64,000 nt of DNA. Source: Candidatus Pantoea bituminis. GTDB taxonomy: Bacteria; Pseudomonadota; Gammaproteobacteria; Enterobacterales; Enterobacteriaceae. Below are positions 1 to 64,000 of the stretch, piece after piece. A program made the position numbers and the translations under genes. How positions within the stretch are numbered: position 1 is the stretch's first letter; each line of letters begins with the position of its first letter. The stretch spans positions 62,001 to 126,000 of the forward strand of contig NZ_JAGTWO010000002.1 in assembly GCF_018842675.1 (NCBI RefSeq), read 5' to 3'. The notes under the pieces are model-generated. The model was not told the origin of the DNA, ran no database searches, and was given only the letters and a program-made list of their open reading frames with translations.

Positions 1-108
1 TTTATAAATAGCCCTGTTGCCTAGATCTAATGCTGGCACGAGACTTGCACTATTAATTACACGCTCAAGATGAGAAGTAATATAGTCAAAGTCATCTTGA
101 AGCGTCAT
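1..108 (-). CDS. Partial unknown protein, N-terminal 36 codons
   Basis: An open frame starts at ATG 106-108 on the minus strand and runs off the left edge without a stop. It begins MTLQDDFDYITSHLERVI. It diverges from the EamA transporter gene, so a regulator or a second gene of that locus is possible, but 36 codons are too few to assign a family. It may be a chance open frame. Confidence 0.3.
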   Translation of the reverse strand, partial: MTLQDDFDYITSHLERVINSASLVPALDLGNRAIYK

Positions 109-164
109 TTTTAAAACAAACTGTAAAAATGCAGAGGGCATCCCTGTGCTTAAAGGTGAGGACT

Positions 165-1082
165 ATGAATAAAAAAATTATTGGTTTGCTGGCTGTGGCG
201 ACGTGTTATGTATTAATAGGTTCAAGCTACCCCATCGCTCAGGAGGCGGTTAGTACTATACCAACGTGGACGTTTACAGGAATTACTATTTTTATAGGAT
301 TTCTGTTTCAGTTGCCATTCTCTTTATTTAAAGAAAAAACTAACTGGATTTCCATCAGCTTAAAAGACTGGTCCAAAGTGTCGGTTGTGACTCTTTTAGG
401 AAATATACTTTATACAGTCTTTCTTCTCTATGGGATGAGTAACACAAACGCAACAACTGCGGCTGTAGTTTCAAGCTCTGTTCCGGCACTGGTGCTGTTG
501 TTATCATTCGTTTTTCTTAAAGACAAGCTTAAGTCAACAATGATTATTTCAGTTGCACTGGCAATTGTGAGCGTCATTATGATGTCTATCCCGGAGAAAG
601 GCAGTGATACAAGTTCTTCTTTTTTTGGTATGTCAATGCTGGCGTTATCAGCATTATCAAATGCTATTTATGTGATAGTTGCAAAAAAACTCACATTAGC
701 TCTAAAAACCTGGACATATTCTGCTGCTATTTGCTTTGCGGGATTTATTTTCACGCTACCAATGATCCTCTCTGAGTTAAATAATTTTGATATTTATTCT
801 CTTAATTCTTACCAGGTGATAACTATGATTTACTACGGTATTTTTGTCTGGGCATTACCTATATATCTTTTCCTTACAGGCATAAAATATGTCTCAGCAA
901 CGACTGCAGGAATGATGTTTTCTTTTATTCCACTGTCTTCTCTTCTTACAACAGTATTTTTTTACAATGGTCACGTAAGAACTATTGATGTTATATCCAT
1001 TATCATGGTTATCACCTCTGTAATTATTTCCGAAGTGACTTTTAAAAAGTCCTCTTTAAAAAACCAGACCAAAACAGCTTAG
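165..1082 (+). CDS. EamA-family (DMT superfamily) inner-membrane transporter
   Basis: A protein of about 305 residues with ten hydrophobic segments in the two-fold repeat typical of EamA/RhaT-type metabolite exporters. Hydrophobic stretches start at about residues 5, 36, 67, 94, 120, 148 and onward, and there is no long soluble domain. ATG 165 is preferred over the upstream ATG at 129 because it has a good AGGTGAGGA ribosome site and gives the usual short cytoplasmic N-terminus before TM1. The next gene begins 19 bp downstream, so the two are probably cotranscribed. The family exports amino acids, nucleosides or other small metabolites. The substrate cannot be told from sequence. The gene is AT-rich compared with the catabolic island at 4-15 kb. 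Confidence 0.85.
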   Translation: MNKKIIGLLAVATCYVLIGSSYPIAQEAVSTIPTWTFTGITIFIGFLFQLPFSLFKEKTNWISISLKDWSKVSVVTLLGNILYTVFLLYGMSNTNATTAAVVSSSVPALVLLLSFVFLKDKLKSTMIISVALAIVSVIMMSIPEKGSDTSSSFFGMSMLALSALSNAIYVIVAKKLTLALKTWTYSAAICFAGFIFTLPMILSELNNFDIYSLNSYQVITMIYYGIFVWALPIYLFLTGIKYVSATTAGMMFSFIPLSSLLTTVFFYNGHVRTIDVISIIMVITSVIISEVTFKKSSLKNQTKTA

Positions 1083-1101
1083 ACAAAGACAAGGTAAATT
1101 T

Positions 1102-1827
1102 ATGAAAACGAAAAAGCTGCTAGCTACTGTTATTTTATCAAGCCTGTTTCTCAGTGGATATTCATCTGCAGGCTTTCAGCTCCCTCAACCGGAACGGTAT
1201 GTCGAGCTTAATCATGCTTTGACAGATGGTATGATAACTTATCCAGGCGAGAGCATGGTGAAACATCTGAATCCTCAACCAAGATATCCTAACGGTTCTT
1301 TAGTAGATGGTCTGGCGGTTCTTGGTATTTCAGGAACATATATTGATTCACCACATCACGTTGACGAAAAGCTCGGGAATATCAGCGCCTATCCACTGTC
1401 AAGTCTGGTTAACCTGCCGATTACGGTAGTGACGCTTCGTAAAAATGCCAGAGTGTTTGAAATAGAAGATTTTGAAAATACTGACGTGAATGGTAAGGCC
1501 GTACTTCTCTTTACCGGGCAGGATCGCAAATTTGGTCAGCCAGACTATATGGAGGAGTCGCCTTATCTCTCTGGTGCAGCTGCGTCATGGCTTGTAAAAC
1601 ATGGAGCAAAACTTGTGGGTATAGATTCAGTTTTAATTGATAATCCTAACGCACCTGACGCAGCGGTACCGGCACACAATATCTTACTCAAAAACGGCGT
1701 GGTTGTAGCGGAAGATATGACTAATATTAAGAATGTAGTAGGCACGCAGGCTTATCTTACTGCCGTACCTCCGAGAACGCCTACCACCAGTTTTCCAGCG
1801 CGAATTTTTGCTGCAGTCTATAAATAA
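1102..1827 (+). CDS. Exported cyclase-family (KynB-like) hydrolase
   Basis: A 241-residue protein with an N-terminal signal peptide (basic MKTKK, hydrophobic core to about residue 22, then an SSAG cleavage region). The rest resembles the cyclase/kynurenine formamidase superfamily, metal-dependent hydrolases of cyclic or formylated amides. The core motif region reads GISGTYIDSPHHV around residue 75. The family consensus is HxGTHxDxPxH, so two metal-ligand histidines appear replaced (by S and Y) while DSPHH is kept. It may therefore be an active variant with altered metal binding or a non-catalytic member. It follows the EamA gene closely. A stem-loop lies downstream. Confidence 0.75.
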   Translation: MKTKKLLATVILSSLFLSGYSSAGFQLPQPERYVELNHALTDGMITYPGESMVKHLNPQPRYPNGSLVDGLAVLGISGTYIDSPHHVDEKLGNISAYPLSSLVNLPITVVTLRKNARVFEIEDFENTDVNGKAVLLFTGQDRKFGQPDYMEESPYLSGAAASWLVKHGAKLVGIDSVLIDNPNAPDAAVPAHNILLKNGVVVAEDMTNIKNVVGTQAYLTAVPPRTPTTSFPARIFAAVYK

Positions 1828-1851
1828 ATTTTTATTAGTGATTATTGCTTT

Positions 1852-1895
1852 ATATAAGCGCCGGAAAGATTTTTATTACGGACCGGCGCTTATAT
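1852..1895 (+). terminator. Stem-loop after the cyclase gene
   Basis: Arms ATATAAGCGCCGG (1852-1864) and its exact reverse complement (1883-1895) form a 13-bp stem with an 18-nt loop, 25 nt after the cyclase stop. It lacks a strong U-tract, so it may be a terminator or an mRNA-stabilising hairpin between convergent genes. Confidence 0.55.
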
Positions 1896-2017
1896 TTCAT
1901 CGTAGAGCCCTTGCAAAAATAAAAGGGTGTTCCAGGAAGGATTCTGGCAATAACCGAGTCGACTAAATGCATTTGTCAAAAAATGCTAGTGCTGCGATTA
2001 CTTCCAGCTTACATACT

Positions 2018-2602
2018 TTAACTGCATATTATTGCTTTAAGTATCTTAATGAAATCTGGTGTGGTTTTTTCTATATCAAACGCATTATTAATAGCTTTTC
2101 TCGCCATAAGTCCGTCGATCAGAGAGAATATCACAATGGTAACCTGTTCTAAATCTATTGATGAGGGAAATTCACCAGATTTTATTCCGTCCCTGAGGAA
2201 TTTATGAATTCCTTCCCTGAGAATAATGTCGCTTTTAATATAATAATCTCGCAATATATCATTGCGGGAGGATTCAGCCATCATTTCCAGCCATAAATGG
2301 TTATGATTGCTTGGGTAGAAATCACTGTCGGTAAGGCAATATTTAAAAATCACCTCATAAATCCTTTCAAGATTATTACCTTTGAAAGAGTCATCATAGG
2401 CGCTTAAAGCTATCCTTTGTTCTTCCAGAACAATAGCAATGAAAAGCTCTTCTTTACCTGTAAAATAAGTGTACATAGCGCCCTGGCTGATCCCTGCACG
2501 CTGAGTTATTTCTCTCACACTTGTTGCGGCATAACCTTTTTCAGCAAAGCAATTGAAGGCCGCATCCAATAGCTTTGTGTAAGTACCTGATTTATATGTC
2601 AT
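2018..2602 (-). CDS. TetR/AcrR-family transcriptional repressor
   Basis: A 194-residue protein with the classic TetR_N helix-turn-helix at residues 1-55 (FAEKGYAATSVREITQRAG, then an AMYTYFTGKEELF recognition helix). The remaining helical half would be the ligand-binding and dimerisation domain, which gives no clue to the inducer. It is transcribed towards the EamA/cyclase pair and could regulate it, but no palindromic operator was found at 2603-2790, so this is inference. No frame damage is seen. Confidence 0.88.
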   Translation of the reverse strand: MTYKSGTYTKLLDAAFNCFAEKGYAATSVREITQRAGISQGAMYTYFTGKEELFIAIVLEEQRIALSAYDDSFKGNNLERIYEVIFKYCLTDSDFYPSNHNHLWLEMMAESSRNDILRDYYIKSDIILREGIHKFLRDGIKSGEFPSSIDLEQVTIVIFSLIDGLMARKAINNAFDIEKTTPDFIKILKAIICS

Positions 2603-2793
2603 TTTGATGTTGTGTTATATGTTGTCTTTATATAATTTTCTGAATTTTACCACTTAATCATGTCGTGTTCTTCTGCTTAAATTTAGCTTAACCATAAGCT
2701 TTTTCTCTGCCAAACAAATTTTGTTAACTAATAATCCGCTGGCTCAGTCTGAAACAACTCAAAGGGATCCGCAGCGATACCGCTCGGCATTTT

Positions 2794-3258
2794 ATGAATG
2801 CCAAAGGTGGCCCTGCTATTGCGTGCTCAGAACAGCGAGTTACAAGTATTGCCAGTGCTATTCCCCTTACCTCCGATAAAAGTGTCATCGAGGCGATAAA
2901 CTCATTCAGGCATCGTTTCCCGGAAGTTAACCTTACCGTTACAGAAGCAAATTCCTCCATTTTAAGTGCCGGCCTTGAAGCAAAATGAATGGATGTGACT
3001 TTGTTACGTCTTGCCGCGCACGCTCCGGAGAATCATCTACTGGCAGGAAAGCGAGGAAAGCTCGACCTGGACTAAATAAGGTCTGGACCCTTTATTCTTA
3101 CTCCGGAAAATGCCGGTGCCAGCCTTCGTGAGGCATTGATTCCGGCCTGTTACAGTGCAGGATTCAATCCAATCGAAGGCCAGAAAGCTCAGCATGTCAT
3201 CTCAATACTTACGGTTGTTGTAGCCGCACTGGGCGTTGCTTGGTGCCCGAGTCGTTGA
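2794..3258 (+). pseudogene. LysR-family regulator remnant
   Basis: Fragments of a LysR substrate-binding domain in shifting frames: AIACSEQ followed by FRHRFPEVNLTVTEANSS, then VTLLRLAA and AHAPENHLLAGK, then LTPENAGASLREALIPACYSAG and HVISILTVVVAALGVAWCPS. The N-terminal HTH is absent and several frameshifts and a stop interrupt the rest. Unlike the single homopolymer slips elsewhere in the window, the damage here is extensive, so this is a genuine decayed gene. It resembles BenM/CatM-type regulators in the spacing of its blocks. It lies next to an intact-looking LysR gene of the catabolic island. Confidence 0.6.
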
Positions 3259-3479
3259 TGCAGTTCAGGCTTGCCGGGGGCTGTTTCAGGTGGGGCAGGG
3301 CCCCGGCTCCTGTCATTGATCTGGCTGCCGTGGAGAATAACAGAAATAAAAATCGTATAGTTGGAAATTTTCTTTCCCTAGCGGCACTACAGACTGGCAG
3401 CCGGGCCCTGTAAGAATGAATGCTGGCAGGTGATCAGACAACGGATTCATTTTATTAGGAGTTTGTTTCAGGCGGCACA

Positions 3480-4369
3480 TTACATTTGCCTGATCATCTC
3501 AATAAACATATCCACAGCCGGATTATTTCTTGCGCTGAACCAGGCGACTGCGGTTGTAATGACCTTGATATTATTTTCAAGCGGCAGGGTAACTACGTTG
3601 GCAGGTGACAGCCGCTCAAGCGTTGAGGGAACGAGCGCAATGCCCTGTCCGCAGCTTACAAAGGCAATCTGAGAGGCAACAGAGCGAACTTCATGGATTA
3701 TCCGTGGCGAAAAACCCTGCGCACGGCAGGCGACAATGATGCTGTCGAAAAACACCGGGCTGAGATGGCGGGCAAACATAACCCATTTTTCATTACACAA
3801 TGCCTCAAGCGAAATACTGTTTTTACCGGCGAGATGATGGTCATGGGGCAGGGCAACAACCAGGTTATCGCTGGCCAGCGGCAGAGATTTAATATCATTT
3901 CCTAGTTCGCCTGTAAGGCGTGCAAAAGCCAGGTCAATATCACCACTCTGCAGCAAAGGGATGGCCTCTGCGCTGTCTATCTCTTTTACGGAAATGGTCA
4001 GCTCAGGCATCGCTTTTTTCATTTTTCCAGATAGGCAGGCAAAACATCGAGCATGGCCGTACTGATAGCGCCGACGGTAAGTATGCCAGTATGACCTGCA
4101 ATAGCTTCGCGAATGGCCAGATCAAGACGTTCCACCTGTTCGGCAAATTTTCTCACCGCGGGCAGGATTGCCTGCCCGGCAGGCGTTAATTGAACCCCTT
4201 TCCGGGATCTGTCAAACAGCCGTACCTTTAATGAGCTTTCAAGCACCTGAATCTGTTGCGTTAACGGGGGCTGTGTCATGCCAAGCCGTTTAGCAGCACG
4301 ACCAAAATGCTTTTCTTCTGCCACGGCCAGAAACAGCCACATGTGTCGTAATATACGAAAATTAATCAT
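3480..4369 (-). CDS. LysR-family regulator of the RraA/aminotransferase operon (one frameshift)
   Basis: LysR-type activator/repressor, about 296 residues. The N-terminal winged HTH is residues 1-60 (FLAVAEEKHFGRAAKRLGMT, then PPLTQQIQVLE). The substrate-binding domain follows to the end (DLAFARLTG, then VSCGQGIALVPSTLE). The frame breaks at 4022-4026, where five A (coding strand) stand where six would restore YLEKMKKAMPEL in one frame. I read this as a one-base sequencing loss, not gene death. The gene diverges from the RraA operon that starts about 75-100 bp away, the usual arrangement for a LysR regulator and its target. Confidence 0.82.
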
Positions 4370-4467
4370 ATTCCTCTCGATATATTTTTAATATTAAAAC
4401 CATCTTCTTTAAAGATTTTACCTATCAGGATAGTCGTTCAATAGTGGGGGTAAATCAACCCACCACC

Positions 4468-5148
4468 ATGGATAGCGTCATGTCATCTCTTTCCCTGCTC
4501 GACAGACTTGCCAGCCTTGATACTAATACCGTTTCTGATGCCCTGGATTTCCTGGAACTTCCGGGTGCGACATACGGCCTGCGCCCACTCTGGGAGTGTC
4601 CAAAAATTGTCGGGCGTGCCAGCACCATTCAGCTCGGTCCAAAGACCGATGCCAGACCTACTGTTCATCTCATTACACCGGTGATTGACGCGATTACCAC
4701 AGACGATCGCGTTCTGGTGATCGCCGGCGGTAAAGAAGGGATATCCTGCTGGGGTGACATTATTGCGAACGCTGCGAAGGGTAAAAAAGTACGCGGTTCA
4801 GTGCTGGATGGCATGAGCAGAGATATTGAAGGCAGTGAGGAAATTGGCTATCCGGTCTATGGTCGCGGGATCACTATGATAAGTGCCCGTAACCGCATCA
4901 TTCAGGTCGATTCAGGTAACTCGGTCATCATGGCTGACGTCACGGTAAAAGAAAATGACTATGTGATTGCGGATCGTTGCGGAACGGTTTTTATTCCCGC
5001 TGAACGCATTGAGGAAGTCATTACGCTGGCTGAGAAAATTGCGCATCGCCAGAACGGCATGGTAGCCGCCGTACGCGAAGGGCGCTCTGTGGCCGAAGTG
5101 ATGCATGACAGCCAGTTTGAAGCCATTAAACAGGATGAAAAAGCATGA
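4468..5148 (+). CDS. RraA-family aldolase-like protein 1
   Basis: About 226 residues of the RraA/MenG-like fold, which includes class II 4-hydroxy-4-methyl-2-oxoglutarate/oxaloacetate aldolases as well as the RNase E regulator RraA. The diagnostic stretch GGKEGISCWGDIIANAAKGK followed by GSVLDGMSRDIEG has the GD and the DGxxRD pair that bind the divalent metal and pyruvate moiety in the aldolases. The start is uncertain: ATG 4468, ATG 4480 and GTG 4444 are all in frame and none has a strong ribosome site. It is the first gene of a four-gene operon whose members overlap by 1-4 bp, so a catabolic role is far likelier than RNase control. Confidence 0.82.
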   Translation: MDSVMSSLSLLDRLASLDTNTVSDALDFLELPGATYGLRPLWECPKIVGRASTIQLGPKTDARPTVHLITPVIDAITTDDRVLVIAGGKEGISCWGDIIANAAKGKKVRGSVLDGMSRDIEGSEEIGYPVYGRGITMISARNRIIQVDSGNSVIMADVTVKENDYVIADRCGTVFIPAERIEEVITLAEKIAHRQNGMVAAVREGRSVAEVMHDSQFEAIKQDEKA

Positions 5149-5807
5149 ACGAAACTGAAAAACACCTCATTGAGCTGTTCAAAGGACTGGATACCGCAGG
5201 CGTCTCTGACGCACTCGATAAGCTTGGACTGAGTGGACAATGTTTCGGCGTCATGCCGCTTGATAATTACAGGCAACCTGTCGTGGGTTTTGCGTATACC
5301 GTACGTTACGAGCCTGCCAGTAATCCTCCCGGAACTGTAGGTGATTTTATTGACGATGTACCAGCCGGGTATGTGGTTGTCATCGACAATAACGGACGCA
5401 CCGACTGTACGGTCTGGGGTGATATCATGACACAGCTTGCTGGCAACAATGGTATTGCGGGCACCGTCATTGATGGCGTTTGTCGTGACGTGCATAAAGC
5501 ATTCGGTGACGGGTATCCGATCTTCTCGAAAGGCCGCTTCATGCGCACCGGCAAAGATCGCGTTCAGATCAATGCCATTAATCAGCCTGTATCAATTGGT
5601 ACTGCGCGTGTGGAAGCAAACGATATCGTCGTGGCGGACGCCAGCGGTGTGGTGATCGTACCGCGTGACAGGGCAGAAGATGTTGCTCGTGTAGTTCATG
5701 AGATTGAAAAAACTGAATCAGCCATCCGTCAGGCATTGGCTGAAGGTAAATCATTGCGCCAGGCGCGCCAAGAGCAGAATTATCACTTACTGCAGAGGAA
5801 AGCATAA
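5145..5807 (+). CDS. RraA-family aldolase-like protein 2
   Basis: 220 residues, same fold as its neighbours. The key region is DCTVWGDIMTQLAGNNGI then GTVIDGVCRDVHKAFGDGYPIF, with the GD and DGxxRD metal/substrate motifs intact. The start overlaps the previous stop by 4 bp (ATGA), so translation is coupled. Two or three adjacent RraA paralogues may form a hetero-oligomer or act on successive or stereoisomeric hydroxy-oxo acids. This is inference from context. No frame damage is seen. Confidence 0.85.
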   Translation: MNETEKHLIELFKGLDTAGVSDALDKLGLSGQCFGVMPLDNYRQPVVGFAYTVRYEPASNPPGTVGDFIDDVPAGYVVVIDNNGRTDCTVWGDIMTQLAGNNGIAGTVIDGVCRDVHKAFGDGYPIFSKGRFMRTGKDRVQINAINQPVSIGTARVEANDIVVADASGVVIVPRDRAEDVARVVHEIEKTESAIRQALAEGKSLRQARQEQNYHLLQRKA

Positions 5808-6436
5808 TGCCACTTTATACAGAAGAGCAGGCACAACGCGCGTTGCAGTTGGGTAGCTCTACATTGTTCGAAGCCTCTGGTTTGAATTGCGCGGTTGTTC
5901 CAGAGATTAAAGCCGTCTGGCGCGGTATGGGTGTTGCTGCGCCAGCTTACCCACTCGCCTGTTCGCCGGGTGATAATCTGGCATTACATCTTGCACTGGA
6001 AAAAGTGCCAGAAGGCAGTGTGCTGGTTGTGACAACGGATAATTTCATCGCAGGTTACTGGGGCGAAGTGCTGACCGTAGCCGCACAGGCGGCAGGGGTA
6101 AAGGGCCTGATCATTGATGGTGGCGTACGGGATATTGCAGCAGTACAGAAACGCGGCTTCCCGCTTTATTCGCGCGGTGTTGCAGTGCGTGGCACCATCA
6201 AAGCGAGCTATAAGTCGGTTGGCGAGCCTGTCAGCTTTACCGGCATCCCTGTTGCGGCCGGAGACTTGGTCGTTGCTGATGATGATGGCATTGTCATTAT
6301 CCCGGTTCAGGACGTGGCACGCGTCCTTAATGCTTCCGAACAGCGTGAAGCGAAAGAGCGTGTGATGATGCAAAAATTGGAAGCAGGCAGCACCACGGTT
6401 GATTTAATGGGTCTGGCTCACTGGAGAACACAATGA
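5807..6436 (+). CDS. RraA-family aldolase-like protein 3
   Basis: 209 residues. It has DNFIAGYWGEVLTVAAQAAGV then GLIIDGGVRDIAAVQKRGFPLY, which is closest of the three to HMG/CHA aldolases (4-hydroxy-4-methyl-2-oxoglutarate or 4-carboxy-4-hydroxy-2-oxoadipate aldolase). These cleave to pyruvate plus a second oxo-acid. GE replaces the GD seen in the other two copies, and GGVRD is conserved. Its start codon shares a base with the previous stop (TAATG) and its end overlaps the aminotransferase start by 4 bp. Confidence 0.85.
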   Translation: MPLYTEEQAQRALQLGSSTLFEASGLNCAVVPEIKAVWRGMGVAAPAYPLACSPGDNLALHLALEKVPEGSVLVVTTDNFIAGYWGEVLTVAAQAAGVKGLIIDGGVRDIAAVQKRGFPLYSRGVAVRGTIKASYKSVGEPVSFTGIPVAAGDLVVADDDGIVIIPVQDVARVLNASEQREAKERVMMQKLEAGSTTVDLMGLAHWRTQ

Positions 6437-7644
6437 CAAAAGTGCAGCAGCTCAATCGCTACCTGGAGCGCGGCAAACCGTCGGCCACCTATCGTATTAT
6501 GGATAAGGTGGCAGAGCTGAAAGTACAGGGGCGCAACGTCATTTCACTCAGCGCCGGAGAGCCTGATTTTCCGACACCGAAGCACATCTGTGCCGCAGCC
6601 ATGATGGCTATCCAAAATGGCCATACCCGCTATACACAGGTTGCCGGACTGAGGTCCTTACGCGAGGCTGTTGTGCGAAAATTCCGGCTGGATAACGGAC
6701 TTGACGTCAGCTGGCAGGAAACCCTTATCTGCAACGGTGGTAAACAGGTTATTTATAATGCCCTCGCTGCCACGCTTAATGATGATGATGAAGTAATTAT
6801 TCCGGCGCCTTACTGGGTGAGCTATCCGGAAATGGTACAGCTGTGTGGCGGGACACCCGTAACGGTGGCGTGCGGCCAAGAAAGTGGCTTTAAAATCACA
6901 CCTGAGTTGCTTGAGGCCACGATAACACCGCGTACGCGCTGGATTATTCTGAACTCGCCATCCAACCCAACCGGCGCAGTCTACAGCAGGGAAGAACTGA
7001 CTGCACTTGGTAAGGTTTTGCTGAACCATCCGCAAATTCTCATCCTGTCAGATGATATTTACGAGCACCTCATTTTTGACGATATCGAATTTGCCACCAT
7101 GGCAGCGGTCATGCCCGAACTTAAAGACCAGATTTTAACGATGAATGGCGTGTCGAAGGCCTGGGCTATGACCGGATGGCGTATCGGTTTCTGTGCGGGA
7201 CCGCGCTGGCTTATCAGTGCCATGGAAAAGCTTCAAGGGCAACAGACTTCCGGTGCCAGTTCCATTTCACAGCATGCCGCGCTGGCTGCGCTGACCGGAC
7301 CGCGGGATTTTCTGGCCACTTCCCGGCAGGCCTTCTCAGCGCGCCGTGATTTGATGGTCCGCATGCTAAACAGCGCACCCGGTTTACGCTGTGATACGCC
7401 GCAGGGCGCATTCTATGCGTTTGCAGACTGCAGCGCTCTTATTGGTAAAACTTCCGCAGCAGGTCGGTATTTCGCAACGGATGAGGATGTGGCAACCGCA
7501 TTGCTGGAAGAGAAAGGCGTGTCGGTTGTGCACGGCAGCGCATTTGGCCTCGGACCTTACATTCGCATCGCCTATGCCATTGATAACATTTCTCTGGAAA
7601 AAGCCTGCCAGTTGATCATTGAGTTCTGTGAAACGGTTAAGTGA
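6433..7644 (+). CDS. Class I PLP-dependent aminotransferase
   Basis: 403 residues, aspartate/aromatic aminotransferase type Ib. The PLP lysine lies in NGVSKAWAMTGWRIGF (about residue 241). Other hallmarks are LSAGEPDFPTP near residue 40, NSPSNPTGAVYS near 175 (Asn and carboxylate-side contacts) and the C-terminal YIRIAYA arginine near 378. It is the last gene of the RraA operon with a 4-bp overlap. In context it would convert a substituted glutamate-like amino acid to its 2-oxo acid, the substrate for the RraA-type aldolases. This pathway role is inferred, whereas the family assignment is firm. Confidence 0.92.
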   Translation: MTKVQQLNRYLERGKPSATYRIMDKVAELKVQGRNVISLSAGEPDFPTPKHICAAAMMAIQNGHTRYTQVAGLRSLREAVVRKFRLDNGLDVSWQETLICNGGKQVIYNALAATLNDDDEVIIPAPYWVSYPEMVQLCGGTPVTVACGQESGFKITPELLEATITPRTRWIILNSPSNPTGAVYSREELTALGKVLLNHPQILILSDDIYEHLIFDDIEFATMAAVMPELKDQILTMNGVSKAWAMTGWRIGFCAGPRWLISAMEKLQGQQTSGASSISQHAALAALTGPRDFLATSRQAFSARRDLMVRMLNSAPGLRCDTPQGAFYAFADCSALIGKTSAAGRYFATDEDVATALLEEKGVSVVHGSAFGLGPYIRIAYAIDNISLEKACQLIIEFCETVK

Positions 7645-7649
7645 CCGAA

Positions 7650-7675
7650 CAGGAAGAGGCGTAAGCCTCTTCCTG
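7650..7675. terminator. Bidirectional stem-loop between convergent operons
   Basis: CAGGAAGAGGC (7650-7660), loop GTAA, then the exact complement GCCTCTTCCTG (7665-7675). The 11-bp perfect stem lies between the aminotransferase stop and the stop of the convergent biotinyl-domain gene, where a shared terminator is expected. Confidence 0.8.
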
Positions 7676-7680
7676 TGCAA

Positions 7681-8094
7681 CTAACTCACTACAAACAGAG
7701 GTTCGCCATATCCTACAACCGCATTCTCCTCTACCAGCGGCTCACTGATCGCACCGCCGATATCGACAATCACTTCGGCAACCACCTCTTCAAACTGCAG
7801 ATAACCCACCACCTGACCAGCAGTAATCATACCAGGCAGCACTACTGGCTCGCTTAGCGGATGATTGCGCCTGAAGTAGCCCATTCCGGGAGAAGTAACA
7901 ATGTGAGTTGCCGGAGCATCACTGACGACTATTTTTACCGCTTCGTTTTGGGTATTTATCCCAGCTGCTGACGCTACTTCTGCAAATGAGAGCGAGAGTG
8001 TTGCATCGCCAGATTTTATGCAGGCTTTCGTGATGCGACTGCGGCTTAACGTCGTGACAAGTTGCTGCAATTCACTGAATACATCAGCCTGCAT
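7681..8094 (-). CDS. BCCP-like lipoyl/biotinyl-domain protein lacking the biotin lysine
   Basis: About 137 residues. The C-terminal 75 residues have the beta-sandwich pattern of biotin carboxyl carrier protein (SPGMGYFRR, then [21 protein letters not shown], then [18 protein letters not shown]). Where BCCP has EAMKM the sequence reads QFEEV, so there is no biotinylatable lysine. It follows accC with an 11-bp overlap and a GGAGGAG ribosome site before ATG 8094. It may be a structural or regulatory partner of the carboxylase. The accB-like gene upstream of accC has the normal EAMKM motif. Confidence 0.75.
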
Positions 8095-9457
8095 GTTGCT
8101 CCTCCTCTGCCAGTGCACGTTTGTTCAGTAATTTTTCCAGATACTGAATTGTGAAACCTCCCTGCCGGAATGCGGTTTGCTGCAGCAGATCGAGTTGCAG
8201 CGGAATAGTGGTCACGATGCCATCAATTTCGCATTCTTCCAGCGCTACGCGCATACGATTAATCGCTTCTTCACGCGTTTTTCCCCACGCAATAATTTTC
8301 GCCACCATTGAGTCATAGTTGTGTGGCACGGTGTAGCCGGAATAAAGATGTGACTCTACGCGGATTCCCGGACCGCCCGGCGCGATCCAGGAGCGGACGA
8401 GGCCTGGCGACGGTGTGAACATTTCGGGATGTTCTGCATTGATACGGCATTCGATAGCATGGCCGGTGAAAACCACACTCTCCTGCGAGAATGAGAGCGG
8501 CTCTCCCTGCGCAATGCGTAGCTGCTCCGCCACAATATCAACACCGGTCACCATTTCAGTGACAGGATGCTCAACCTGCACACGCGTATTCATTTCAATA
8601 AAATAGAAATCACCTTTCTCATAAAGAAACTCAAAGGTGCCTGCGCCGCGATAGCCCAGTTTAATGCAGGCATCCGCGCAAATGCGTCCGATCCGGCGTA
8701 TTGCCTCTCGTGCCACACCTGGCGCGGGAGACTCCTCAATCACTTTCTGATGGCGCCGCTGCATTGAGCAGTCTCGCTCGCCAAGCCACACGGCATTGCC
8801 GTGTTGATCTGCGAGTACCTGAATTTCAATATGACGCGGGTTTTGCAGATATTTTTCGATGTAGAGCGCGGCATTACCAAACGCGCGCTGTGCTTCTTCA
8901 CGGGTTAATGCCACAGAGCTGGCGAGTTGCTCCGCTGACCGCACGATACGCATACCACGCCCGCCTCCTCCGCCGGATGCTTTAACAATGACGGGATATC
9001 CGATTTTTTCAGCGATGGTTGTAATCAGGGCAGGATCAGCGGGCAGTTCACCGTCCGAACCCGGCACGCAGGGTACGCCAGCACGCAGCATCGCTTTTTT
9101 GGCTGCAACTTTATCACCCATTTCCCGGATAGAGTGCGCAGTCGGCCCGATAAAGGTGAGTCCCGCATCCTGTACTTTTTCGGCAAACGCGCTGTTTTCT
9201 GATAAAAAGCCGTAACCCGGATGAACGGCATCTGCACCAGTCAGCTTTGCCGCAATCAACAGGGCTTCATGATTCAGATAACTCGCTGACGATGCTGCCG
9301 GCCCGATGCAGATGGATGACGTTGCCAGTTTCACATGTCGCAGATCCTTATCATTTGCTGAATAAACCGCAACAGTCTCAAGACCAAGCGTATGGCAGGC
9401 ACGTAATATGCGCAGCGCAATTTCACCACGGTTAGCGATAAGAACTTTACTGAACAT
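8084..9457 (-). CDS. accC: Biotin carboxylase (AccC-type)
   Basis: 457 residues with the full ATP-grasp biotin carboxylase layout: N-terminal [20 protein letters not shown], the glycine-rich ATP loop [13 protein letters not shown] near residue 160, the catalytic [14 protein letters not shown] near 290 and the C-terminal biotin carboxylase domain. It carboxylates biotin on the BCCP subunit using ATP and bicarbonate. It lies inside a pxpA-pxpB-pxpC cluster, an association seen in other bacteria between 5-oxoprolinase subunits and an AccB/AccC pair, so it is probably dedicated to that pathway and is not the housekeeping acetyl-CoA carboxylase. Its start overlaps the accB stop (TGATG). Frame intact. 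Confidence 0.93.
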
Positions 9458-9905
9458 CAGACCACCTCAATTTCAAATAAAGGCGTGCCAGGGATTACCA
9501 CCTCAGTATCTTTCACCAGTACACGCACTATCTTGCCTTTCCGGCTGGCTTCGACCACATTCAACATCTTCATCGCTTCAATGATACCCAGCTGCTGCCC
9601 TTCAACAAATATGTCGCCGATTTCCACAAAGGGCTCAGCTCCGGGAGAGGAGAGTGGTAAAAGATCCCATGAAGCTCAGCGTTGATGACAGCAATATCGG
9701 GGCGGGTTGCGCGCTCCCCAGATGCTGAAGGAGCCGCCGGTGCTGTGTCAGGTGTGGTAACCACAGCAGCATGAACGCTGCTGTGGTTACCACTCAGACT
9801 GATATGCGTATCACCACAAATGAAGTCAATTTCAGTTAATGCCGGGGTTGATTCCATTAATGAAAACAACTGGCGAGTCAGGGCTATCCCTTCTGAAGTC
9901 GTCAT
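9457..9905 (-). CDS. accB: Biotin carboxyl carrier protein (one frameshift)
   Basis: About 149 residues. The N-terminal half is a short helix plus a linker rich in Ala/Pro/Thr. The C-terminal biotinyl domain reads [19 protein letters not shown] then [17 protein letters not shown], with the biotinylation motif EAMKM present. The frame breaks at 9643-9645, where three C (coding strand) stand where four would join HSPLP to GAEPF, so this is probably a sequencing loss. ATG 9905 starts 5 nt after the pxpA stop, and the end overlaps accC by one base. It carries carboxybiotin between AccC and a carboxyltransferase-like partner, possibly PxpC. Confidence 0.85.
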
Positions 9906-9909
9906 GAAC

Positions 9910-10685
9910 TCAGTTTCCCTGAGCTGAAAATGCGGTGACGCGAATGTTGTTGGCTTCGAGCAGGCGTCTGACTTCAGCAGCCATCGCAATCGCGCCAGGT
10001 GTATCGCTGTGGACGCATATGGTGTCGATGTGCACTGGCAACAACCTGCCGGAAAATGTCTCAATGCCGCCTGCTTTAATCATTCGCAGCATACGCTCAG
10101 CGGCTGCAACTGGATCATGCAATACAGCACCGGGTATTTTCCGGTTAACCAGATGCCCCTCTTCGTCATAAGCACGATCGGCGAACACTTCGGCTGCCGT
10201 TTTAATGCCTTTTTCTTTGCAGACACGCTCCATGACCGCTCCGGCGAAAGTGACGCAGGTAAGATTTTTATCCACCGCGAGAATGGCGTTAGCAATGGCG
10301 TTAGCAACGTCTTCTTCCGTTTGCGTCAGATTACCCAGTGCACCATGGGCTTTAACGTACGTTATTGGATGGCCTGCGTAGGCGGACATGCCCTGCGCTG
10401 CACCGATTTGATAAGCCACGAAACGTTCAATTTCACCTGGCGCGAAGGGAATAATGCGGCGGCCAAAACCCCATAAATCCGGAAAGCCTGGGTGAGCGCC
10501 AACCGCAACGTTTTTTCTCTGGCCAGCGCAAAGGTGCTGGCCATGATTTCCGGATCACCCGCATGAAAACCACAGGCAACGTTCGCGGAAGTGACGATAT
10601 CCAGTATGGCCGCGTCATCACCCATTCTATAGGCACCAAATCCTTCGCCCATGTCAGAATTAAGATCTACCTGTAACAGAGACAT
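9910..10685 (-). CDS. pxpA: 5-oxoprolinase subunit A, LamB/YcsF family (one frameshift)
   Basis: About 258 residues. The N-terminus [19 protein letters not shown] and later [11 protein letters not shown] are the LamB/YcsF hallmarks, followed by VKAHGALGN and [22 protein letters not shown]. PxpA, with PxpB and PxpC, opens 5-oxoproline (pyroglutamate) to glutamate with ATP. The frame breaks at the run 10511-10516: six A (coding strand) where seven would give [18 protein letters not shown], matching the family. I treat it as one gene. It follows pxpC by 17 bp and precedes accB. Confidence 0.88.
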
Positions 10686-10702
10686 AGTTTCCCCCTCAAT
10701 AG

Positions 10703-11663
10703 TCAGGAATAAAGGTGTAAATTATTAATTAACAACGTTTGTTGAGAATGAAACTCACGGAGGTGATGTAAGGCCGTATCAATGCTGACTAATTCAAATC
10801 GTAACTGGCAGCCGGGCGGGCACTGTGCAACCTTCCAGAGTTCACTCTCGATAATGGTGGCAATCTTTGCATAGCCACCGCAGGTGTTAGCATCAGCAAG
10901 CTGAATGATGGGTTGTCCATCCGGGGAACCTGAATGGTGCCGGGCACAATGCCATGGGAAAGTAACTCAATATTCCGCGCTTTCAACAAAGCCGCGCCCT
11001 TGAGGCGATAGCCTAAACGGTTGGATTGCGGCGTGACCGTATATGCTGTCTGGGCAAATAGCTCCAGCGCTTCCTGAGTAAACTCGCTGAACTCAGCGGC
11101 GGAAAGGACTTTAACCGTAACGGTGCCCGAGCTTATTTCGCGCCAGAAATCAGGGACTGGTGCCGGAATGATACCCAGGGCAGAGCGTTTCCAGCTTCTG
11201 ATATGGTGGGCCGCAAGCTTATCGCCACGCCTGAGCGCACGACCGGCCAGGCCTCCCAGTTCACACTTAAGGTCAGTTGACGCCGATCCCAGTACGGGCG
11301 GCACATTGATACCGCTGCGTACGGCGAGATAGATCCGCATGCCCTGCCGGGGCGCTCAATCACAAGAGTCTGACCCGCTTTCGCCTGCTTACGCCACCAG
11401 ACGGAAACGGTTTCGTCATCCAGCGTTATGGCGCTGTTACCGCCGGTACAGGCAAACCAGACATCCTCTTCAAACTTTACGCGAAAAGGAAAAATGTTTA
11501 TCTCAATAGCGGCAGTATCGGGATGGTTCCCAACCAGAACGTTAGCCAGCGAGAGCGCAAGCGTATCCATAGCACCGCCACGGCTTATCCCCTGGCTCAT
11601 GTAACCGTTACGGCCCAGATCCTGAATCAGATTCAGAGCACCACTTGATAATACTTCCATCAT
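10703..11663 (-). CDS. pxpC: 5-oxoprolinase subunit C, biotin-dependent carboxyltransferase domain (two frameshifts)
   Basis: About 320 residues of the AHS2/allophanate-hydrolase subunit 2 family. Seen are [20 protein letters not shown] and [10 protein letters not shown] at the N-terminus, [19 protein letters not shown] in the middle and [17 protein letters not shown] near the end. Two shifts occur: 11342-11344 (three G of the coding strand where four are needed to give ERPGRGMRIYL) and 10923-10926 (four C where five restore the C-terminus through to the stop at 10703). Both are one-base homopolymer losses. The start overlaps the pxpB stop (ATGA). Confidence 0.86.
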
Positions 11664-12364
11664 AAATTGATACCTTCCACTTTAAAATGCACCCGGTCCC
11701 CTGGTCTGAGCAGGCAGGGGAGGCAGCGGCTGCATTAAACATGTCTGCAGTGGTGCTACCTAACAGATGCCAGCCGGAAGGGGCAGTGCAGGGCATCACA
11801 CCCGTTTGTGCGCCACCAATAATCACTGAACCTTTTGGAATGCCCATACGGGGAGGCCAGACGTGGACGAGCCAGTTCTGGTGGCAGCCCGGTCATATAC
11901 GCAAAACCCGGCATAGATCCTAGGCAGGCTACGGTGTAAACCGCCGCGCTGTGGAGCCCAATGATGTGATCAATGCTCAGCCCGGTTTCCTTGGACATTT
12001 GCGTTAAATCCGCTCTGGCTTCCCCGCCGTAAATCACGGGCAGTGCTACATCGCGTCCCTGAAGTGTTTCTCCTCTGGTTTTATTCCACTGCCGGATCAG
12101 AGCCTCCTCAGCCTGAAGCGGCGTCATACCAAGAGGATCAAAAGTGATGAGCAGGTTGTTCACACCGGTTATCACCTCACGGATATGCAGATGCGCTTTT
12201 TGCTCCTCCATCATTACGGCCAGTAACCAGATTCTGTTCTGAATGTCGCTCTGATATTTACCTCGCGCGGCATCGAATAACAGACCTCCTGCGCCGGCGT
12301 GGTTAATGACAAAGCCATTCCCGGTACGTAAATTTATGCCAGACGTGGTCGTGAGTGTTTGCAT
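11660..12364 (-). CDS. pxpB: 5-oxoprolinase subunit B, AHS1 family (two frameshifts)
   Basis: About 235 residues of allophanate-hydrolase subunit 1/KipI type. Visible blocks are VINHAGAGGLLFDA, LITFDPLGMTPLQAEEAL, the GSMPGFAYMTGLP loop and GSVIIGGAQTGVMPCTAPSG followed by WHLLG. Shifts occur at 11850-11853 (four C on the coding strand, five needed for SPRMGIPKG) and 11717-11720 (four C, five needed to reach the [17 protein letters not shown] terminus). It pairs with PxpC, which starts inside its stop codon. The gene lies 2 bp after the MFS transporter, so import and hydrolysis are cotranscribed. Confidence 0.86.
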
Positions 12365-12366
12365 GC

Positions 12367-13685
12367 TTACTCCGCCAGAGGTTTGTGGGCTGTTTCTTTT
12401 GCGACATATAAAGCCAGGAGCGTGACAGCCAGTCCAGCGGTGGCAAAAATCGAAACCGGCAGGCTATGGTTATATTCCTTCAGCAGGAAGGTGATGATAA
12501 GGGGTGAGAAACCGCCACCTATAATGCCGCCAAGGGTGTATGCCAGTGAGGAGCCTGCGTAGCGGACGCGGGTTGGGAACTGTTCAGTGATAAACGCGGC
12601 CTGCGGACCGTACATCATCGCCTGAAAGATCATACCCACAACCACGGCAAGGATAATCAACGCGGGGTTGCTGGAATCAAGCAGATGGAAGAACACATAC
12701 ATCCAGATAATCGAACCCACCGCGCCCGTGCCGTAGACGGCTCTGCGACCTACCTTATCTGACAATATACCAAACGCGGGAACGGCGAAAATATGTACTG
12801 CAGCGCCCAGCATGGTAGCGGTAAGCGCCAGCGAACGAGGTAACTCAAGGACAGTAGTGACATAGGTCAGCGTGAATACCATCAAAATGGCATACATAAT
12901 GTCTGAGCCGATGCGAACGCTGCCAGCGATAAGTAAACGCGACCAGTGCTTTGCCGCTACTTCTTTCAGAGGCATCTCGGCTTTATCACCTTTTTCTCCA
13001 GTTCTTTGAAGGCCGGAGTTTCATCGACGCCGTTACGCAACCATAAGCCAAGCACAACCAGCACAACACTTGAGAAGAAAGGAATACGCCATCCCCATGC
13101 CGTAAACTCGTCAGAACTTAACAGGTAGGTCAGTAACGCAATAAATCCTGCGCCGAGCAGCGTACCGAAAGAGGGACCAATCTGTGTAAAGGACGCATTG
13201 CGACCCCGTTGATCCTGACGTCCGTGCTCCATGGTAAGTAATACCGAGCCCGCCCATTCGCCGCCCAGCGCCATTCCCTGCAGAAAACGCAGGGATACCA
13301 GCGCGATTGGGCTCCAGATGCCCCATTCAAAATAGGTTGGCAGCAGACCCATCAGGCCTGTAACCACTCCCATCAGAATCAGGGTAGTGATAAGCACCCA
13401 GCGACGTCCCAGCTTGTCGCCGAGATGACCGAATATGATGCCTCCAAACGGGCGAGATATATAACCTACGGCGTAGGTTGAGAACGCCAGGATGGTGCCG
13501 ACTAATGGAGAAAATGAAGGAAAGAAAATATGATTGAAAACCAGCGCCGCCATAAGGTTATAGACGGTAAAATCATACCATTCGAGCGTGGTGCCGATAG
13601 AGCTGGCCGCAGCCAGTCTTCCCATTTTGGACTTTTTGCCGTTTGTTTGTGTACGAGCAGTGGTTGAGAGCGTGGTTTCATTCAT
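12367..13685 (-). CDS. MFS metabolite:H+ symporter (one frameshift)
   Basis: About 440 residues, twelve TM, of the metabolite:H+ symporter branch that includes ShiA and YhjE/ProP relatives. Seen are SSIGTTLEWYDFTVYNLMAAL at TM1, the GHLGDKLGRRWVL loop between TM2 and TM3, LRFLQGMALGGEWAGSVLL and LSDKVGRRAVYG between TM8 and TM9. The frame breaks at 12991-12995 in the central loop: five A on the coding strand where six give ELEKKGDKAEMPLKEV. It probably imports the acid degraded by the downstream Pxp/Acc gene products. It overlaps the upstream gene by 4 bp. Confidence 0.9.
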
Positions 13686-14338
13686 GACAGTAGCTCCGAA
13701 GAGGCAAGCTTCCAGCTCAATGCGTATCGTGCGGCATCTTGCAGCACAGCAGGAAGGGCGGCGGAGGCCAGGCGCATTGCTGAACCATTGGCGACGGGAT
13801 CGCTGCTCTCGATAATGAACAGCGGACGCATCGTGCGTGTGGTTAGGTCCTCTTGCGGTAAGGACTTACTTAACTCGTCGATCGGGAAAATCACATAGCT
13901 GCGAACAAAGGTGTCATCGGTAGCAAGATGTTGACCCACCTGTTCACATATATCAGTGACGTCCTGTCGTTCCAAATCTTCCAACAGCGGTAATACAGTG
14001 ATATAGGCGCCACTTCCCTGCCCGACGCTGGCCTCGACGTTACCAATACGACGGTAAGGATGGGTCATCAGTGGCAAAGTTTTGAGGGACCATTCACTCT
14101 GATTCACGAAGGCTCTGGCATAGGCAGGGCTGGCAAATACTTCAGTGGAGTCCGCCCAGTAAAGCGCGAGATGCCTGGGTTTTCCATCAATAGCTTTATA
14201 ACGCGCAGCTGAAATCACACCCTCCATACGCACGCGCTCTTCAATGTGCTCACGATCGTACCAGCGATTGAAATCAGCCTCATCCGCAGGCCCAATATCT
14301 GAAGCAACAAATAACATACCGTTCGCATAGCTGGACAT
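13682..14338 (-). CDS. DUF4286/EthD-like tandem ferredoxin-fold protein
   Basis: 218 residues. The N-terminal half resembles a DUF4286/EthD-type alpha/beta-barrel domain (ADEADFNRWYDREHIEERVR, a common signature NxWYdxeHi). The C-terminal half looks like a second copy of similar size. Such proteins occur in catabolic operons, where they may act in ring or ester chemistry or as small-molecule-binding accessory proteins. No enzyme activity can be assigned. It is the first gene of the minus-strand operon, overlapping the MFS gene by 4 bp. Confidence 0.65.
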   Translation of the reverse strand: MSSYANGMLFVASDIGPADEADFNRWYDREHIEERVRMEGVISAARYKAIDGKPRHLALYWADSTEVFASPAYARAFVNQSEWSLKTLPLMTHPYRRIGNVEASVGQGSGAYITVLPLLEDLERQDVTDICEQVGQHLATDDTFVRSYVIFPIDELSKSLPQEDLTTRTMRPLFIIESSDPVANGSAMRLASAALPAVLQDAARYALSWKLASSELLS

Positions 14339-14680
14339 ATTTGACTCTCATTCAGTGGAGGATATGTCCGGATAGTTACCGAGGTGACGGGTGAATACCA
14401 ATGGGTTTTTATAGGGGTAGTGATAACTTTTTATTTATAACAGAATGATTTTAAAGGTGTTTATCGTGACGCGCATCACCATTCCAGTGCAATGAATTTA
14501 TGAGATGTGGTGCAAGGAGTGCACCAGAACCGGGCGATGATTTTTTGATGCACTTAAGATGTTATATTCATAATGATTTAGTGAGCTCATCCTGATGCAG
14601 AGTAATGACGGATGAGAAATGAAACCTTCTGTAAATGCTCCGGCCGAATGCACCATGATGGTGCTTTCAGCCATTATGTA
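14339..14680. promoter_or_regulatory. Upstream region of the pxp/acc operon
   Basis: 342 bp without a credible gene between the LysR gene and the first gene of the minus-strand operon. Both are transcribed leftwards, so the operon promoter and LysR-binding site should lie here. The AT-rich stretch 14555-14590 (TTATATTCATAATGA) is the best candidate core. I see no unambiguous LysR palindrome. Confidence 0.4.
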
Positions 14681-15592
14681 TCAGGCGGGGTTATAAGGAG
14701 GAGGTACTGCATGAATGAATTTATTTGCATGATCAACTGCCAGTGAAGCAACGAAACGAATTGCATCAGAAGCATTACTCTCCAGATAGCTGATAACAAA
14801 GCCCTGAAGCGGCATTTCCAGATCACAGGGTATGTAACGTAAATCGCCCGATTTAAGAGCGTCTTTTACAGGCGCGAGAGGAATGAAGGCCTGGCCAAAA
14901 CCATTTTTTACCAGTTTAACAATGGCTGCCAGCGAGTTAACGCAATGAATTTTTCCCACAGGAATTAAAGCCTGACGGTAGAGATCCTTCAGTGCCAGAT
15001 AAGGATGGGAACCCCGACTCATCGTTATGACGGGGTTGTGCAGCAACTCAGTGATGGTTTCTTCGCGTGCGCCCTGAGCCAGGGGCCTCCCTACCCATCC
15101 CATAGACATGGGAAGCGTGGGCAGGCTGGTCATCCCTTCAGATATCAGCTGATCAGTCTGAAAAGCAATATCCACTTCGCCGTCGCAAAGACTGCGGTGC
15201 AGGCGCTCCGTGGCCTCCGAACTGAGCTGGATTTCAATGCCGGGATAGCTTTCCTGCAGATGATTAAGGAAATCAACCAGCCAGGTATGCACGATGGTGT
15301 CTATCACCCCGATACGAACGATCCCGAGTAACTGGTCACTTCTCTTACCGAGCCGCATAATTTCACGCTGCATCTCCAGCATGCGCTCGCTGTAGTCTAC
15401 AAGCCTTGCGCCGGTTGGGGTGAGGCGAAGGATACTGGAATCGCGGACAAAAAGCTGTGCGCCTATTTCATCTTCCAGGGAGCCAATACGGTTAGAAATT
15501 GCGGCCTGTGTGAGATGAAGTTTTTCAGCCGCAGCCCGAAAACTCCCGAGACGCACTACACAGACAAAGGCTTCAAGAAATCGTGTATTCAT
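14681..15592 (-). CDS. LysR-family regulator of the pxp/acc operon
   Basis: About 303 residues. The start MNTRFLEAFVCVVRLGSFRA at 15592 is preferred over the upstream in-frame ATG because LysR proteins begin a few residues before this helix. The wHTH is residues 1-60 (AAAEKLHLTQAAISNRIGSL). The effector domain follows (VDIAFQTDQLI, then NGFGQAFIPLAPV). It is co-directional with the MFS/pxp/acc operon and likely controls it in response to the imported substrate. Frame intact. Confidence 0.9.
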   Translation of the reverse strand: MNTRFLEAFVCVVRLGSFRAAAEKLHLTQAAISNRIGSLEDEIGAQLFVRDSSILRLTPTGARLVDYSERMLEMQREIMRLGKRSDQLLGIVRIGVIDTIVHTWLVDFLNHLQESYPGIEIQLSSEATERLHRSLCDGEVDIAFQTDQLISEGMTSLPTLPMSMGWVGRPLAQGAREETITELLHNPVITMSRGSHPYLALKDLYRQALIPVGKIHCVNSLAAIVKLVKNGFGQAFIPLAPVKDALKSGDLRYIPCDLEMPLQGFVISYLESNASDAIRFVASLAVDHANKFIHAVPPPYNPA

Positions 15593-15841
15593 GCTGTAAG
15601 ATAAATGCTCATCATAAAGGCGGATTGAGCCAAGTCTTACCATTTAGAAAAGTAATCAGCCAATATGAAATTCTTTCGGACGCGATTCAGCAGATCATAT
15701 TTGCATTTAAATTCGGAGAATCAGTACAAAGCTGAAGTGTCTGTGAACAGCTCCTGGCAAGGATATAAGAAGATCGTCTAAAAGCGTGACGGAAACTGAT
15801 GCGATACCATACACATCGCATCAGTGACAGAGACTGATCAG

Positions 15842-16659
15842 TTAGAGGTTTAAAGCTAAAGCTGATTGCTGATGTTTGCTGATATTGCGCCACATTTCTA
15901 CAGGATTAGAATACATAGGAAAATGGCCACAGTGAGATATTTCAGCAAGCGTAACGCCACGTTCCTGTATGTGTCCAAGATAACTTAATGAAGCATTCTG
16001 TTCGCCATACATAAACATCTTAGGGAAGGGAAGACTCAGAAACTTGGTCATCAGTTCTGCATGGTCAGAATAGTCCACCATAGACTTAAAAATATGCTTC
16101 ACTGCACCGGCGCGAACTTTGTGACGGAGGCTTGCTGAATACAGTGCGCTTGCCCACGCTGAAGAATGCCGGGTGCGGCTAATGAATTCGTCGAAAAATC
16201 GGACGTCATCTTCTTCCGGATAATTAATGACCTGCCTGCTTAGGAAACAGTCTTCCGGGGCAATATTACCTTCTATATCCACAAAGCTGAGTACCCGTTC
16301 AGGGTGCGCATGGGCTAACATTAAAGCGGTGAGGCCACCCATGGAATGCCCGACCAGATGGAATCGCTCAAACCCGAGTCGGGTAATCATTGCCAACGCG
16401 GTATCCACCAAAAAGGAATTGAAATATCGCTGAGCGATTCGCACTCAGTTTCACCGCAGCCCGGAGCATCATAAGCAAGAAAAGGATGATCATTGAACTC
16501 GGCATAGTGAATGATATCAGCATAATCTTCTTTCGTTGAGCCAAAACCATGTAGAAAAACAACGGGCTCGCGTGTTCCTGAACGGTGGATTGCAGCTACA
16601 TTTATGCGAACGTTTTTCACGCTAACATCGTAGTTCCGGGAAATAAATTCCGTAGACAT
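15842..16659 (-). CDS. Alpha/beta hydrolase (one frameshift)
   Basis: About 272 residues of alpha/beta-hydrolase fold. The oxyanion region is VVFLHGFGSTKED, the nucleophile elbow is LVGHSMGGLTAL (Ser near residue 102) and the likely catalytic His is in ISHCGHFPMYSNP near residue 245. The frame breaks at 16410-16414: five T on the coding strand where six join SISDI-type sequence to IPFLVDTALAMITRLGF. I read this as a sequencing loss. It may belong to the catabolic island or be independent. The substrate is unknown. Confidence 0.82.
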
Positions 16660-16829
16660 CCGTCATCTTCCTTTAAAAATTTTGTCAGTTTGAAAACAAA
16701 CATAAGGTGGTCAATTTGATCTGCTATGCAATGAATAAGTGATCTAATTGATAAAAGTAGCCACGTTTTGATTTCTGGAAAGTTTGTTTCGTCAGCGCAT
16801 ACGTTATGGTGATACGCATAAGACACTAA

Positions 16830-17940
16830 GCTTTTTGACTGATATGTAAATTATTTTTAAAAGAACTCGTTGATAGGTTTTTAATATCAGATTTAAACAA
16901 GCATCGATGAGCAACGTTCTGCTAATAAATGACTTAATGCACGCAGTCGCTAATAGTTGACAGATTGAATTAATCGGAGCCAGAACTTCAATTATTTAAC
17001 TTATGGCTTTGGACTAAATCCAAATGTTACAGAGTAAACCTCTCCTGAAATCCCTGTATGCCATCATCTTTATGTTATGGAAGTTATTGTCATAACCTAA
17101 ATATCATCGATGATTAAAAGCAGCAGCGCTAAACATTTCGTATGAATCCAGGACGTCGGGCATGCTTACATTCGTCATGATAATTTTTACGGAGTGTAAC
17201 CAATGGATTGCAGTATGAATAAATGACTCACTCTATGTAGGATAGTAGTTCTTGCCAGTGGGCAACACGAACTAGTTACATCATTCAGTAATACTTCCCT
17301 TTAACCCCTTATCCGAGCCCCACCTGAACCCCCACGCCCATCTCCAACAAGACCCGCACCATACCTGAAGCCCGGCTGCCCCCACTGAACAGCCCCCGCC
17401 GCCCGGCCCGGAGGGCCGGATAAGTGGTGGCTGATAAATGATTGTTGTAACTAGTCAGTTTGGGGTCGCTGTGGGTAGTGCCGCGAGTGCTTTCTTTTGT
17501 CTCCGACCATCCAGGTCAGGTGCGCCTGAAAAGCCGCTGCTTAAACAGCGGTCGGGCAAGAGGATGTTCGGATGGAGGTGAAAAGCGCCTTATGCGTTCC
17601 TGTAGTGCGTCGTGAGCGCCTCCGGGCTTTAAAAAGACATTTGGTTCGTGAGTCAGGGGTAATTCCGCAAAGAAACGCTCTGTGTAATCAGTGGCTACGA
17701 AAAGGACATCAGAAATTTTTCACCTCCCCAGTGGACATCCACGACCCGTACAGAATTATCCTCGTTGGTATCATTCGAGTTGTACTGGTTGGAGGTTATT
17801 ATTATTCAGAGGACATCTGAGACCGGAGGGAAGGGGTGAAACTGTCCTGTCACCTGGTGACAAATATGACTTATGCATTTGATTGCAACACCCAGAGAAT
17901 TAAGTATAAATTAGTGATATTGAAACTAGCAGAGATTTCC
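16830..17940. other. 1.1-kb gene-poor region with GC-rich hairpins
   Basis: No convincing protein gene. It turns from AT-rich (16830-17270) to GC-rich C-tracts (17300-17400). Two clear hairpins exist: CCGGCCC/GGGCCGG with a GGA loop at 17403-17419, and CCGCTG/CAGCGG with a CTTAAA loop at 17534-17551. An 82-codon open frame at 17572-17820 lacks recognisable features. The block immediately precedes the plasmid-type HTH gene and could hold a structured RNA or origin-related element, but nothing proves it. Confidence 0.35.
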
Positions 17941-18432
17941 GATGACGACCACCGCCGCTGCAACTGAAAGTGATGATGAAGCCCCCGTATTAAAAGCGGC
18001 AAGAAGCTCTGCGCGCATAGCTGATGCAAAGTGGGGGCAACCGTCATGAAGACAGGCTTTTGCCTGATTCCTTCTATTTTGCTTCGCTGTCAGCAACGAA
18101 TCGGCCTCAACCCTACACAGCTTGCCGTGCTCCTGCAATTAGCCGATTTCTGGTGGAGCGCAGAGAGGAAGCCTTACCCGAGTAAACAACTGCTCAGCGA
18201 AAGGCTGGGTATCAGCCCCAGACAGGTTCAGCGGTACATCGCAGAGCTCGAAGAGGCAGGTCTGATTCAGCGTATCTACCGGCAGGCTGCGCATAAGGGA
18301 AAGCTCAGTAATGAATACGATCTGTCTGGTTTAGTCGAAAAGCTGAAAAAGCTGGCGCCCGAAATTATTGAGGCAAGCGAAATGAAGAAGAAGGTGACCC
18401 GTAAAGGCGGTTTGACCAAAACCAGGGCATAA
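17941..18432 (+). CDS. Plasmid helix-turn-helix protein (one frameshift)
   Basis: About 164 residues. The N-terminal 32 residues are Ala/Ser-rich and charged (MTTTAAATESDDEAPVLKAA). Then comes a winged HTH with KPYPSKQLLSERLG and ISPRQVQRYIAELEEAGLIQ as the helix-turn-helix pair, and a basic tail. Similar small HTH proteins are carried on many enterobacterial plasmids. The frame breaks near 18034, where restoring one base in ACCGTCATG joins AKWGQPV to MKTGFCLIPS. The family begins at this upstream ATG. A good intrinsic terminator follows. Confidence 0.75.
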
Positions 18433-18434
18433 AA

Positions 18435-18453
18435 AAACCCGCGAGGCGGGTTT
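18435..18453 (+). terminator. Intrinsic terminator after the HTH gene
   Basis: AAACCCGC, loop GAG, GCGGGTTT, followed by AATTATT. An 8-bp perfect GC-rich stem two bases after the stop codon. Confidence 0.8.
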
Positions 18454-18542
18454 AATTATTACTGCATTCTTTTGTCCCGGGGGAGGCTTTCGCCCGCTAG
18501 ACCCGTGGCACTCAGGAACTATGGTATACCTAAGGAAAATAC

Positions 18543-19186
18543 GTGTCAAACATGACTCCCCAAGACATCCAGAGAATTCGGGACGCGCTTTCAACCGCTC
18601 GCATGTCCACTTACGACCTCGCGGTAGTTGCGGGTGGTAAGTCTGCGCTCGATTTATATGCGTGGAATGCAGAAATCTCAGGCGCGCTTCTGGGGCCGCT
18701 TCACCTCTGCGAAATCGTTATACGCAATGCGGTTTCTGATGCACTCACCACAGTTTATCAGCAGAACTGGCCATGGAACCCTTCCTTTGAGCGAAGCCTG
18801 CCTCAACAGCGGAAAAATGAGCTCATTGCCACAAGAAACAGACATCCGAATACGGGAAAGGTAATCCCGGATCTTACGTTTTTTTCTGGCAAAACATGTT
18901 CTCAAACAGGCACTTTGGCCGTATATGGGATCCTCATATTCAACGTATTTTCCCAAACCTGGGCGCGCAACAGCCAAACCAGCAGAAAAGGATCCATATC
19001 CATGATGAGCTGGATGCAATACGGGAACTGCGCAACCGCATAGCCCACCATGAGCCTATTTTTAACCGAAATCTGCTGATGGACTACCAGAAAATTGTCG
19101 ATCTGGTCATGCTAAGATGCCCGGTTACAGCACAATGGTTAATGGCCAATCAGACATTCACCACTGTGCTGGGAAAGAAACCCTGA
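18543..19186 (+). CDS. Abi-like protein with HEPN-type RNRIAH motif (one frameshift)
   Basis: About 215 residues, all-helical. Residues 30-75 contain a conserved Abi-like block (SALDLYAWNAEISGALLGPL, HLCEIVIRNAVSDAL). Near residue 168 is DAIRELRNRIAHHEPIF, the RxxxxH signature of HEPN ribonucleases and Abi_2 proteins. Such proteins abort phage infection by cleaving RNA. The frame breaks at 18879-18885: seven T where eight give LTFFFWQNMFSNRHFG. GTG 18543 follows an AAGGA site. It is placed among other defence genes. Confidence 0.78.
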
Positions 19187-19194
19187 GGATCCCG

Positions 19195-19482
19195 TTACCA
19201 GGAAAGTTTAATGTGTGCGCTGCCTGCGGCAGGATCAATGCCGATTATCTGGACGGTGTACCCATTGTCACGAATTTCCTGAATGACGGTTTCGTGGACT
19301 GATCCATGGATGTGACGTTCACAGTTCTTCATGCCAAGACTGGCAGCCACCTGTATATCAGATTCGATGAGCTTAATGGTGTCTTTCGATACCTGCAACT
19401 TAATTTGTTCTAACACATTGTTTCCCAGATTTTTTTCCGATACTTTTGCCATATTAATTGCACTTTTCATATTTTTACTCAT
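19195..19482 (-). CDS. Small unknown protein, 95 residues
   Basis: A 95-residue reading frame (MSKNMKSAINMAKVSEKN start) with mixed charge and no membrane segment. The C-terminal half alternates beta-like strands (YTVQIIGIDPAAGSAHIKLSW). It is convergent with the Abi gene and preceded by an AT-rich leader. I do not recognise a family. Its coding nature rests on length, composition and position. Confidence 0.45.
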   Translation of the reverse strand: MSKNMKSAINMAKVSEKNLGNNVLEQIKLQVSKDTIKLIESDIQVAASLGMKNCERHIHGSVHETVIQEIRDNGYTVQIIGIDPAAGSAHIKLSW

Positions 19483-19774
19483 TTAAAAAATTAAATTTCA
19501 GGAGAGATTATCCAGGGTTTGTACAATCCCCAAGGGTCCCTCTGAGCCTTTGTCGGATGGAGTATCCGATAAGTTATCTTTCACAACGCTCAAAATTTTC
19601 AGAAAAAATTGCCGGCACCCGCGCCTCCACTAACTGAACCCTGCTCATTATTCGAGATTAAACATCGAGTGGCCGATTTTTAATGAGTAAATGAGCTAAG
19701 TCATCCCTTGTAACTCACTGATAATTAAGTGCACAATATTGGGCGTTGATTACAAAAGCTACTGGTAAAAATTC

Positions 19775-20389
19775 ATGAGTTCGCAAAACCTTTACGTCGA
19801 TCATCTAGCGTGGTGTGGGCTTGTAGCACTCCGCATGGCCCGTAGGGATGGAGTTTTAAGCTCACCTGCGCAGGAAAATCTGGCTCGCGATTGCGGAAAA
19901 AAACGCCTGTTTCGGAAGGAACTGGCATCAGATATCAAGTGGTTGCTTACTGAAGGGCGTGAAAAGGGCCTCAGGGCCGACCTTCCAGGCAAACTTGAGT
20001 ATCTATGGAGAGCTAGCAGGGGTGATTTACTTGAGCAAAATGACCTGTTCCGCTTACAACATGTTATTCACGCCATCAAACTCACCGGCATTAACTATGG
20101 CGTACTGACGGAGACGGAATGGAAGGGTAAACACGCCGTCAAGATAAGTGAAACAGTGCCGGGGATTTATTTTCGGAAATCAGACCTAGATTCAGCATTT
20201 AACAGTGAAGGTAAACAAATAAAAGCTCTAGCTGTACGCATTACCGCTAATTTATCCGCTGTTGACGGACTTTTAACCCGTGCAGGATGGATTCGAGAGA
20301 GTGGAGAAGATCCATCCACTAATCACTGTTTACTTGCAAACGTTGAGCCTTACATGTCTGATGCAGAGAAGCAGATAACAACCAAGTAG
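19775..20389 (+). CDS. DUF2913-family plasmid protein
   Basis: 204 residues. The N-terminus LAWCGLVALRMARRDGVLSSP, the middle WLLTEGREKGLRADLPGKLEYLW (in two halves) and a C-terminal region ending in short polar residues match DUF2913 proteins, which are common on enterobacterial plasmids and of unknown function. ATG 19775 is the natural start. The gene supports a plasmid context but offers no biochemical insight. Frame intact. Confidence 0.75.
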   Translation: MSSQNLYVDHLAWCGLVALRMARRDGVLSSPAQENLARDCGKKRLFRKELASDIKWLLTEGREKGLRADLPGKLEYLWRASRGDLLEQNDLFRLQHVIHAIKLTGINYGVLTETEWKGKHAVKISETVPGIYFRKSDLDSAFNSEGKQIKALAVRITANLSAVDGLLTRAGWIRESGEDPSTNHCLLANVEPYMSDAEKQITTK

Positions 20390-20419
20390 CCTATCCACAA
20401 TATAATTTCAGGGAAAATA

Positions 20420-21282
20420 ATGCTGGGTACTATTTCAAAAGATGATCTTGAGAAGATTAATGAACTTTTCAAAATGATATTTAGAATCAGTTTGATAATA
20501 GGAGGCTTAGTTATGATGTCCTATTATTATACGATTGGTTTTTTCCCTTATGATCTGAGCATTGGTGATGGATTGCTGTTCATTGGGGTAGCCATCACTT
20601 TTGGCTTCATCGACATACTTATCACCACTCTTTTCAGCTGTGTAGGATTTAAGTTGAGAGGGTTGCTGTTAGTTGCAAAAAAATATATACAAAACTCAGA
20701 AAAGAAAACAAATCAGAAGACGACCAGTTTACTTTGATTCCAAAGAAGACTGAAGGAGTAATTTGGATTCCTGCTCTATTAGGATGGTTTTATATTTTAA
20801 AAATATCGCTCACTGATAACTTATTGAATACGATTACATCATTTATAATTTTAACATTCTTAGCATGGCTTTGCGCACACAGCGTTAGCTCATATTGGGA
20901 AATAAGAGAGGAGGAATTTTCAAACTCCGGCCCGTTAAGCGTTAACAAAAAAAGACTAAAAACAATCTATCTTTCAGTACTTTTGTTTTCTCCTATATTT
21001 ATAGGAGGAATAATGCCAACAATGTCGACGGGAGCAATGCGACTTATGCAAATCAGACAGGATAATGTGACCGTACACATAGCAACCCCTTATACCAACT
21101 TTGTGGTGGAAGCAGGTGTTAATGGAGAAGCCAGCCCTATGGGTAAAGAGTATCTAAAATTCGAAAAAGTTGATGTGCTTTATACCGGGCCAGGTAAAAA
21201 CACATTATTACGCTTCAGTAACAAAAATATCAATACCACAAAATTGACAATTCCCACAGATAAAATATATATACAGAATTAA
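20420..21282 (+). CDS. Two-domain membrane protein, paralogue of 25834-26835 (one frameshift)
   Basis: About 287 residues when two overlapping frames are joined near 20730. The N-terminus has two TM segments (IFRISLIIGGLVMMSYYYTI, then LSIGDGLLFIGVAITFGF). A second TM pair and a last TM precede a soluble C-terminal domain starting at TMSTGAMRLMQIRQDNVTVHI. The same order and several shared residues (GGFP/GFFP, L-IGD, MRL-IR-D--TV) occur in the minus-strand gene at 25.8-26.8 kb. The two flank the Gabija-like genes. Strongly AT-rich. Function unknown. Confidence 0.65.
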
Positions 21283-21541
21283 ATTACAACGTTCCTAATA
21301 AGGTTATGGAGTATTCAAATCCATTTGACTAATAGATGATAAAACAAGAGATCTGCGTAGATAGCAGGGGGCGTCAGGCTTAATAATAAGGAGTGCTATA
21401 AACATAATTTAACATAACAACGATTATCCGCACTAAATTTAGCTATTTGTTATGTTAAATAAGCCTTTTTTGAAAGCTAACTTGCCCGCATCGAGGTACA
21501 ACAGTAAGGGACGCTTTGCTCTTACAATCAAGGAAATTTCC

Positions 21542-23282
21542 GTGGCAATCATAAGAAATCTGCAAATTGAGAATTTCCGGTCGGTCAGGTATGCGGAATG
21601 GTATCCGGAGCCGGGCCTGAACTGTTTGATCGGCCCGGGAGATTCTGGAAAATCGACCTTTCTTGATGCCATAGATTTGGTACTGGGGGCCAGAAGGACA
21701 TACGCATTCAGTGATGCCGATTTCCATGACTCAAATACCGCCAATCCTATACAGATCATGGTTACCCTTGGCGCACTGGATGACGACCTCAAAAACCTTG
21801 AGACGAACGGGCGTTATTTGCGCGGTTTTAACGCGGCTACCCACCAGATCAACGATGAACCTTTGCCGACTGACGAGGTGGTGCTTACCCTTAAGCTGAC
21901 GATATCTGAAGATCTTGATCCTGACTAGTGTCTGTATTCGATGCGAGCCGCTCAGGAAGGACTTGAAAAGCGGCTACAGTTGCGGCACCGTGAGCTACTT
22001 GCTCCCGCACGGTTGGGTGTTACCGGTCATCATCACCTGGCCTGGGGAAACCGTTCCATACTCAATAAATTCTCTGCTGAAACGCTAAATGTTACGACCA
22101 CTCTAGCAGAACTCAGCAGGGGCGCACGCCAGGACTTTGCCGCCCAGCCTCTTCCCCAGTTGGAAGAACTGCTGACACAGGTTCAGACTATCGGCAATAA
22201 TCTGGGCGTTCCGCTGGATCAGTTGAAAGCGATGCTGGACGTCAACGGAGTATCGCTTTCTAACGGCGCGATCAGCCTTCATACTCCCGATGGCATACCG
22301 CTTCGCATGCTCGGAACGGGGTCATCGCGCCTACTTATCAGCGGACTACAAAAGGCTGCTGGCCTGTCCGGCTTATTTCTGGTAGATGAGGTTGAGTATG
22401 GTCTTGAACCCTATCGTATCAGCCGACTTCTTCAGGTTCTGGGTTCTAAAGATGACCAGCCTTCCGGACAGGTCTTCATTACCACCCACTCACCTTTTGT
22501 TCTACGGGAACTGCAATCATCTCAGCTGAACGTGCTCCGAACGATCCCCGATATTCCGGCTCCGGCACAACCCACGCCCTCTCATGTCGTTTTACCCCTG
22601 GGGCAGTGGTGAAGATGAACAAGCCACGCTGCGAGCCTGTGCTGAAGCGTTTTTCAGCAAAGCGGTCATTGTCGGTGAAGGCAGAACCGAAGTTGGTCTC
22701 GTTCGGGGACTGGATTTGCTCTGGCTTTCCTTGGATGCTCCAGGCTTCCAGGACAGAGGGGTTTATACTACTGACGGTGACGGAGGGGGTAAATATTTCA
22801 GGCGGGCTTCGGTTTTTGCGCGCCTTGGTTATAACACGGCGCTGCTGAAAGATTCCGACATTCCTGATTTCGCCCACCAGCAGCAGACCCTTCTTTGCCA
22901 GCAGAGTGGTGTTACAGTATTTGAATGGGGCAATGGGTACTCGACGGAAGACGCACTCTTCGCCAGCTGTCCTCTGGAAGCTATTCCCGTAATTCTGAAT
23001 CTGGCTGCACAAAATTTTGGAGAGCAGCAGGTTAATCAGCACATCCTTAATCATTCAGGCCAGCAGCATACCCTTCTGAGTTGTACTACTAACCCTGCCG
23101 ATAATATGCGCCAACCTCTGGCGAACGCAGCGGGTAAATATAAGTGGTTTAAATCCATCAGTGCAGCTGAGCTACTGGGGCTACATGTTGTAGGCCCGCA
23201 CTATGCGGCTTTTGGCGAAGAATTCAGGAAACAGATCAATTCGCTGTATGCCTGGGGACAGATTAACGGAGACCGCCGGTGA
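21542..23282 (+). CDS. gajA: OLD-family ATPase/TOPRIM nuclease, GajA-like (nonsense codon plus one frameshift)
   Basis: About 580 residues, the length typical of Gabija GajA. GTG 21542 with an AAGGA site starts AIIRNLQIENFRSVRYAEW. Walker A is GPGDSGKST near residue 33, LFLVDEVEYGLEP is the Walker B region and ITTHSPFVLREL the H-loop. The C-terminal TOPRIM domain has VGEGRTE, TTDGDGGG and LKDSD acidic sites. TAG at 21926-21928 stands where homologous context suggests Trp (LDPD-W-CLYS). At 22600-22603 there is one G too many. The end overlaps the helicase gene start by 4 bp. In Gabija, GajA nicks DNA when nucleotides are depleted. Confidence 0.82.
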
Positions 23283-24696
23283 CGGTGGAGGCCGTGCTGG
23301 GCGCACGCAGAGGAATGATTGTCGCTCCCGCCGGATGCGGGAAAACACATCTGATTGCGGACGTACTGCGAGTGAAACCCGCAAAACGTTATCTTGTTCT
23401 TACGCATACCACCGCTGGCGTCACAGCGCTGAAAAAACGCCTTACGTCCCTGGCCGTCCCGGGCACCCATTACGTAGTCACAACACTTGATGGATGGGCT
23501 GTCAGGTTGGCCACCAGCTTTCCGGAGCTCTGCCCGACAGACGTGCCGCCGGAAAACGGCTCCCTCTACTACAATTCTCTTCGCCAGCACATCCTTACGC
23601 TGCTGCGCGCAGGCAACATAACTGACATTATTCAGGCCTCTTACTCCCGCCTGCTGGTAGACGAATACCAGGACTGTAATACGGTGCAGCATGAACTTGT
23701 GTATGCCCTGGCTGAAATACTCCCTACGGTGACATTCGGCGATCCCATGCAGTGCATTTTCAGCTTTAGCGGCCCCATGCCTGACTGGGATAACCAGGTA
23801 ATGAACTGCTTTCCTCCGCTGGATATGCTGCGGACGCCTTGGCGCTGGAACAATGCACGAACACCGGCACTGGGAGAGTGGCTACTCGCATGCCAGAGTG
23901 CCCTGCACAGCGGGCAGGCAATACAACTGGATTCCTGCCCGGCGCACGTTAATTTCCGCCAACTCACCGGCGTGGCTGCAAACGATCTGCAGATGCAACA
24001 GCAGGAGTTTTACCGACTGGTGCGTCAGAACGAGGCCGGGTCCGTTCTGATTCTGGGGATTCCCGGCGGCCCGATACAAGGCACAAATTTGCATTGCGAC
24101 TCAACGGCCTGGATGTGGTTGAACCCGTAGAGCTCAGAGATGTGATCCGTATAGCGAGGTCCTTAGACAATGCCGGGGAGGGGAACCTTGTGAGCATGCT
24201 GCTTGCGGCAGCCGCAGAATTAATGACAAACGTGGAGGCAACGTCGACGCTGAGCCGAATGTCTTCGATTCAGGCCGGACGAAACAGAACGCCACCCTCC
24301 ACCGTCGAAGCGGCATTAATGACACTTTCAGCCGCTCAAACACGTACTGCTCTGCTGGCAGCTTTGTGTGCTTTGGAAGAAAAGCCGGGCGTGAAGGTGT
24401 ACCGCCGGAGGGCTTTCTACGCGCTTAAAGATACCTTCTCTCTCAGCGTCAGCACTCCAGGAAGAAGCCTGGCAGACTGTGCATCATCCATCAGAGAACA
24501 GCGCCGGTATCGTGGCGACCAGCGCATCCCACTCCGGGCCATAGGCTCGACCCTGCTGCTGAAGGGACTGGAATGCGATCACGCTATGATTCTTGATGCG
24601 GGCAGCATGAGTACAAATGATCTTTACGTTGCGCTTTCACGGGGAGCCAAATCCGTGACGGTTTTTTCCCGGTCACCGTTGTATCCATCCCCATAG
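23279..24696 (+). CDS. gajB: UvrD/REP-type helicase, GajB-like (one frameshift)
   Basis: About 472 residues, close to GajB size. Walker A is VAPAGCGKTHLI at residues 17-28, motif II is LVDEYQDCN near 125, motif III is TFGDPMQCIFSF near 150, and the C-terminal half has STLLLKGLECDHAMILDA and YVALSRGAKSVTVFSRS (motifs V-VI). The frame breaks near 24077, where restoring one A gives IQRHKFALRLNGLDVVEPV. GTG overlaps the gajA stop. With gajA this forms a Gabija-like anti-phage pair. Confidence 0.82.
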
Positions 24697-24752
24697 ACTG
24701 AAGACACCAGAACTCTGATGCAGGATTGAACCTGCCAACGATAAAGAGGGGT

Positions 24753-25801
24753 ATGAGAGTGAACACATTTTCAATGGATGAGTCTGGCTATACCGGCTTC
24801 GACCTGCTGCAGAAATCTCAGCCCTGGCAGGGCGCAACTGCGGTGATGATAAGCCAGGGTGATGCAGCCCTTCTGATACGAGAGCATTTTCCCAAGCTTC
24901 AGGCGCCCGAACTCAAGTACAGCTCGCTGAAGAGGCGCCCTGGGAACCAGAAGCCGCTATACAACCTGCAGCGGGACATCCTGCAGAATTTTTCGAGCGT
25001 GACCTGCGTGGCCAATAAGAGTTTCATGCTGATACTGATGTTTATCGATTACGCGGTTGAACCCTTCTATTACGATCTGGGCGTTAACCTTTACGAGGAT
25101 GGCGGAAATCTGTCGATGGCCTCCCTGGCTTATTACCTTGGTCCCGGTTATTTTGGCAGAGACTTTGACACCATCCTGCAGGCATTTCAGCGGGCCATGA
25201 GGGAAAAACGCCAGAGGCGGTGAATGCGCTGACAGCCCGCATCCGTGAGGTTGACTGGCACCAGCTGCCGGAATTTCTGGGACCGATGGCGCTTGCTCAC
25301 CCTGACTGCATCGATGCCATCCTTGATCCGGATGTATCGACAGACGCATCCTTTACGCTTCTGCAGTCAGTCATTACGCGCACTGAGCTCATGTCTTCAC
25401 AACGCTACCGCATTGAACACGACCGTTCGGAGAATCTCAAGCGATATCATGAACATCTTTCTTTCCTGATTGGCTGTCAGACACCGGCAGAATTCAGGCA
25501 TTCAGACATTGCCCGTATACGGTTCCCGCTCAAGCTTGAAGAAGTGTACCAGGTGGACTCCCGCGACAGTCCGGCCGTACAGCTCTGCGACGTGCTGGTT
25601 GGTGGGGCGGTCAGCGTGGCGGAACTGCTGATGAAAGAGAAGTCACTCTCTTTCTATTCACCCCTGAAGCTCTACCGTGATGACCAGATAATTCACTTTC
25701 TTCCCGACCTGGACTTTGAAAAGCAGCGTGAGTTTCGCCGCGGAAGTCAGGGCAGCGAGTTTATTGATTTTATTCAGGATGAATTTTACAAGGCACGGTG
25801 A
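24753..25801 (+). CDS. DUF3800 protein associated with the Gabija-like pair (one frameshift)
   Basis: About 349 residues. The N-terminus NTFSMDESGYTG carries the DESG acidic motif, and near the end VDSRDSPAVQLCDVLVGG is the second conserved DUF3800 motif. Together they suggest an RNase H-like nuclease fold. ATG 24753 has a GAGGGG ribosome site. The frame breaks at 25204-25208: five A where six give REKTPEAVNALTARI. DUF3800 genes often accompany defence loci, and this one lies 57 bp after the helicase on the same strand. Confidence 0.75.
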
Positions 25802-25833
25802 CGTCACTGATAAAGGCCCGGATGCCGGGCATG

Positions 25834-26835
25834 TTAATTTTCTTTCTTGCGGCCAGCATTTTTATCTTCTTCTGAACGGGGCAGCGGATCGATAAGTATC
25901 TCCGTGGCCGGCACGCGAAGCATCTGTGTCTTCCCATTACCATGAAATTCAAGTGCCACCGAAGACCCAAACGAGGAGATGGCCACAGTCACGTCCTCAT
26001 AACGTGAGGCATAAGGTTTATAGTTAGTTTTGCTTCCTGTAATACCGTGCTCAGCCAGCACGTTACTCCAGGTTTCCTGCAAGTACACGGTCGCATGATC
26101 GTGACGAATACCCAGCAGCCGCATGGTCTGGTTGGCCGTGGCATCAAACAGACCCAGATAAAAGGTGACGCTAATAAAAATAAAGGCCGTGCCCAGGGTA
26201 TTCACCAGCCGTATTTCCGACCTTAGCTTAACGGGCGTTTGCTGATCACTGAAAATCAGATCCATCTGTGCACCCCGCTGGCGGTTCAGGTCAATCAGGA
26301 TGTACCAGGCACCCAGGTAGAGTGACGCACAGATAAGTTTTATATACCACAGGGCGTGGTCTTCGTGGACCATCGTCAGCATCCCAAGTACAGTCAGTAC
26401 TGACATCAGATAAAACATGGGAGTAAACGATGGAAATCTGTAGTGATAGAGGATCGGTCGCCTGCGTTTATAGTTCCGGCAGAATTCAGAGTGGCCGTAA
26501 CGCAATACGGTTTTTCTGCGTCGGGCCTCGCGCATCAGCGCCTCAAGCCTGGAAAAGCCGCGGGATGTGCGATTCAGCCGTGACAATCTGAATAGCAGAT
26601 ACCACATAGCCACGCCGAGGCACATCAGGAAAAAGTAGGTTACCAGCGTGCCTACAGAAAAAACCGTGACGGTCAGGAAAATGCGTAACGTATCGCCTAT
26701 CGTCAGACCGTCAGGAAAGCCGCCGTAGCGGCCACAATAAATCAGCAATATCGCCCCGCCCATCAGGAACGAAACTTTTGTAAGAACGGCCAGTGCCTTC
26801 TCTGTCAGCTCAAAGAATCTTTTCAGCGTGTCCAT
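25834..26835 (-). CDS. Two-domain membrane protein, paralogue of 20420-21282
   Basis: About 333 residues. ATG 26835 follows GGAGGCGGGT. Two TM segments at the N-terminus (VSFLMGGAILLIYCGRYGGF, then GDTLRIFLTVTVFSVGTL), a basic cytoplasmic loop, two more TM near residues 130 and 155, a fifth near 205, and a soluble C-terminal domain from MRLLGIRHDHATVYLQ ending in a Lys/Glu-rich tail. It is related in architecture and motifs to the gene on the other side of the Gabija-like locus. Convergent with DUF3800. Function unknown. Confidence 0.68.
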   Translation of the reverse strand: MDTLKRFFELTEKALAVLTKVSFLMGGAILLIYCGRYGGFPDGLTIGDTLRIFLTVTVFSVGTLVTYFFLMCLGVAMWYLLFRLSRLNRTSRGFSRLEALMREARRRKTVLRYGHSEFCRNYKRRRPILYHYRFPSFTPMFYLMSVLTVLGMLTMVHEDHALWYIKLICASLYLGAWYILIDLNRQRGAQMDLIFSDQQTPVKLRSEIRLVNTLGTAFIFISVTFYLGLFDATANQTMRLLGIRHDHATVYLQETWSNVLAEHGITGSKTNYKPYASRYEDVTVAISSFGSSVALEFHGNGKTQMLRVPATEILIDPLPRSEEDKNAGRKKEN

Positions 26836-26903
26836 ACCCGCCTCCATGCGTGCAGTTAAGAAACAAGCAGCCTAGCGAAGCGGGATTGAATGTCAAGATT
26901 AAC

Positions 26904-27649
26904 TTATGTGTTTCGCACTGACTCCATCAGCAACTGCCGCGCGTCGCCCGCCTCCCAGGAAAACTGCATCTGGTTGTCCGCCGCCACGTCCAGCGCAAAC
27001 ACCTGCACGCAGATATCAGTGGTCTCCTCCTTTTTGTGCCCCATCAGGGCCTTCTTGTGCGTGTGGCTGTAGAACAGGCGCATTGCAAATGAATGCTGGG
27101 GCAGACGGTCAGCGGAAAGGTAACGCCGTCACGCTCCGCCTCCGCCACCGCCTCGTTCAGCCCGCGCTTGGCCGTGCGGTCGATGACCGGCCACAGCGGA
27201 TAGTGGCGCTTCGGCCGGAAGGTGGCCATGTGCTGGTGCAGCTGCGACAGAAACCGCTTGTCGGTCAGCGGCACGATGCGCTCCGGCACCTGATTTTCAT
27301 CCTTGCGCGGCCTTCCCCGCCCGCGGCTGCGCTGCTTGAGGGTTTTGAGCACCACGTAGGGCTGGCAGCCGTCGTCCAGCACGAAATCGGCCGGCGTCAG
27401 CGCCAGCGCCTCGTTGATGCGCGCGCCGGTGTTCCACATCAGGTTCACCAGGCTTGCGCGCTGCAGGTCGGGAATGTAGGAGAAAAGCGCGGCCACCTCG
27501 GGCGCCAGCAGGTAGCGCGGCAGCCGGCCGTCGTGCAGCGCCATCCGTCTGAGCCGCATTGCCTGCGGCAGGTTCATAGCGGGCACGCGCGCGCCCGCGT
27601 GAAGTCGTTCCGGCAGTCCGGCGGGCATGTTTACCTCTGTTATCGTCAC
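26904..27649 (-). pseudogene. Plasmid-type tyrosine integrase, degraded
   Basis: Resembles the integrase found beside RepFIB-type replicons. The N-terminus MTITEVNMPAGLPERLHAG, then PRYLLAPEVAALFSYIP and LMWNTGARINEALALTP (containing catalytic Arg I) are good. Near 27098-27101 the frame slips (four C, five needed). After it the text reads HSFAMRLFYSHTHKKALMGHKK then VQVFALDVAA, which lacks the usual HTFR box and several residues before LMGHK. The loss of the second catalytic Arg and an internal deletion suggest a real pseudogene. A repA gene usually lies divergent to it but none was found. Confidence 0.6.
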
Positions 27650-28151
27650 GCCCGTGTCAACAGGCGTCGCTGCGTGAATTTTGTGAAAGTTTGCGGGCCC
27701 CTTTATCGCCAGATTTTAAGGAGCGACGTTTCGCCCTGTTTCGGCGGTTTTCTGTCCGGCCAGCGGATTGGTGGGAAAATTTTCCCCCGCCCGCCCGCGT
27801 TTGGCTACCGGAAAAAATACCTGAAAGCCGGATCCGCCGAAAAGACAAAATGTCCGGGTTTCCTGTTTATTTCCCAAAAACGGACATCATTAGGATCGAC
27901 CCGGGATCCGGGCACGATCGGAGACAGAGAAGAAAACACTAAATACAGACCCAGAATGACAATTCGGGTACATCATATAGTGCCTCAGGCAAAATGCCCG
28001 GCCCGGCAGCGCAGGATCCGCCTATAAGGGAAAGCAAACACACGGCAAGTTCCCCGTTAATAGATGCAGTTAAGTTATGAGTCATGCCGGATGACCCGTG
28101 CCGGAACAGCACGGGCGAACAGACAAAGTTACAGGACATTATCACTTTGGC
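27650..28151. other. Possible RepFIB-like origin remnant
   Basis: About 500 bp with no credible gene, upstream of the integrase remnant where a repA origin would normally lie. It has a short inverted pair ATGTCCG (27850-27856) and CGGACAT (27881-27887) separated by 24 bp, in an A-rich context reminiscent of iteron spacers, but no true iteron series. The origin assignment is weak. Confidence 0.25.
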
Positions 28152-29017
28152 TCATTGAATGTCTTTACGAATCTTATGGATAAGAAGGGTACTGGAAGAA
28201 GCCCCACGAGTTAACTGCATTAAATTATCCAGAACCTTACTGTCGTAGGCGTCCAGAAATTTGAGGGGAATTTGCAGACATTTAAGAACCCATGGTAACA
28301 ATGCCACATAAGCACCGCCAGGTATTCCTTTATATTCCATCAATGCTCCAGCGGCATTTGGGATCAGGCCGGAAATATCCATGCCAGCTACACGCTCTGC
28401 TCTTTTTTCAATATTTTTTATCTCTTTGTTGAGGTTGTAAATTTCTATTGCAAGCTCTTCTTCCGACAACCCGGCGAATCTCGATAATATTTCAGGGATT
28501 TTTTTCGACCATGTTCTGTCATAACATCGTCTAGTTCAAGAACGTTCATATCATTACTGATGGTCAACACATTATTAAGTAATATCCCCACCTCGGACTC
28601 TCTGAGTTGATAATTTGATGCCTGTACGCCGTTATATATTCCATTAATTATTTTGCATGCGTTAACTTCAGAATAACCCGAATTGTCGAAAGGGAAATGA
28701 TGCGCATTTAGACCCTGTGCAAATTCAAAGCTCATGGCGCTGGATGTCAGCTCTATAAAGAGATCTTTACCTCGGGATTTATAAATATTGCCTGCAAAAT
28801 TCCCTGCGCCGAACTCACTCAGACCCATCGCTCCTTTTTGATCAAGTATATATTCTAGGTAAGAGGCCTTATGTGATAAGGAATCCGCCAAAACCTTCAG
28901 GGCACCAACGCCAGAATTCCAGCAACTTTTCTGCAACTGGTACTGCATTTCACTATCAAATGAATACCCAAACAAACCAGTCTTCTTTCTGATCTCAATC
29001 AGAGAGGCAGAAGTCAA
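28152..29017 (-). CDS. Unknown protein, second gene of a two-gene operon (one frameshift)
   Basis: About 288 residues if the shift at 28499-28505 is repaired (seven A on the coding strand where eight give RKKIPEILSRFAGLSEEELAI). N-terminal Ser/Leu-rich helices are followed by a segment with FGAGNFAGNIYKSRGKDLFI. The C-terminal third has a charged coiled stretch (LNKEIKNIEKRAERVAG) and a hydrophobic region GGAYVALLPWVLKCLQIPL. I recognise no family. The start overlaps the upstream gene by 4 bp. AT-rich, unlike the neighbouring integrase, so likely imported as a cassette. Confidence 0.6.
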
Positions 29018-30024
29018 TCGTCGGGAAAAAGAATACAGTTGGAGTCAGTCGAAAGCACATCGGCTAGGAAATCAGTATCATATCTGTGAATATTTTGAAA
29101 GGCGACGAATTTAACCCTCCCTCTTCTGACAAGTTCAAGTAACTCAGATCTGGTGAGCCTGAAGGTTTCGTAAAAACTTTGATAGTTTGGTGCATCAGTA
29201 ATTGGAACGGCGATAATGACAATTTCGTAGAGTGAAAGATACTCTCGAATGTTGTTTCTTTGAAACACCGTTGCATCAACGAAGCAGCTGCTGGTTGTTT
29301 TTTTAAAAGCATCCGGCAAGCATTCTTCACGGGTCATTAATACATCAGAAAAGACTGAAAATTTATTCTGAGACCAGAAATCTTGATCTTCTTCATATTT
29401 TTCCACTATTTCACGAGGAAATTTGTTTTGCAAATATCCACCGGAAATAAGCGTTAAGTTACCGGATGTATTTCTGGCCACTTGGACATCAAAATTATAT
29501 TCTGGAAAGTTTTTATCGGTGTAATTTTCATATGAATAACCATAATAACCCAGCCCTTCACAGATCAAAATAACATTCTGAAAATCTGATTCGGACACGC
29601 GGTTTTTAAAAGTAAATTTAATAGTATTGTCCGCCCAGCTGATTCTTACATTAAAGGGATGCCTTTCCGATGGCATAGCCATGTTGATTTTGTTGTTAAA
29701 GTCTGAGATATTAAAAGACTGACCAAAAAGATTAATTCTTTCATAATGGTTTCTCAGGTTTATTCTTATGAAATCTTTACTTTCATTTTCGACAAAAAGC
29801 GGTCCCGGAACCCCCATTGTTTTGTAGTGATAATTATATAACGCATTTACCTCCTGAAGCGACATGCCTGACTCTTGAAGGTTTCTTACTACCGCATAAA
29901 ACCTCTTATTATCATGAAAAAGACCCCCATGATCTAACCTGTAATGTTGAAGGATGAATGACTCATAGTTGGCCTTAACATATTCAATTAATGAGGGTAA
30001 TGAGGTCAGAAAAGACATAGCCAT
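29014..30024 (-). CDS. Unknown protein, first gene of a two-gene operon
   Basis: 336 residues, soluble, no recognised domain. Features: aromatic-rich N-terminus (FLTSLPSLIEYVKANYESFI), a middle beta-rich part (NVRISWADNTIKFTFKNRVS) and a C-terminal alpha/beta section with LYEIVIIAVPITDAPNYQSF and VKFVAFQNIHRYDTDFLADV that could be a Rossmann-like or PLD-like half. Translational coupling with the next gene indicates joint function. The position between two recombinases and near defence genes makes an anti-phage or toxin role plausible but unproven. Confidence 0.62.
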   Translation of the reverse strand: MAMSFLTSLPSLIEYVKANYESFILQHYRLDHGGLFHDNKRFYAVVRNLQESGMSLQEVNALYNYHYKTMGVPGPLFVENESKDFIRINLRNHYERINLFGQSFNISDFNNKINMAMPSERHPFNVRISWADNTIKFTFKNRVSESDFQNVILICEGLGYYGYSYENYTDKNFPEYNFDVQVARNTSGNLTLISGGYLQNKFPREIVEKYEEDQDFWSQNKFSVFSDVLMTREECLPDAFKKTTSSCFVDATVFQRNNIREYLSLYEIVIIAVPITDAPNYQSFYETFRLTRSELLELVRRGRVKFVAFQNIHRYDTDFLADVLSTDSNCILFPDD

Positions 30025-30419
30025 AATGATAAAACTCCCAAATTAACGTGTTCTATGCACTTATCCTATCAAAAGCTCGTTAAAACTGGTTCTCAAGACA
30101 ATATGGTTTTTAGACTTTACTGGGTAGACACTTAAGGTTTTTTATAACTTAATTAATCGATAAAACTATTCTTTCGATGCGAACTACAAAATTTTGGAAT
30201 TTCTTCGTATCAATGTTACTGACTAACTGTATTTTAGCCAGATTTTTGAGCGACATCTTTAAACTCTATCAGCAGAATCACCTGGCTCTCTTCCTACTTA
30301 TTAAAATGTCTATTTGAAAAAGTAGCTTTACGGAAACCGTTGCATCAGGGGATAATTCCCGCCAGATTTCAGCACAGCGCGCCGTTACGGCGGCTTCACT
30401 TACGGCGATAAGGAATCAC
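30025..30419. other. AT-rich divergent promoter region
   Basis: 395 bp without a gene between the unknown two-gene operon (left) and the tyrosine recombinase (right). Strongly AT-rich from 30050 to 30310, consistent with divergent promoters. No repeats or hairpins of note were found. Confidence 0.5.
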
Positions 30420-31408
30420 ATGACTGACCCGGCTGATGGCCATTTTTTGCCGCGCGCGCTGCATCTTTCTTCTTTTGAAGAACAGGATGCGTCTGCTCTG
30501 GCCGCGATAAACGGCAGCCAGCCTCTGAACCCGGCGCAGGCTTACCTTATCGGCCTGTCATCCTCTGCCAGCAGAAAGACGATGCGTTCTTTTCTGAATA
30601 TCGTGGCGGGAATGCTCGGTTTCAGCTCCATGCAAAGCTGCGCCTGGGGCAGCCTGCGCCGTCACCACGTTCGCGGCCTGCTGGAAATGCTCGCGGCCAG
30701 CGGCCGGGCGCCTGCGACTATCAACACCTATCTTTCTGCGCTGAAAGGCACCGCCCGCGAGGCGTGGATGATGAAGCAGACAGATACGGAGAGTTATCAG
30801 CAAATTCAGGCAGTACGGGCGGTAAGGGAAGCCGGCTGGCCCGTGGTCGTGCGCTTTCCACGGAAGAAATTCATGCGTTGTTCCGCTGCTGTGAAGAGGA
30901 CTCCGCCTGCAGAGGCCCACGCGATGCGGCCATGCTGGCGGTAATGCTCGGCTGCGGCCTGCGCCGTTCAGAAGTGATTGACCTGGATTACGCCAGCATT
31001 CTGCCTCAGGAGCAGGCGCTGCTGGTACGCGGTAAGGGAAATAAAGAGCGACTGGCTTTTATGCCGGCGACGGTCTGGCAGCGCATCTATACTTGGACGG
31101 AGACGGTTCGCGGCGAGCAGGACGGGCCGCTGTTTACCCGCATACGCGCCGGTGACAGTGTCACTGATGAGCGCATGACGCCGCAGGCGGTGTACCACAT
31201 CCTCAATGAGCGACGTACTCAAAGTGGAATCGATGAATGCGCACCGCACGATTTACGCCGCACGTTCGCTTCCATGATGCTGGATAACGGCGAAGACCTG
31301 ATAACAGTCCGCGATGCGATGGGCCATGCCAGCGTCACCACCACACAGAAGTACGACCGGCGGGGTGATGAGCGTTTACGCAGGGCAGCTGACAAGCTAA
31401 ATTTTTAA
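30420..31408 (+). CDS. XerC/D-type tyrosine recombinase (one frameshift)
   Basis: About 330 residues when two frames are joined at 30826-30828 (three G where four give AVRGSRLARGRALSTEEIH). N-terminal SAM-like core-binding domain: SRKTMRSFLNIVAGMLGF, then TINTYLSALKGTAREAW. The catalytic domain carries Arg I in LGCGLRRSEVIDL, HDLRRTFASMML (His-x-x-Arg), MGHASVTTTQKYDRR with the His and the nucleophilic Tyr. All active-site residues are present, so the enzyme is likely functional if the shift is an error. A 33-bp repeat with a DnaA-like box lies 320 bp downstream. Confidence 0.83.
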
Positions 31409-31730
31409 TGTGTATGTATTTGCCCGATTCAGCCGCGTAATGCGATTTTATTTGCTTATATGACGTGCCGAAAAAGGGACTGTTGTCAGATTCGAAGATG
31501 AATCCGATACAGCACCGCCGGTAGATCCAGAGAAGAGTGATGCTGCTGGTAAATAAGCCAACTGTGAGGCGAAGAAAGAGGACAGGGGTGCCATGATGAC
31601 CGTTTGAACAGCTCTGATTAGTATGAGCTTTTTAGAATTAAACAGTCAAAAATGTCACCACGTCTTTTCGAATCAGGATGACACTCATCACGCAGGAATT
31701 GGCCTTTGCCAGGAATTTGTACCCGTTTGC

Positions 31731-31763
31731 ACACAGGCTGTCCACTTTTTCTGTGGATAAGTC
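31731..31763 (+). repeat. 33-bp direct repeat, copy 1
   Basis: Identical to 40791-40823. Starts ACACAGGCTGTCCAC and ends TTCTGTGGATAAGTC, containing TGTGGATAA, the reverse complement of the DnaA-box consensus TTATCCACA. It lies 3' of a tyrosine recombinase gene. Copy 2 lies 3' of the Cre-like gene. Confidence 0.85.
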
Positions 31764-31822
31764 TGCTCACTCTACAGTTAATAATTTACCCGCCCCGAAC
31801 TGAGCAGGAATTTTGCCGGTAC

Positions 31823-32407
31823 TTAGTGATGCATTTGCTTCAAATCTTCTTCAGACAAACCGGTCATTTGCATAACTGACATTCTGTTCATACCGTTTTC
31901 CAGCAGGTTGCGGGCAATTTTCAGGCTGGCTTCAAGCTCGCCAAGCTAACGCCCTTTTTCAATACCTTTCTCCATGCCTTTTTGCTCAAGCTGTTGTGCA
32001 AGGGTCATCAGTTTGTCTCATGCTGCGGCACTCGCTGTGCCAGTTCACGAATAATGGCTTCCGCATCCGGCGTTTCACCGGCCTGCAGCATATAGTTTAC
32101 CAGCGCCATGACCTGCTGTCCGGTCATAAATTCGGTCAGCATCAGCGTGACCAGTTGGTCGAGAAACACATTCAGGTCGCGCTGGCGGATAAGCTTCTGC
32201 AGCAGGGTCAGGGCTGCCATGCTGCGGTGATTCATAATTTCTTCCCGGTATGACGGTTACGTCAACCAGCGGAAAGTGACCGTTGTAGAGTTCCTCTGCC
32301 CGCTCAGGTTCGCTGAACAGCTGCAGCCAGTTCATGGTATGCGGATACGGACTGTGTTTGCCTTGGTAGAACAGCACCATCACTGAATTGAAAGGCAACC
32401 ATGCCAT
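31823..32407 (-). pseudogene. Rpn/PD-(D/E)XK recombination-promoting nuclease remnant
   Basis: The C-terminal two thirds of an Rpn-family (YhgA-like transposase-related) protein. Visible pieces are PFNSVMVLFYQGKHSPYPHT, then FPLVDVTVIPG, then after a frameshift ALTLLQKLIRQRDLNVFLDQ and MLQAGETPDAEAIIRELAQR, and the tail LEQKGMEKGIEKGR-stop-LGELEASLKIARNLLENGM. The N-terminal part is missing and an in-frame TAG interrupts the tail, so it is a true fragment. The polyQ/GMEKG tail is typical of the family. Confidence 0.72.
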
Positions 32408-32607
32408 TTACGCATCGCAGCCGGAAAAAATTGCGACCCTGATCGAAAAAGCGGCGCAAAGTTTATCTCAGTAAACATTAGTTAAATGCTTTATTGGCCA
32501 GTCATTCTTTGAATGATTGCCAAGTGTAAAAGCAAATATAAGAAAAAAGACTTCTAAATCAAATGCTCCGCCCATGAGGCGTCGCCAACAGAAAAGAGAA
32601 TAAAGAG

Positions 32608-33447
32608 ATGAAAACTATTCAGGTAAAAGACGGTTCTAAGATTGCATATAAAGACTTTGGCAAGGGACAAACCATTATTTTCTCCCACGGCTGGCCATTA
32701 TCAAGTGATGCATGGGATGCGCAAATGTTGTTCTTCGGTCAGCAGGGGTTCCGTGTAATAGCTCACGATCGCCGCAGCCATGGCAACTCGAGTCAGACGT
32801 GGGACGGCAATGATATGGATACCTACGCTGAAGATTTATCATCACTCATCGAACAGTTAGATCTCAACGATGTTGTTCTGATTGGACACTCTACTGGCGG
32901 TGGGGAAGTCGCACGCTATATCGGTACGTATGGCTCGGCACGCGTCAGCAAAGCAGTACTTATCGGCGCAGTACCTCCGATTATGCTGCAGAGTGAGAAA
33001 AACCCTGGTGGTCTGCCTATGGAAGTGTTTGATGGCATCCGTGCTGCGGTCGAAAAAGACCGTTCTCAGTTCTACAAGGATCTGACCACGCCGTTTTTCA
33101 ACTATAACCGTTCGTCAGAGACGCCTTCTGATGGTGTGAGAGAAAGCTTCTGGCTTCAGGGTATGCAGGGTATGCAGGGTATGCAGGGTGGGATCAAAGG
33201 TCAATATGACTGTATCAAACAGTTCTCTGAGGTTGATTTCACTGATGACCTTAAGAAAATCGATGTGCCAACCCTGATCATGCACGGTGATGACGATCAG
33301 ATCGTTCCGCTGGCCGACTCTGCCATTCTGTCCGCGCAACTTGTCAAAGATGCGCAGCTCAAGGTCTATGCAGGATTTGGCCACGGAATGACAATCACCC
33401 AAGCCGGGACGATTAATGAAGACCTGCTGCGATTCATTGAAGAGTAA
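32608..33447 (+). CDS. Non-heme chloroperoxidase-like alpha/beta hydrolase
   Basis: 279 residues. [20 protein letters not shown] is the oxyanion hole, [16 protein letters not shown] the nucleophile elbow (Ser near residue 94), [12 protein letters not shown] the acid region and GFGHGMTIT the catalytic His near 262. Co-factor-free haloperoxidases and esterases share this pattern. A three-fold 9-bp tandem repeat gives [12 protein letters not shown] around residues 185-196, where related proteins would have one unit. It is the first gene of the electrophile-stress segment. ATG 32608 follows an AAAGAG site. Confidence 0.88.
33160..33186 (+). repeat. In-frame 9-bp tandem repeat, three units
   Basis: GGTATGCAG repeated three times without change inside the hydrolase gene, adding Gly-Met-Gln units and keeping the frame. 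A replication-slippage hotspot. Confidence 0.85.
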
Positions 33448-33589
33448 AGCGATAGGGGACATACAAGGCCCCATTTACACCCGTTTTTCCAGGTCTTGAA
33501 CGAATTTTTAAAAAAATTCAGTGCCTAAAAATATACCCACTTACCCACGCTTAAAGTGTGCTTAAAAATAATTTAATGAGGATATAACC

Positions 33590-33850
33590 ATGAAAAACGT
33601 AACTAAAGCCTTTGCCGTAATCGTACTAACTGCCGCTTCTTTTGCCACTGTTGCCGCGACCGAAGTTAACGCTGTACCTGTGAAGGGGCAAAGTATAGGG
33701 GTGATCAACGCTTCAGCTGTCGGAACTAATTTGAGCGACCTGCAGGACAAACTGGCGGCGAAAGCGACTGAACATGGTGCAACGTCTTACCGTATTATTT
33801 CGGCCGGTGGCGATAACCATCTGTACGGTACTGCTGAAATCTACAAATAA
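33590..33850 (+). CDS. DUF1471 (YhcN/BhsA/McbA family) periplasmic stress protein
   Basis: 86 residues. Signal peptide MKNVTKAFAVIVLTAASFAT with cleavage after VAA, then the DUF1471 domain (KGQSIGVINASAVGTNLSDL, LAAKATEHGATSYRIISAGG, LYGTAEIYK). Family members such as BhsA and McbA are induced by stress and influence biofilm and envelope permeability. It sits between the hydrolase and the NemR-like repressor, on the same strand, and is likely part of the same response. Confidence 0.88.
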   Translation: MKNVTKAFAVIVLTAASFATVAATEVNAVPVKGQSIGVINASAVGTNLSDLQDKLAAKATEHGATSYRIISAGGDNHLYGTAEIYK

Positions 33851-33884
33851 GCTTTAGCAAAATGGAATGCTTTTAACTTACCTA

Positions 33885-33899
33885 TAGACGACTGGTCTA
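33885..33899. promoter_or_regulatory. NemR-type operator in front of nemR
   Basis: TAGACGACTGGTCTA, with 5-bp arms TAGAC/GTCTA, 21 bp before the repressor ATG. It matches the two sites upstream of the DJ-1-like gene except for one central base, consistent with autoregulation. The arms fit the known NemR box (TAGAC-centre-GTCTA). Confidence 0.8.
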
Positions 33900-33919
33900 G
33901 TTCTTGGTAGATTAAACAT

Positions 33920-34525
33920 ATGAATACTACATCTCAACTACATAACAATGAAATCCGCGAGCACATTCTTGCGACAGGTCAGCGTATTATGGCTGGTAAA
34001 GGATTTTCTGCGGTCGGATTGAATGAAATACTCAAAGATGCTGGTGTGCCTAAAGGCTCTTTCTATCACTACTTTAGTTCGAAAGAAGCTTTTGGCGTAG
34101 ATATGCTGGCACACTATTTTGATGATTATCTAGCCGATATCGACAGGACACTGAGCCAGCCAGGTCTCAATATGGCTCAGCGACTGATGAACTACTGGCA
34201 GCAGTGGCGAGAATCTCAGTCGTTCTCTGAGTGTCAGGGTAAGTGTCTTGCCGTGAAACTAGGTGCTGAAGTTGCCGATCTTTCGGACACGATGCGCTTA
34301 ACGCTAGAGGCAGGCACTTCAGGGATAATCTCGCGTCTGGCCGAAGCGTTAGAAACGGGCGTAGCCGAGGGGTCTCTCACGATTGAAGATACACCTCGTA
34401 CTGTGGCAGAAAGCCTCTACCAGCTTTGGGTTGGTGCAAGCGTAATGGTCAAGATTGTTCGAAATACTGGCCCGTTTGATTCAGCGCTGATCACGACAAG
34501 AAAAATTATTCATATTACCCCCTAG
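33920..34525 (+). CDS. nemR: NemR-like TetR-family electrophile sensor
   Basis: 201 residues, closely parallel to E. coli NemR. HTH: ILKDAGVPKGSFYHYFSSKE then AFGVDMLAHYF. The sensor region reads ECQGKCLAVKLGAEVADLS, where NemR has its redox/electrophile-reactive Cys106 next to the same LAVKL/LTVKL-type context. NemR represses until N-ethylmaleimide, glyoxal, quinones or HOCl modify the cysteine. Neighbours (old yellow enzyme, DJ-1-like, SDR) are typical targets. A CCCCC/GGGGG hairpin overlaps the stop codon. Confidence 0.86.
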   Translation: MNTTSQLHNNEIREHILATGQRIMAGKGFSAVGLNEILKDAGVPKGSFYHYFSSKEAFGVDMLAHYFDDYLADIDRTLSQPGLNMAQRLMNYWQQWRESQSFSECQGKCLAVKLGAEVADLSDTMRLTLEAGTSGIISRLAEALETGVAEGSLTIEDTPRTVAESLYQLWVGASVMVKIVRNTGPFDSALITTRKIIHITP

Positions 34526-34568
34526 CAAGGGGGCAATCAGTATAGAGCCGTTTTTTACACCTATTTTA

Positions 34569-34583
34569 TAGACGACCGGTCTA
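34569..34583. promoter_or_regulatory. NemR-type operator 1 upstream of the DJ-1-like gene
   Basis: TAGACGACCGGTCTA, 82 nt before ATG 34651. Identical to the copy 32 bp downstream, which suggests two repressor dimers bound on nearly the same DNA face. Confidence 0.82.
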
Positions 34584-34600
34584 ATATTAACCGCAATGGA

Positions 34601-34615
34601 TAGACGACCGGTCTA
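34601..34615. promoter_or_regulatory. NemR-type operator 2 upstream of the DJ-1-like gene
   Basis: TAGACGACCGGTCTA again, 35 nt before ATG 34651, start-to-start distance 32 bp from operator 1 (about three helical turns). Likely overlaps the promoter of the oxidoreductase operon. Confidence 0.82.
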
Positions 34616-34650
34616 ATTAAACAATCAATCTGAAATGCAGGAGAGTAATC

Positions 34651-35331
34651 ATGAAAATTCTTATGGTCTTAACCTCACACGACAAACTGGGTGACACCGG
34701 CCGCCAGACCGGCTTTTGGCTGGAAGAGCTGGCCGCACCTTACTACGCCTTTAAAGATGCAGGCGCAGAAATTACGCTGGCTTCACCGAAAGGCGGTAAC
34801 CCGCCGTTAGACCCAAAAAGTAATGAGCCTGACTTCCAGACCGCGCAGACCCACCGCTTCGAGGCAGACGCCGGAGCAACAGCACACCTGGCTTCAACGG
34901 TTCGCCTCGACAGCGTTTCACAAGCTGATTACGACGCCGTTTTTTATCCGGGTGGCCACGGGCCTCTGTGGGACCTGGCCGAAGATAAAAACTCCATCGC
35001 CCTTATCGAAGCATTCCTGGCGGCAGACAAGCACGTCGCTCTGGTCTGCCATGCGCCTGGCGTGCTGCGCCACGTCAAAACCCCGGAGGGAAAACCGCTG
35101 GTAGAAGGCCGTAAGGTCACAGGTTTTACCAACAGCGAAGAGGAAGCCGTGGGCCTGACGCAGATTGTGCCTTTCCTGGTAGAAGACGAGCTGATTGCCA
35201 AAGGCGGGATTTACTCGAAAGGGGCGGACTGGAGTTCTTATGTGGTCAGCGACGGCCTGCTGATCACCGGGCAAAACCCAACGTCCTCGGCGGCGACGGC
35301 GGCTCAGCTGCTTAAGCAGCTGGGTGCATAA
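34651..35331 (+). CDS. DJ-1/PfpI-family (class I glutamine amidotransferase-like) protein
   Basis: 226 residues. DJ-1/PfpI fold with the nucleophile cysteine in HVALVCHAPGVLRHV near residue 130, the YPGGHGPLWDL loop near 95 and SKGADWSSYVV near the end. These enzymes act as glyoxalase III/deglycase or chaperone-like proteins against reactive carbonyls, matching the electrophile-sensing repressor upstream. AGGAGAGTAATC precedes the ATG. Frame intact. Confidence 0.9.
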   Translation: MKILMVLTSHDKLGDTGRQTGFWLEELAAPYYAFKDAGAEITLASPKGGNPPLDPKSNEPDFQTAQTHRFEADAGATAHLASTVRLDSVSQADYDAVFYPGGHGPLWDLAEDKNSIALIEAFLAADKHVALVCHAPGVLRHVKTPEGKPLVEGRKVTGFTNSEEEAVGLTQIVPFLVEDELIAKGGIYSKGADWSSYVVSDGLLITGQNPTSSAATAAQLLKQLGA

Positions 35332-35402
35332 CTGTTGACGAAGTTAAGGTGACAGGATGCCCACCTGTCACCTCTTACGCTGATCACTCATGGAAAATCC
35401 TT

Positions 35403-36531
35403 ATGAATCATAAAGCCTTATTCGAGCCAACCAAGCTTGGTCCTTATACCCTTAAAAATCGCATTGTATTCCCACCACTGACGCGCCAAAGAAGTGAACA
35501 ACCCGGTAATGTACCCACCGATCTCATGGCCGAATATTACCGTCAACGCGCGGGTGCAGGTTTCATGATCACTGAAGGCACTCAGATTGAGCCCCGTGGA
35601 CAAGGTTATGCCTGGACACCGGGAATTTATACTGAGCAACAAATTGAGGGTTGGAAAAAGTGACCCGCGCGGTCCATGCCGAAGGGGGATTATTTTTGCA
35701 CAACTTTGGCATGTGGGACGCGTTTCCCATTCTGCACTGCAACCAGAAGAAAGTGCCCCCGTTGCGCCTTCAGCGATTCAGGCTGAACAAGCAAAGGCTT
35801 TTATTGAGACAGGGCCAGGTACGGGCACGTTGGTTATCCCTTCGATTCCCCGCGAACTGACTCGGTCAGAAATTAAAGATCTCGTGAATTTATATGCCCA
35901 GGCGGCGAAAAATGCCATCAATGCAGGTTTTGACGGGGTCGAGATCCATGCTGCGAATGGCTATTTGGTTAATCAGTTCATTTCAGAGCATGCAAACCAG
36001 CGTAATGATGAATACGGCGGTTCTATTGAAAATCGACTGCGGTTTCTGGATGAAATTGTTCAGGCTATCACTAATGCAATAGGGGCAGACCGTCTGGGCG
36101 TTCGCTTCACGCCTTTATTTTCCAGCACAGATGAAGACCGCGTCTATATCGGCTTGGTTGAAAGTGATCCGCATAAGACCTACGTAGAAGCTGTAAAAAT
36201 CCTGGAAAACGCCGGTGTTGCCTATGTGTCTATAGCCGAAGCCGATTGGGAAAATGCTCCGGACTTGCCCGAAGCGTTCCGCCGTGAGATCCGCACGATA
36301 TTTAGTGGACGCATCATCTATGCCGGTCGATACACAGCAGAACGTGGTGCCCGGATGGTCGAGGAACAGTTGGCTGATCTCATAGCATTTGGTCGTCCAT
36401 TTATCGCCAACCCTGATCTCCCTGAACGCATTGCGAATGGTTGGGCATTTAACAATCTTAACGCCACCACGCTGTATGGCGGGGCGGGTGAAGGTTTTAC
36501 TGATTATCCGATTTACAACGCGCAGCGTTAA
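35403..36531 (+). CDS. nemA: Old yellow enzyme, NemA-type alkene reductase (two frameshifts)
   Basis: About 376 residues of FMN-dependent flavin reductase. ALFEPTKLGPYTLKNRIVFP and PLTRQRSEQPGN at the start, QLWHVGRVSHSALQP, then VEIHAANGYLVNQFISEHAN with the substrate-binding His/Asn pair and RNDEYGGSIENRLRF. C-terminal FGRPFIANPDLPERI. Shifts: 35655-35659 (five A, six needed for GWKKVTRAVHAEGG) and 35684-35688 (five G, six needed to enter IIFAQLWHVG). Reduces electrophilic alkenes and nitro compounds. It lies 72 bp after the DJ-1-like gene. Confidence 0.87.
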
Positions 36532-36550
36532 AAAATTTAAGGGGCATATC

Positions 36551-37291
36551 ATGAACAATGGAATTGAAAATAAAGTTATTTTAATCACCGGCGGTAATAC
36601 AGGGATCGGTGCTGAGGTTGCTCGACTTCTTGCCAGTCGTGGTGCTAAGGTTGCAATCGCAGCACGCAGACAATCAAAAACAGAGCAAGTAATTGAGGAA
36701 ATCACCCGCGCCGGTGGGAATGTCAGAGGTTATTCGCTCGATGTTACTGATAAGCATCAAGTTGAGTCCGTAGTTTCAGCCGTTATAAGAGATTTTGGAA
36801 GACTTGACGTTCTTATTAACAATGCAGGTCTGATGCCAATCCGCCCTATGTCAGAGGTCAATACTGACGAATGGGACGCCATGATTGATGTCAACTTGAA
36901 AGGCACACTTTATGGTATCGCTGCCGTGTTGCCTCGCTTCCTGGCACAAGAGAGTGGGCACATCATTAATCTGAGTTCAGTCGCAGGTATTAAGGTATTT
37001 GCACCCGGCGGTACGGTCTATTCGGGCACCAAATTTGCCGTGAGGGCAATTTCAGAAGGTTTAAGGCAAGAGGTTGGAGATAAAGTGCGCGTGACGTCAA
37101 TCGAGCCAGGCGCAGTAGAAAGTGATCTGAAGTATTCAACGTCCGGTACGGCATCAGAAACTGTCCTGGAGTTTTATAAACAGGCTATACCTGCAGCTTC
37201 TGTTGCCCGCGCAATCGCTTTTGCCATTGAACAACCGGCAGATGTTGATATTAATGAAATCGTTCTACGTCCGACTCGTCAAGAATTCTGA
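36551..37291 (+). CDS. Short-chain dehydrogenase/reductase
   Basis: 247 residues, classical SDR. NAD(P) loop LITGGNTGIGAEVARLLASR, NNAG in LINNAGLMPIRP, catalytic Ser in INLSSVAGIK, Tyr/Lys in VYSGTKFAVRA. The Arg/Lys pattern after the glycine loop (AARRQSK) suggests NADP preference. It is 19 bp after the old yellow enzyme and probably reduces carbonyl products of the same stress response. Frame intact. Confidence 0.92.
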   Translation: MNNGIENKVILITGGNTGIGAEVARLLASRGAKVAIAARRQSKTEQVIEEITRAGGNVRGYSLDVTDKHQVESVVSAVIRDFGRLDVLINNAGLMPIRPMSEVNTDEWDAMIDVNLKGTLYGIAAVLPRFLAQESGHIINLSSVAGIKVFAPGGTVYSGTKFAVRAISEGLRQEVGDKVRVTSIEPGAVESDLKYSTSGTASETVLEFYKQAIPAASVARAIAFAIEQPADVDINEIVLRPTRQEF

Positions 37292-37791
37292 GCCTTAGGT
37301 ATTCAACAATATTAGCAGGCCCTCAGTAACGTGCTTTTTTCAGCAGTTAAATAGGGGGCCGCTATGTGCCAGAATCGAACAGCGTGTCCTCCCGAATGCT
37401 CTTAAAATCGGTAAGAGCCACGGCAACTATGGCCCGATAATAAATTGTAGTGATTATCGGGTAACCCGACTATGTCCTAAAGGCCAACTTTCGAGCATCT
37501 CGGGTCAAAATTCTGCCAGTAAGGGCAGCAGCATAAGCCAAATCTTTTATGTTCGCCTTTCGCTCAAAACTGCCTGTCATACCTGCTTAAACTGGGTAAT
37601 GAAGGCCATGATGCTTAGCGTACGTTTTCGTTCCATTGACTCCCGAACCCCGCTTACAGGCTACCTCCACAGCCGTGATCGTATTAAAAGAAATTTACCT
37701 TAGCTTCGTCGTTATTAAAGTATCCTTTAATAAGGCGTGGCATAATTAAAATAATTTTTAATAACACCTGTAGTAATCAAAGGATTTTTTA
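37292..37791. other. 500-bp intergenic region with tRNA-like and hairpin remnants
   Basis: No credible gene. At 37365-37435 the minus strand contains a strong arm GCTCTTA/TAAGAGC and a GTTCGATTC stretch recalling a T-loop, but acceptor and T stems do not pair, so it is not a functional tRNA. 37690-37790 is AT-rich and holds the likely fic promoter, with several TTTAATAA-type repeats. Confidence 0.4.
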
Positions 37792-38939
37792 ATGAAACGT
37801 GTGTCAGGACAATTTACCGAAACCGCCAGCTATGATGAAACGGTTCGTGCATTTATACCTGCACCTTTGCCTCCTGCTGCACCTGTTCTCGATCCTGTCT
37901 CTTATCAGGAACTCAATGAAAAGGCGGAAAAGTCGCTTGCCCGATTGTCCGGTATGTCAGGCCTGGTCTCCTCGAGCGAATGGCTTGTTTACAGTGCTAT
38001 CCGAAAGGAAGCTTTGCTCACCTCACAGCTGGAGGGAACCCAGGCAACGTTAACAGATATCTTCGATGAAGAAGCGGGGCTTTCAGTGACGAACGTTGAA
38101 GATGTGGAGGAAGTGACTAACTATCTGCGGGCTTATAAATTCGTGCACGATCAGATGAACTCTCCCTCAGGCCTTCCGGTTTGCGTACGCCTGCTGAAAA
38201 ATGCGCATCAGGTGCTTTTATCCGGTGCCCGCGGAGCCGTAAAACAACCGGGCGAAGTGAGATCGACACAGAACTGGATTGGCGGGACGAGACCGGGCAA
38301 CGCCTCCTATGTACCGCCCCCGCCGGAAGAGGTAGGTGAGCTACTGTCCGATCTGGAAAAATTCATACATGAGCCGCAACCCTCGCTGCCACCTCTGGTA
38401 CGTATCGCACTGGTACATGCGCAGTTCGAAACCATTCACCCTTTCCTGGATGGCAACGGGCGCATCGGCCGTCTGCTGATAGCCATGCTGCTGGAAGAAT
38501 GGCAGCTGCTGAAAGAACCCCTGCTTTACGTTTCCGGCTACCTGAAACAGCATCAGAGGTACTACTATCAGTGCTTAACTGATATCCGATCAAAGGGTGA
38601 CTGGGAACAGTGGGTGGCATTTTTCCTTGAAGCGGTCACTTTTTCAGCAGAAGAGGCGCAGCAGGGGATAATTAGGATTGCAACCTTGTTTGCCGACGAC
38701 AGAAAAAAATCCTCTCAATGAGCTCAACGTCGGTACACACCATCCGTCTGTTTGAATTCCTGCCGACGATGCCAAAGCTGACAGTTGAGCGTGCCGTTGA
38801 GCTGCTGGAGGTAACCTATCCGACAGCGAACAACGCCGTCAAAAGTCTGGTAGAAGCCGGTGTACTTGTTGAAACGTCAGGCAGGGCGCGACACAGGAGC
38901 TACGTTTACAGCCGGTACGTTGAACTTCTTCGCGACTGA
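37792..38939 (+). CDS. Fic-domain AMPylase with C-terminal winged helix (one frameshift)
   Basis: About 382 residues. N-terminal Fic_N region with SAIRKEALLTSQLEGTQATL, where TSQLEG fits the class II inhibitory motif (S/T)xxxE(G/N). Catalytic motif IHPFLDGNGRIGRLL near residue 217 has the His base and all GNGR residues. The C-terminal wHTH VERAVELLEVTYPTANNAVK is reached after a shift at 38703-38709 (seven A, eight needed for RKKILSMSS). Such proteins transfer AMP to target Ser/Thr/Tyr residues and are self-inhibited by the N-terminal Glu. Confidence 0.87.
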
Positions 38940-39184
38940 TCCGCATACGGACTGACAACGCAGCTAAAAAGAAGCGGGTCAGTCCGGCCAGCATTGTCTT
39001 CCATTAGCCCACCCATGAGTGTGCTTCAAGCATGTATATGTGCCTTCCTGAATGTCCTTATCGACCTGCTGAACAGCATTTTTCTTACGCGTTGTGCAGA
39101 AGTCGTATCCGTATTTTTATAAACCGAAGCCGATAAACGCTCTGCCGAGTCGTACCCTGGCCGACAGGGCAGAGCTTTTCGTTG

Positions 39185-40142
39185 CTAAAACTTCTCATCG
39201 AACTTGTTTTTCTGAATGGTCAGTTCGTCACCGGGCTTAATTGTCTGTACTTTATTTTGCTCGGCGTCTTTAGCCGGGCTGACCGGTGTTGAGACTGTGT
39301 CTGGCAGGGACTTTCCTCTCCTTCTTTTACAGCTCCGGCATGATCAATATCGACTTCCTGACGGCGAACCGAATCATTGACCGTTTCCACCCGCTCGCTC
39401 TGGTCTGTACGGACCACGACTTCTTCTTTCACCTGTACGGTTTTATTTATCACGGGTAACTCATGTGTTTCAGCGACTTCGACTGTTTTTTCAGACCAGT
39501 CCACATCATCCGGGGAAGCGTGCTGAGTCAGCGGTCGGCGAAAAATATCTGCATGTTGTTCATGCAGGGAGACTTCTTTTGATACATCGTCAGTAACGGT
39601 ATAACGCCTTACACGCGTCGATCCTTCACTGACCAGACGCTTACCGACTTCAAGCCTTTCTTCAGCCAGGCGGAGCACTTCCTCTTCGGTTTCATCTCCG
39701 GTCAGGAAGTCCTGACAGGCGTGACGCCAGTCGGCTGAACCTCGCCGGTATAAAGTTCGTCAGTGGGCACGCCGGCGGATGACTGAATATCAGTATCGTT
39801 TCTCAGGCCCGGTTCGCCATACTGCTGCATATTTCCTGAGTCATGTGCGTCAATAATGCTTAAGGCACGTGGAAGCTGTTCTTCATCTGCTCTGAGCGTC
39901 AGCACCACACCACCGGTACGCAGTGCATCTTCATAAACTTCAGCCTGCTCTTCATCGACCGTATCGCCAAACAAACGCTGCCAGAGTCCGGGATGGCGAG
40001 CTTCGTGTTCCTCTTTATTGAGCCTGTCACCTGAAATCACATCAATATCATTGTCATCAAAGCCAGCCTTAAGCAGGCTTCGTTTTGCACCTTCTGCATC
40101 AGCAGTATTACTGAACATTGTTACGATTTTTTCATGTGCCAT
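39185..40142 (-). CDS. YflT/DUF2382 stress protein (two frameshifts)
   Basis: About 319 residues combining an N-terminal YflT-type domain (EKIVTMFSNTADAEGAKRSL, FGDTVDEEQAEVYEDAL) and a C-terminal DUF2382/YsnF-AvaK domain (EEEVLRLAEERLEVGKRLVS, VSLHEQHADIFRRPLT, VETVNDSVRRQEVDIDH). One base must be restored near 39713 to join the halves and another at 39307-39309 (three C, four needed) to reach the tail KPGDELTIQKNKFDEKF and stop 39185. General-stress proteins of this type are common on plasmids of plant-associated enterics. Exact role unknown. Confidence 0.75.
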
Positions 40143-40145
40143 GGA

Positions 40146-40577
40146 TTATTCCTCGGTTTTTTCCGGATTTGTAACGTCACCATCTTCCCGCTGGACACTT
40201 ACCTGTTGACGGCGAAGGGAAACGGTTTCTTCAAAGGGAATTTCCTCCTCAGCTTTGTGAATATGAAGTTCCTCTTTGAGCACCAGCCTTCGTATAATCT
40301 CAACCTCTTCTTCCACAACCGGCACGATGAGCACGCCATTTTCCTCCCTGATTTCAGGTACAGCACTAACGCGCTGATTTTTAGCAACATGAGTAACCTT
40401 CACCTTTTCGCGCCGTAACAGCATGCTTACCGTTTCGTCATGCACTGAAGTTGAGCGCGTCACCTTGACCCGGCTTTTTACAGACTGCTCCCGCGTAACC
40501 TGAAGTTCTTCTTCCGCAAGGCTGAAAGTAACCTCGTCATTTTTCTCTGGTAACTCGCCTGAAGGCTGATTGCTCAT
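40146..40577 (-). CDS. DUF2382-domain protein
   Basis: 143 residues with one DUF2382 domain: FSLAEEELQVTREQSVKSRV, TSVHDETVSMLLRREKVKVT, NGVLIVPVVEEEVEIIRRLV, RRQQVSVQRED. Highly acidic/charged, beta-rich, soluble. It is 3 bp upstream of the two-domain stress gene and clearly an operon partner. Frame intact. Confidence 0.82.
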   Translation of the reverse strand: MSNQPSGELPEKNDEVTFSLAEEELQVTREQSVKSRVKVTRSTSVHDETVSMLLRREKVKVTHVAKNQRVSAVPEIREENGVLIVPVVEEEVEIIRRLVLKEELHIHKAEEEIPFEETVSLRRQQVSVQREDGDVTNPEKTEE

Positions 40578-40790
40578 AATTGCCCGCTCACCTGTGTGAC
40601 CAACTGATATAAACAGCCAGACTTAAGCCATGCTTAAGTGTAATAAGCTGGCTGACAAATTAATCATGGCACATTAATAGGGATTTACACTGCCGGGCGA
40701 TAAAAAGCACGAGGGCTGGATTTATACAGACGCCAGAGGAAGGACGGTATGCTGACAGATAAGTGATGAGCAGAATCTGTACATGTCTGT

Positions 40791-40823
40791 ACACAGGCTG
40801 TCCACTTTTTCTGTGGATAAGTC
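40791..40823 (+). repeat. 33-bp direct repeat, copy 2
   Basis: Identical to 31731-31763, same orientation, exactly 9060 bp away, 51 bp after the stop of the Cre-like gene. Contains TGTGGATAA (inverse DnaA-box consensus). Homology ends abruptly on the right and fades gradually on the left. Confidence 0.85.
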
Positions 40824-40873
40824 GGGTCGTTAAGCGAGTCGGTTTAGCGCTTCAGAATGCCATTGCTATACAT

Positions 40874-41902
40874 TTAGCCTGAGTGCTTTTCCATGAAGTC
40901 CACCATGGCACCTTTGTGCGCGTCAACATGGCGGATGTAGCGCATCAGGGTCTCCGGCTTTTTCCACGTTCCTTCCTGCATGATCTGCGCAACCGGATAG
41001 CCCTGTCCGGCCATGTCCTGTGCAGCACCAACGCGTGCACTGTGTCCGCTCCAGCCGCTGTAGCGATTCTTGTTGTTCGCTCTAAACTGCTCGGCTGAAC
41101 CCGACGTGCGCCAGGCCCGGGCAAAGATATCTTCAAGGGCGCGCGTGCTTAACGGCGCGTCAGATGAAAGCTGCGCCCGGTTTGAACGGTGCACACGACT
41201 GAATAAAAACGCATCCGGCTCGGCCGCCAGGCCAGCCGCGCTGATCCACTCTGCCAGCCGCTGCGTAGGCAGGGTACTCAGCGCCTTGATCAGTCCGCCG
41301 GTCTGTACGATGGTTTTGGTCCACGCCACATCTAGAATGATGCGACCGTCCGGCGCCCGCGTAACATCTCTCACGCGCAGGCGCGACAGCTCGCTGATAC
41401 GCAGAAGCGTGGCGTAAGCCACATGCAGGAACGCCAGGTCGCGGACTTCCTGCAGCCGTGCTGAGCCTGACCACTGCGCATCCAGCGCCAGCAGATCGGG
41501 CAGGCGGAAGGGAACGGCCTGCCCGGCGCGCTCGCCCGCGATGACGGCCGTACGATTTATCTTCTTTATCGTGCGGAAAACCAGCGGCGAAGAGTTAGGC
41601 GGCGTCAGTCCGGCGTTACGGTGTAACATCGAAATCAGCGCGGCATGTGCATTAACGGTTGATGAAGCCCGCCCGCTTGCCTGCAGGAACGTCAGGTAAT
41701 CGCGCAGATCGGCGGAAGACATCGGCAAAAAGGTCCTCTGGTTATCATCCGCCCACCGGTTGCAGGTGCGCATGACGCTCAGCAGCTGTCGCCAGGTATT
41801 GGGCGAAAACGCCTCCCTGTCCTGAACAAACTCCCTTAACCGCTCCCGGATGTCAGCATCGCCGGTGGCGCTAAGCGCCGCCAGCTGAGTCATTTTTGTC
41901 AT
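40874..41902 (-). CDS. cre: Cre-family tyrosine recombinase
   Basis: About 342 residues, strikingly like phage P1 Cre over its whole length: FVQDREAFSPNTWRQLLSVM (Cre has FRDRQAFSEHTWKMLLSV), LRDYLTFLQASGRASSTVNA, DLAFLHVAYATLLRISELSR and YSGWSGHSARVGAAQDMAG. All catalytic residues are seen: Arg in TLLRISE, Lys in WTKTIV, HSAR, Trp in GTWKKPE and Tyr in LMRYIRHVD. ATG 41902 matches the Cre start. A perfect 34-bp lox-type site lies 154 bp upstream. It should resolve plasmid dimers. A Cre-like enzyme from Pantoea (Panto/pox) has been described and may be close. Frame intact. Confidence 0.93.
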   Translation of the reverse strand: MTKMTQLAALSATGDADIRERLREFVQDREAFSPNTWRQLLSVMRTCNRWADDNQRTFLPMSSADLRDYLTFLQASGRASSTVNAHAALISMLHRNAGLTPPNSSPLVFRTIKKINRTAVIAGERAGQAVPFRLPDLLALDAQWSGSARLQEVRDLAFLHVAYATLLRISELSRLRVRDVTRAPDGRIILDVAWTKTIVQTGGLIKALSTLPTQRLAEWISAAGLAAEPDAFLFSRVHRSNRAQLSSDAPLSTRALEDIFARAWRTSGSAEQFRANNKNRYSGWSGHSARVGAAQDMAGQGYPVAQIMQEGTWKKPETLMRYIRHVDAHKGAMVDFMEKHSG

Positions 41903-41937
41903 GTTTGCCTGTTTAATGAACGAAACTGTTGTTGATC

Positions 41938-41996
41938 GCGCTACGTGAATTCTGGAAAGAAAGACGGGGGATAACCCGCCAGAATTCACGTAGCGC
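41938..41996. repeat. 18-bp perfect inverted repeat in the cre leader
   Basis: GCGCTACGTGAATTCTGG (41938-41955) and its exact complement (41979-41996), 23 bp apart, starting 36 bp upstream of the cre start codon. Too far and too long for a typical terminator. It may be an operator controlling cre or an mRNA hairpin. Confidence 0.75.
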
Positions 41997-42055
41997 TGCC
42001 GGTTTTCTGCGCCGCCTGAATGCGCCCATCTTATCGCAACGAGCTTGCCTTTGTC

Positions 42056-42089
42056 CTAACTTCGTATAAGTATAATTATACGAAGTTAG
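42056..42089. other. lox-type recombination site, perfect 13-8-13 structure
   Basis: Left arm CTAACTTCGTATA (42056-42068), spacer AGTATAAT (42069-42076), right arm TATACGAAGTTAG (42077-42089), an exact complement. The arms equal the P1 loxP arms (ATAACTTCGTATA) except for the outermost base, changed symmetrically in both arms. The spacer differs from loxP (GCATACAT), so it would not recombine efficiently with loxP. Placed beside the cre homologue as in P1. Confidence 0.93.
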
Positions 42090-42120
42090 TTATTTAATCG
42101 GTAGGAAAGGGACTGGGTTT

Positions 42121-42138
42121 GTATAAGTGTAATTATAT
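42121..42138 (+). repeat. Degenerate second lox core
   Basis: GTATAAGTGTAATTATAT matches 42064-42081 of the lox site at 16 of 18 positions, including most of the spacer, but the outer arm halves are lost. Offset 57 bp. Possibly a vestigial tandem lox or part of an accessory region. Confidence 0.55.
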
Positions 42139-42449
42139 AAGTCCAGAAAAATGAATATATGGACCATTACTATCGCGTTGTATTTACTTAAGTTATATCT
42201 AACTTGGAAATGGCAGTTCAGGCAATTGAAGCACTACTAGGTAAAACAAGGGGACCAAAGGTGATGCTGCAAGCACGTTCTATACTATCTCAGTAAAAAT
42301 TATTTGAGTGCATTCAATAGCTTGGACTAGGTAGGAGCCTACATATCCTTTCCCACAAAGGCGTTAGTGCTCAATGAACTGATAGGTTACAATAAGGCGT
42401 TATCGAGTGTGGCAGAGAGCAGTTTCTAGAAAATTTAGGAGTTCAATAA

Positions 42450-43577
42450 ATGCACGAAAAAGATAATTATGAAGATGCTATTGAGCTTGAGAATCAAGAT
42501 GAACTTGAGTTGACCTCGCATCCGCATCAAATGGACACTGATACGGAAGTGCGCATTGCCAAAGAACAATCGAGCGTATTTGAATTATTGAGAAAAGAGA
42601 GCAACGGAAAATTAGTCTTAGCACCTGACTTTCAGAGAAAAGATGTATGGGACAAAAAACACCAATCCGAGTTAATTGAATCAATATTAATGGGGATTCC
42701 TATACCATTAATTTACCTTTTTGAAGATGAAAATGGAATTCGTCAAATTATTGATGGCAAACAACGCGTGTCGGCTCTTAAAGAATATCTAAACAATAGA
42801 TTCCGTTTGACTGACTTATCAATGTTTCCTAAATTGAAAGGAAAGAAGTTCTCAGACATCCCACAATTGCTTCAGTCCAAGCTAGAAGATTATCAATTAC
42901 ATTGCTATATAATCCAACCGCCAACTCCAGAACACGTAAAATTCAATATTTTTGAGAGAGTTAATCGCGGAGGTATAAATCTTAACAAACAAGAGATGAG
43001 GCATGCGCTATATCAAGGTAAAGCGACTGATTTGATTCAAGACCTGGCGGAAAGTTATGAATTTAAGCTATCTACTGGCGGTGGAGTTAAACCTGAAAGG
43101 ATGAGAGACCGGTATTTAGTTCTTCGGTTCGTCAGCTTTTATTTATTGATGACCGAAAGGAATCCTTTTATTCATTATCGTTCTGATATTGATACTTTCT
43201 TGGCCTCAACCATGAAGTTTATAAATTCGAAAGCTACCGATGGTACAATTGAAAAAATCAAAGAGGCTTGTTTAAAAGGCATGGGAAACATCTATCATCT
43301 AATGGGAGGTGAGGCCTTCCGATTCAAGCCAAAGTCTGGTGGCAATAGAAGGCCAGTAAACATGGGCCTTTTCGAAATGCTTGTCTTTGCATTCAGCTTT
43401 GTTGATGCAGATAAGTTAGGGAATTATGAGATAGAAGATTATATAGATGATTTTAAAAGTAACTTTGAAGAACTTGGCATATTTTCAGGTTCAATTGACA
43501 CAAATGAATATGTAAAAATCAGATTTGATTTCGCGGCCGAAATAACAAAGGGCTTAAAAAATGCTTACTCAAGTTAA
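42450..43577 (+). CDS. DUF262-domain (GmrSD-N/ParB-like) protein, first gene of a three-gene AT-rich operon
   Basis: 375 residues. An acidic N-terminus (25% D/E over the first 30 residues), then the DUF262 core: LVLAPDFQRKDVWDKKHQSE, IPIPLIYLFEDENGIRQIID followed by GKQRVSAL (the DGxQR catalytic loop) and FNIFERVNRGGINLNKQEMR. DUF262 proteins hydrolyse NTPs and feature in type IV restriction (GmrS) and other defence systems. No C-terminal DUF1524 HNH nuclease is present. It overlaps the ATPase gene by 17 bp. GC content is far below the flanking genes. Confidence 0.85.
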   Translation: MHEKDNYEDAIELENQDELELTSHPHQMDTDTEVRIAKEQSSVFELLRKESNGKLVLAPDFQRKDVWDKKHQSELIESILMGIPIPLIYLFEDENGIRQIIDGKQRVSALKEYLNNRFRLTDLSMFPKLKGKKFSDIPQLLQSKLEDYQLHCYIIQPPTPEHVKFNIFERVNRGGINLNKQEMRHALYQGKATDLIQDLAESYEFKLSTGGGVKPERMRDRYLVLRFVSFYLLMTERNPFIHYRSDIDTFLASTMKFINSKATDGTIEKIKEACLKGMGNIYHLMGGEAFRFKPKSGGNRRPVNMGLFEMLVFAFSFVDADKLGNYEIEDYIDDFKSNFEELGIFSGSIDTNEYVKIRFDFAAEITKGLKNAYSS

Positions 43578-44610
43578 CATAAAAAATTTTAAAAGCATTA
43601 ATGACGAAAATTTAAGGCTAACACCTTTAACGATATTGACTGGTACTAATTCTTCAGGAAAGTCAAGTGTAATTCAAGCAATCATGTTAATGATCATGAA
43701 CAGCACTGAAAGTAACCAATTTAGTATGGAGAGTTTGCTTAGATATGTAAGTGAGTTTAAAACCATAAGAAACAAAAGAACAAATGCGAAATTAGTTGAA
43801 ATTTCATTACGTGACAAAGATGATGAAATCCATAGTGTTATTTTTAAAGACGATGATATTTTAAAGAACAGCAAAGAACTATATTATTACGAGCAAGCAA
43901 AACATAAGCAATTGCCTGAGATTTTGTATCTCAATGCAAATAGACTTGGTGCACAAGACTTTGTTCCTTCCTCTAATCGTAGAGTAGGAGAACAAGGTGA
44001 ATTTTTGTTCTCAACTTTTGAAAAAATAAAAACTGAGATAGCTGATGAGAGCTTAATAAAATTTGAGGATTCAAAAACCATATCCTTCCAAGTTGCTGAA
44101 TGGTTAAGCTATATAACTGGAACCACTTCTGAACTAAAAACAGAAAAAGTTGGTGAGCAGATAAACATTTACTTTAGCATCAAAGATTTAGAGGGTGACG
44201 TATCTCCTTTCAATCTCGGCGCAGGCATGAGTTATATAAGTAAAGTTATTATAATTTGTCTAATGGCTAAAAAGGGCGATTTAGTAATTTTAGAGAATCC
44301 AGAAGTACAGTTACATCCTAGAGCTCAAGCTCATTTAGGAGAATTCCTTACCTTTGTTGCAAATGGTGGGGTCCAACTTATCGTAGAAACACATTGCGAG
44401 CATTTATTAAACAAAATAGCTTATCAAATATTTGACGATAAGTTTTCTCACAACGATTTGGTTATACACTATAAATCAAATGTTGAGAGTAATTTTACCA
44501 CTCTATTAATAGATGAGAATGGAAGCTATACCGACTCGAAAGGTCAGCCAACTAGTTTTCCATCAGGATTTTTTGATGCAACTCTTAATGATCTTTTGAG
44601 CATGAGGTAA
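43561..44610 (+). CDS. AAA/OLD-like ATPase (DUF3696-type), second gene of the operon
   Basis: 349 residues. Starts VNIKNFKSINDENLRLTPLT with Walker A LTGTNSSGKSSVIQAIMLM at residues 27-45. Walker B is DLVILENPEVQLHPRAQAHL near 240, followed by LIVETHCEHLLN (H-loop) near 278. No TOPRIM domain follows, unlike GajA. The C-terminus PSGFFDATLNDLLSM matches DUF3696 proteins. Likely an ABC-type DNA or nucleoprotein sensor driving its partners. Overlaps both neighbours' boundaries closely (17 bp and 2 bp). Confidence 0.88.
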   Translation: MLTQVNIKNFKSINDENLRLTPLTILTGTNSSGKSSVIQAIMLMIMNSTESNQFSMESLLRYVSEFKTIRNKRTNAKLVEISLRDKDDEIHSVIFKDDDILKNSKELYYYEQAKHKQLPEILYLNANRLGAQDFVPSSNRRVGEQGEFLFSTFEKIKTEIADESLIKFEDSKTISFQVAEWLSYITGTTSELKTEKVGEQINIYFSIKDLEGDVSPFNLGAGMSYISKVIIICLMAKKGDLVILENPEVQLHPRAQAHLGEFLTFVANGGVQLIVETHCEHLLNKIAYQIFDDKFSHNDLVIHYKSNVESNFTTLLIDENGSYTDSKGQPTSFPSGFFDATLNDLLSMR

Positions 44611-44612
44611 CT

Positions 44613-45359
44613 ATGTTAGGGAAAATGGTTTTAGACAATTCCTTATTAATTGCTTATGAAAACAAAAAAGAATCAAAAAAATTTAAACTACTAATGAGGA
44701 AATTCACACATCCTTATGCGACTAACTGGAAGCAGATTAAGTCCGCATTGAAGGAAGGTCTAGAATTACCTAACCACGTTCAAATATTGTCTCAAATGGC
44801 AGGCTTGCCGGAATATGATGATGATCTCATCACTTTGGCATCAAAAACAACATTTAAAATAATTTTAACTGAAGATGCATCCAAAAACTTTCCATATGTG
44901 TATTTTAAAAATAACATGGTTAATAAAAACATTGTTTTTTCTTTATCAAGAACTGATAGCCGGCAAGACTTGCTAAGTTATTTACAAATGATGTGCGGTA
45001 ATGCCACAAAAATAACCATTTGCGATAACTATTTCTCTGAAAACTGGGCGGAAAATAACAAACTATTTTTTCGGGTATTCCCGAGAAAAGGGTTGCAAAT
45101 TGAATATGCCGAAGTTGCATCCGGAATAAATGCAAGAGCAAATAACTTAGAAATAACCAATACATTTCTGAATACTATTTGTGGAGACTGGACATCAAGC
45201 GTATCGGTACTTCAAAAATATTCAAATTGTCACGATCGCTATTTGTTAATTGAGTCACCCGAAAGCAAAATAGAGGTGATGCTATCAAGCGGTTTTCATC
45301 ATCTTTGGAAGGCTAATCCTAAGGAGATTACTTGCGTCTTTACAGAAATCCTAACTTGA
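44613..45359 (+). CDS. Unknown protein with C-terminal HDR motif, third gene of the operon
   Basis: 248 residues with no domain I can name. The N-terminal half has PIN-like spacing of acids (VLDNSLLIAYENKKESKKFK, then LPEYDDDLITLASK, IILTEDASKNFPYV). The C-terminal half contains IEYAEVASGINARAN and NCHDRYLLIESPESKIEVML then SSGFHHLWK, a His-Asp-Arg arrangement seen in some PLD-like and MIT_C-type domains. It starts 2 bp after the ATPase stop with a GAGGTAA ribosome site. A nuclease or effector role is possible. I am not certain of either. Confidence 0.7.
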   Translation: MLGKMVLDNSLLIAYENKKESKKFKLLMRKFTHPYATNWKQIKSALKEGLELPNHVQILSQMAGLPEYDDDLITLASKTTFKIILTEDASKNFPYVYFKNNMVNKNIVFSLSRTDSRQDLLSYLQMMCGNATKITICDNYFSENWAENNKLFFRVFPRKGLQIEYAEVASGINARANNLEITNTFLNTICGDWTSSVSVLQKYSNCHDRYLLIESPESKIEVMLSSGFHHLWKANPKEITCVFTEILT

Positions 45360-45506
45360 ACAGATAACGTTGATTGTAGTCTTCTACGCTCAATTTTTGG
45401 TGATTGTAGTTAACCAGCATAGAGTGATTAGAATATTGTCGACCGGCGGCTGGCTACTCGATCCTTTGCAAACATCGCAGTAGCCGCGCCACAGACCCCA
45501 TCGGAT

Positions 45507-47490
45507 TTAGGAAGCTTTATTTGTAGATGGTAATACAGGTAAAAACTGCTTATGTTTCTGTTCTAGGTAAACAGTAGACGTATCGCGTGTAGCCTCGTAC
45601 CGAAGTTGCTCACTAAAGAAACTTAGTTTTGACCTAGCGGCATGTAGCACTTCTGCCCAAGTCATAACCCATACTTCAACGTTAGCTTCTGCGTCGTCAA
45701 GCGTTTTACCTTTAGGCCATCCTCTCATCCGCGCGCGGCGCATACCATATTCATCCATAGTGTTGGACACTGCGATAAAAGTCCATCGGGTATTAGCATG
45801 GTCAAAACGCTCATCGCTGCTAACTGCAAGGGCATACTTTTCAACTTGGCCTATAACGTCATAATCAATTTTCTGGGAGGGCCTCTTCAGCTCGACCACC
45901 AGATACTCGGTTACGCCTTCCGTAGGCTGCCTTGCTTTTGCGAACATCAAATCGATGCGCCCCTGTCGTCCGTCCGGTAAAAATACGGGGTCGTTCGATC
46001 CCTCGTCCTCACGTTTGCCCAAGTGTCTGATGTGTTTCTGCAGGACTTCTTCAAGCCGGTTTTCTGAACCTGCAAGATAGAAATCTTCACGGAAAATCCA
46101 AGCCTCCCTTTCCAGAATCTTATGCAGTTGATCCCTTTCCAAGAGTGTTTTTTGGTTTCTCTGTCATGCACAAGGTTATCCAGACCGTTGATAAAATTCA
46201 GCCTGTCTGCAACGATTTTAGATGCGCTGATGATTGACGAAAGCGAGGTGCTTTCCAGCATTTCGGCTAATTCGTCCTGCTCTTGTGCTTTCAGCTCAAG
46301 AACTTCAGTGATAATTTTCTGCACAGAGGCCGGGTTTTGTTTGATAGCTTGTGACAGGAGCATAAAAGTGAATTTTTTGGTTTTCTTATCTGATTTTTCG
46401 AAATTTTTCAGATAACTTTGAACGTTCACTGCAAGGATATCAAAAACTTTTCTTTCCACCGATGTCGTCGGGTCTTTCCCGGTATCTCCAGCATAAGGAT
46501 AGATATCCTGAGCCTTCCATTCATCAATGATTCGAGTTTTCTTCTGGAAAGCCTTATCAATAAAATAAAGCCTTGCGCGGTTGATGACGGCGTCTTTGAT
46601 TGCCTTAAGCTCCGGGACTAGGTCGCCAAGCGCCACCTCGTTGCGTTCACTAAGCGTTTTAAAATAGTCGCATCTGGCATAAAGTGTGAATTCAAATCCT
46701 GGCGCGCGGATGAGCTGCCCCAGCTTTTCTTTATGATAGGAAAAACCGAGTGAGTCGCAGTAATGAAACTCTCGCTGCACACTTTTTTACGCCATTCAAT
46801 AATCGACATTGAGACACCGGTGGTCTCATCTTCAGAGACTTCAACGTCGCCAAGGTCAAAATCAGCCTTGTCAAGCCACGCATCTCGCGGATCCAAGTCC
46901 CGCCCGTCAAAAACTAGCTTGCGGAAAGGGTACTCAGTCAGAAACAGGGCAAATTCCATAAGAAGGTCGTTATGGGAATTTTCACTCAATAGATCAATAG
47001 CATGGTCGCTGACGTTATAAATTTCGACCTGTGTCCCAGTCTGTTCGCCCGAGACTTCCGTTACATCGCCGATCACCAGATCCTTAACGCTGTTTGCATC
47101 CGCCGATATCGCATAGGCATAATGTTTTTCACCTTTTTTAGCTACCGTCTGCCAGACAATTTTTTCCCCGAGCGAAAGAGCCTTAAATCTGCCTTTCCCG
47201 TATTGGCCATGTAAAGATCTGTCGCCATTTGCCCTAGCATGTCTTTTCCAAGATTCTCCTAGGTTGCCGAAGAGTTCTGTTACTCTGGCATGTTCGATCC
47301 CTCCACCGGAATCTCTGACGAAAATGGAATCAATGTTGCCCGTTAAAGCGTGTCGGTTGATAACAACCTCCACGCGCTGAGATTTCGCATCGAATCCGTT
47401 CCAGATTAACTCACTGATAGCAGAGACTGGCTTTGCTGAGGCAATATCGGTGATGAGATCTGCGCCAGCCTTGACGGTTATTCTTGACAT
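45507..47490 (-). CDS. GHKL ATPase fused to a PD-(D/E)XK nuclease (two frameshifts)
   Basis: About 660 residues. The Hsp90-like ATPase has the N-box ISELIWNGFDAKS, G1 DSGGGIEHARV and G2 GQYGKGRFKALSLG. A helical middle follows (KIITEVLELKAQEQDELAEM). The C-terminus carries GRIDLMFAKARQ and EYLVVELKRPSQKIDYDVIG, the D...ExK nuclease core. Start MSRITVKAGADLITD at 47490 has an AGGGAAAAG site. Shifts: 46783-46788 (six A on the coding strand, seven needed for RKKSVQREF) and 46148-46153 (six, seven needed for KKTLLERDQLHKIL). MutL-like logic suggests DNA surveillance in defence. Confidence 0.8.
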
Positions 47491-47619
47491 ATCTTTTCCC
47501 TGCGGTCGCTTTTTGTAAATACTGCCATAAAGTGGCTGTCCGGTTAAGTTATTAACCGGTAACTCTTTCGGATGGGAATATCCGCGCTCCGTTGCTTTTC
47601 GAAACGTATCAGCATTGGC

Positions 47620-47989
47620 CAACTGATTCCTGATAAAGACATTTCTCTACTCCGCCAAAACTCAGCAAGAGCGCAGAGCGCCTGTCAAAGTGTTTGTGAC
47701 ACATTTATTACCTGTAGGTGAGTTCTTTAACGCCTATCCGATTAATACCCGCTGCGGCAGGATCAGTCATAAGCCGTGCTCTATGAACGGTTCCAGGGAT
47801 GTCTATCCAAGCCACAGGCGCTTTATTTTCACAAACATTAACCGGATAGCTTCGTCACCATACATTAAGCTTGCAGCAAATAAAGCCGGCGTATGCGTGA
47901 GGGATTGAGATACGATTGCCCAGGATTCAGTTCTCACTAAAGGACTGCGCGCGGAGTATTCCAAAGTGACCGGTTACCACCATGCGCGG
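47620..47989. other. Intergenic region
   Basis: About 370 bp between the GHKL gene leader and the amidohydrolase remnant. Short open frames here have no recognisable features. No repeats or terminators stand out. It may include more of the decayed amidohydrolase N-terminus. Confidence 0.4.
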
Positions 47990-49052
47990 CCAGTTCCGAA
48001 ACAAGCAGGGAAAATTTTTCCCTGTCAGTAACAAGCTTGCAAAGGAGATGCAGCCGGATGATATCTGGCAGACAATGTATTCTGGTTCGCTTGAACTGTT
48101 ACGGTCAGGCATCACTACGACTGGCGACCTCTTTGATAACATTCGTGGTCCTGCCTGGGGTGATGCTGGTTTCAGGGCGCTGTAAAAGAGCGGTATTCGC
48201 GCCATCATGTATTACGGTGGTCCAGATAAAATAACGAAAATCATGATCGATTTGTCGCACTTGGCTGAACTAAAAAAGCAGTCATCCGATCGTGTTCAAC
48301 TCGGGCTCGGCTGGCGAATTCCTGGGGACTTATCCAGCCAGCAGAACTGGGCAATACGGGATAAGGAATACAGGTTGGCTGTTCAGCACAACTTGCCGAA
48401 TCAGGTACATATCAGCGGCGATGCTCAAGCAATGTTCGATGCACTGATAGACCGTCACTATTTATCGCCATCGCTGACGATGGTTCACGCGAGCGATGCA
48501 CTCCCGAAGCAGTTGAACGCTCTGCAGAAAGCGGGTGGGGGCTGGTATTAACCCCGGTCAGCAAACAACGCGTAGGTCATTGGCTGACACTGCTCAATCA
48601 CTTCAAGAGCGTTGGAAGACAGGGGCTGGGCATAGATGGGAATGCTTTATCTGGCGGAGCTAACTTGTTCGAAGCGCTTCGCACAGCAGCGCTGACTGAA
48701 AGCGGTAAAGCAAAAAAATGAAACGCTGCCAAATCCGCGCGAACTTCTGAAGCTTGCAACGCGCCGCTCTGCTGAATCAATAGGACTGGGAACCGGCACC
48801 TTTGAAGAGGGAAAGCGGGCAGATATTCAGATAATCAATCCCAATACTCTGAACATGGCTGGATTTGGCGGTGGTGACCCGGCAGCGCTCATCGTCTACT
48901 CGGCTCAGCCAGAAAATGTGGAGACGGCCATCGTCGACGGTCTGATTATCAAAGCGGATGGTAAACTGCAGGGTGTAAATCTGGGAGAGCATCTGAGAGC
49001 CACTTATACTTCTGCTAAAAAGCTTTTGGAGCGAAGTAAATCTCAGATGTAA
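47990..49052 (+). pseudogene. Amidohydrolase (TRZ/ATZ/cytosine-deaminase type) pseudogene
   Basis: Pieces in several frames resemble one metal-dependent amidohydrolase: PDDIWQTMYSGSLELLRSGI then TTTGDLFDNI (early), LGLGWRIPGDLS, LPNQVHISGDAQ, TMVHASDALP, and near the end RSAESIGLGTGTFEEGKRAD then IQIINPNTLNM. A stop at 48183, multiple frameshifts around 48540-48780 and loss of the N-terminal HxH metal site show real decay. Lacks metal ligands needed for activity. Confidence 0.7.
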
Positions 49053-49185
49053 TGAGGCCAACAATGATGACATAGCAGGCAAGCAGAGGGGCATTACTGC
49101 CTCTCTGCAAATCATTTAATACAGCTTAGCTCTCTGTTCTTAAGTCATATCCAGTGACGTTTTATCCATTCAGTTGAAGTTAGAC

Positions 49186-49776
49186 ATGGCATTATGTCTC
49201 GACGAGATCGATAACGATTACTGGAATGCACTCGAAAACGGCGTGAAAGCACCTGAATTAAAAGGAGATCTTCCTTTGAGGTTGAAACATATAACGTCCC
49301 CATGGACAGCCTTGGACATTATTAGAACTCTTAGCATCATTGCCGGACCATCTTTGTCAGACTCGGGATTGAACGTTTTTATAGAAAATCATCCCGGAGG
49401 CCCCTATATGTCAAATATATTGAATCAATCTGGAGCCAAGTTAATCTTTGAATGGAGCGGACCTAGCAAGCGTAGTACGCTTGCGGACGGCTATCCTCCG
49501 GACATCCTGTATGACCAATTTCCCCATAGAGCCTTCATACCTGTGGGCACTAGGTCTCATTTATACTTGATTGGACTCGAATTGATGGACGGAGTTTCTT
49601 GGGAAGTAGCAGTTTCAAAACCTAAGTTCAAACTCACAAGGCCACAAAGTTGGAAGCTATGGCTACAAAGCAAACATCATCAATGGTTAGAGCGGGAGGT
49701 TGCACGTATTGAAGATGAAGTTGCTGGTATCGTAAAAAAACGGCCAACTGCCAAAATCGTCTTCCCCCGGGTGTGA
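49186..49776 (+). CDS. Unknown soluble protein
   Basis: About 197 residues (MALCLDEIDNDYWNALENG start). No hydrophobic segments or familiar motif. The sequence has scattered aromatic residues (WSGPSKRS, LQSKHHQWLEREVARIEDEV) and a Lys/Arg-rich tail. ATG 49186 is preferred over TTG 49174. The coding frame is uninterrupted in a region full of decay, which supports a real gene. No function is suggested by its neighbours. Confidence 0.5.
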   Translation: MALCLDEIDNDYWNALENGVKAPELKGDLPLRLKHITSPWTALDIIRTLSIIAGPSLSDSGLNVFIENHPGGPYMSNILNQSGAKLIFEWSGPSKRSTLADGYPPDILYDQFPHRAFIPVGTRSHLYLIGLELMDGVSWEVAVSKPKFKLTRPQSWKLWLQSKHHQWLEREVARIEDEVAGIVKKRPTAKIVFPRV

Positions 49777-50295
49777 CTATGAATGGATCCTAAGAGAAAG
49801 ATTCCCAAATTTACCCTGAAGTGAAGCGGTCATCTTGCTGCAAACATTTGGCACTTCCCATTAGTTAACCTCGCGATGAAGTAGTTTCGGGAGAGGACCT
49901 ATGGTGGGTGTTGAATGACTATGTATTTACTGCAAGTGCAGCACATTTAACATAATTATGATGTTCGGTAGTGCGTTGTATTACCCTCATTAAGGGCCAT
50001 GTTTATGGCGATCTGGCTGTTGAATCGGTTAGATCCTAGCAGGACGCCACCACACACAGTTCTTACAGGCGCGCATCGCTGGGGGACTGGGCAGGCAGCC
50101 GCTACGAGCGATATACTGGCAAGTGGCGACTATGAGCACTGCACAACTTTCTGCGGTTAAACTGCACTAATGCACCCACGCCGCAGTTGTTCCGTACACT
50201 GGAGCAGATTGGGACGCTGTGCCCACCAGCTAATCAGCCAGAATAAATAGCACTGTAATGACCGGTGGGTAGTCGGGCCGCATTTTCGAAGTAAA
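49777..50295. other. Gene-free spacer upstream of the hipA end
   Basis: About 520 bp with no open frame of interest, no insertion sequence termini and no clear repeat. I see nothing assignable. Confidence 0.5.
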
Positions 50296-51557
50296 TTATT
50301 CAAAAACGAATGGGTTGAGGAATTGTCTTTTCCAGAAGAGTCGGCGATCGATTTCGGTCAATTGGGCTTCTTCACACACTTTATCCCAGTGCTCATTTAT
50401 TCTTTCAACCTGCTCATCAAAGATTAGCGCTGCTGCTTCCCGGGATAACATAAAGTTATGCGCGGTCTCTATACACGCACTTCGCTGGCTAAAACGATTA
50501 TTCCCTGTGATAAACATGGCTTGTGTGGCCTCATTGCCAGCTCGCCCCTGTGGGCAGATGTCATAAGCTGGCGCCAATGACAGCCTCTCACCATTCCAGA
50601 AAGCGGCATGATTTCGGGCGTGATCGTCAGTATTACCACAAAGAATGTTGAAGCAGATTCGTGCAAAAAGCTCACGCAGTGTCTCTTTCGGACGTTCGAA
50701 ACGCTTGCGAATCAAATGAGCAAAGTCTTCATAACTGGCATAGCGTGCCATCATGTCATCGAGGCCAAACAGGGTTAAGGCTGACACCATTGAACGTCTT
50801 GTCCATCCAGTTTCGGATTTAATACGGTCGGAGCGTTCAATAAGCAAAATATCCTTGCCCGCCGCATGCGCCATTCGCACGGGTGCGCAGTCCAGCCCAC
50901 ATAATGCGGCGAGCCGCATGGCAATAAATTCTGCTTTCACCACATTGTAGAGATCGTTACTCGCTGAAAACTTTGCGATGTATTTTTTACCCTGTTCTTC
51001 AATCAAAGCTTTGGGGCGCGCGCCACCAATTGAACTACCGTGAAACAGTGCCTCATCGAGTTCAGGGGTGAGGGGGACCCATTGTTCCACGCGTTCAGCG
51101 GAGCGCAGCAGTTCTTCTATCTCCACGTTTTTGGCATAACGCGGTTCATACTCCGTGGCAGAACATTGGAAATCCAGTGCGCTTATTCGGTCAGAACCGG
51201 ACTCCAGCAATAAGTCAGCTCATCCAGTAAAGCTGTATCCGTATCAGCACCGCGCATTCCTAACTTACGGTTGATGATTACACGCCGACCCCAGGCGTCT
51301 GGTGCGCTATCGCGGATCGATGATGGCATTGTTAAACCTGGCGACAGAGGCAACATTCCTGACTGGAGAGGCAATTCAGGAAGATAAATCGGGATGGCCG
51401 GAGAGTGATCGCGGACGCGTTCCAGGTAACTACGGCCATAGTTAAACAGTATGTTTCGGGCATTATCATAACTCAGTCGGCCAGCCACAACAGGTTTAGT
51501 TTCACCGGGTAGCCAAATCCATACAAATGCCTGCTGTGGGAGTTGTTCAGAAGTCAT
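50296..51557 (-). CDS. hipA: HipA-family serine/threonine kinase toxin (one frameshift)
   Basis: About 420 residues. The N-terminal subdomain begins MTSEQLPQQAFVWIWLPGET followed by KPVVAGRLSYDN. ATP/phosphate loop region SSIGGARPKALIEEQGKKYI near 150. Kinase core LLIERSDRIKSETG and NILCGNTDDHARNHAAFW (the HxDxxxxN-equivalent catalytic loop), then LAPAYDICPQGRAGNEATQA. The frame breaks at 51209-51210, where one more T gives DELTYLLESGSDRIS. HipA phosphorylates a tRNA synthetase (GltX in E. coli) and induces persistence. hipB overlaps the start. Confidence 0.87.
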
Positions 51558-51839
51558 CAAACGAATCCTGGCACGTTGCGGCATCAGACGTAATTTATCT
51601 TCAGTTTGTCTTCGATATGCCGCCAATTTGATCTCATCTGCCGCCGCATCGAATAGAGGAAGCCCGAGCAGCACGGCAACTTCAAACACAACGCCGATCT
51701 CGCATTTAGGATCGGCTTTCTCAATACGTTGCAACATACTGCGAGATATACCTGCGCGTTCTGCCAATTCGGACTCGGTCATTTTTAGATTTTTACGTTC
51801 AAAACGGATCAATTCAGCAAACAACCGCAGCGCTTCCAA
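51547..51839 (-). CDS. hipB: HipB-type antitoxin (appears fused to hipA by one lost base)
   Basis: About 98 residues. Xre/Cro HTH at residues 10-65 (IRFERKNLKMTESELAERAG, ISRSMLQRIEKADPKC). As written the frame reads through into hipA, but adding one T to the three at 51559-51561 (complement) gives a typical HipB ending RIRFDDF-stop at 51547, overlapping the hipA ATG by 11 bp. So the apparent HipB-HipA fusion is best explained as a homopolymer error. HipB binds and neutralises HipA and represses the operon. Confidence 0.8.
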
Positions 51840-51840
51840 T

Positions 51841-51857
51841 GTATAGCGTGAATATAC
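51841..51857. promoter_or_regulatory. Candidate HipB operator
   Basis: GTATAGCGTGAATATAC: 5-bp arms GTATA/TATAC around seven bases, immediately upstream of the hipB start. It resembles the palindromic TATCC-N8-GGATA style of HipB sites in layout, not in exact bases. A second weak palindrome was not found nearby. Confidence 0.45.
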
Positions 51858-52200
51858 TCTCTGTAATGGTCTGGCCGTTTTGACCGCCTTAAAGGACGTT
51901 AGGATGCTTTATGTATTATAGATAACTCACTATAGCGAAGGTGCTAAGGTTTGGCTGTACGCATGGCTTTTGTATGAGTCATAAAAGAGGTTAATGACTG
52001 TTAGATGAGTCATTGTCTTTGTAAATCCAACGGGTGAAGGATGTTTCGTTATAAAAGAAGAGTACAGGCAGGTTAGAACATAATTCAGTACGAGGTGTGT
52101 AATCAGATACCTTGTTTAACATAATAAGTAAATTCAAAACTAGCCAGCACAACGGCATCAAAATCAATCGCTTATTTTTTTCGCAGTCGTTATTCTCTAC

Positions 52201-52503
52201 TTACTCTTTCATAAAACGCTCTTCGATCGAGGCTTCCAGCTTCAGCATTGCCTCCTCTGCGTACTGCTTATGCTGGCGCATGATGTTTTCAACTTGAGCG
52301 GCGTCTTTACGACGCATCGCATTAATTAACTTGTATTGAAAACCTATCCCGGTCGCGCGCGCGACGGGTTCTGGTAGATGTCTTTGCAGACGGCCTGTTC
52401 TTTAAGCAGGCGCGGCAGGAAGCGGCAAATAAATGCCAGCAGCACGTTATTGAAATAGCTGGCGACCACAGCATGAAAATCGAGCTCTGCCATGCGCTGG
52501 CTC
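52201..52503 (-). pseudogene. GntR-family (FCD domain) regulator C-terminal remnant
   Basis: Two frames give the end of an FCD-type GntR regulator: MAELDFHAVVASYFNNVLLA then FICRFLPRLLKEQAVCKDIY, and after a break GFQYKLINAMRRKDAAQVEN then IMRQHKQYAEEAMLKLEASI before the stop at 52201. The DNA-binding N-terminus is absent, so it is a true fragment. It lies between hipBA and xylB and may mark a junction where foreign DNA joined the xyl locus. Confidence 0.62.
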
Positions 52504-52532
52504 CAGCGGTTAACGCTAAAATAGTGGCTCTT

Positions 52533-53993
52533 TTAACTGCGCCCCATCATCGGTACGAGTCGTCTATATAATTCCGCGAATACCTCTCGTTTTAGGCGAT
52601 ATGCATCATGTTGCGCGGCATTCGGTTCATGGCGTTGTTCAAGTGGCAATGTGGGTAAAAGCTCTGCCACATCGCGCTCGGGTGACATCGCTAACATCGC
52701 CAGGCGCGCCGCGCCCAACGCGGGGCCGACATCGCCGCCTGAGCAGAAGTCGAGCGTCTGTCCGCTGATGTCTGCCAACATTTGTCGCCACCTGGCACTG
52801 CGGGCACCGCCGCCAATCAGCATAATGCTCTGCGGCGCAATGCCACATGTGTGTACCGCGTCCATGCCTTGCGCCAAAGCATAGCCGACGCCCTCCAGCA
52901 CCGATTTTGCCAGTTCTGCGCGACCATGCTGGTGGGTCAAACCAAAAAATACGGCCTTTGCTTCAGGATTATTATGCGGGGTGCGTTCGCCAGAAAGATA
53001 AGGCAAAAACCAGACGGGTGGCAGATCCTCCTGCGCCAGTTCTGCTTCGTCGAGAAGATGCTGAACGTCATTACAGCCGGTCAGCTTTGCCGCCCAATCA
53101 AGACAGGAAGCCGCACTCAACATCACTGACATCAAGTGCCAGCGTTGCGGCAATGCGTGACAGAAACTATGAACCGCCGAGGTTGGATTTGCCATAAAGC
53201 CGTCACTCACCAGAAAATAAACGCCAGAAGTACCGAGTGAGAGCATGCCTTGTCCGACATTAACCATACCGACGCCGACTGCGCCCGCCGCATTATCACC
53301 GCCGCCCGCCACAACCTGAACATCTTTAAGACCCCAGCCCGCCGCAATTTCCGGATGCACTGTGCCGGTGAACTGATTGCCTTCATACAGTTGCGGCATC
53401 TGCTGACGCGTCAATCCGCAAGCGGAGAGAAGTTCATCATTCCAGTCTCGCTTTGCCACATCCAGCCACATCGTACCCGCGGCGTCGGACATATCAGTGG
53501 CGAAGGCGCCGTTCATTCGCCAGCGCAAATAATCTTTGGGTAGCAACACTTTGCTGATCTGAGCAAAAATTTCAGGCTCATGCTGTTTGACCCATAACAG
53601 CTTCGGTGCAGTAAAGCCCGGCATCATCAGGTTGCCAGTAATGGCTCGCGAATCAGGAACCCGCTTTTCAAGTTCTTGGCACTGCTCTGCACTGCGCCCA
53701 TCGTTCCAAAGGATGGCGGGGCGCAACACATTACACACATTGTCGAGCAGCGTAGCACCATGCATTTGCCCGCTGAGGCCAATGGCGCGCACCTGGCTTA
53801 AATCATATTGACTCGCCAGTGCGCGCATAACGCTATCGGTTGCCTGCCACCAGCTTTCGGGATCCTGCTCACTCCACAGCGGCTTTGGTCGTGAAACAGT
53901 AAGCCTCTGGCTTTGGCTGCCAATCAGTTGCCCAGCGTTATCCAGCAGCACGGCCTTGACGCCTGAAGTGCCTAAATCTATCCCGATGTACAT
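52533..53993 (-). CDS. xylB: Xylulokinase
   Basis: 486 residues of the FGGY kinase family, close to E. coli XylB. MYIGIDLGTSGVKAVLLDNA at the N-terminus (phosphate-binding DLGTS), LWSEQDPESWWQATDSVMRA, GQMHGATLLD, VVAGGGDNAAGAVGVGMV and LIGGGARSARWRQMLADISG. Start ATG 53993 matches the family, where an upstream in-frame extension does not. It phosphorylates D-xylulose made by XylA, 13 bp after whose stop it begins. Frame intact. Confidence 0.96.
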   Translation of the reverse strand: MYIGIDLGTSGVKAVLLDNAGQLIGSQSQRLTVSRPKPLWSEQDPESWWQATDSVMRALASQYDLSQVRAIGLSGQMHGATLLDNVCNVLRPAILWNDGRSAEQCQELEKRVPDSRAITGNLMMPGFTAPKLLWVKQHEPEIFAQISKVLLPKDYLRWRMNGAFATDMSDAAGTMWLDVAKRDWNDELLSACGLTRQQMPQLYEGNQFTGTVHPEIAAGWGLKDVQVVAGGGDNAAGAVGVGMVNVGQGMLSLGTSGVYFLVSDGFMANPTSAVHSFCHALPQRWHLMSVMLSAASCLDWAAKLTGCNDVQHLLDEAELAQEDLPPVWFLPYLSGERTPHNNPEAKAVFFGLTHQHGRAELAKSVLEGVGYALAQGMDAVHTCGIAPQSIMLIGGGARSARWRQMLADISGQTLDFCSGGDVGPALGAARLAMLAMSPERDVAELLPTLPLEQRHEPNAAQHDAYRLKREVFAELYRRLVPMMGRS

Positions 53994-54006
53994 GATGGCG
54001 ACTCCG

Positions 54007-55329
54007 TTATTGTGCAAAAAGATAGTTATTGACCAAATTTTCCAGTTGTTCCTGACGACCACTTTGCGGCTGCGGATTCAGGCTATGTTCCGAAGCAAAT
54101 TGCGCCAGCGAAGCGAGCGAAAACTCGCCTTTTAAGATTTTCTGGCCCACCTCATCATTCCAGCCGCTGTATCGGCGGGCTACGCGGCGGTCCAGTTCGC
54201 CATCGTCAATCATGCGAGCAGCCACCTTAAGTGCTAACGCCATCGTATCCATAGCACCAATATGACCGTAAAAGAGATCATACTTATCAATGCTCTGACG
54301 ACGAATCTTCGCATCAAAATTCAATCCGCCTGTCGTGAAGCCGCCCGCCTTAAGAATTTCATACATCACCAGCGCATTTTCTTCCACGCTGTTAGGAAAC
54401 TGATCAGTATCCCAACCGAGCTGTGGATCACCACGGTTGGCATCGACTGAGCCAAAAATACCCAGAGCAATAGCACTGGCGATCTCATGATGAAAAGAGT
54501 GGCCAGCCAGCGTGGCATGATTTGCCTCAACGTTAACTTTGATCTCTTTTTCAAGGCCATACTGCTTCAGGAAGCCGTATACCGTAGCAACATCGTAATC
54601 ATACTGATGCTTAGTTGGCTCCTGCGGCTTGGGCTCAATCAACAGCGTGCCCCGGAAGCCAATCTTGTGTTTATGCTCCACGACCATCTGCATAAAGCGG
54701 CCAATCTGCTCACGCTCCTGGCGCAGGTCGGTGTTGAGCAAGGTTTCATAGCCTTCCCGTCCGCCCCACAGCACATAGTTCTCGCCGCCGAGCCGATGTG
54801 TCGCATTCATGGCGGTAAAAACCTGCGTGGCGGCCCAGGCAAAAATCTCTGGATCGGGATTAGTCGCTGCCCCAGCAGCATAGCGTGGGTGGGTAAAACA
54901 ATTAGCGGTGCCCCATAACAGTTTGACGCCGCTCTGTGCCTGCTTCTCTTCCAGCACATCGGTCATGGTCGAAAAGTTATCGATATAGCTTTTCAGCGAA
55001 TCGCCTTCGGGTGAGACATCAACGTCATGAAAGCAGTACCACGGCACATTCAGCTTGTGAAAAAACTCAAAGGCGATATCGGCTTTGCGCTTCGCCTGCT
55101 CCAGCGCATCTCCCGGCCCCTGCCATGGGCGGTTAAAAGCCCCACTGCCAAACATATCAGCCCCGTTCCAGCAGAAAGTGTGCCAATAGCAGGCCGCGAA
55201 ACGCAGGTGATCTTCCATGCGTTTTCCGTGAATAAGTTCCTCGGGATTGTAATGGCGGAAAGCCAGAGGATTAGTGCTTTGCGTTCCTTCATAGCGGACG
55301 CGATCGAGCTGATCGAACCAGGATTGCAT
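54007..55329 (-). CDS. xylA: Xylose isomerase
   Basis: 440 residues, class II xylose isomerase. Conserved metal and substrate regions: [40 protein letters not shown] (catalytic His in FHD), [37 protein letters not shown] (Lys/Glu pair) and [18 protein letters not shown]. Converts D-xylose to D-xylulose. Expressed divergently from xylF, under the shared regulatory region. Frame intact. Confidence 0.97.
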
Positions 55330-55605
55330 GTTTAACTCCTTTAACCTTACCCATAGGACAGCTGAATACTCAGCGGTATGTGAGGATGATTGTGATGAGT
55401 GAATCTCTGGCGCTCAATTACGTTATTTAACACTGCCATTGAGATAATTATTAAATGTGCGTCAGCTCGCAAAATACAGGTAGGAAATACCTTTTCTCTT
55501 TCTGATTCGCCTCGAAAAAATAAAAGACTTAATTTGCCTGAAAAAGGGAAAAATACGATCCACTTCATACTTTCTTAAATAAACCAAAAAACATAATAGA
55601 AAGAC

Positions 55606-55647
55606 GAAAATCTATAATTGCTGATATGAAACTGAAAGATAACAATT
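55606..55647 (+). promoter_or_regulatory. Direct-repeat XylR half-sites upstream of xylF
   Basis: GAAAATCTATAATT (55606-55619) and GAAAGATAACAATT (55634-55647) share the pattern GAAA-N6-AATT with starts 28 bp apart. XylR is an AraC-type activator that binds direct repeats next to xylA and xylF, so these fit as its site. The wider 55330-55708 gap (AT-rich) must also carry the xylA promoter and CRP site, which I cannot place with confidence. Confidence 0.6.
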
Positions 55648-55708
55648 CATCAGCCTATTAGCGCATTGGCAGGTTTTACCCTTACTTCAACCTACAGGGC
55701 CATAAAAA

Positions 55709-56694
55709 ATGAAAAAACCATACTGGCGATGTGTGCCGCACTCAGTCTGTTCAGCCATGCTGGCTTCGCAAAAGAGGTGAAGATTGGCATGGCGATTGAT
55801 GATTTACGTCTCGAACGCTGGCAGAAAGATCGCGATATATTCGTCAAGAAAGCGGAATCGCTTGGTGCGAAAGTTTTTGTTCAGTCCGCTAATGGCAATG
55901 AAGAAACGCAAATGGCGCAGATTGAAAATATGATTAATCGCGGCGTAGATGTTTTAGTTATTATTCCCTACAACGGTCAGGTATTAAGCAACGTTATTGC
56001 TGAGGCTAAACGTGAAGGAATTAAAGTGCTGGCCTATGACCGCATGATAAATAATGCTGATATCGATTTTTATATCTCATTTGATAATGAAAAAGTGGGT
56101 GAAATGCAGGCGCAAAGCTTGGTTAAGCGCGTGCCGCAAGGTAATTATTTTTTGATGGGTGGTTCACCGGTCGATAATAACGCACGTCTGTTCCGTGATG
56201 GGCAAATGAAGGTGCTGAAACCGCTGATCGATAGCAAAAAAATCAAGGTTGTGGGTGATCAATGGGTTGATGCCTGGCTGCCAGAAAACGCGTTGAAAAT
56301 CATGGAAAATGCCCTGACCGCCAACGGCAATAAAATAGATGCTGTTGTCGCTTCAAATGACGCCACCGCAGGCGGTGCAATACAGGCACTAAGCGCGCAA
56401 GGGCTGGCCGGTAAAGTCGCGATTTCTGGTCAGGATGCCGATCTCGCCGCCATCAAGCGCATTAATAACGGCACGCAAACCATGACGGTTTATAAACCGA
56501 TCAGCAAACTCGCTGATAATGCGGCGAATATCGCTGTGGAGTTGGGAGAAGGGAAGCAACCAAAGTCCAATGCAACGCTGAACAACGGCACCAAAGAGGT
56601 TCCTGCCTGGCTACTTGAGCCAATTGCCGTTGATAAAGCCAATATTGAAAGCACGGTGGTCGCAGACGGCTTCCATAAAAAGAGCGAGCTCTGA
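55709..56694 (+). CDS. xylF: Xylose ABC transporter periplasmic binding protein (one frameshift)
   Basis: About 329 residues. The run at 55712-55717 has six A after ATG. With seven the protein begins MKKTILAMCAALSLFSHAGF, a normal signal peptide with cleavage before KEVKIGMAIDD, as in E. coli XylF. Mature protein: LRLERWQKDRDIFVKKAESL, PQGNYFLMGGSPVDNNARLF and VVASNDATAGGAIQALSAQG. The single missing base at a leader homopolymer in so conserved a gene is a strong sign of a sequencing error. Binds D-xylose and delivers it to XylGH. Confidence 0.93.
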
Positions 56695-56751
56695 TCCTGT
56701 TAACCGCCGTAAACACGGCGGATTTTCCTCAGGGCAGCCTGGAGAGATGTC

Positions 56752-58278
56752 ATGACCAAACTGCTTGAAATGAAAAACATCACCAAACTTTTCGGCGCTG
56801 TGAAGGCCGTTGATAACATTTCGCTGACGCTGGAGCCAGGCGAAGTGATTTCGCTATGTGGTGAAAATGGCTCTGGCAAATCAACCTTAATGAAGGTGCT
56901 GTGTGGCCTTTATCCCGCCGGTGAATATCAGGGTCATATCTTTTTTGCCGGAGAAGAACTGCGTGCGACTAATATCCGCGACACCGAACGCAAAGGCATT
57001 GTCATCATTCATCAGGAGTTGGCTCTGGTGCGGCAGATGACGGTAATGGAGAACATCTTTCTCGGCAGCGAACTGACACAACGCGGCGTTTTAGATGTAG
57101 ACAGCATGACGCTGCGCTGCCAGACCCTGTTGCAACAGGTGCGGCTCAACGTCTCGCCAGAGACACGCGTGGGTGAACTGGGGCTGGGTCAGCAACAGTT
57201 AGTTGAGATAGCCCGGGCGCTAAACAAGCAGGTTCGCCTACTGATTCTGGATGAACCTACCTCTTCGTTAACCGAACAGGAAACGGAGGTACTGCTGGAT
57301 ATTATCCGTAATCTGCGCAATCACGGTATCGCCTGCGTCTACATCTCGCACAAGCTCAACGAAGTAAAGGATATCTCTGACACCATCTGCGTGATCCGTG
57401 ACGGGCAGCATATTGGCACACGCCGCGCAGATGCGATGAGTGAGGATGACATCATTACCATGATGGTAGGCCGCGAGTTGACCTCGCTTTATCCCGTCGA
57501 ACCGCACCCGGTCGGCGACGAGATCTTACGGGTAGAGAACCTGACAGCCTGGCATCCGATCAATCGCAGCATCAAACGGGTGGATAACCTTTCTTTTAGC
57601 CTGCGGCGCGGGGAAATTCTTGGCATTGCTGGCTTAGTCGGTGCCGGGCGCACCGAAGCGGTTCAGTGTCTGTTTGGTGTCTGGCCAGGCCGCTGGGAAG
57701 GTAAAGTCTGGATTGATGGAAAACCCGTCAGCCTCAATGACTGCCAGCAGGCCATTGCGCACGGTATTGCGATGGTACCGGAAGATCGTAAAAGGGATGG
57801 TATCGTGCCGGTGATGGGCGTTGGAAAAAACATCACTCTCGCGTCGCTGGCTCAATTCAGTAGCGTGTTTTCAGTGCTGGATGAAGCGCAAGAGCAACAG
57901 GTCATTAAGGATGCGCTGGCTCGCCTTAAGGTCAAAACCGCCTCACCCGAGTTGGCCATTGGTCGGCTAAGTGGCGGTAACCAGCAAAAGGCTGTACTGG
58001 CAAAATGTCTGTTGCTCAACCCACGCATTCTCATCCTTGATGAACCAACGCGCGGTATTGATATCGGCGCAAAATATGAAATCTACAAGCTGATCAATCA
58101 ACTGGCGCAACAAGGGATTGCCATCATTGTGATCTCATCCGAACTTCCCGAAGTGTTAGGTCTTAGCGATCGCGTTCTGGTGATGCATCAGGGGCAGATT
58201 AAAGCTGACCTTTTAAACCAGGACCTGACCCAGGAAAAAATTATGGAAGCGGCACTCAGGAGTGAACATCATGCTTAA
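56752..58278 (+). CDS. xylG: Xylose ABC transporter ATP-binding protein, two NBDs
   Basis: 508 residues with two nucleotide-binding domains typical of sugar importers. First NBD: Walker [16 protein letters not shown], signature [15 protein letters not shown], Walker [12 protein letters not shown]. Second NBD from about residue 260: degenerate Walker [12 protein letters not shown] and signature [16 protein letters not shown] with [17 protein letters not shown]. Energises D-xylose import with XylF and XylH. Starts 57 bp after xylF and overlaps xylH. Frame intact. Confidence 0.97.
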
Positions 58279-59446
58279 AACCGATTCAACACAACCCGCT
58301 ACGCCGTTGCCTACGCGAAAATGGGCGGGTGCGCGGCTTAATCTACAAGTTGGCGTGATGATTCTCGCCATCGTGTTAATTGTGGCTTTTTTCACCTGGA
58401 CCACTGACGGCTCTTACCTTAGCGCACGCAATATTTCAAACCTGCTGAGACAAACAGCAATTACCGGCATCCTGGCGGTGGGCATGGTGTTTGTCATTAT
58501 CTCTGCGGAGATCGATCTTTCCGTTGGTTCCATGATGGGGCTGCTGGGCGGCGCGGCGGCTATTTTTGATGTCTGGTTCGGCTGGCCTTTGCCCTTGACC
58601 ATTGCGGTAACGCTGGTGATGGGGCTGTTACTGGGTGCATGGAATGGCTGGTGGGTCGCCTATCGTAAGGTTCCCTCTTTTATTGTTACTCTGGCCGGAA
58701 TGCTGGCCTTCCGCGGCATTCTGGTCGGCATCACTAATGGTACAACGGTGTCACCTATCAGTCCGGGAATGTCGCAAATTGGGCAAAGCTATTTGCCATC
58801 AGGCATCGGCTTCGGTTTTGGTGTGGTAGGGCTGGTGCTGTTCGTTCTTTGGCAGTGGCGACTTCGTCAGCGCCGGCAAAAACTTGGCTTATCGCTTCCT
58901 GCTGCTTCCGGCACGCTGATACGCCAGGCGTTGACCGCTGTCATTGTGCTCGGTGCCATCTGGATGCTCAACGATTACCGTGGCGTGCCTACGCCAGTAT
59001 TGATTTTGACATTACTGATGCTGGGCGGGCTGTTTATTGCCACACGTACTGCTTTCGGTCGCCGCATTTACGCTATCGGCGGCAACATTGATGCCGCAAG
59101 GCTTTCCGGCATTAACGTGGCGCGAACCAAGCTAGCGGTCTTTGCGATTAACGGATTAATGGTAGCCATTGCCGGGTTAATTCTCAGTTCACGGTTGGGT
59201 GCAGGTTCGCCATCGGCGGGTAATATTGCAGAACTGGATGCTATCGCTGCATGCGTTATCGGGGGAACCAGTCTCGCGGGTGGAATAGGGAGTGTGGCCG
59301 GTGCGGTAATGGGCGCCTTTATTATGGCTTCGCTGGATAACGGTATGAGCATGATGGATGTCCCCACCTTTTGGCAGTACATCGTTAAAGGCACGATACT
59401 GCTGTTGGCAGTCTGGATGGACTCTGCCACCAAGCGTCGCGTGTAG
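58271..59446 (+). CDS. xylH: Xylose ABC transporter permease
   Basis: About 391 residues with some ten TM segments. [60 protein letters not shown] (EAA-like cytoplasmic loop region) and [20 protein letters not shown] are diagnostic of BPD_transp_2 permeases and align with E. coli XylH. ATG 58271 lies inside the end of xylG (8-bp overlap). An upstream GTG at 58262 is an alternative. Frame intact. Confidence 0.95.
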
Positions 59447-59529
59447 AGGATCACATGTCCGACGAATTTATTCCTGGTGACAAGCGCACTGTGCTATTCA
59501 AAAAGCAGAATAAACAGTGGGAAACAGCC

Positions 59530-60708
59530 ATGTTTGAGAAACGTTATCGGATCACTCTGCTCTTCAATGCGAATAAGGTTTATGACCGACAGGTCGTCGA
59601 AGGCGTGGGCGAATATTTGCAGGCTTCGCAAAGCGACTGGGATATTTTTATCGAAGAAGATTTTCGTTGCCGTATCGACAATATCAAAGAGTGGCTGGGC
59701 GATGGTGTGATTGCTGATTTTGACGACAGGGAGATCGAACAGTTACTGAAAAATGTTGAAGTACCTATCGTCGGTGTCGGCGGCTCGTATCACCGGGAAG
59801 AAGATTATCCGGCAGTGCATTACATCGCTACCGACAACCACGCGCTGGTTAAAAGTGCCTTCTTACACTTGAAAGAAAAAGGTGTGCACCGTTTTGCCTT
59901 TTACGGCTTGCCCGTTTCCAGCGGCAAACGTTGGGCACAGGAACGCGAGTACGCTTTTCGACAATTGGTCGCTGAAGAGCGTTATCAGGGCGTGGTTTAT
60001 CAGGGAATGGAAACTGCGCCAGATAACTGGCAGCACGCACAAAATCGGCTGGCCGATTGGGTACAAACATTACCACCACAAACCGGGATTATTGCCGTTA
60101 CTGATGCCCGAGCGCGCCATCTGTTACAGGTATGTGAACACCTCAATATTCCGGTGCCGGAAAAGCTCTGCGTGATCGGTATAGATAATGAAGAGCTGAC
60201 GCGCTTTCTTTCGCGGGTAGCGTTGTCATCCGTGGCTCAAGGCTCGCGTCAGATGGGATATCAGGCGGCTAAACTGCTGCATCGCCTGCTGGGCCAACGC
60301 CAACTTCCTCTTCAGCGCGTGCTGGTTCCGCCTGTGAAGGTTATTGAACGACGCTCAACAGATTATCGTTCTCTACTTGATCCGGCGGTAATCCAGGCGA
60401 TGCACTTTATTCGCTACAATGCCTGCAAAGGAATCAAGGTAGAGCAAGTGCTGGATGCAGTGGGTATGTCGCGTTCTAACCTGGAGAAACGCTTTAAGGA
60501 TGAAACAGGAGAAACCATCCACGCGGTAATTCATACAGAAAAGCTAGAAAAAGCACGATCGCTGCTGGTTTCAACATCGCTTTCGATCAATGAAATATCG
60601 CAGGTGTGCGGCTATCCCTCTTTGCAGTACTTTTATTCGGTATTTAAAAAAGTCTACGCTTTTACACCGAAAGAGTACCGGGAGCGTTATAGCGAAATGG
60701 CCGTTTAA
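59530..60708 (+). CDS. xylR: AraC-family activator of xylose genes
   Basis: 392 residues. Start MFEKRYRITLLFNANKVYDR corresponds to E. coli XylR. The in-frame extension back to 59455 is not conserved. N-terminal LacI/RBP-like xylose-binding domain (FYGLPVSSGKRWAQEREYAF, VIGIDNEELTRFLSRVALSS). C-terminal AraC HTH from about residue 285 (KVEQVLDAVGMSRSNLEKRF, SLSINEISQVCGYPSLQYFY). Binds D-xylose and activates xylAB and xylFGH. A terminator-like palindrome follows. Frame intact. Confidence 0.96.
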   Translation: MFEKRYRITLLFNANKVYDRQVVEGVGEYLQASQSDWDIFIEEDFRCRIDNIKEWLGDGVIADFDDREIEQLLKNVEVPIVGVGGSYHREEDYPAVHYIATDNHALVKSAFLHLKEKGVHRFAFYGLPVSSGKRWAQEREYAFRQLVAEERYQGVVYQGMETAPDNWQHAQNRLADWVQTLPPQTGIIAVTDARARHLLQVCEHLNIPVPEKLCVIGIDNEELTRFLSRVALSSVAQGSRQMGYQAAKLLHRLLGQRQLPLQRVLVPPVKVIERRSTDYRSLLDPAVIQAMHFIRYNACKGIKVEQVLDAVGMSRSNLEKRFKDETGETIHAVIHTEKLEKARSLLVSTSLSINEISQVCGYPSLQYFYSVFKKVYAFTPKEYRERYSEMAV

Positions 60709-60725
60709 CCTCGATATTTTCTATT

Positions 60726-60754
60726 ATTATTGACAGGTGTTACCTGTCAATAAT
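60726..60754. terminator. Palindromic terminator after xylR
   Basis: TTATTGACAGGT (60727-60738), loop GTT, ACCTGTCAATAA (60742-60753), with one more A-T pair outside. A 13-bp stem just 18 bp after the stop, followed by TTTG. Confidence 0.75.
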
Positions 60755-61159
60755 TTGAACATTTTCAACTGCGCTTATGTTAATGCACATAGTTGCTCCG
60801 CCATCGCTAAAAGTTCCGTAACAGCGAACTGGCAATTAGCTTAATTCGTAATAGCGACATATTTTCGACTGCTTCGCTTATATCAGTGCGTCGTTTGCTG
60901 GCAGCTGTCCAATCCCAATTCCTTTATTGAGAAGCCCTCTCTAATATTCAGCGCAACTCGAGCAAACCCCTGCTCAAAAGTGTCTATTTCTACTTCAACC
61001 ATAAACTTATCCATGCATAAACCGATAACAATAATCGGACATAGCGTTATCAGACTTATTACAGAATGTCGTCCGGCGCTAAATGAGCCGCTGTGGCTAC
61101 CTAAACTCTTTATGGCTATCAGCTTCATTATCACGAAACTGGCTTAGATGAGATAAATA

Positions 61160-62841
61160 ATGAAAATAAATAACCTGGGAATAGGAACCCGTCTGGGTGC
61201 TGGTTTTTCACTGGTACTTATTCTGATGATTGCAATGGTCATTACTGGAGGATGGCATCTGCGCGGCATGATGCAGGCCACAAAAAGTGTTACGCATGAT
61301 TATTTAGTGCGGGAGCGCTTATCGACCGAATGGTTATCCATCATTGACACTAACGCCGCTCTGGCCCTTGTCGTAATGACCTCACCCGCTGAAAGTATTA
61401 AACAATATGCTTCAGAGGAGATGAAGAAGAACTCTGAGCGAGCCAGCGCGGTACAAAAAAGCTGGAAAATATGATCACGTCTGATCACGGCAAAGAATTA
61501 ATGAAGGGAGTGGGTGAGGCACGTAAAGGGAATACCGCAGCGCGCAATGTTGCCCTGAAACTCAGTGCTCAGGGAGATGTGAACGCGACCGCTGAAGTTA
61601 TTCGTAGCCAGTTGCTACCTGCTATGCGCGCTTATTCCGATGCTGTTCGTGCTGTGGCTAACAACCAGCAAAGGCTCATTAATGAGAATGGTGGTCATAT
61701 CCAGAGTGCAGGTACATCTGCCGTTTGGACACTGGTGGCGGTAGGTATTGTTGCGTTAATTATGGGCTCGCTTCTTGCATTGCTTATCACGCGTAGCATT
61801 ACGCGCCCACTGATATCTGCTGTGGGTATAGCGCGCGAAGTGGCAGCCGGTAATCTGACCGTGGATGTGCGGGTAGATTCTCATGATCAGTTAGGGCAGT
61901 TGATGGCCGCCCTGCGTGAAATGACTGAAAGTCTACGTAAGACTGTGCAGAAAGTGCGTGCAGGATCAGACAGCATAGCCTCGGCTGCTGATGAAATTGC
62001 CACCGGTAACGAGGATCTCTCATCCCGCACTGAAGAACAGGCGGCGAGCGTGGAAGAAACAGCGGCAACACTCGAGGAACTGACCGCCACCATCAGCAAT
62101 ACCGCATCAAACACGGCGCAGGCACGTCAGTTTGTTTCTGAAACCGCTGGCATTGTAAAAGAGAATGGCGAGCTGATGAATGATGTGTCCACCCGGATGA
62201 AGGAGATTTATGAATCCTCCTCCAGAATGTCTAATATTATTTCTGTCATCGATGGCATTGCTTTCCAGACCAACATACTGGCCCTCAATGCGGCTGTGGA
62301 AGCTGCTCGCGCGGGTGAATCTGGCCGGGGGTTTGCTGTGGTCGCCGGTGAAGTACGCACACTGGCCCAACGCAGTGCTTCCGCTGCACGTGAAATCAAA
62401 ACGCTGATAGATGAATCTGTATCGCGCATTAACGCAGGCACCACATTAGTGGACAAGGCTGATAAGGGCATGACGAGCATCGTTAGAAACGTGCAGAGCA
62501 TGGAACAACTGATTAACGAAATTGCTCAAGCCAGCCGGGAACAGAATGATGGCATTGAGCAAATCAACTGCGCCATGGAGCAAATCGATACGACTACTCA
62601 GCAAAATGCTGCTCTGGTAGAACAGTCTGCGGCTGCTGCAGCCTCCATGCAGGAACAAACCCAAGTGTTGCAGGAGATTGTGAGCATGTTTCGCTTAAAT
62701 GAAGGAAGCGCTATAAACCGTACGCAAACGGTCAGCGTTCCTGTCTCGGTCACCACTCAGCAGCAATTTAGCACTGTCCGTCAGGCACCACGACTACCTG
62801 GCAAAACGGCTGCTACAGAGGGAAGCTGGGAATCATTTTAA
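61160..62841 (+). CDS. Methyl-accepting chemotaxis protein (one frameshift)
   Basis: About 561 residues. TM1 at residues 10-32 ([19 protein letters not shown]), periplasmic four-helix ligand domain, TM2 near residue 195 ([20 protein letters not shown]), HAMP linker, methylation helices ([20 protein letters not shown]) and the signalling tip [39 protein letters not shown] (split). The C-terminal tail ends EGSWESF, a CheR/B-docking-like WxSF. The frame breaks at 61455-61460 (six A, seven needed for [14 protein letters not shown]). Ligand unknown. It may sense a sugar, given the xyl neighbour. Confidence 0.9.
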
Positions 62842-62961
62842 TTGAACGATTTCGTAATAAAATGAAGTGAGCCAGACGGCGGGTTTTGAATGCTTTGTCT
62901 AAAAATCCTGCAACAAAAGCTGCCTGTCTAAAATTACTGGCTCTTTGTTACCTTCCTGTAA

Positions 62962-62990
62962 AAAAGGAGCATGCCAGACATGCTCCTTTT
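62962..62990 (+). terminator. Intrinsic terminator after the chemoreceptor
   Basis: AAAAGGAGCATG, loop CCAGA, CATGCTCCTTTT. A perfect 12-bp stem ending in a T-run. Confidence 0.85.
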
Positions 62991-63169
62991 GACATTAATC
63001 ATTCGTTCGTTTCAAAGAAGCAATTATTTATGGCCGTCTTTTCTCTGCCGGTAACTGTTAAGAAATTTACCGCAAATCCTTCGCCGGGACGACCCGTTGT
63101 GTTTTTCACTGGGTCTTCGGCCAATTGCATGATCTAATTAGACATTTAACATAAATTACATTCTCTGCA

Positions 63170-63508
63170 CTATGCCTCAGGTGGTAAGTGATGAACCACC
63201 ATCACTTCTCTAGTTCTATATGAGCGTAATGCTCCCGCATACCGTTGAGTAAGTTGTCATCAGGCCAGTCTGCTGATTTACCCAGGCAGCAGGTAAACCT
63301 CTGACAGCCTCATGTATTCGACGTGCGTCACCTGTACCAGAACAGTGTCTGAAGCGTCCATGGTGTTTACGTAACGCATGGCACCGGGCAAAATGCCTGT
63401 CTCCTGCCAGCGGATGGTATGAAGCTTTATGCCCGCCAAGACTTCCGGCAGAAGTCGCTGAACAATCTTCAGTGTCTGCAAAGGAATGTTCCCCCTGTAT
63501 AGTGGCAT
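63170..63508 (-). CDS. ASCH-domain protein (two frameshifts)
   Basis: About 113 residues when repaired. MPLYRGNIPLQTLKIVQRLL and PEVLAGIKLHTIRWQETGIL are the ASCH start (KxHTxRW-type motif). YVNTMDASDTVLVQVTHVEY MRL (split) follows. Slips near 63285 and 63205 then lead to GKSADWPDDNLLNGMREHY and MVVHHLPPEA before the stop at 63170. ASCH proteins bind or hydrolyse modified nucleosides (E. coli YqfB deaminates or hydrolyses N4-acetylcytidine). Frameshifts again look like consensus errors. Confidence 0.65.
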
Positions 63509-63647
63509 TGTCAGCTTATGCCAACAAAGCTGCCTGATCGAGCACATGGTCCGCTATGAGCGAAAATCGGACGTTATGTCTTAGAGAGGGTTTGATAAAA
63601 CGGCGTTAGAGCCGAACAGTTGTCACTATCCGGCTATGAGCAATGAA

Positions 63648-64000
63648 TCAAAGGCCGAATATAGCCTCAATTTCTATCGAGAGGTCAGGTGAGAAGAGGC
63701 GGCTGACTTCCACGAGCGAACTGGCTGGCAAGTGATCACCGTAATTTCGGTACAGCACGTTGCGTAGCCCGTTGATCTCCTCAAAAGAGGTGATGAATAT
63801 AGTCACTTTGATTAGTGCGGAAAAATCTATCTCTTCTAGGCTGACAATTTTCCTGATTTGGCTGAATATTTCTTCAGCCTGCTCAGCAATGCCTTCATGT
63901 TGGGCCGCTGTGCCAAACGCGGTCAGGCCGGAAATATAGAGCGTGTTGCCATGCTTTACTGAATGGACGTAAGGAGCCTTTACTTCACCTAACGCACGGT
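63648..64000 (-). CDS. RidA-family (YjgF/UK114) protein, 5' end beyond the window
   Basis: Open on the minus strand from the right edge to TGA at 63648-63650, 117 codons. KAPYVHSVKHGNTLYISGLT, EQAEEIFSQIRKIVSLEEID, LIKVTIFITSFEEINGLRNV and LPASSLVEVSRLFSPDLSIE IEAIFGL (split) follow the RidA family closely, but the usual RxxxR catalytic Arg in NxRxxSxVEV reads SSLVEVSRL, so the imine-deaminating Arg may be absent or replaced. No start codon is in the window. Confidence 0.8.
   Translation of the reverse strand, partial: RALGEVKAPYVHSVKHGNTLYISGLTAFGTAAQHEGIAEQAEEIFSQIRKIVSLEEIDFSALIKVTIFITSFEEINGLRNVLYRNYGDHLPASSLVEVSRLFSPDLSIEIEAIFGL

What the first reader, a model, noticed from the sequence alone, without database searches (positions are those of the whole stretch)
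42450..45359. AT-rich three-gene DUF262 / ATPase / unknown operon, candidate defence system
A DUF262 protein without an HNH domain, an ABC-type ATPase of the DUF3696 kind without a TOPRIM domain, and a third protein with an HDR-like motif are coupled by a 17-bp overlap and a 2-bp gap. They have low GC content, lie directly next to a Cre/lox module, and are followed by a nuclease-ATPase gene. The combination differs from Gabija, from GmrSD type IV restriction and from simple OLD systems. I cannot tell from memory whether it equals a named multi-gene ATPase system.
Basis: partly seen in the sequence, partly recalled or inferred. Interest (0 to 1): 0.82.

Follow-up and report, generated by a model that had tools for sequence, protein, structure and literature searches.

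The report
A Menshen anti-phage defence operon
These three genes match the NsnA, NsnB and NsnC protein models of an already known bacterial anti-virus system, likely the one called Menshen, and their third protein is predicted to have a nuclease-like fold that would act once infection is sensed.

Summary
In detail: three + strand ORFs (42450-43577, 43561-44610, 44613-45359), 17-bp overlap, 2-bp gap, GC 0.345 against 0.483 for the window. All three match PADLOC models over nearly full length: NsnA 9.6e-110, NsnB 6.3e-84, NsnC 9.1e-71. Nsn genes are the parts of Menshen (link recalled; no call prints it). The A-B-C order is kept in 11 of 11 genome loci found through NsnC; dN/dS against a Klebsiella plasmid copy is 0.05-0.11. 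In 10 other A-B loci the third gene is unrelated to this NsnC but matches other PADLOC NsnC models: the third gene is the swappable part. This NsnC is predicted as a PLD-like fold (HDR motif in 62 of 62 aligned homologues) behind a weakly supported PIN-like domain. Proposed, not shown: NsnA senses infection, NsnB relays by ATP, NsnC is the effector. The 2025 Menshen paper was not held, so I cannot say whether this NsnC type is already described.

The parts
42450..43577 (+). nsnA: DUF262 (GmrSD_N, ParB/Srx-like) protein, 375 aa, motif D102-G-K-Q-R106, no HNH
   Evidence: PADLOC NsnA 9.6e-110, 365 bits; Pfam PF03235 3.3e-26; D102, G103, Q105, R106 in 25 of 25 aligned rows
43561..44610 (+). nsnB: OLD/AAA_21-type ABC ATPase head, 349 aa, no TOPRIM; Walker A G28-x4-G33-K34-S35, signature-like NxGxG 218-222, E/D245-N/S246-P-E248, H278
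   Evidence: PADLOC NsnB 6.3e-84; Pfam AAA_15 7.2e-24, AAA_21 2.3e-20; motif counts
44613..45359 (+). nsnC: 248 aa, predicted PIN-like N-terminal domain (about 1-100) and PLD-like C-terminal domain (about 104-248) with H207-x-R209-x4-E/D214
42353..42449 (+). leader of the operon, shared with Klebsiella plasmid copies; AGGAG-like ribosome site just before the ATG
   Evidence: megablast match 42353-45353 at 86.7%; ribosome site read by eye from the sequence
40874..41989 (-). neighbour: Cre-like tyrosine recombinase, 371 aa (not part of the defence operon)
   Evidence: PF00589 4.1e-18; 43.5% identity to P1/P7 Cre
42056..42089 (.). neighbour: lox-like site, two perfect 13-bp arms around spacer AGTATAAT
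   Evidence: shared cre-lox homology with an Erwinia pyri plasmid ends at 42091
42113..42146 (.). neighbour: second, diverged lox-like palindrome (3 arm mismatches)

Best explanation
The three genes match the NsnA, NsnB and NsnC models of a known anti-phage system, likely Menshen, in which NsnA is predicted to sense phage infection, NsnB would relay the signal by ATP-driven dimerisation, and NsnC would act as the effector through its predicted PLD-like phosphodiesterase domain. Shown: homology of all three proteins, conserved gene order, purifying selection, the invariant DGxQR, Walker A/H-loop and HDR residues, and that the third gene is exchanged between otherwise similar A-B pairs. Inferred: that NsnA binds NTP and phage (perhaps modified) DNA as other DUF262 proteins do; that NsnB switches rather than turns over quickly, since the position that normally carries the catalytic glutamate (recalled) is Asn or Ser in 25 of 25 rows; that NsnC cleaves nucleic acid, and whether its PIN-like part is catalytic. 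Untested: phage protection by this copy. I hold the identity at about 0.95 and this division of labour at about 0.5.
Against: NsnC's best structural match, MITD1, is to my recollection a binding and not a catalytic domain; its motif has Arg for the usual Lys and Glu (55 of 62) for the usual Asp, so it may be inactive. Foldseek's TM-score to SauUSI is only 0.34 of the query length, rmsd 5.2. The swappable third gene could be the sensor instead. PIN-like acidic positions are not conserved (residue 8 is D in 30, S in 30 of 62). The NsnA model alone is not specific: it also hits an HNH-bearing DUF262 protein without NsnB at 320 bits. The cited review assigns a TOPRIM (OLD) domain to one Menshen component; none was found here. 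Its table lists PLD-like domains for Mokosh and Azaca, not for Menshen. An NsnC without NsnA and NsnB stands in a Campylobacter coli plasmid.
Confidence: 0.55

Rival explanations
1. The same known system, but with roles reversed: the exchangeable NsnC is the infection sensor (its PLD-like domain binds a ligand, as in MITD1), and the constant DUF262 protein NsnA is the effector, nicking or degrading DNA when NsnB fires.
Against: NsnA here has no recognisable nuclease domain. HDR is invariant in 62 of 62, as expected of an active site. NsnA also varies in length between loci (345 to 650 aa).
Confidence: 0.3
2. The operon is a Menshen relic or a plasmid-stabilising module that no longer defends.
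For: Rare: the only hit among 392 family genomes and among 339 class genomes was the window itself; a shortened NsnC without NsnA/NsnB stands in one Campylobacter coli plasmid.
Against: All three frames intact with low dN/dS and conserved motifs.
Confidence: 0.07
3. A different, unnamed three-gene ATPase system that merely shares domains with Menshen.
For: The NsnA model is not specific, and this NsnC is unrelated by profile to the third protein of 10 other A-B loci.
Against: NsnB scores 281 bits against 103 for the next model, and NsnC 236 against 12.5; PADLOC already includes this NsnC type as PDLC03880.
Confidence: 0.05

Closest known systems
Menshen (NsnA-NsnB-NsnC; Millman et al. 2022, recalled; Li et al. 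2025 NAR gkaf357, title seen only in reference lists)
   Same: All three proteins match over nearly full length; DUF262 + OLD-like ATPase + third gene in this order.
   Different: This copy uses an NsnC type (PDLC03880) that is the less common one in the genomes sampled (3 of 13 A-B loci, window included), predicted PIN-like plus PLD-like; no TOPRIM found although a review assigns one to a Menshen component.
GmrSD / BrxU / SspE type IV restriction
   Same: DUF262 domain with a DGxQR motif (review).
   Different: No HNH/DUF1524; separate ABC ATPase and third gene.
PD-T4-2
   Same: Second-best NsnA model, PD-T4-2_A 113.5 bits.
   Different: Far weaker than NsnA (365.4 bits); no PD-T4-2 match for NsnC, nor for NsnB among the 25 of 111 families shown.
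PARIS (AriA) and Gabija (GajA)
   Same: Related ABC/OLD-type ATPase head (AriA 1.2e-25, GajA 3e-13).
   Different: Partner genes do not match; no TOPRIM in NsnB.
PLD-family nucleases SauUSI, NucT, NgoAVII R protein
   Same: Predicted fold of NsnC about 104-248.
   Different: HxR-x4-E/D instead of the HKD motif (recalled); 8-15% identity.

Membership tests
Menshen (NsnABC) | NsnA: DUF262 protein matching the NsnA model | tested here: met
   9.6e-110, residues 10-368 to profile 23-381/385; but the model also hits a non-Menshen HNH DUF262 protein
Menshen (NsnABC) | NsnB: OLD/ABC ATPase matching the NsnB model | tested here: met
   6.3e-84, 1-347 to 1-341/345
Menshen (NsnABC) | NsnC: third gene matching an NsnC model | tested here: met
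   9.1e-71, 1-246 to 1-241/242
Menshen (NsnABC) | Adjacent genes in order A-B-C on one strand | tested here: met
   11 of 11 genome-contig loci
Menshen (NsnABC) | TOPRIM (OLD) domain in one component, as a review states | tested here: not met
   No TOPRIM family at E<=1 in any of the three. I do not treat it as defining: the NsnB model itself is only 345 positions long and is matched end to end
Menshen (NsnABC) | Protects against phage | not testable with these tools
   needs plating
GmrSD type IV restriction | DUF262 together with DUF1524/HNH | tested here: not met
   Only GmrSD_N in the first protein
Gabija | GajA ATPase-TOPRIM plus GajB UvrD-like helicase | tested here: not met
   GajA match of NsnB is at most 3e-13 and no TOPRIM or UvrD-like helicase family is in the Pfam lists of the three
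PLD superfamily (NsnC C-terminal domain) | PLD-like fold | tested here: met
PLD superfamily (NsnC C-terminal domain) | canonical HxK-x4-D catalytic motif (recalled) | tested here: not met
   H207-x-R209-x4-E/D214: R in 62 of 62, E 55 and D 5 of 62
PIN domain (NsnC N-terminal domain) | PIN fold | tested here: inconclusive

The most novel reading that the evidence does not exclude
This NsnC type is a new kind of immune effector: a PIN-like and a PLD-like domain fused in one small protein, with a non-canonical His-x-Arg active site, switched on by a DUF262-ABC ATPase pair whose ATPase lacks the usual catalytic glutamate and so works as a slow one-shot switch.
Probability: 0.2. Interest if true: 0.5.

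Novelty: new member of a known kind. Interest (0 to 1): 0.25.

Why it matters
It settles an open first-stage call: the operon is not an unknown system. What remains useful is the concrete prediction that Menshen exchanges its third gene between unrelated proteins while keeping NsnA-NsnB, and that one less common type carries a PLD-like domain with an invariant HDR motif. That makes the Menshen mechanism testable with single-residue changes.

Tried and rejected
Rejected: unnamed system; GmrSD and Gabija membership; carriage by a phage record (NsnC: no match in 50,697 phage records; one viral contig does have the operon).

Led nowhere: no Pfam family above its cut-off for the window's NsnC and no NCBIfam family at E<=1, no Pfam family shared by more than 7 of the 62 aligned members, best 0.0023 for that one; no solved structure by sequence for NsnA, none significant for NsnC (best 0.41), and for NsnB only the first 45 residues of an OLD protein; Rfam none at gathering scores; no match of the operon DNA in the E. 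coli genomes, although an Escherichia coli protein is among the NsnC relatives (P0038, 51% identity). Whether lox brought the operon in: cre-lox homology stops at the lox site in 3 of the 4 Erwinia/Pantoea plasmid stretches compared (in the fourth, L006, it stops earlier, at 42018), but that is equally expected if cre plus lox is simply the conserved unit, so I make no claim.

Papers: the primary Menshen paper and Li et al. 2025 are not held. No held paper has both Menshen and NsnC as words, and none of 13 listed has an Nsn name together with Menshen. Menshen biology comes from passages of PMC10952713. Also seen as passages only: PMC10121019, PMC12926258, PMC12839542, PMC12704722, PMC11680222, PMC12409362, PMC4957104, PMC10999674.

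One search found NsnA relatives in 32 of 369 class genomes, own included; one search examined 29 of those loci (plus L018), each 1.8-4 kb long, and saw NsnB in 4 of the 29; one search extended 8 places, NsnB in 6 of 8 (in L056 the contig ends; L058 is the HNH protein). So most NsnA-like hits are not shown to be Menshen. The NsnC alignment A1 holds the window and 61 of the 69 proteins found.

Full report
What is there. Three + strand ORFs of 375, 349 and 248 aa lie at 42450-43577, 43561-44610 and 44613-45359, overlapping by 17 bp and separated by 2 bp. Their GC is 0.345 against 0.483 for the window; 0.25% of sliding windows of the same length, those over the operon included, are as low. The operon lies on contig 2 of a five-contig, 5.2-Mb assembly.

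Identity. PADLOC-DB gives NsnA (9.6e-110), NsnB (6.3e-84) and NsnC (9.1e-71), each over nearly the whole protein and model. That these are the genes of Menshen is recalled; no call prints the link. [quoted passage not shown] The NsnA model is not specific by itself: it scores 320 bits on an HNH-bearing DUF262 protein with no NsnB beside it (L058). The call therefore rests on the three genes together.

Conservation. A scan of genome contigs with the NsnC alignment returned 11 loci (two Pseudoalteromonas; Moritella, Psychromonas, Psychrosphaera, Enterovibrio, Vibrio, Marithrix, Thiomargarita, Cycloclasticus, Bacteroides); all 11 have NsnA, NsnB and NsnC in that order. So do the Klebsiella pneumoniae plasmid stretch L002, one viral contig (L018) and a Campylobacter peloridis plasmid. 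Against this: in a Campylobacter coli plasmid stretch of 8.5 kb a 194-aa NsnC relative stands without NsnA or NsnB. The Klebsiella match runs from 42353 to 45353 at 86.7%, so the shared unit is about the operon plus 97 bp of leader. In that Klebsiella plasmid an annotated retron St85 reverse transcriptase, followed by an AAA ATPase gene, lies about 6 kb downstream. dN/dS against that copy is 0.05, 0.06 and 0.11 for A, B and C. This NsnC type is rare: own genome only among 339 class genomes (profile) and 392 family genomes (single sequence).

The third gene is exchangeable. All ten match other PADLOC NsnC models, best E from 3.2e-11 to 2.9e-100, and none has a Pfam match at E<=0.05; in L055 the third gene is split in two ORFs. 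NsnA also varies, from 345 to 650 aa; GmrSD_N is present in 10 of 10 NsnA-like proteins scanned, one of which (L058) is the HNH protein.

NsnA and NsnB. D102-G103-x-Q105-R106 of NsnA is kept in 25 of 25 aligned rows; so are NsnB G28, N30, G33, K34, G220, G222, P247, E248, L251, H252, P253 and H278. The residue after the Walker B acid, where ABC ATPases usually have the catalytic glutamate (recalled), is N in 21 and S in 4 of 25. No TOPRIM family was found, although the review assigns one to a Menshen component.

Mechanism proposed. NsnA is predicted to sense infection through its NTP-binding DUF262 domain, NsnB to switch by ATP-driven dimerisation, and NsnC to act as the effector. The exchangeability of the third gene fits an effector but also a sensor; the rival with the roles reversed is given 0.3. 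No activity was measured.

Surroundings. The recombinase at 40874-41989(-) is 43.5% identical to P1/P7 Cre. The site at 42056-42089 has two perfect 13-bp arms, whose inner 12 bp are as in P1 loxP (recalled), with spacer AGTATAAT. Related cre genes on an Erwinia pyri and two Pantoea plasmids have the same 12-bp arms with one mismatch per site and other spacers. Homology to these three plasmids ends at the lox site (42088-42091), to a fourth (L006) at 42018; so the defence operon sits where the conserved cre-lox unit stops. The known Panto/pox system has a different site, sharing only 13 of 34 bp with loxP (PMC4957104, passages).

Verdict. A real, intact, ordinary member of a described defence system, with one less usual NsnC type. 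Interest 0.25.

Noticed in passing
window 42056-42089 and 42113-42146: Perfect lox-like site (arms near-identical to P1 loxP as recalled, spacer AGTATAAT) beside a P1-type Cre gene, with a second diverged lox-like palindrome 57 bp on; Pantoea sp. SS70 (L006) also has two such sites 75 bp apart, the Erwinia pyri and two other Pantoea plasmids one each in the stretch searched.
   Followed up: partly
window 41938-41996: Perfect 18-bp inverted repeat (23-bp loop) between cre and lox; homology to the Pantoea sp. SS70 plasmid runs through it. Role unknown.
   Followed up: no
window 45507-47622, - strand: GHKL-type ATPase gene split over three reading frames; the ATPase piece has relatives on 40 plasmid records (Streptomyces, Sinorhizobium and others), 30-36% identical in the 8 rows listed.
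   Followed up: partly
L072:3965-4549: Campylobacter coli plasmid carries a shortened stand-alone NsnC relative (194 aa, matches the NsnC model only from position 58) with no NsnA or NsnB in the 8.5-kb stretch.
   Followed up: partly
L058:5965-7302: DUF262 protein with C-terminal HNH scores 320 bits on PADLOC's NsnA model without an NsnB beside it, so that model alone would over-call.
   Followed up: yes
window 37792-38721 and 50296-51210: Fic/DOC family protein with Fic_N, and a protein that looks like a HipA-type kinase with a helix-turn-helix gene upstream (by eye, not scanned).
   Followed up: no
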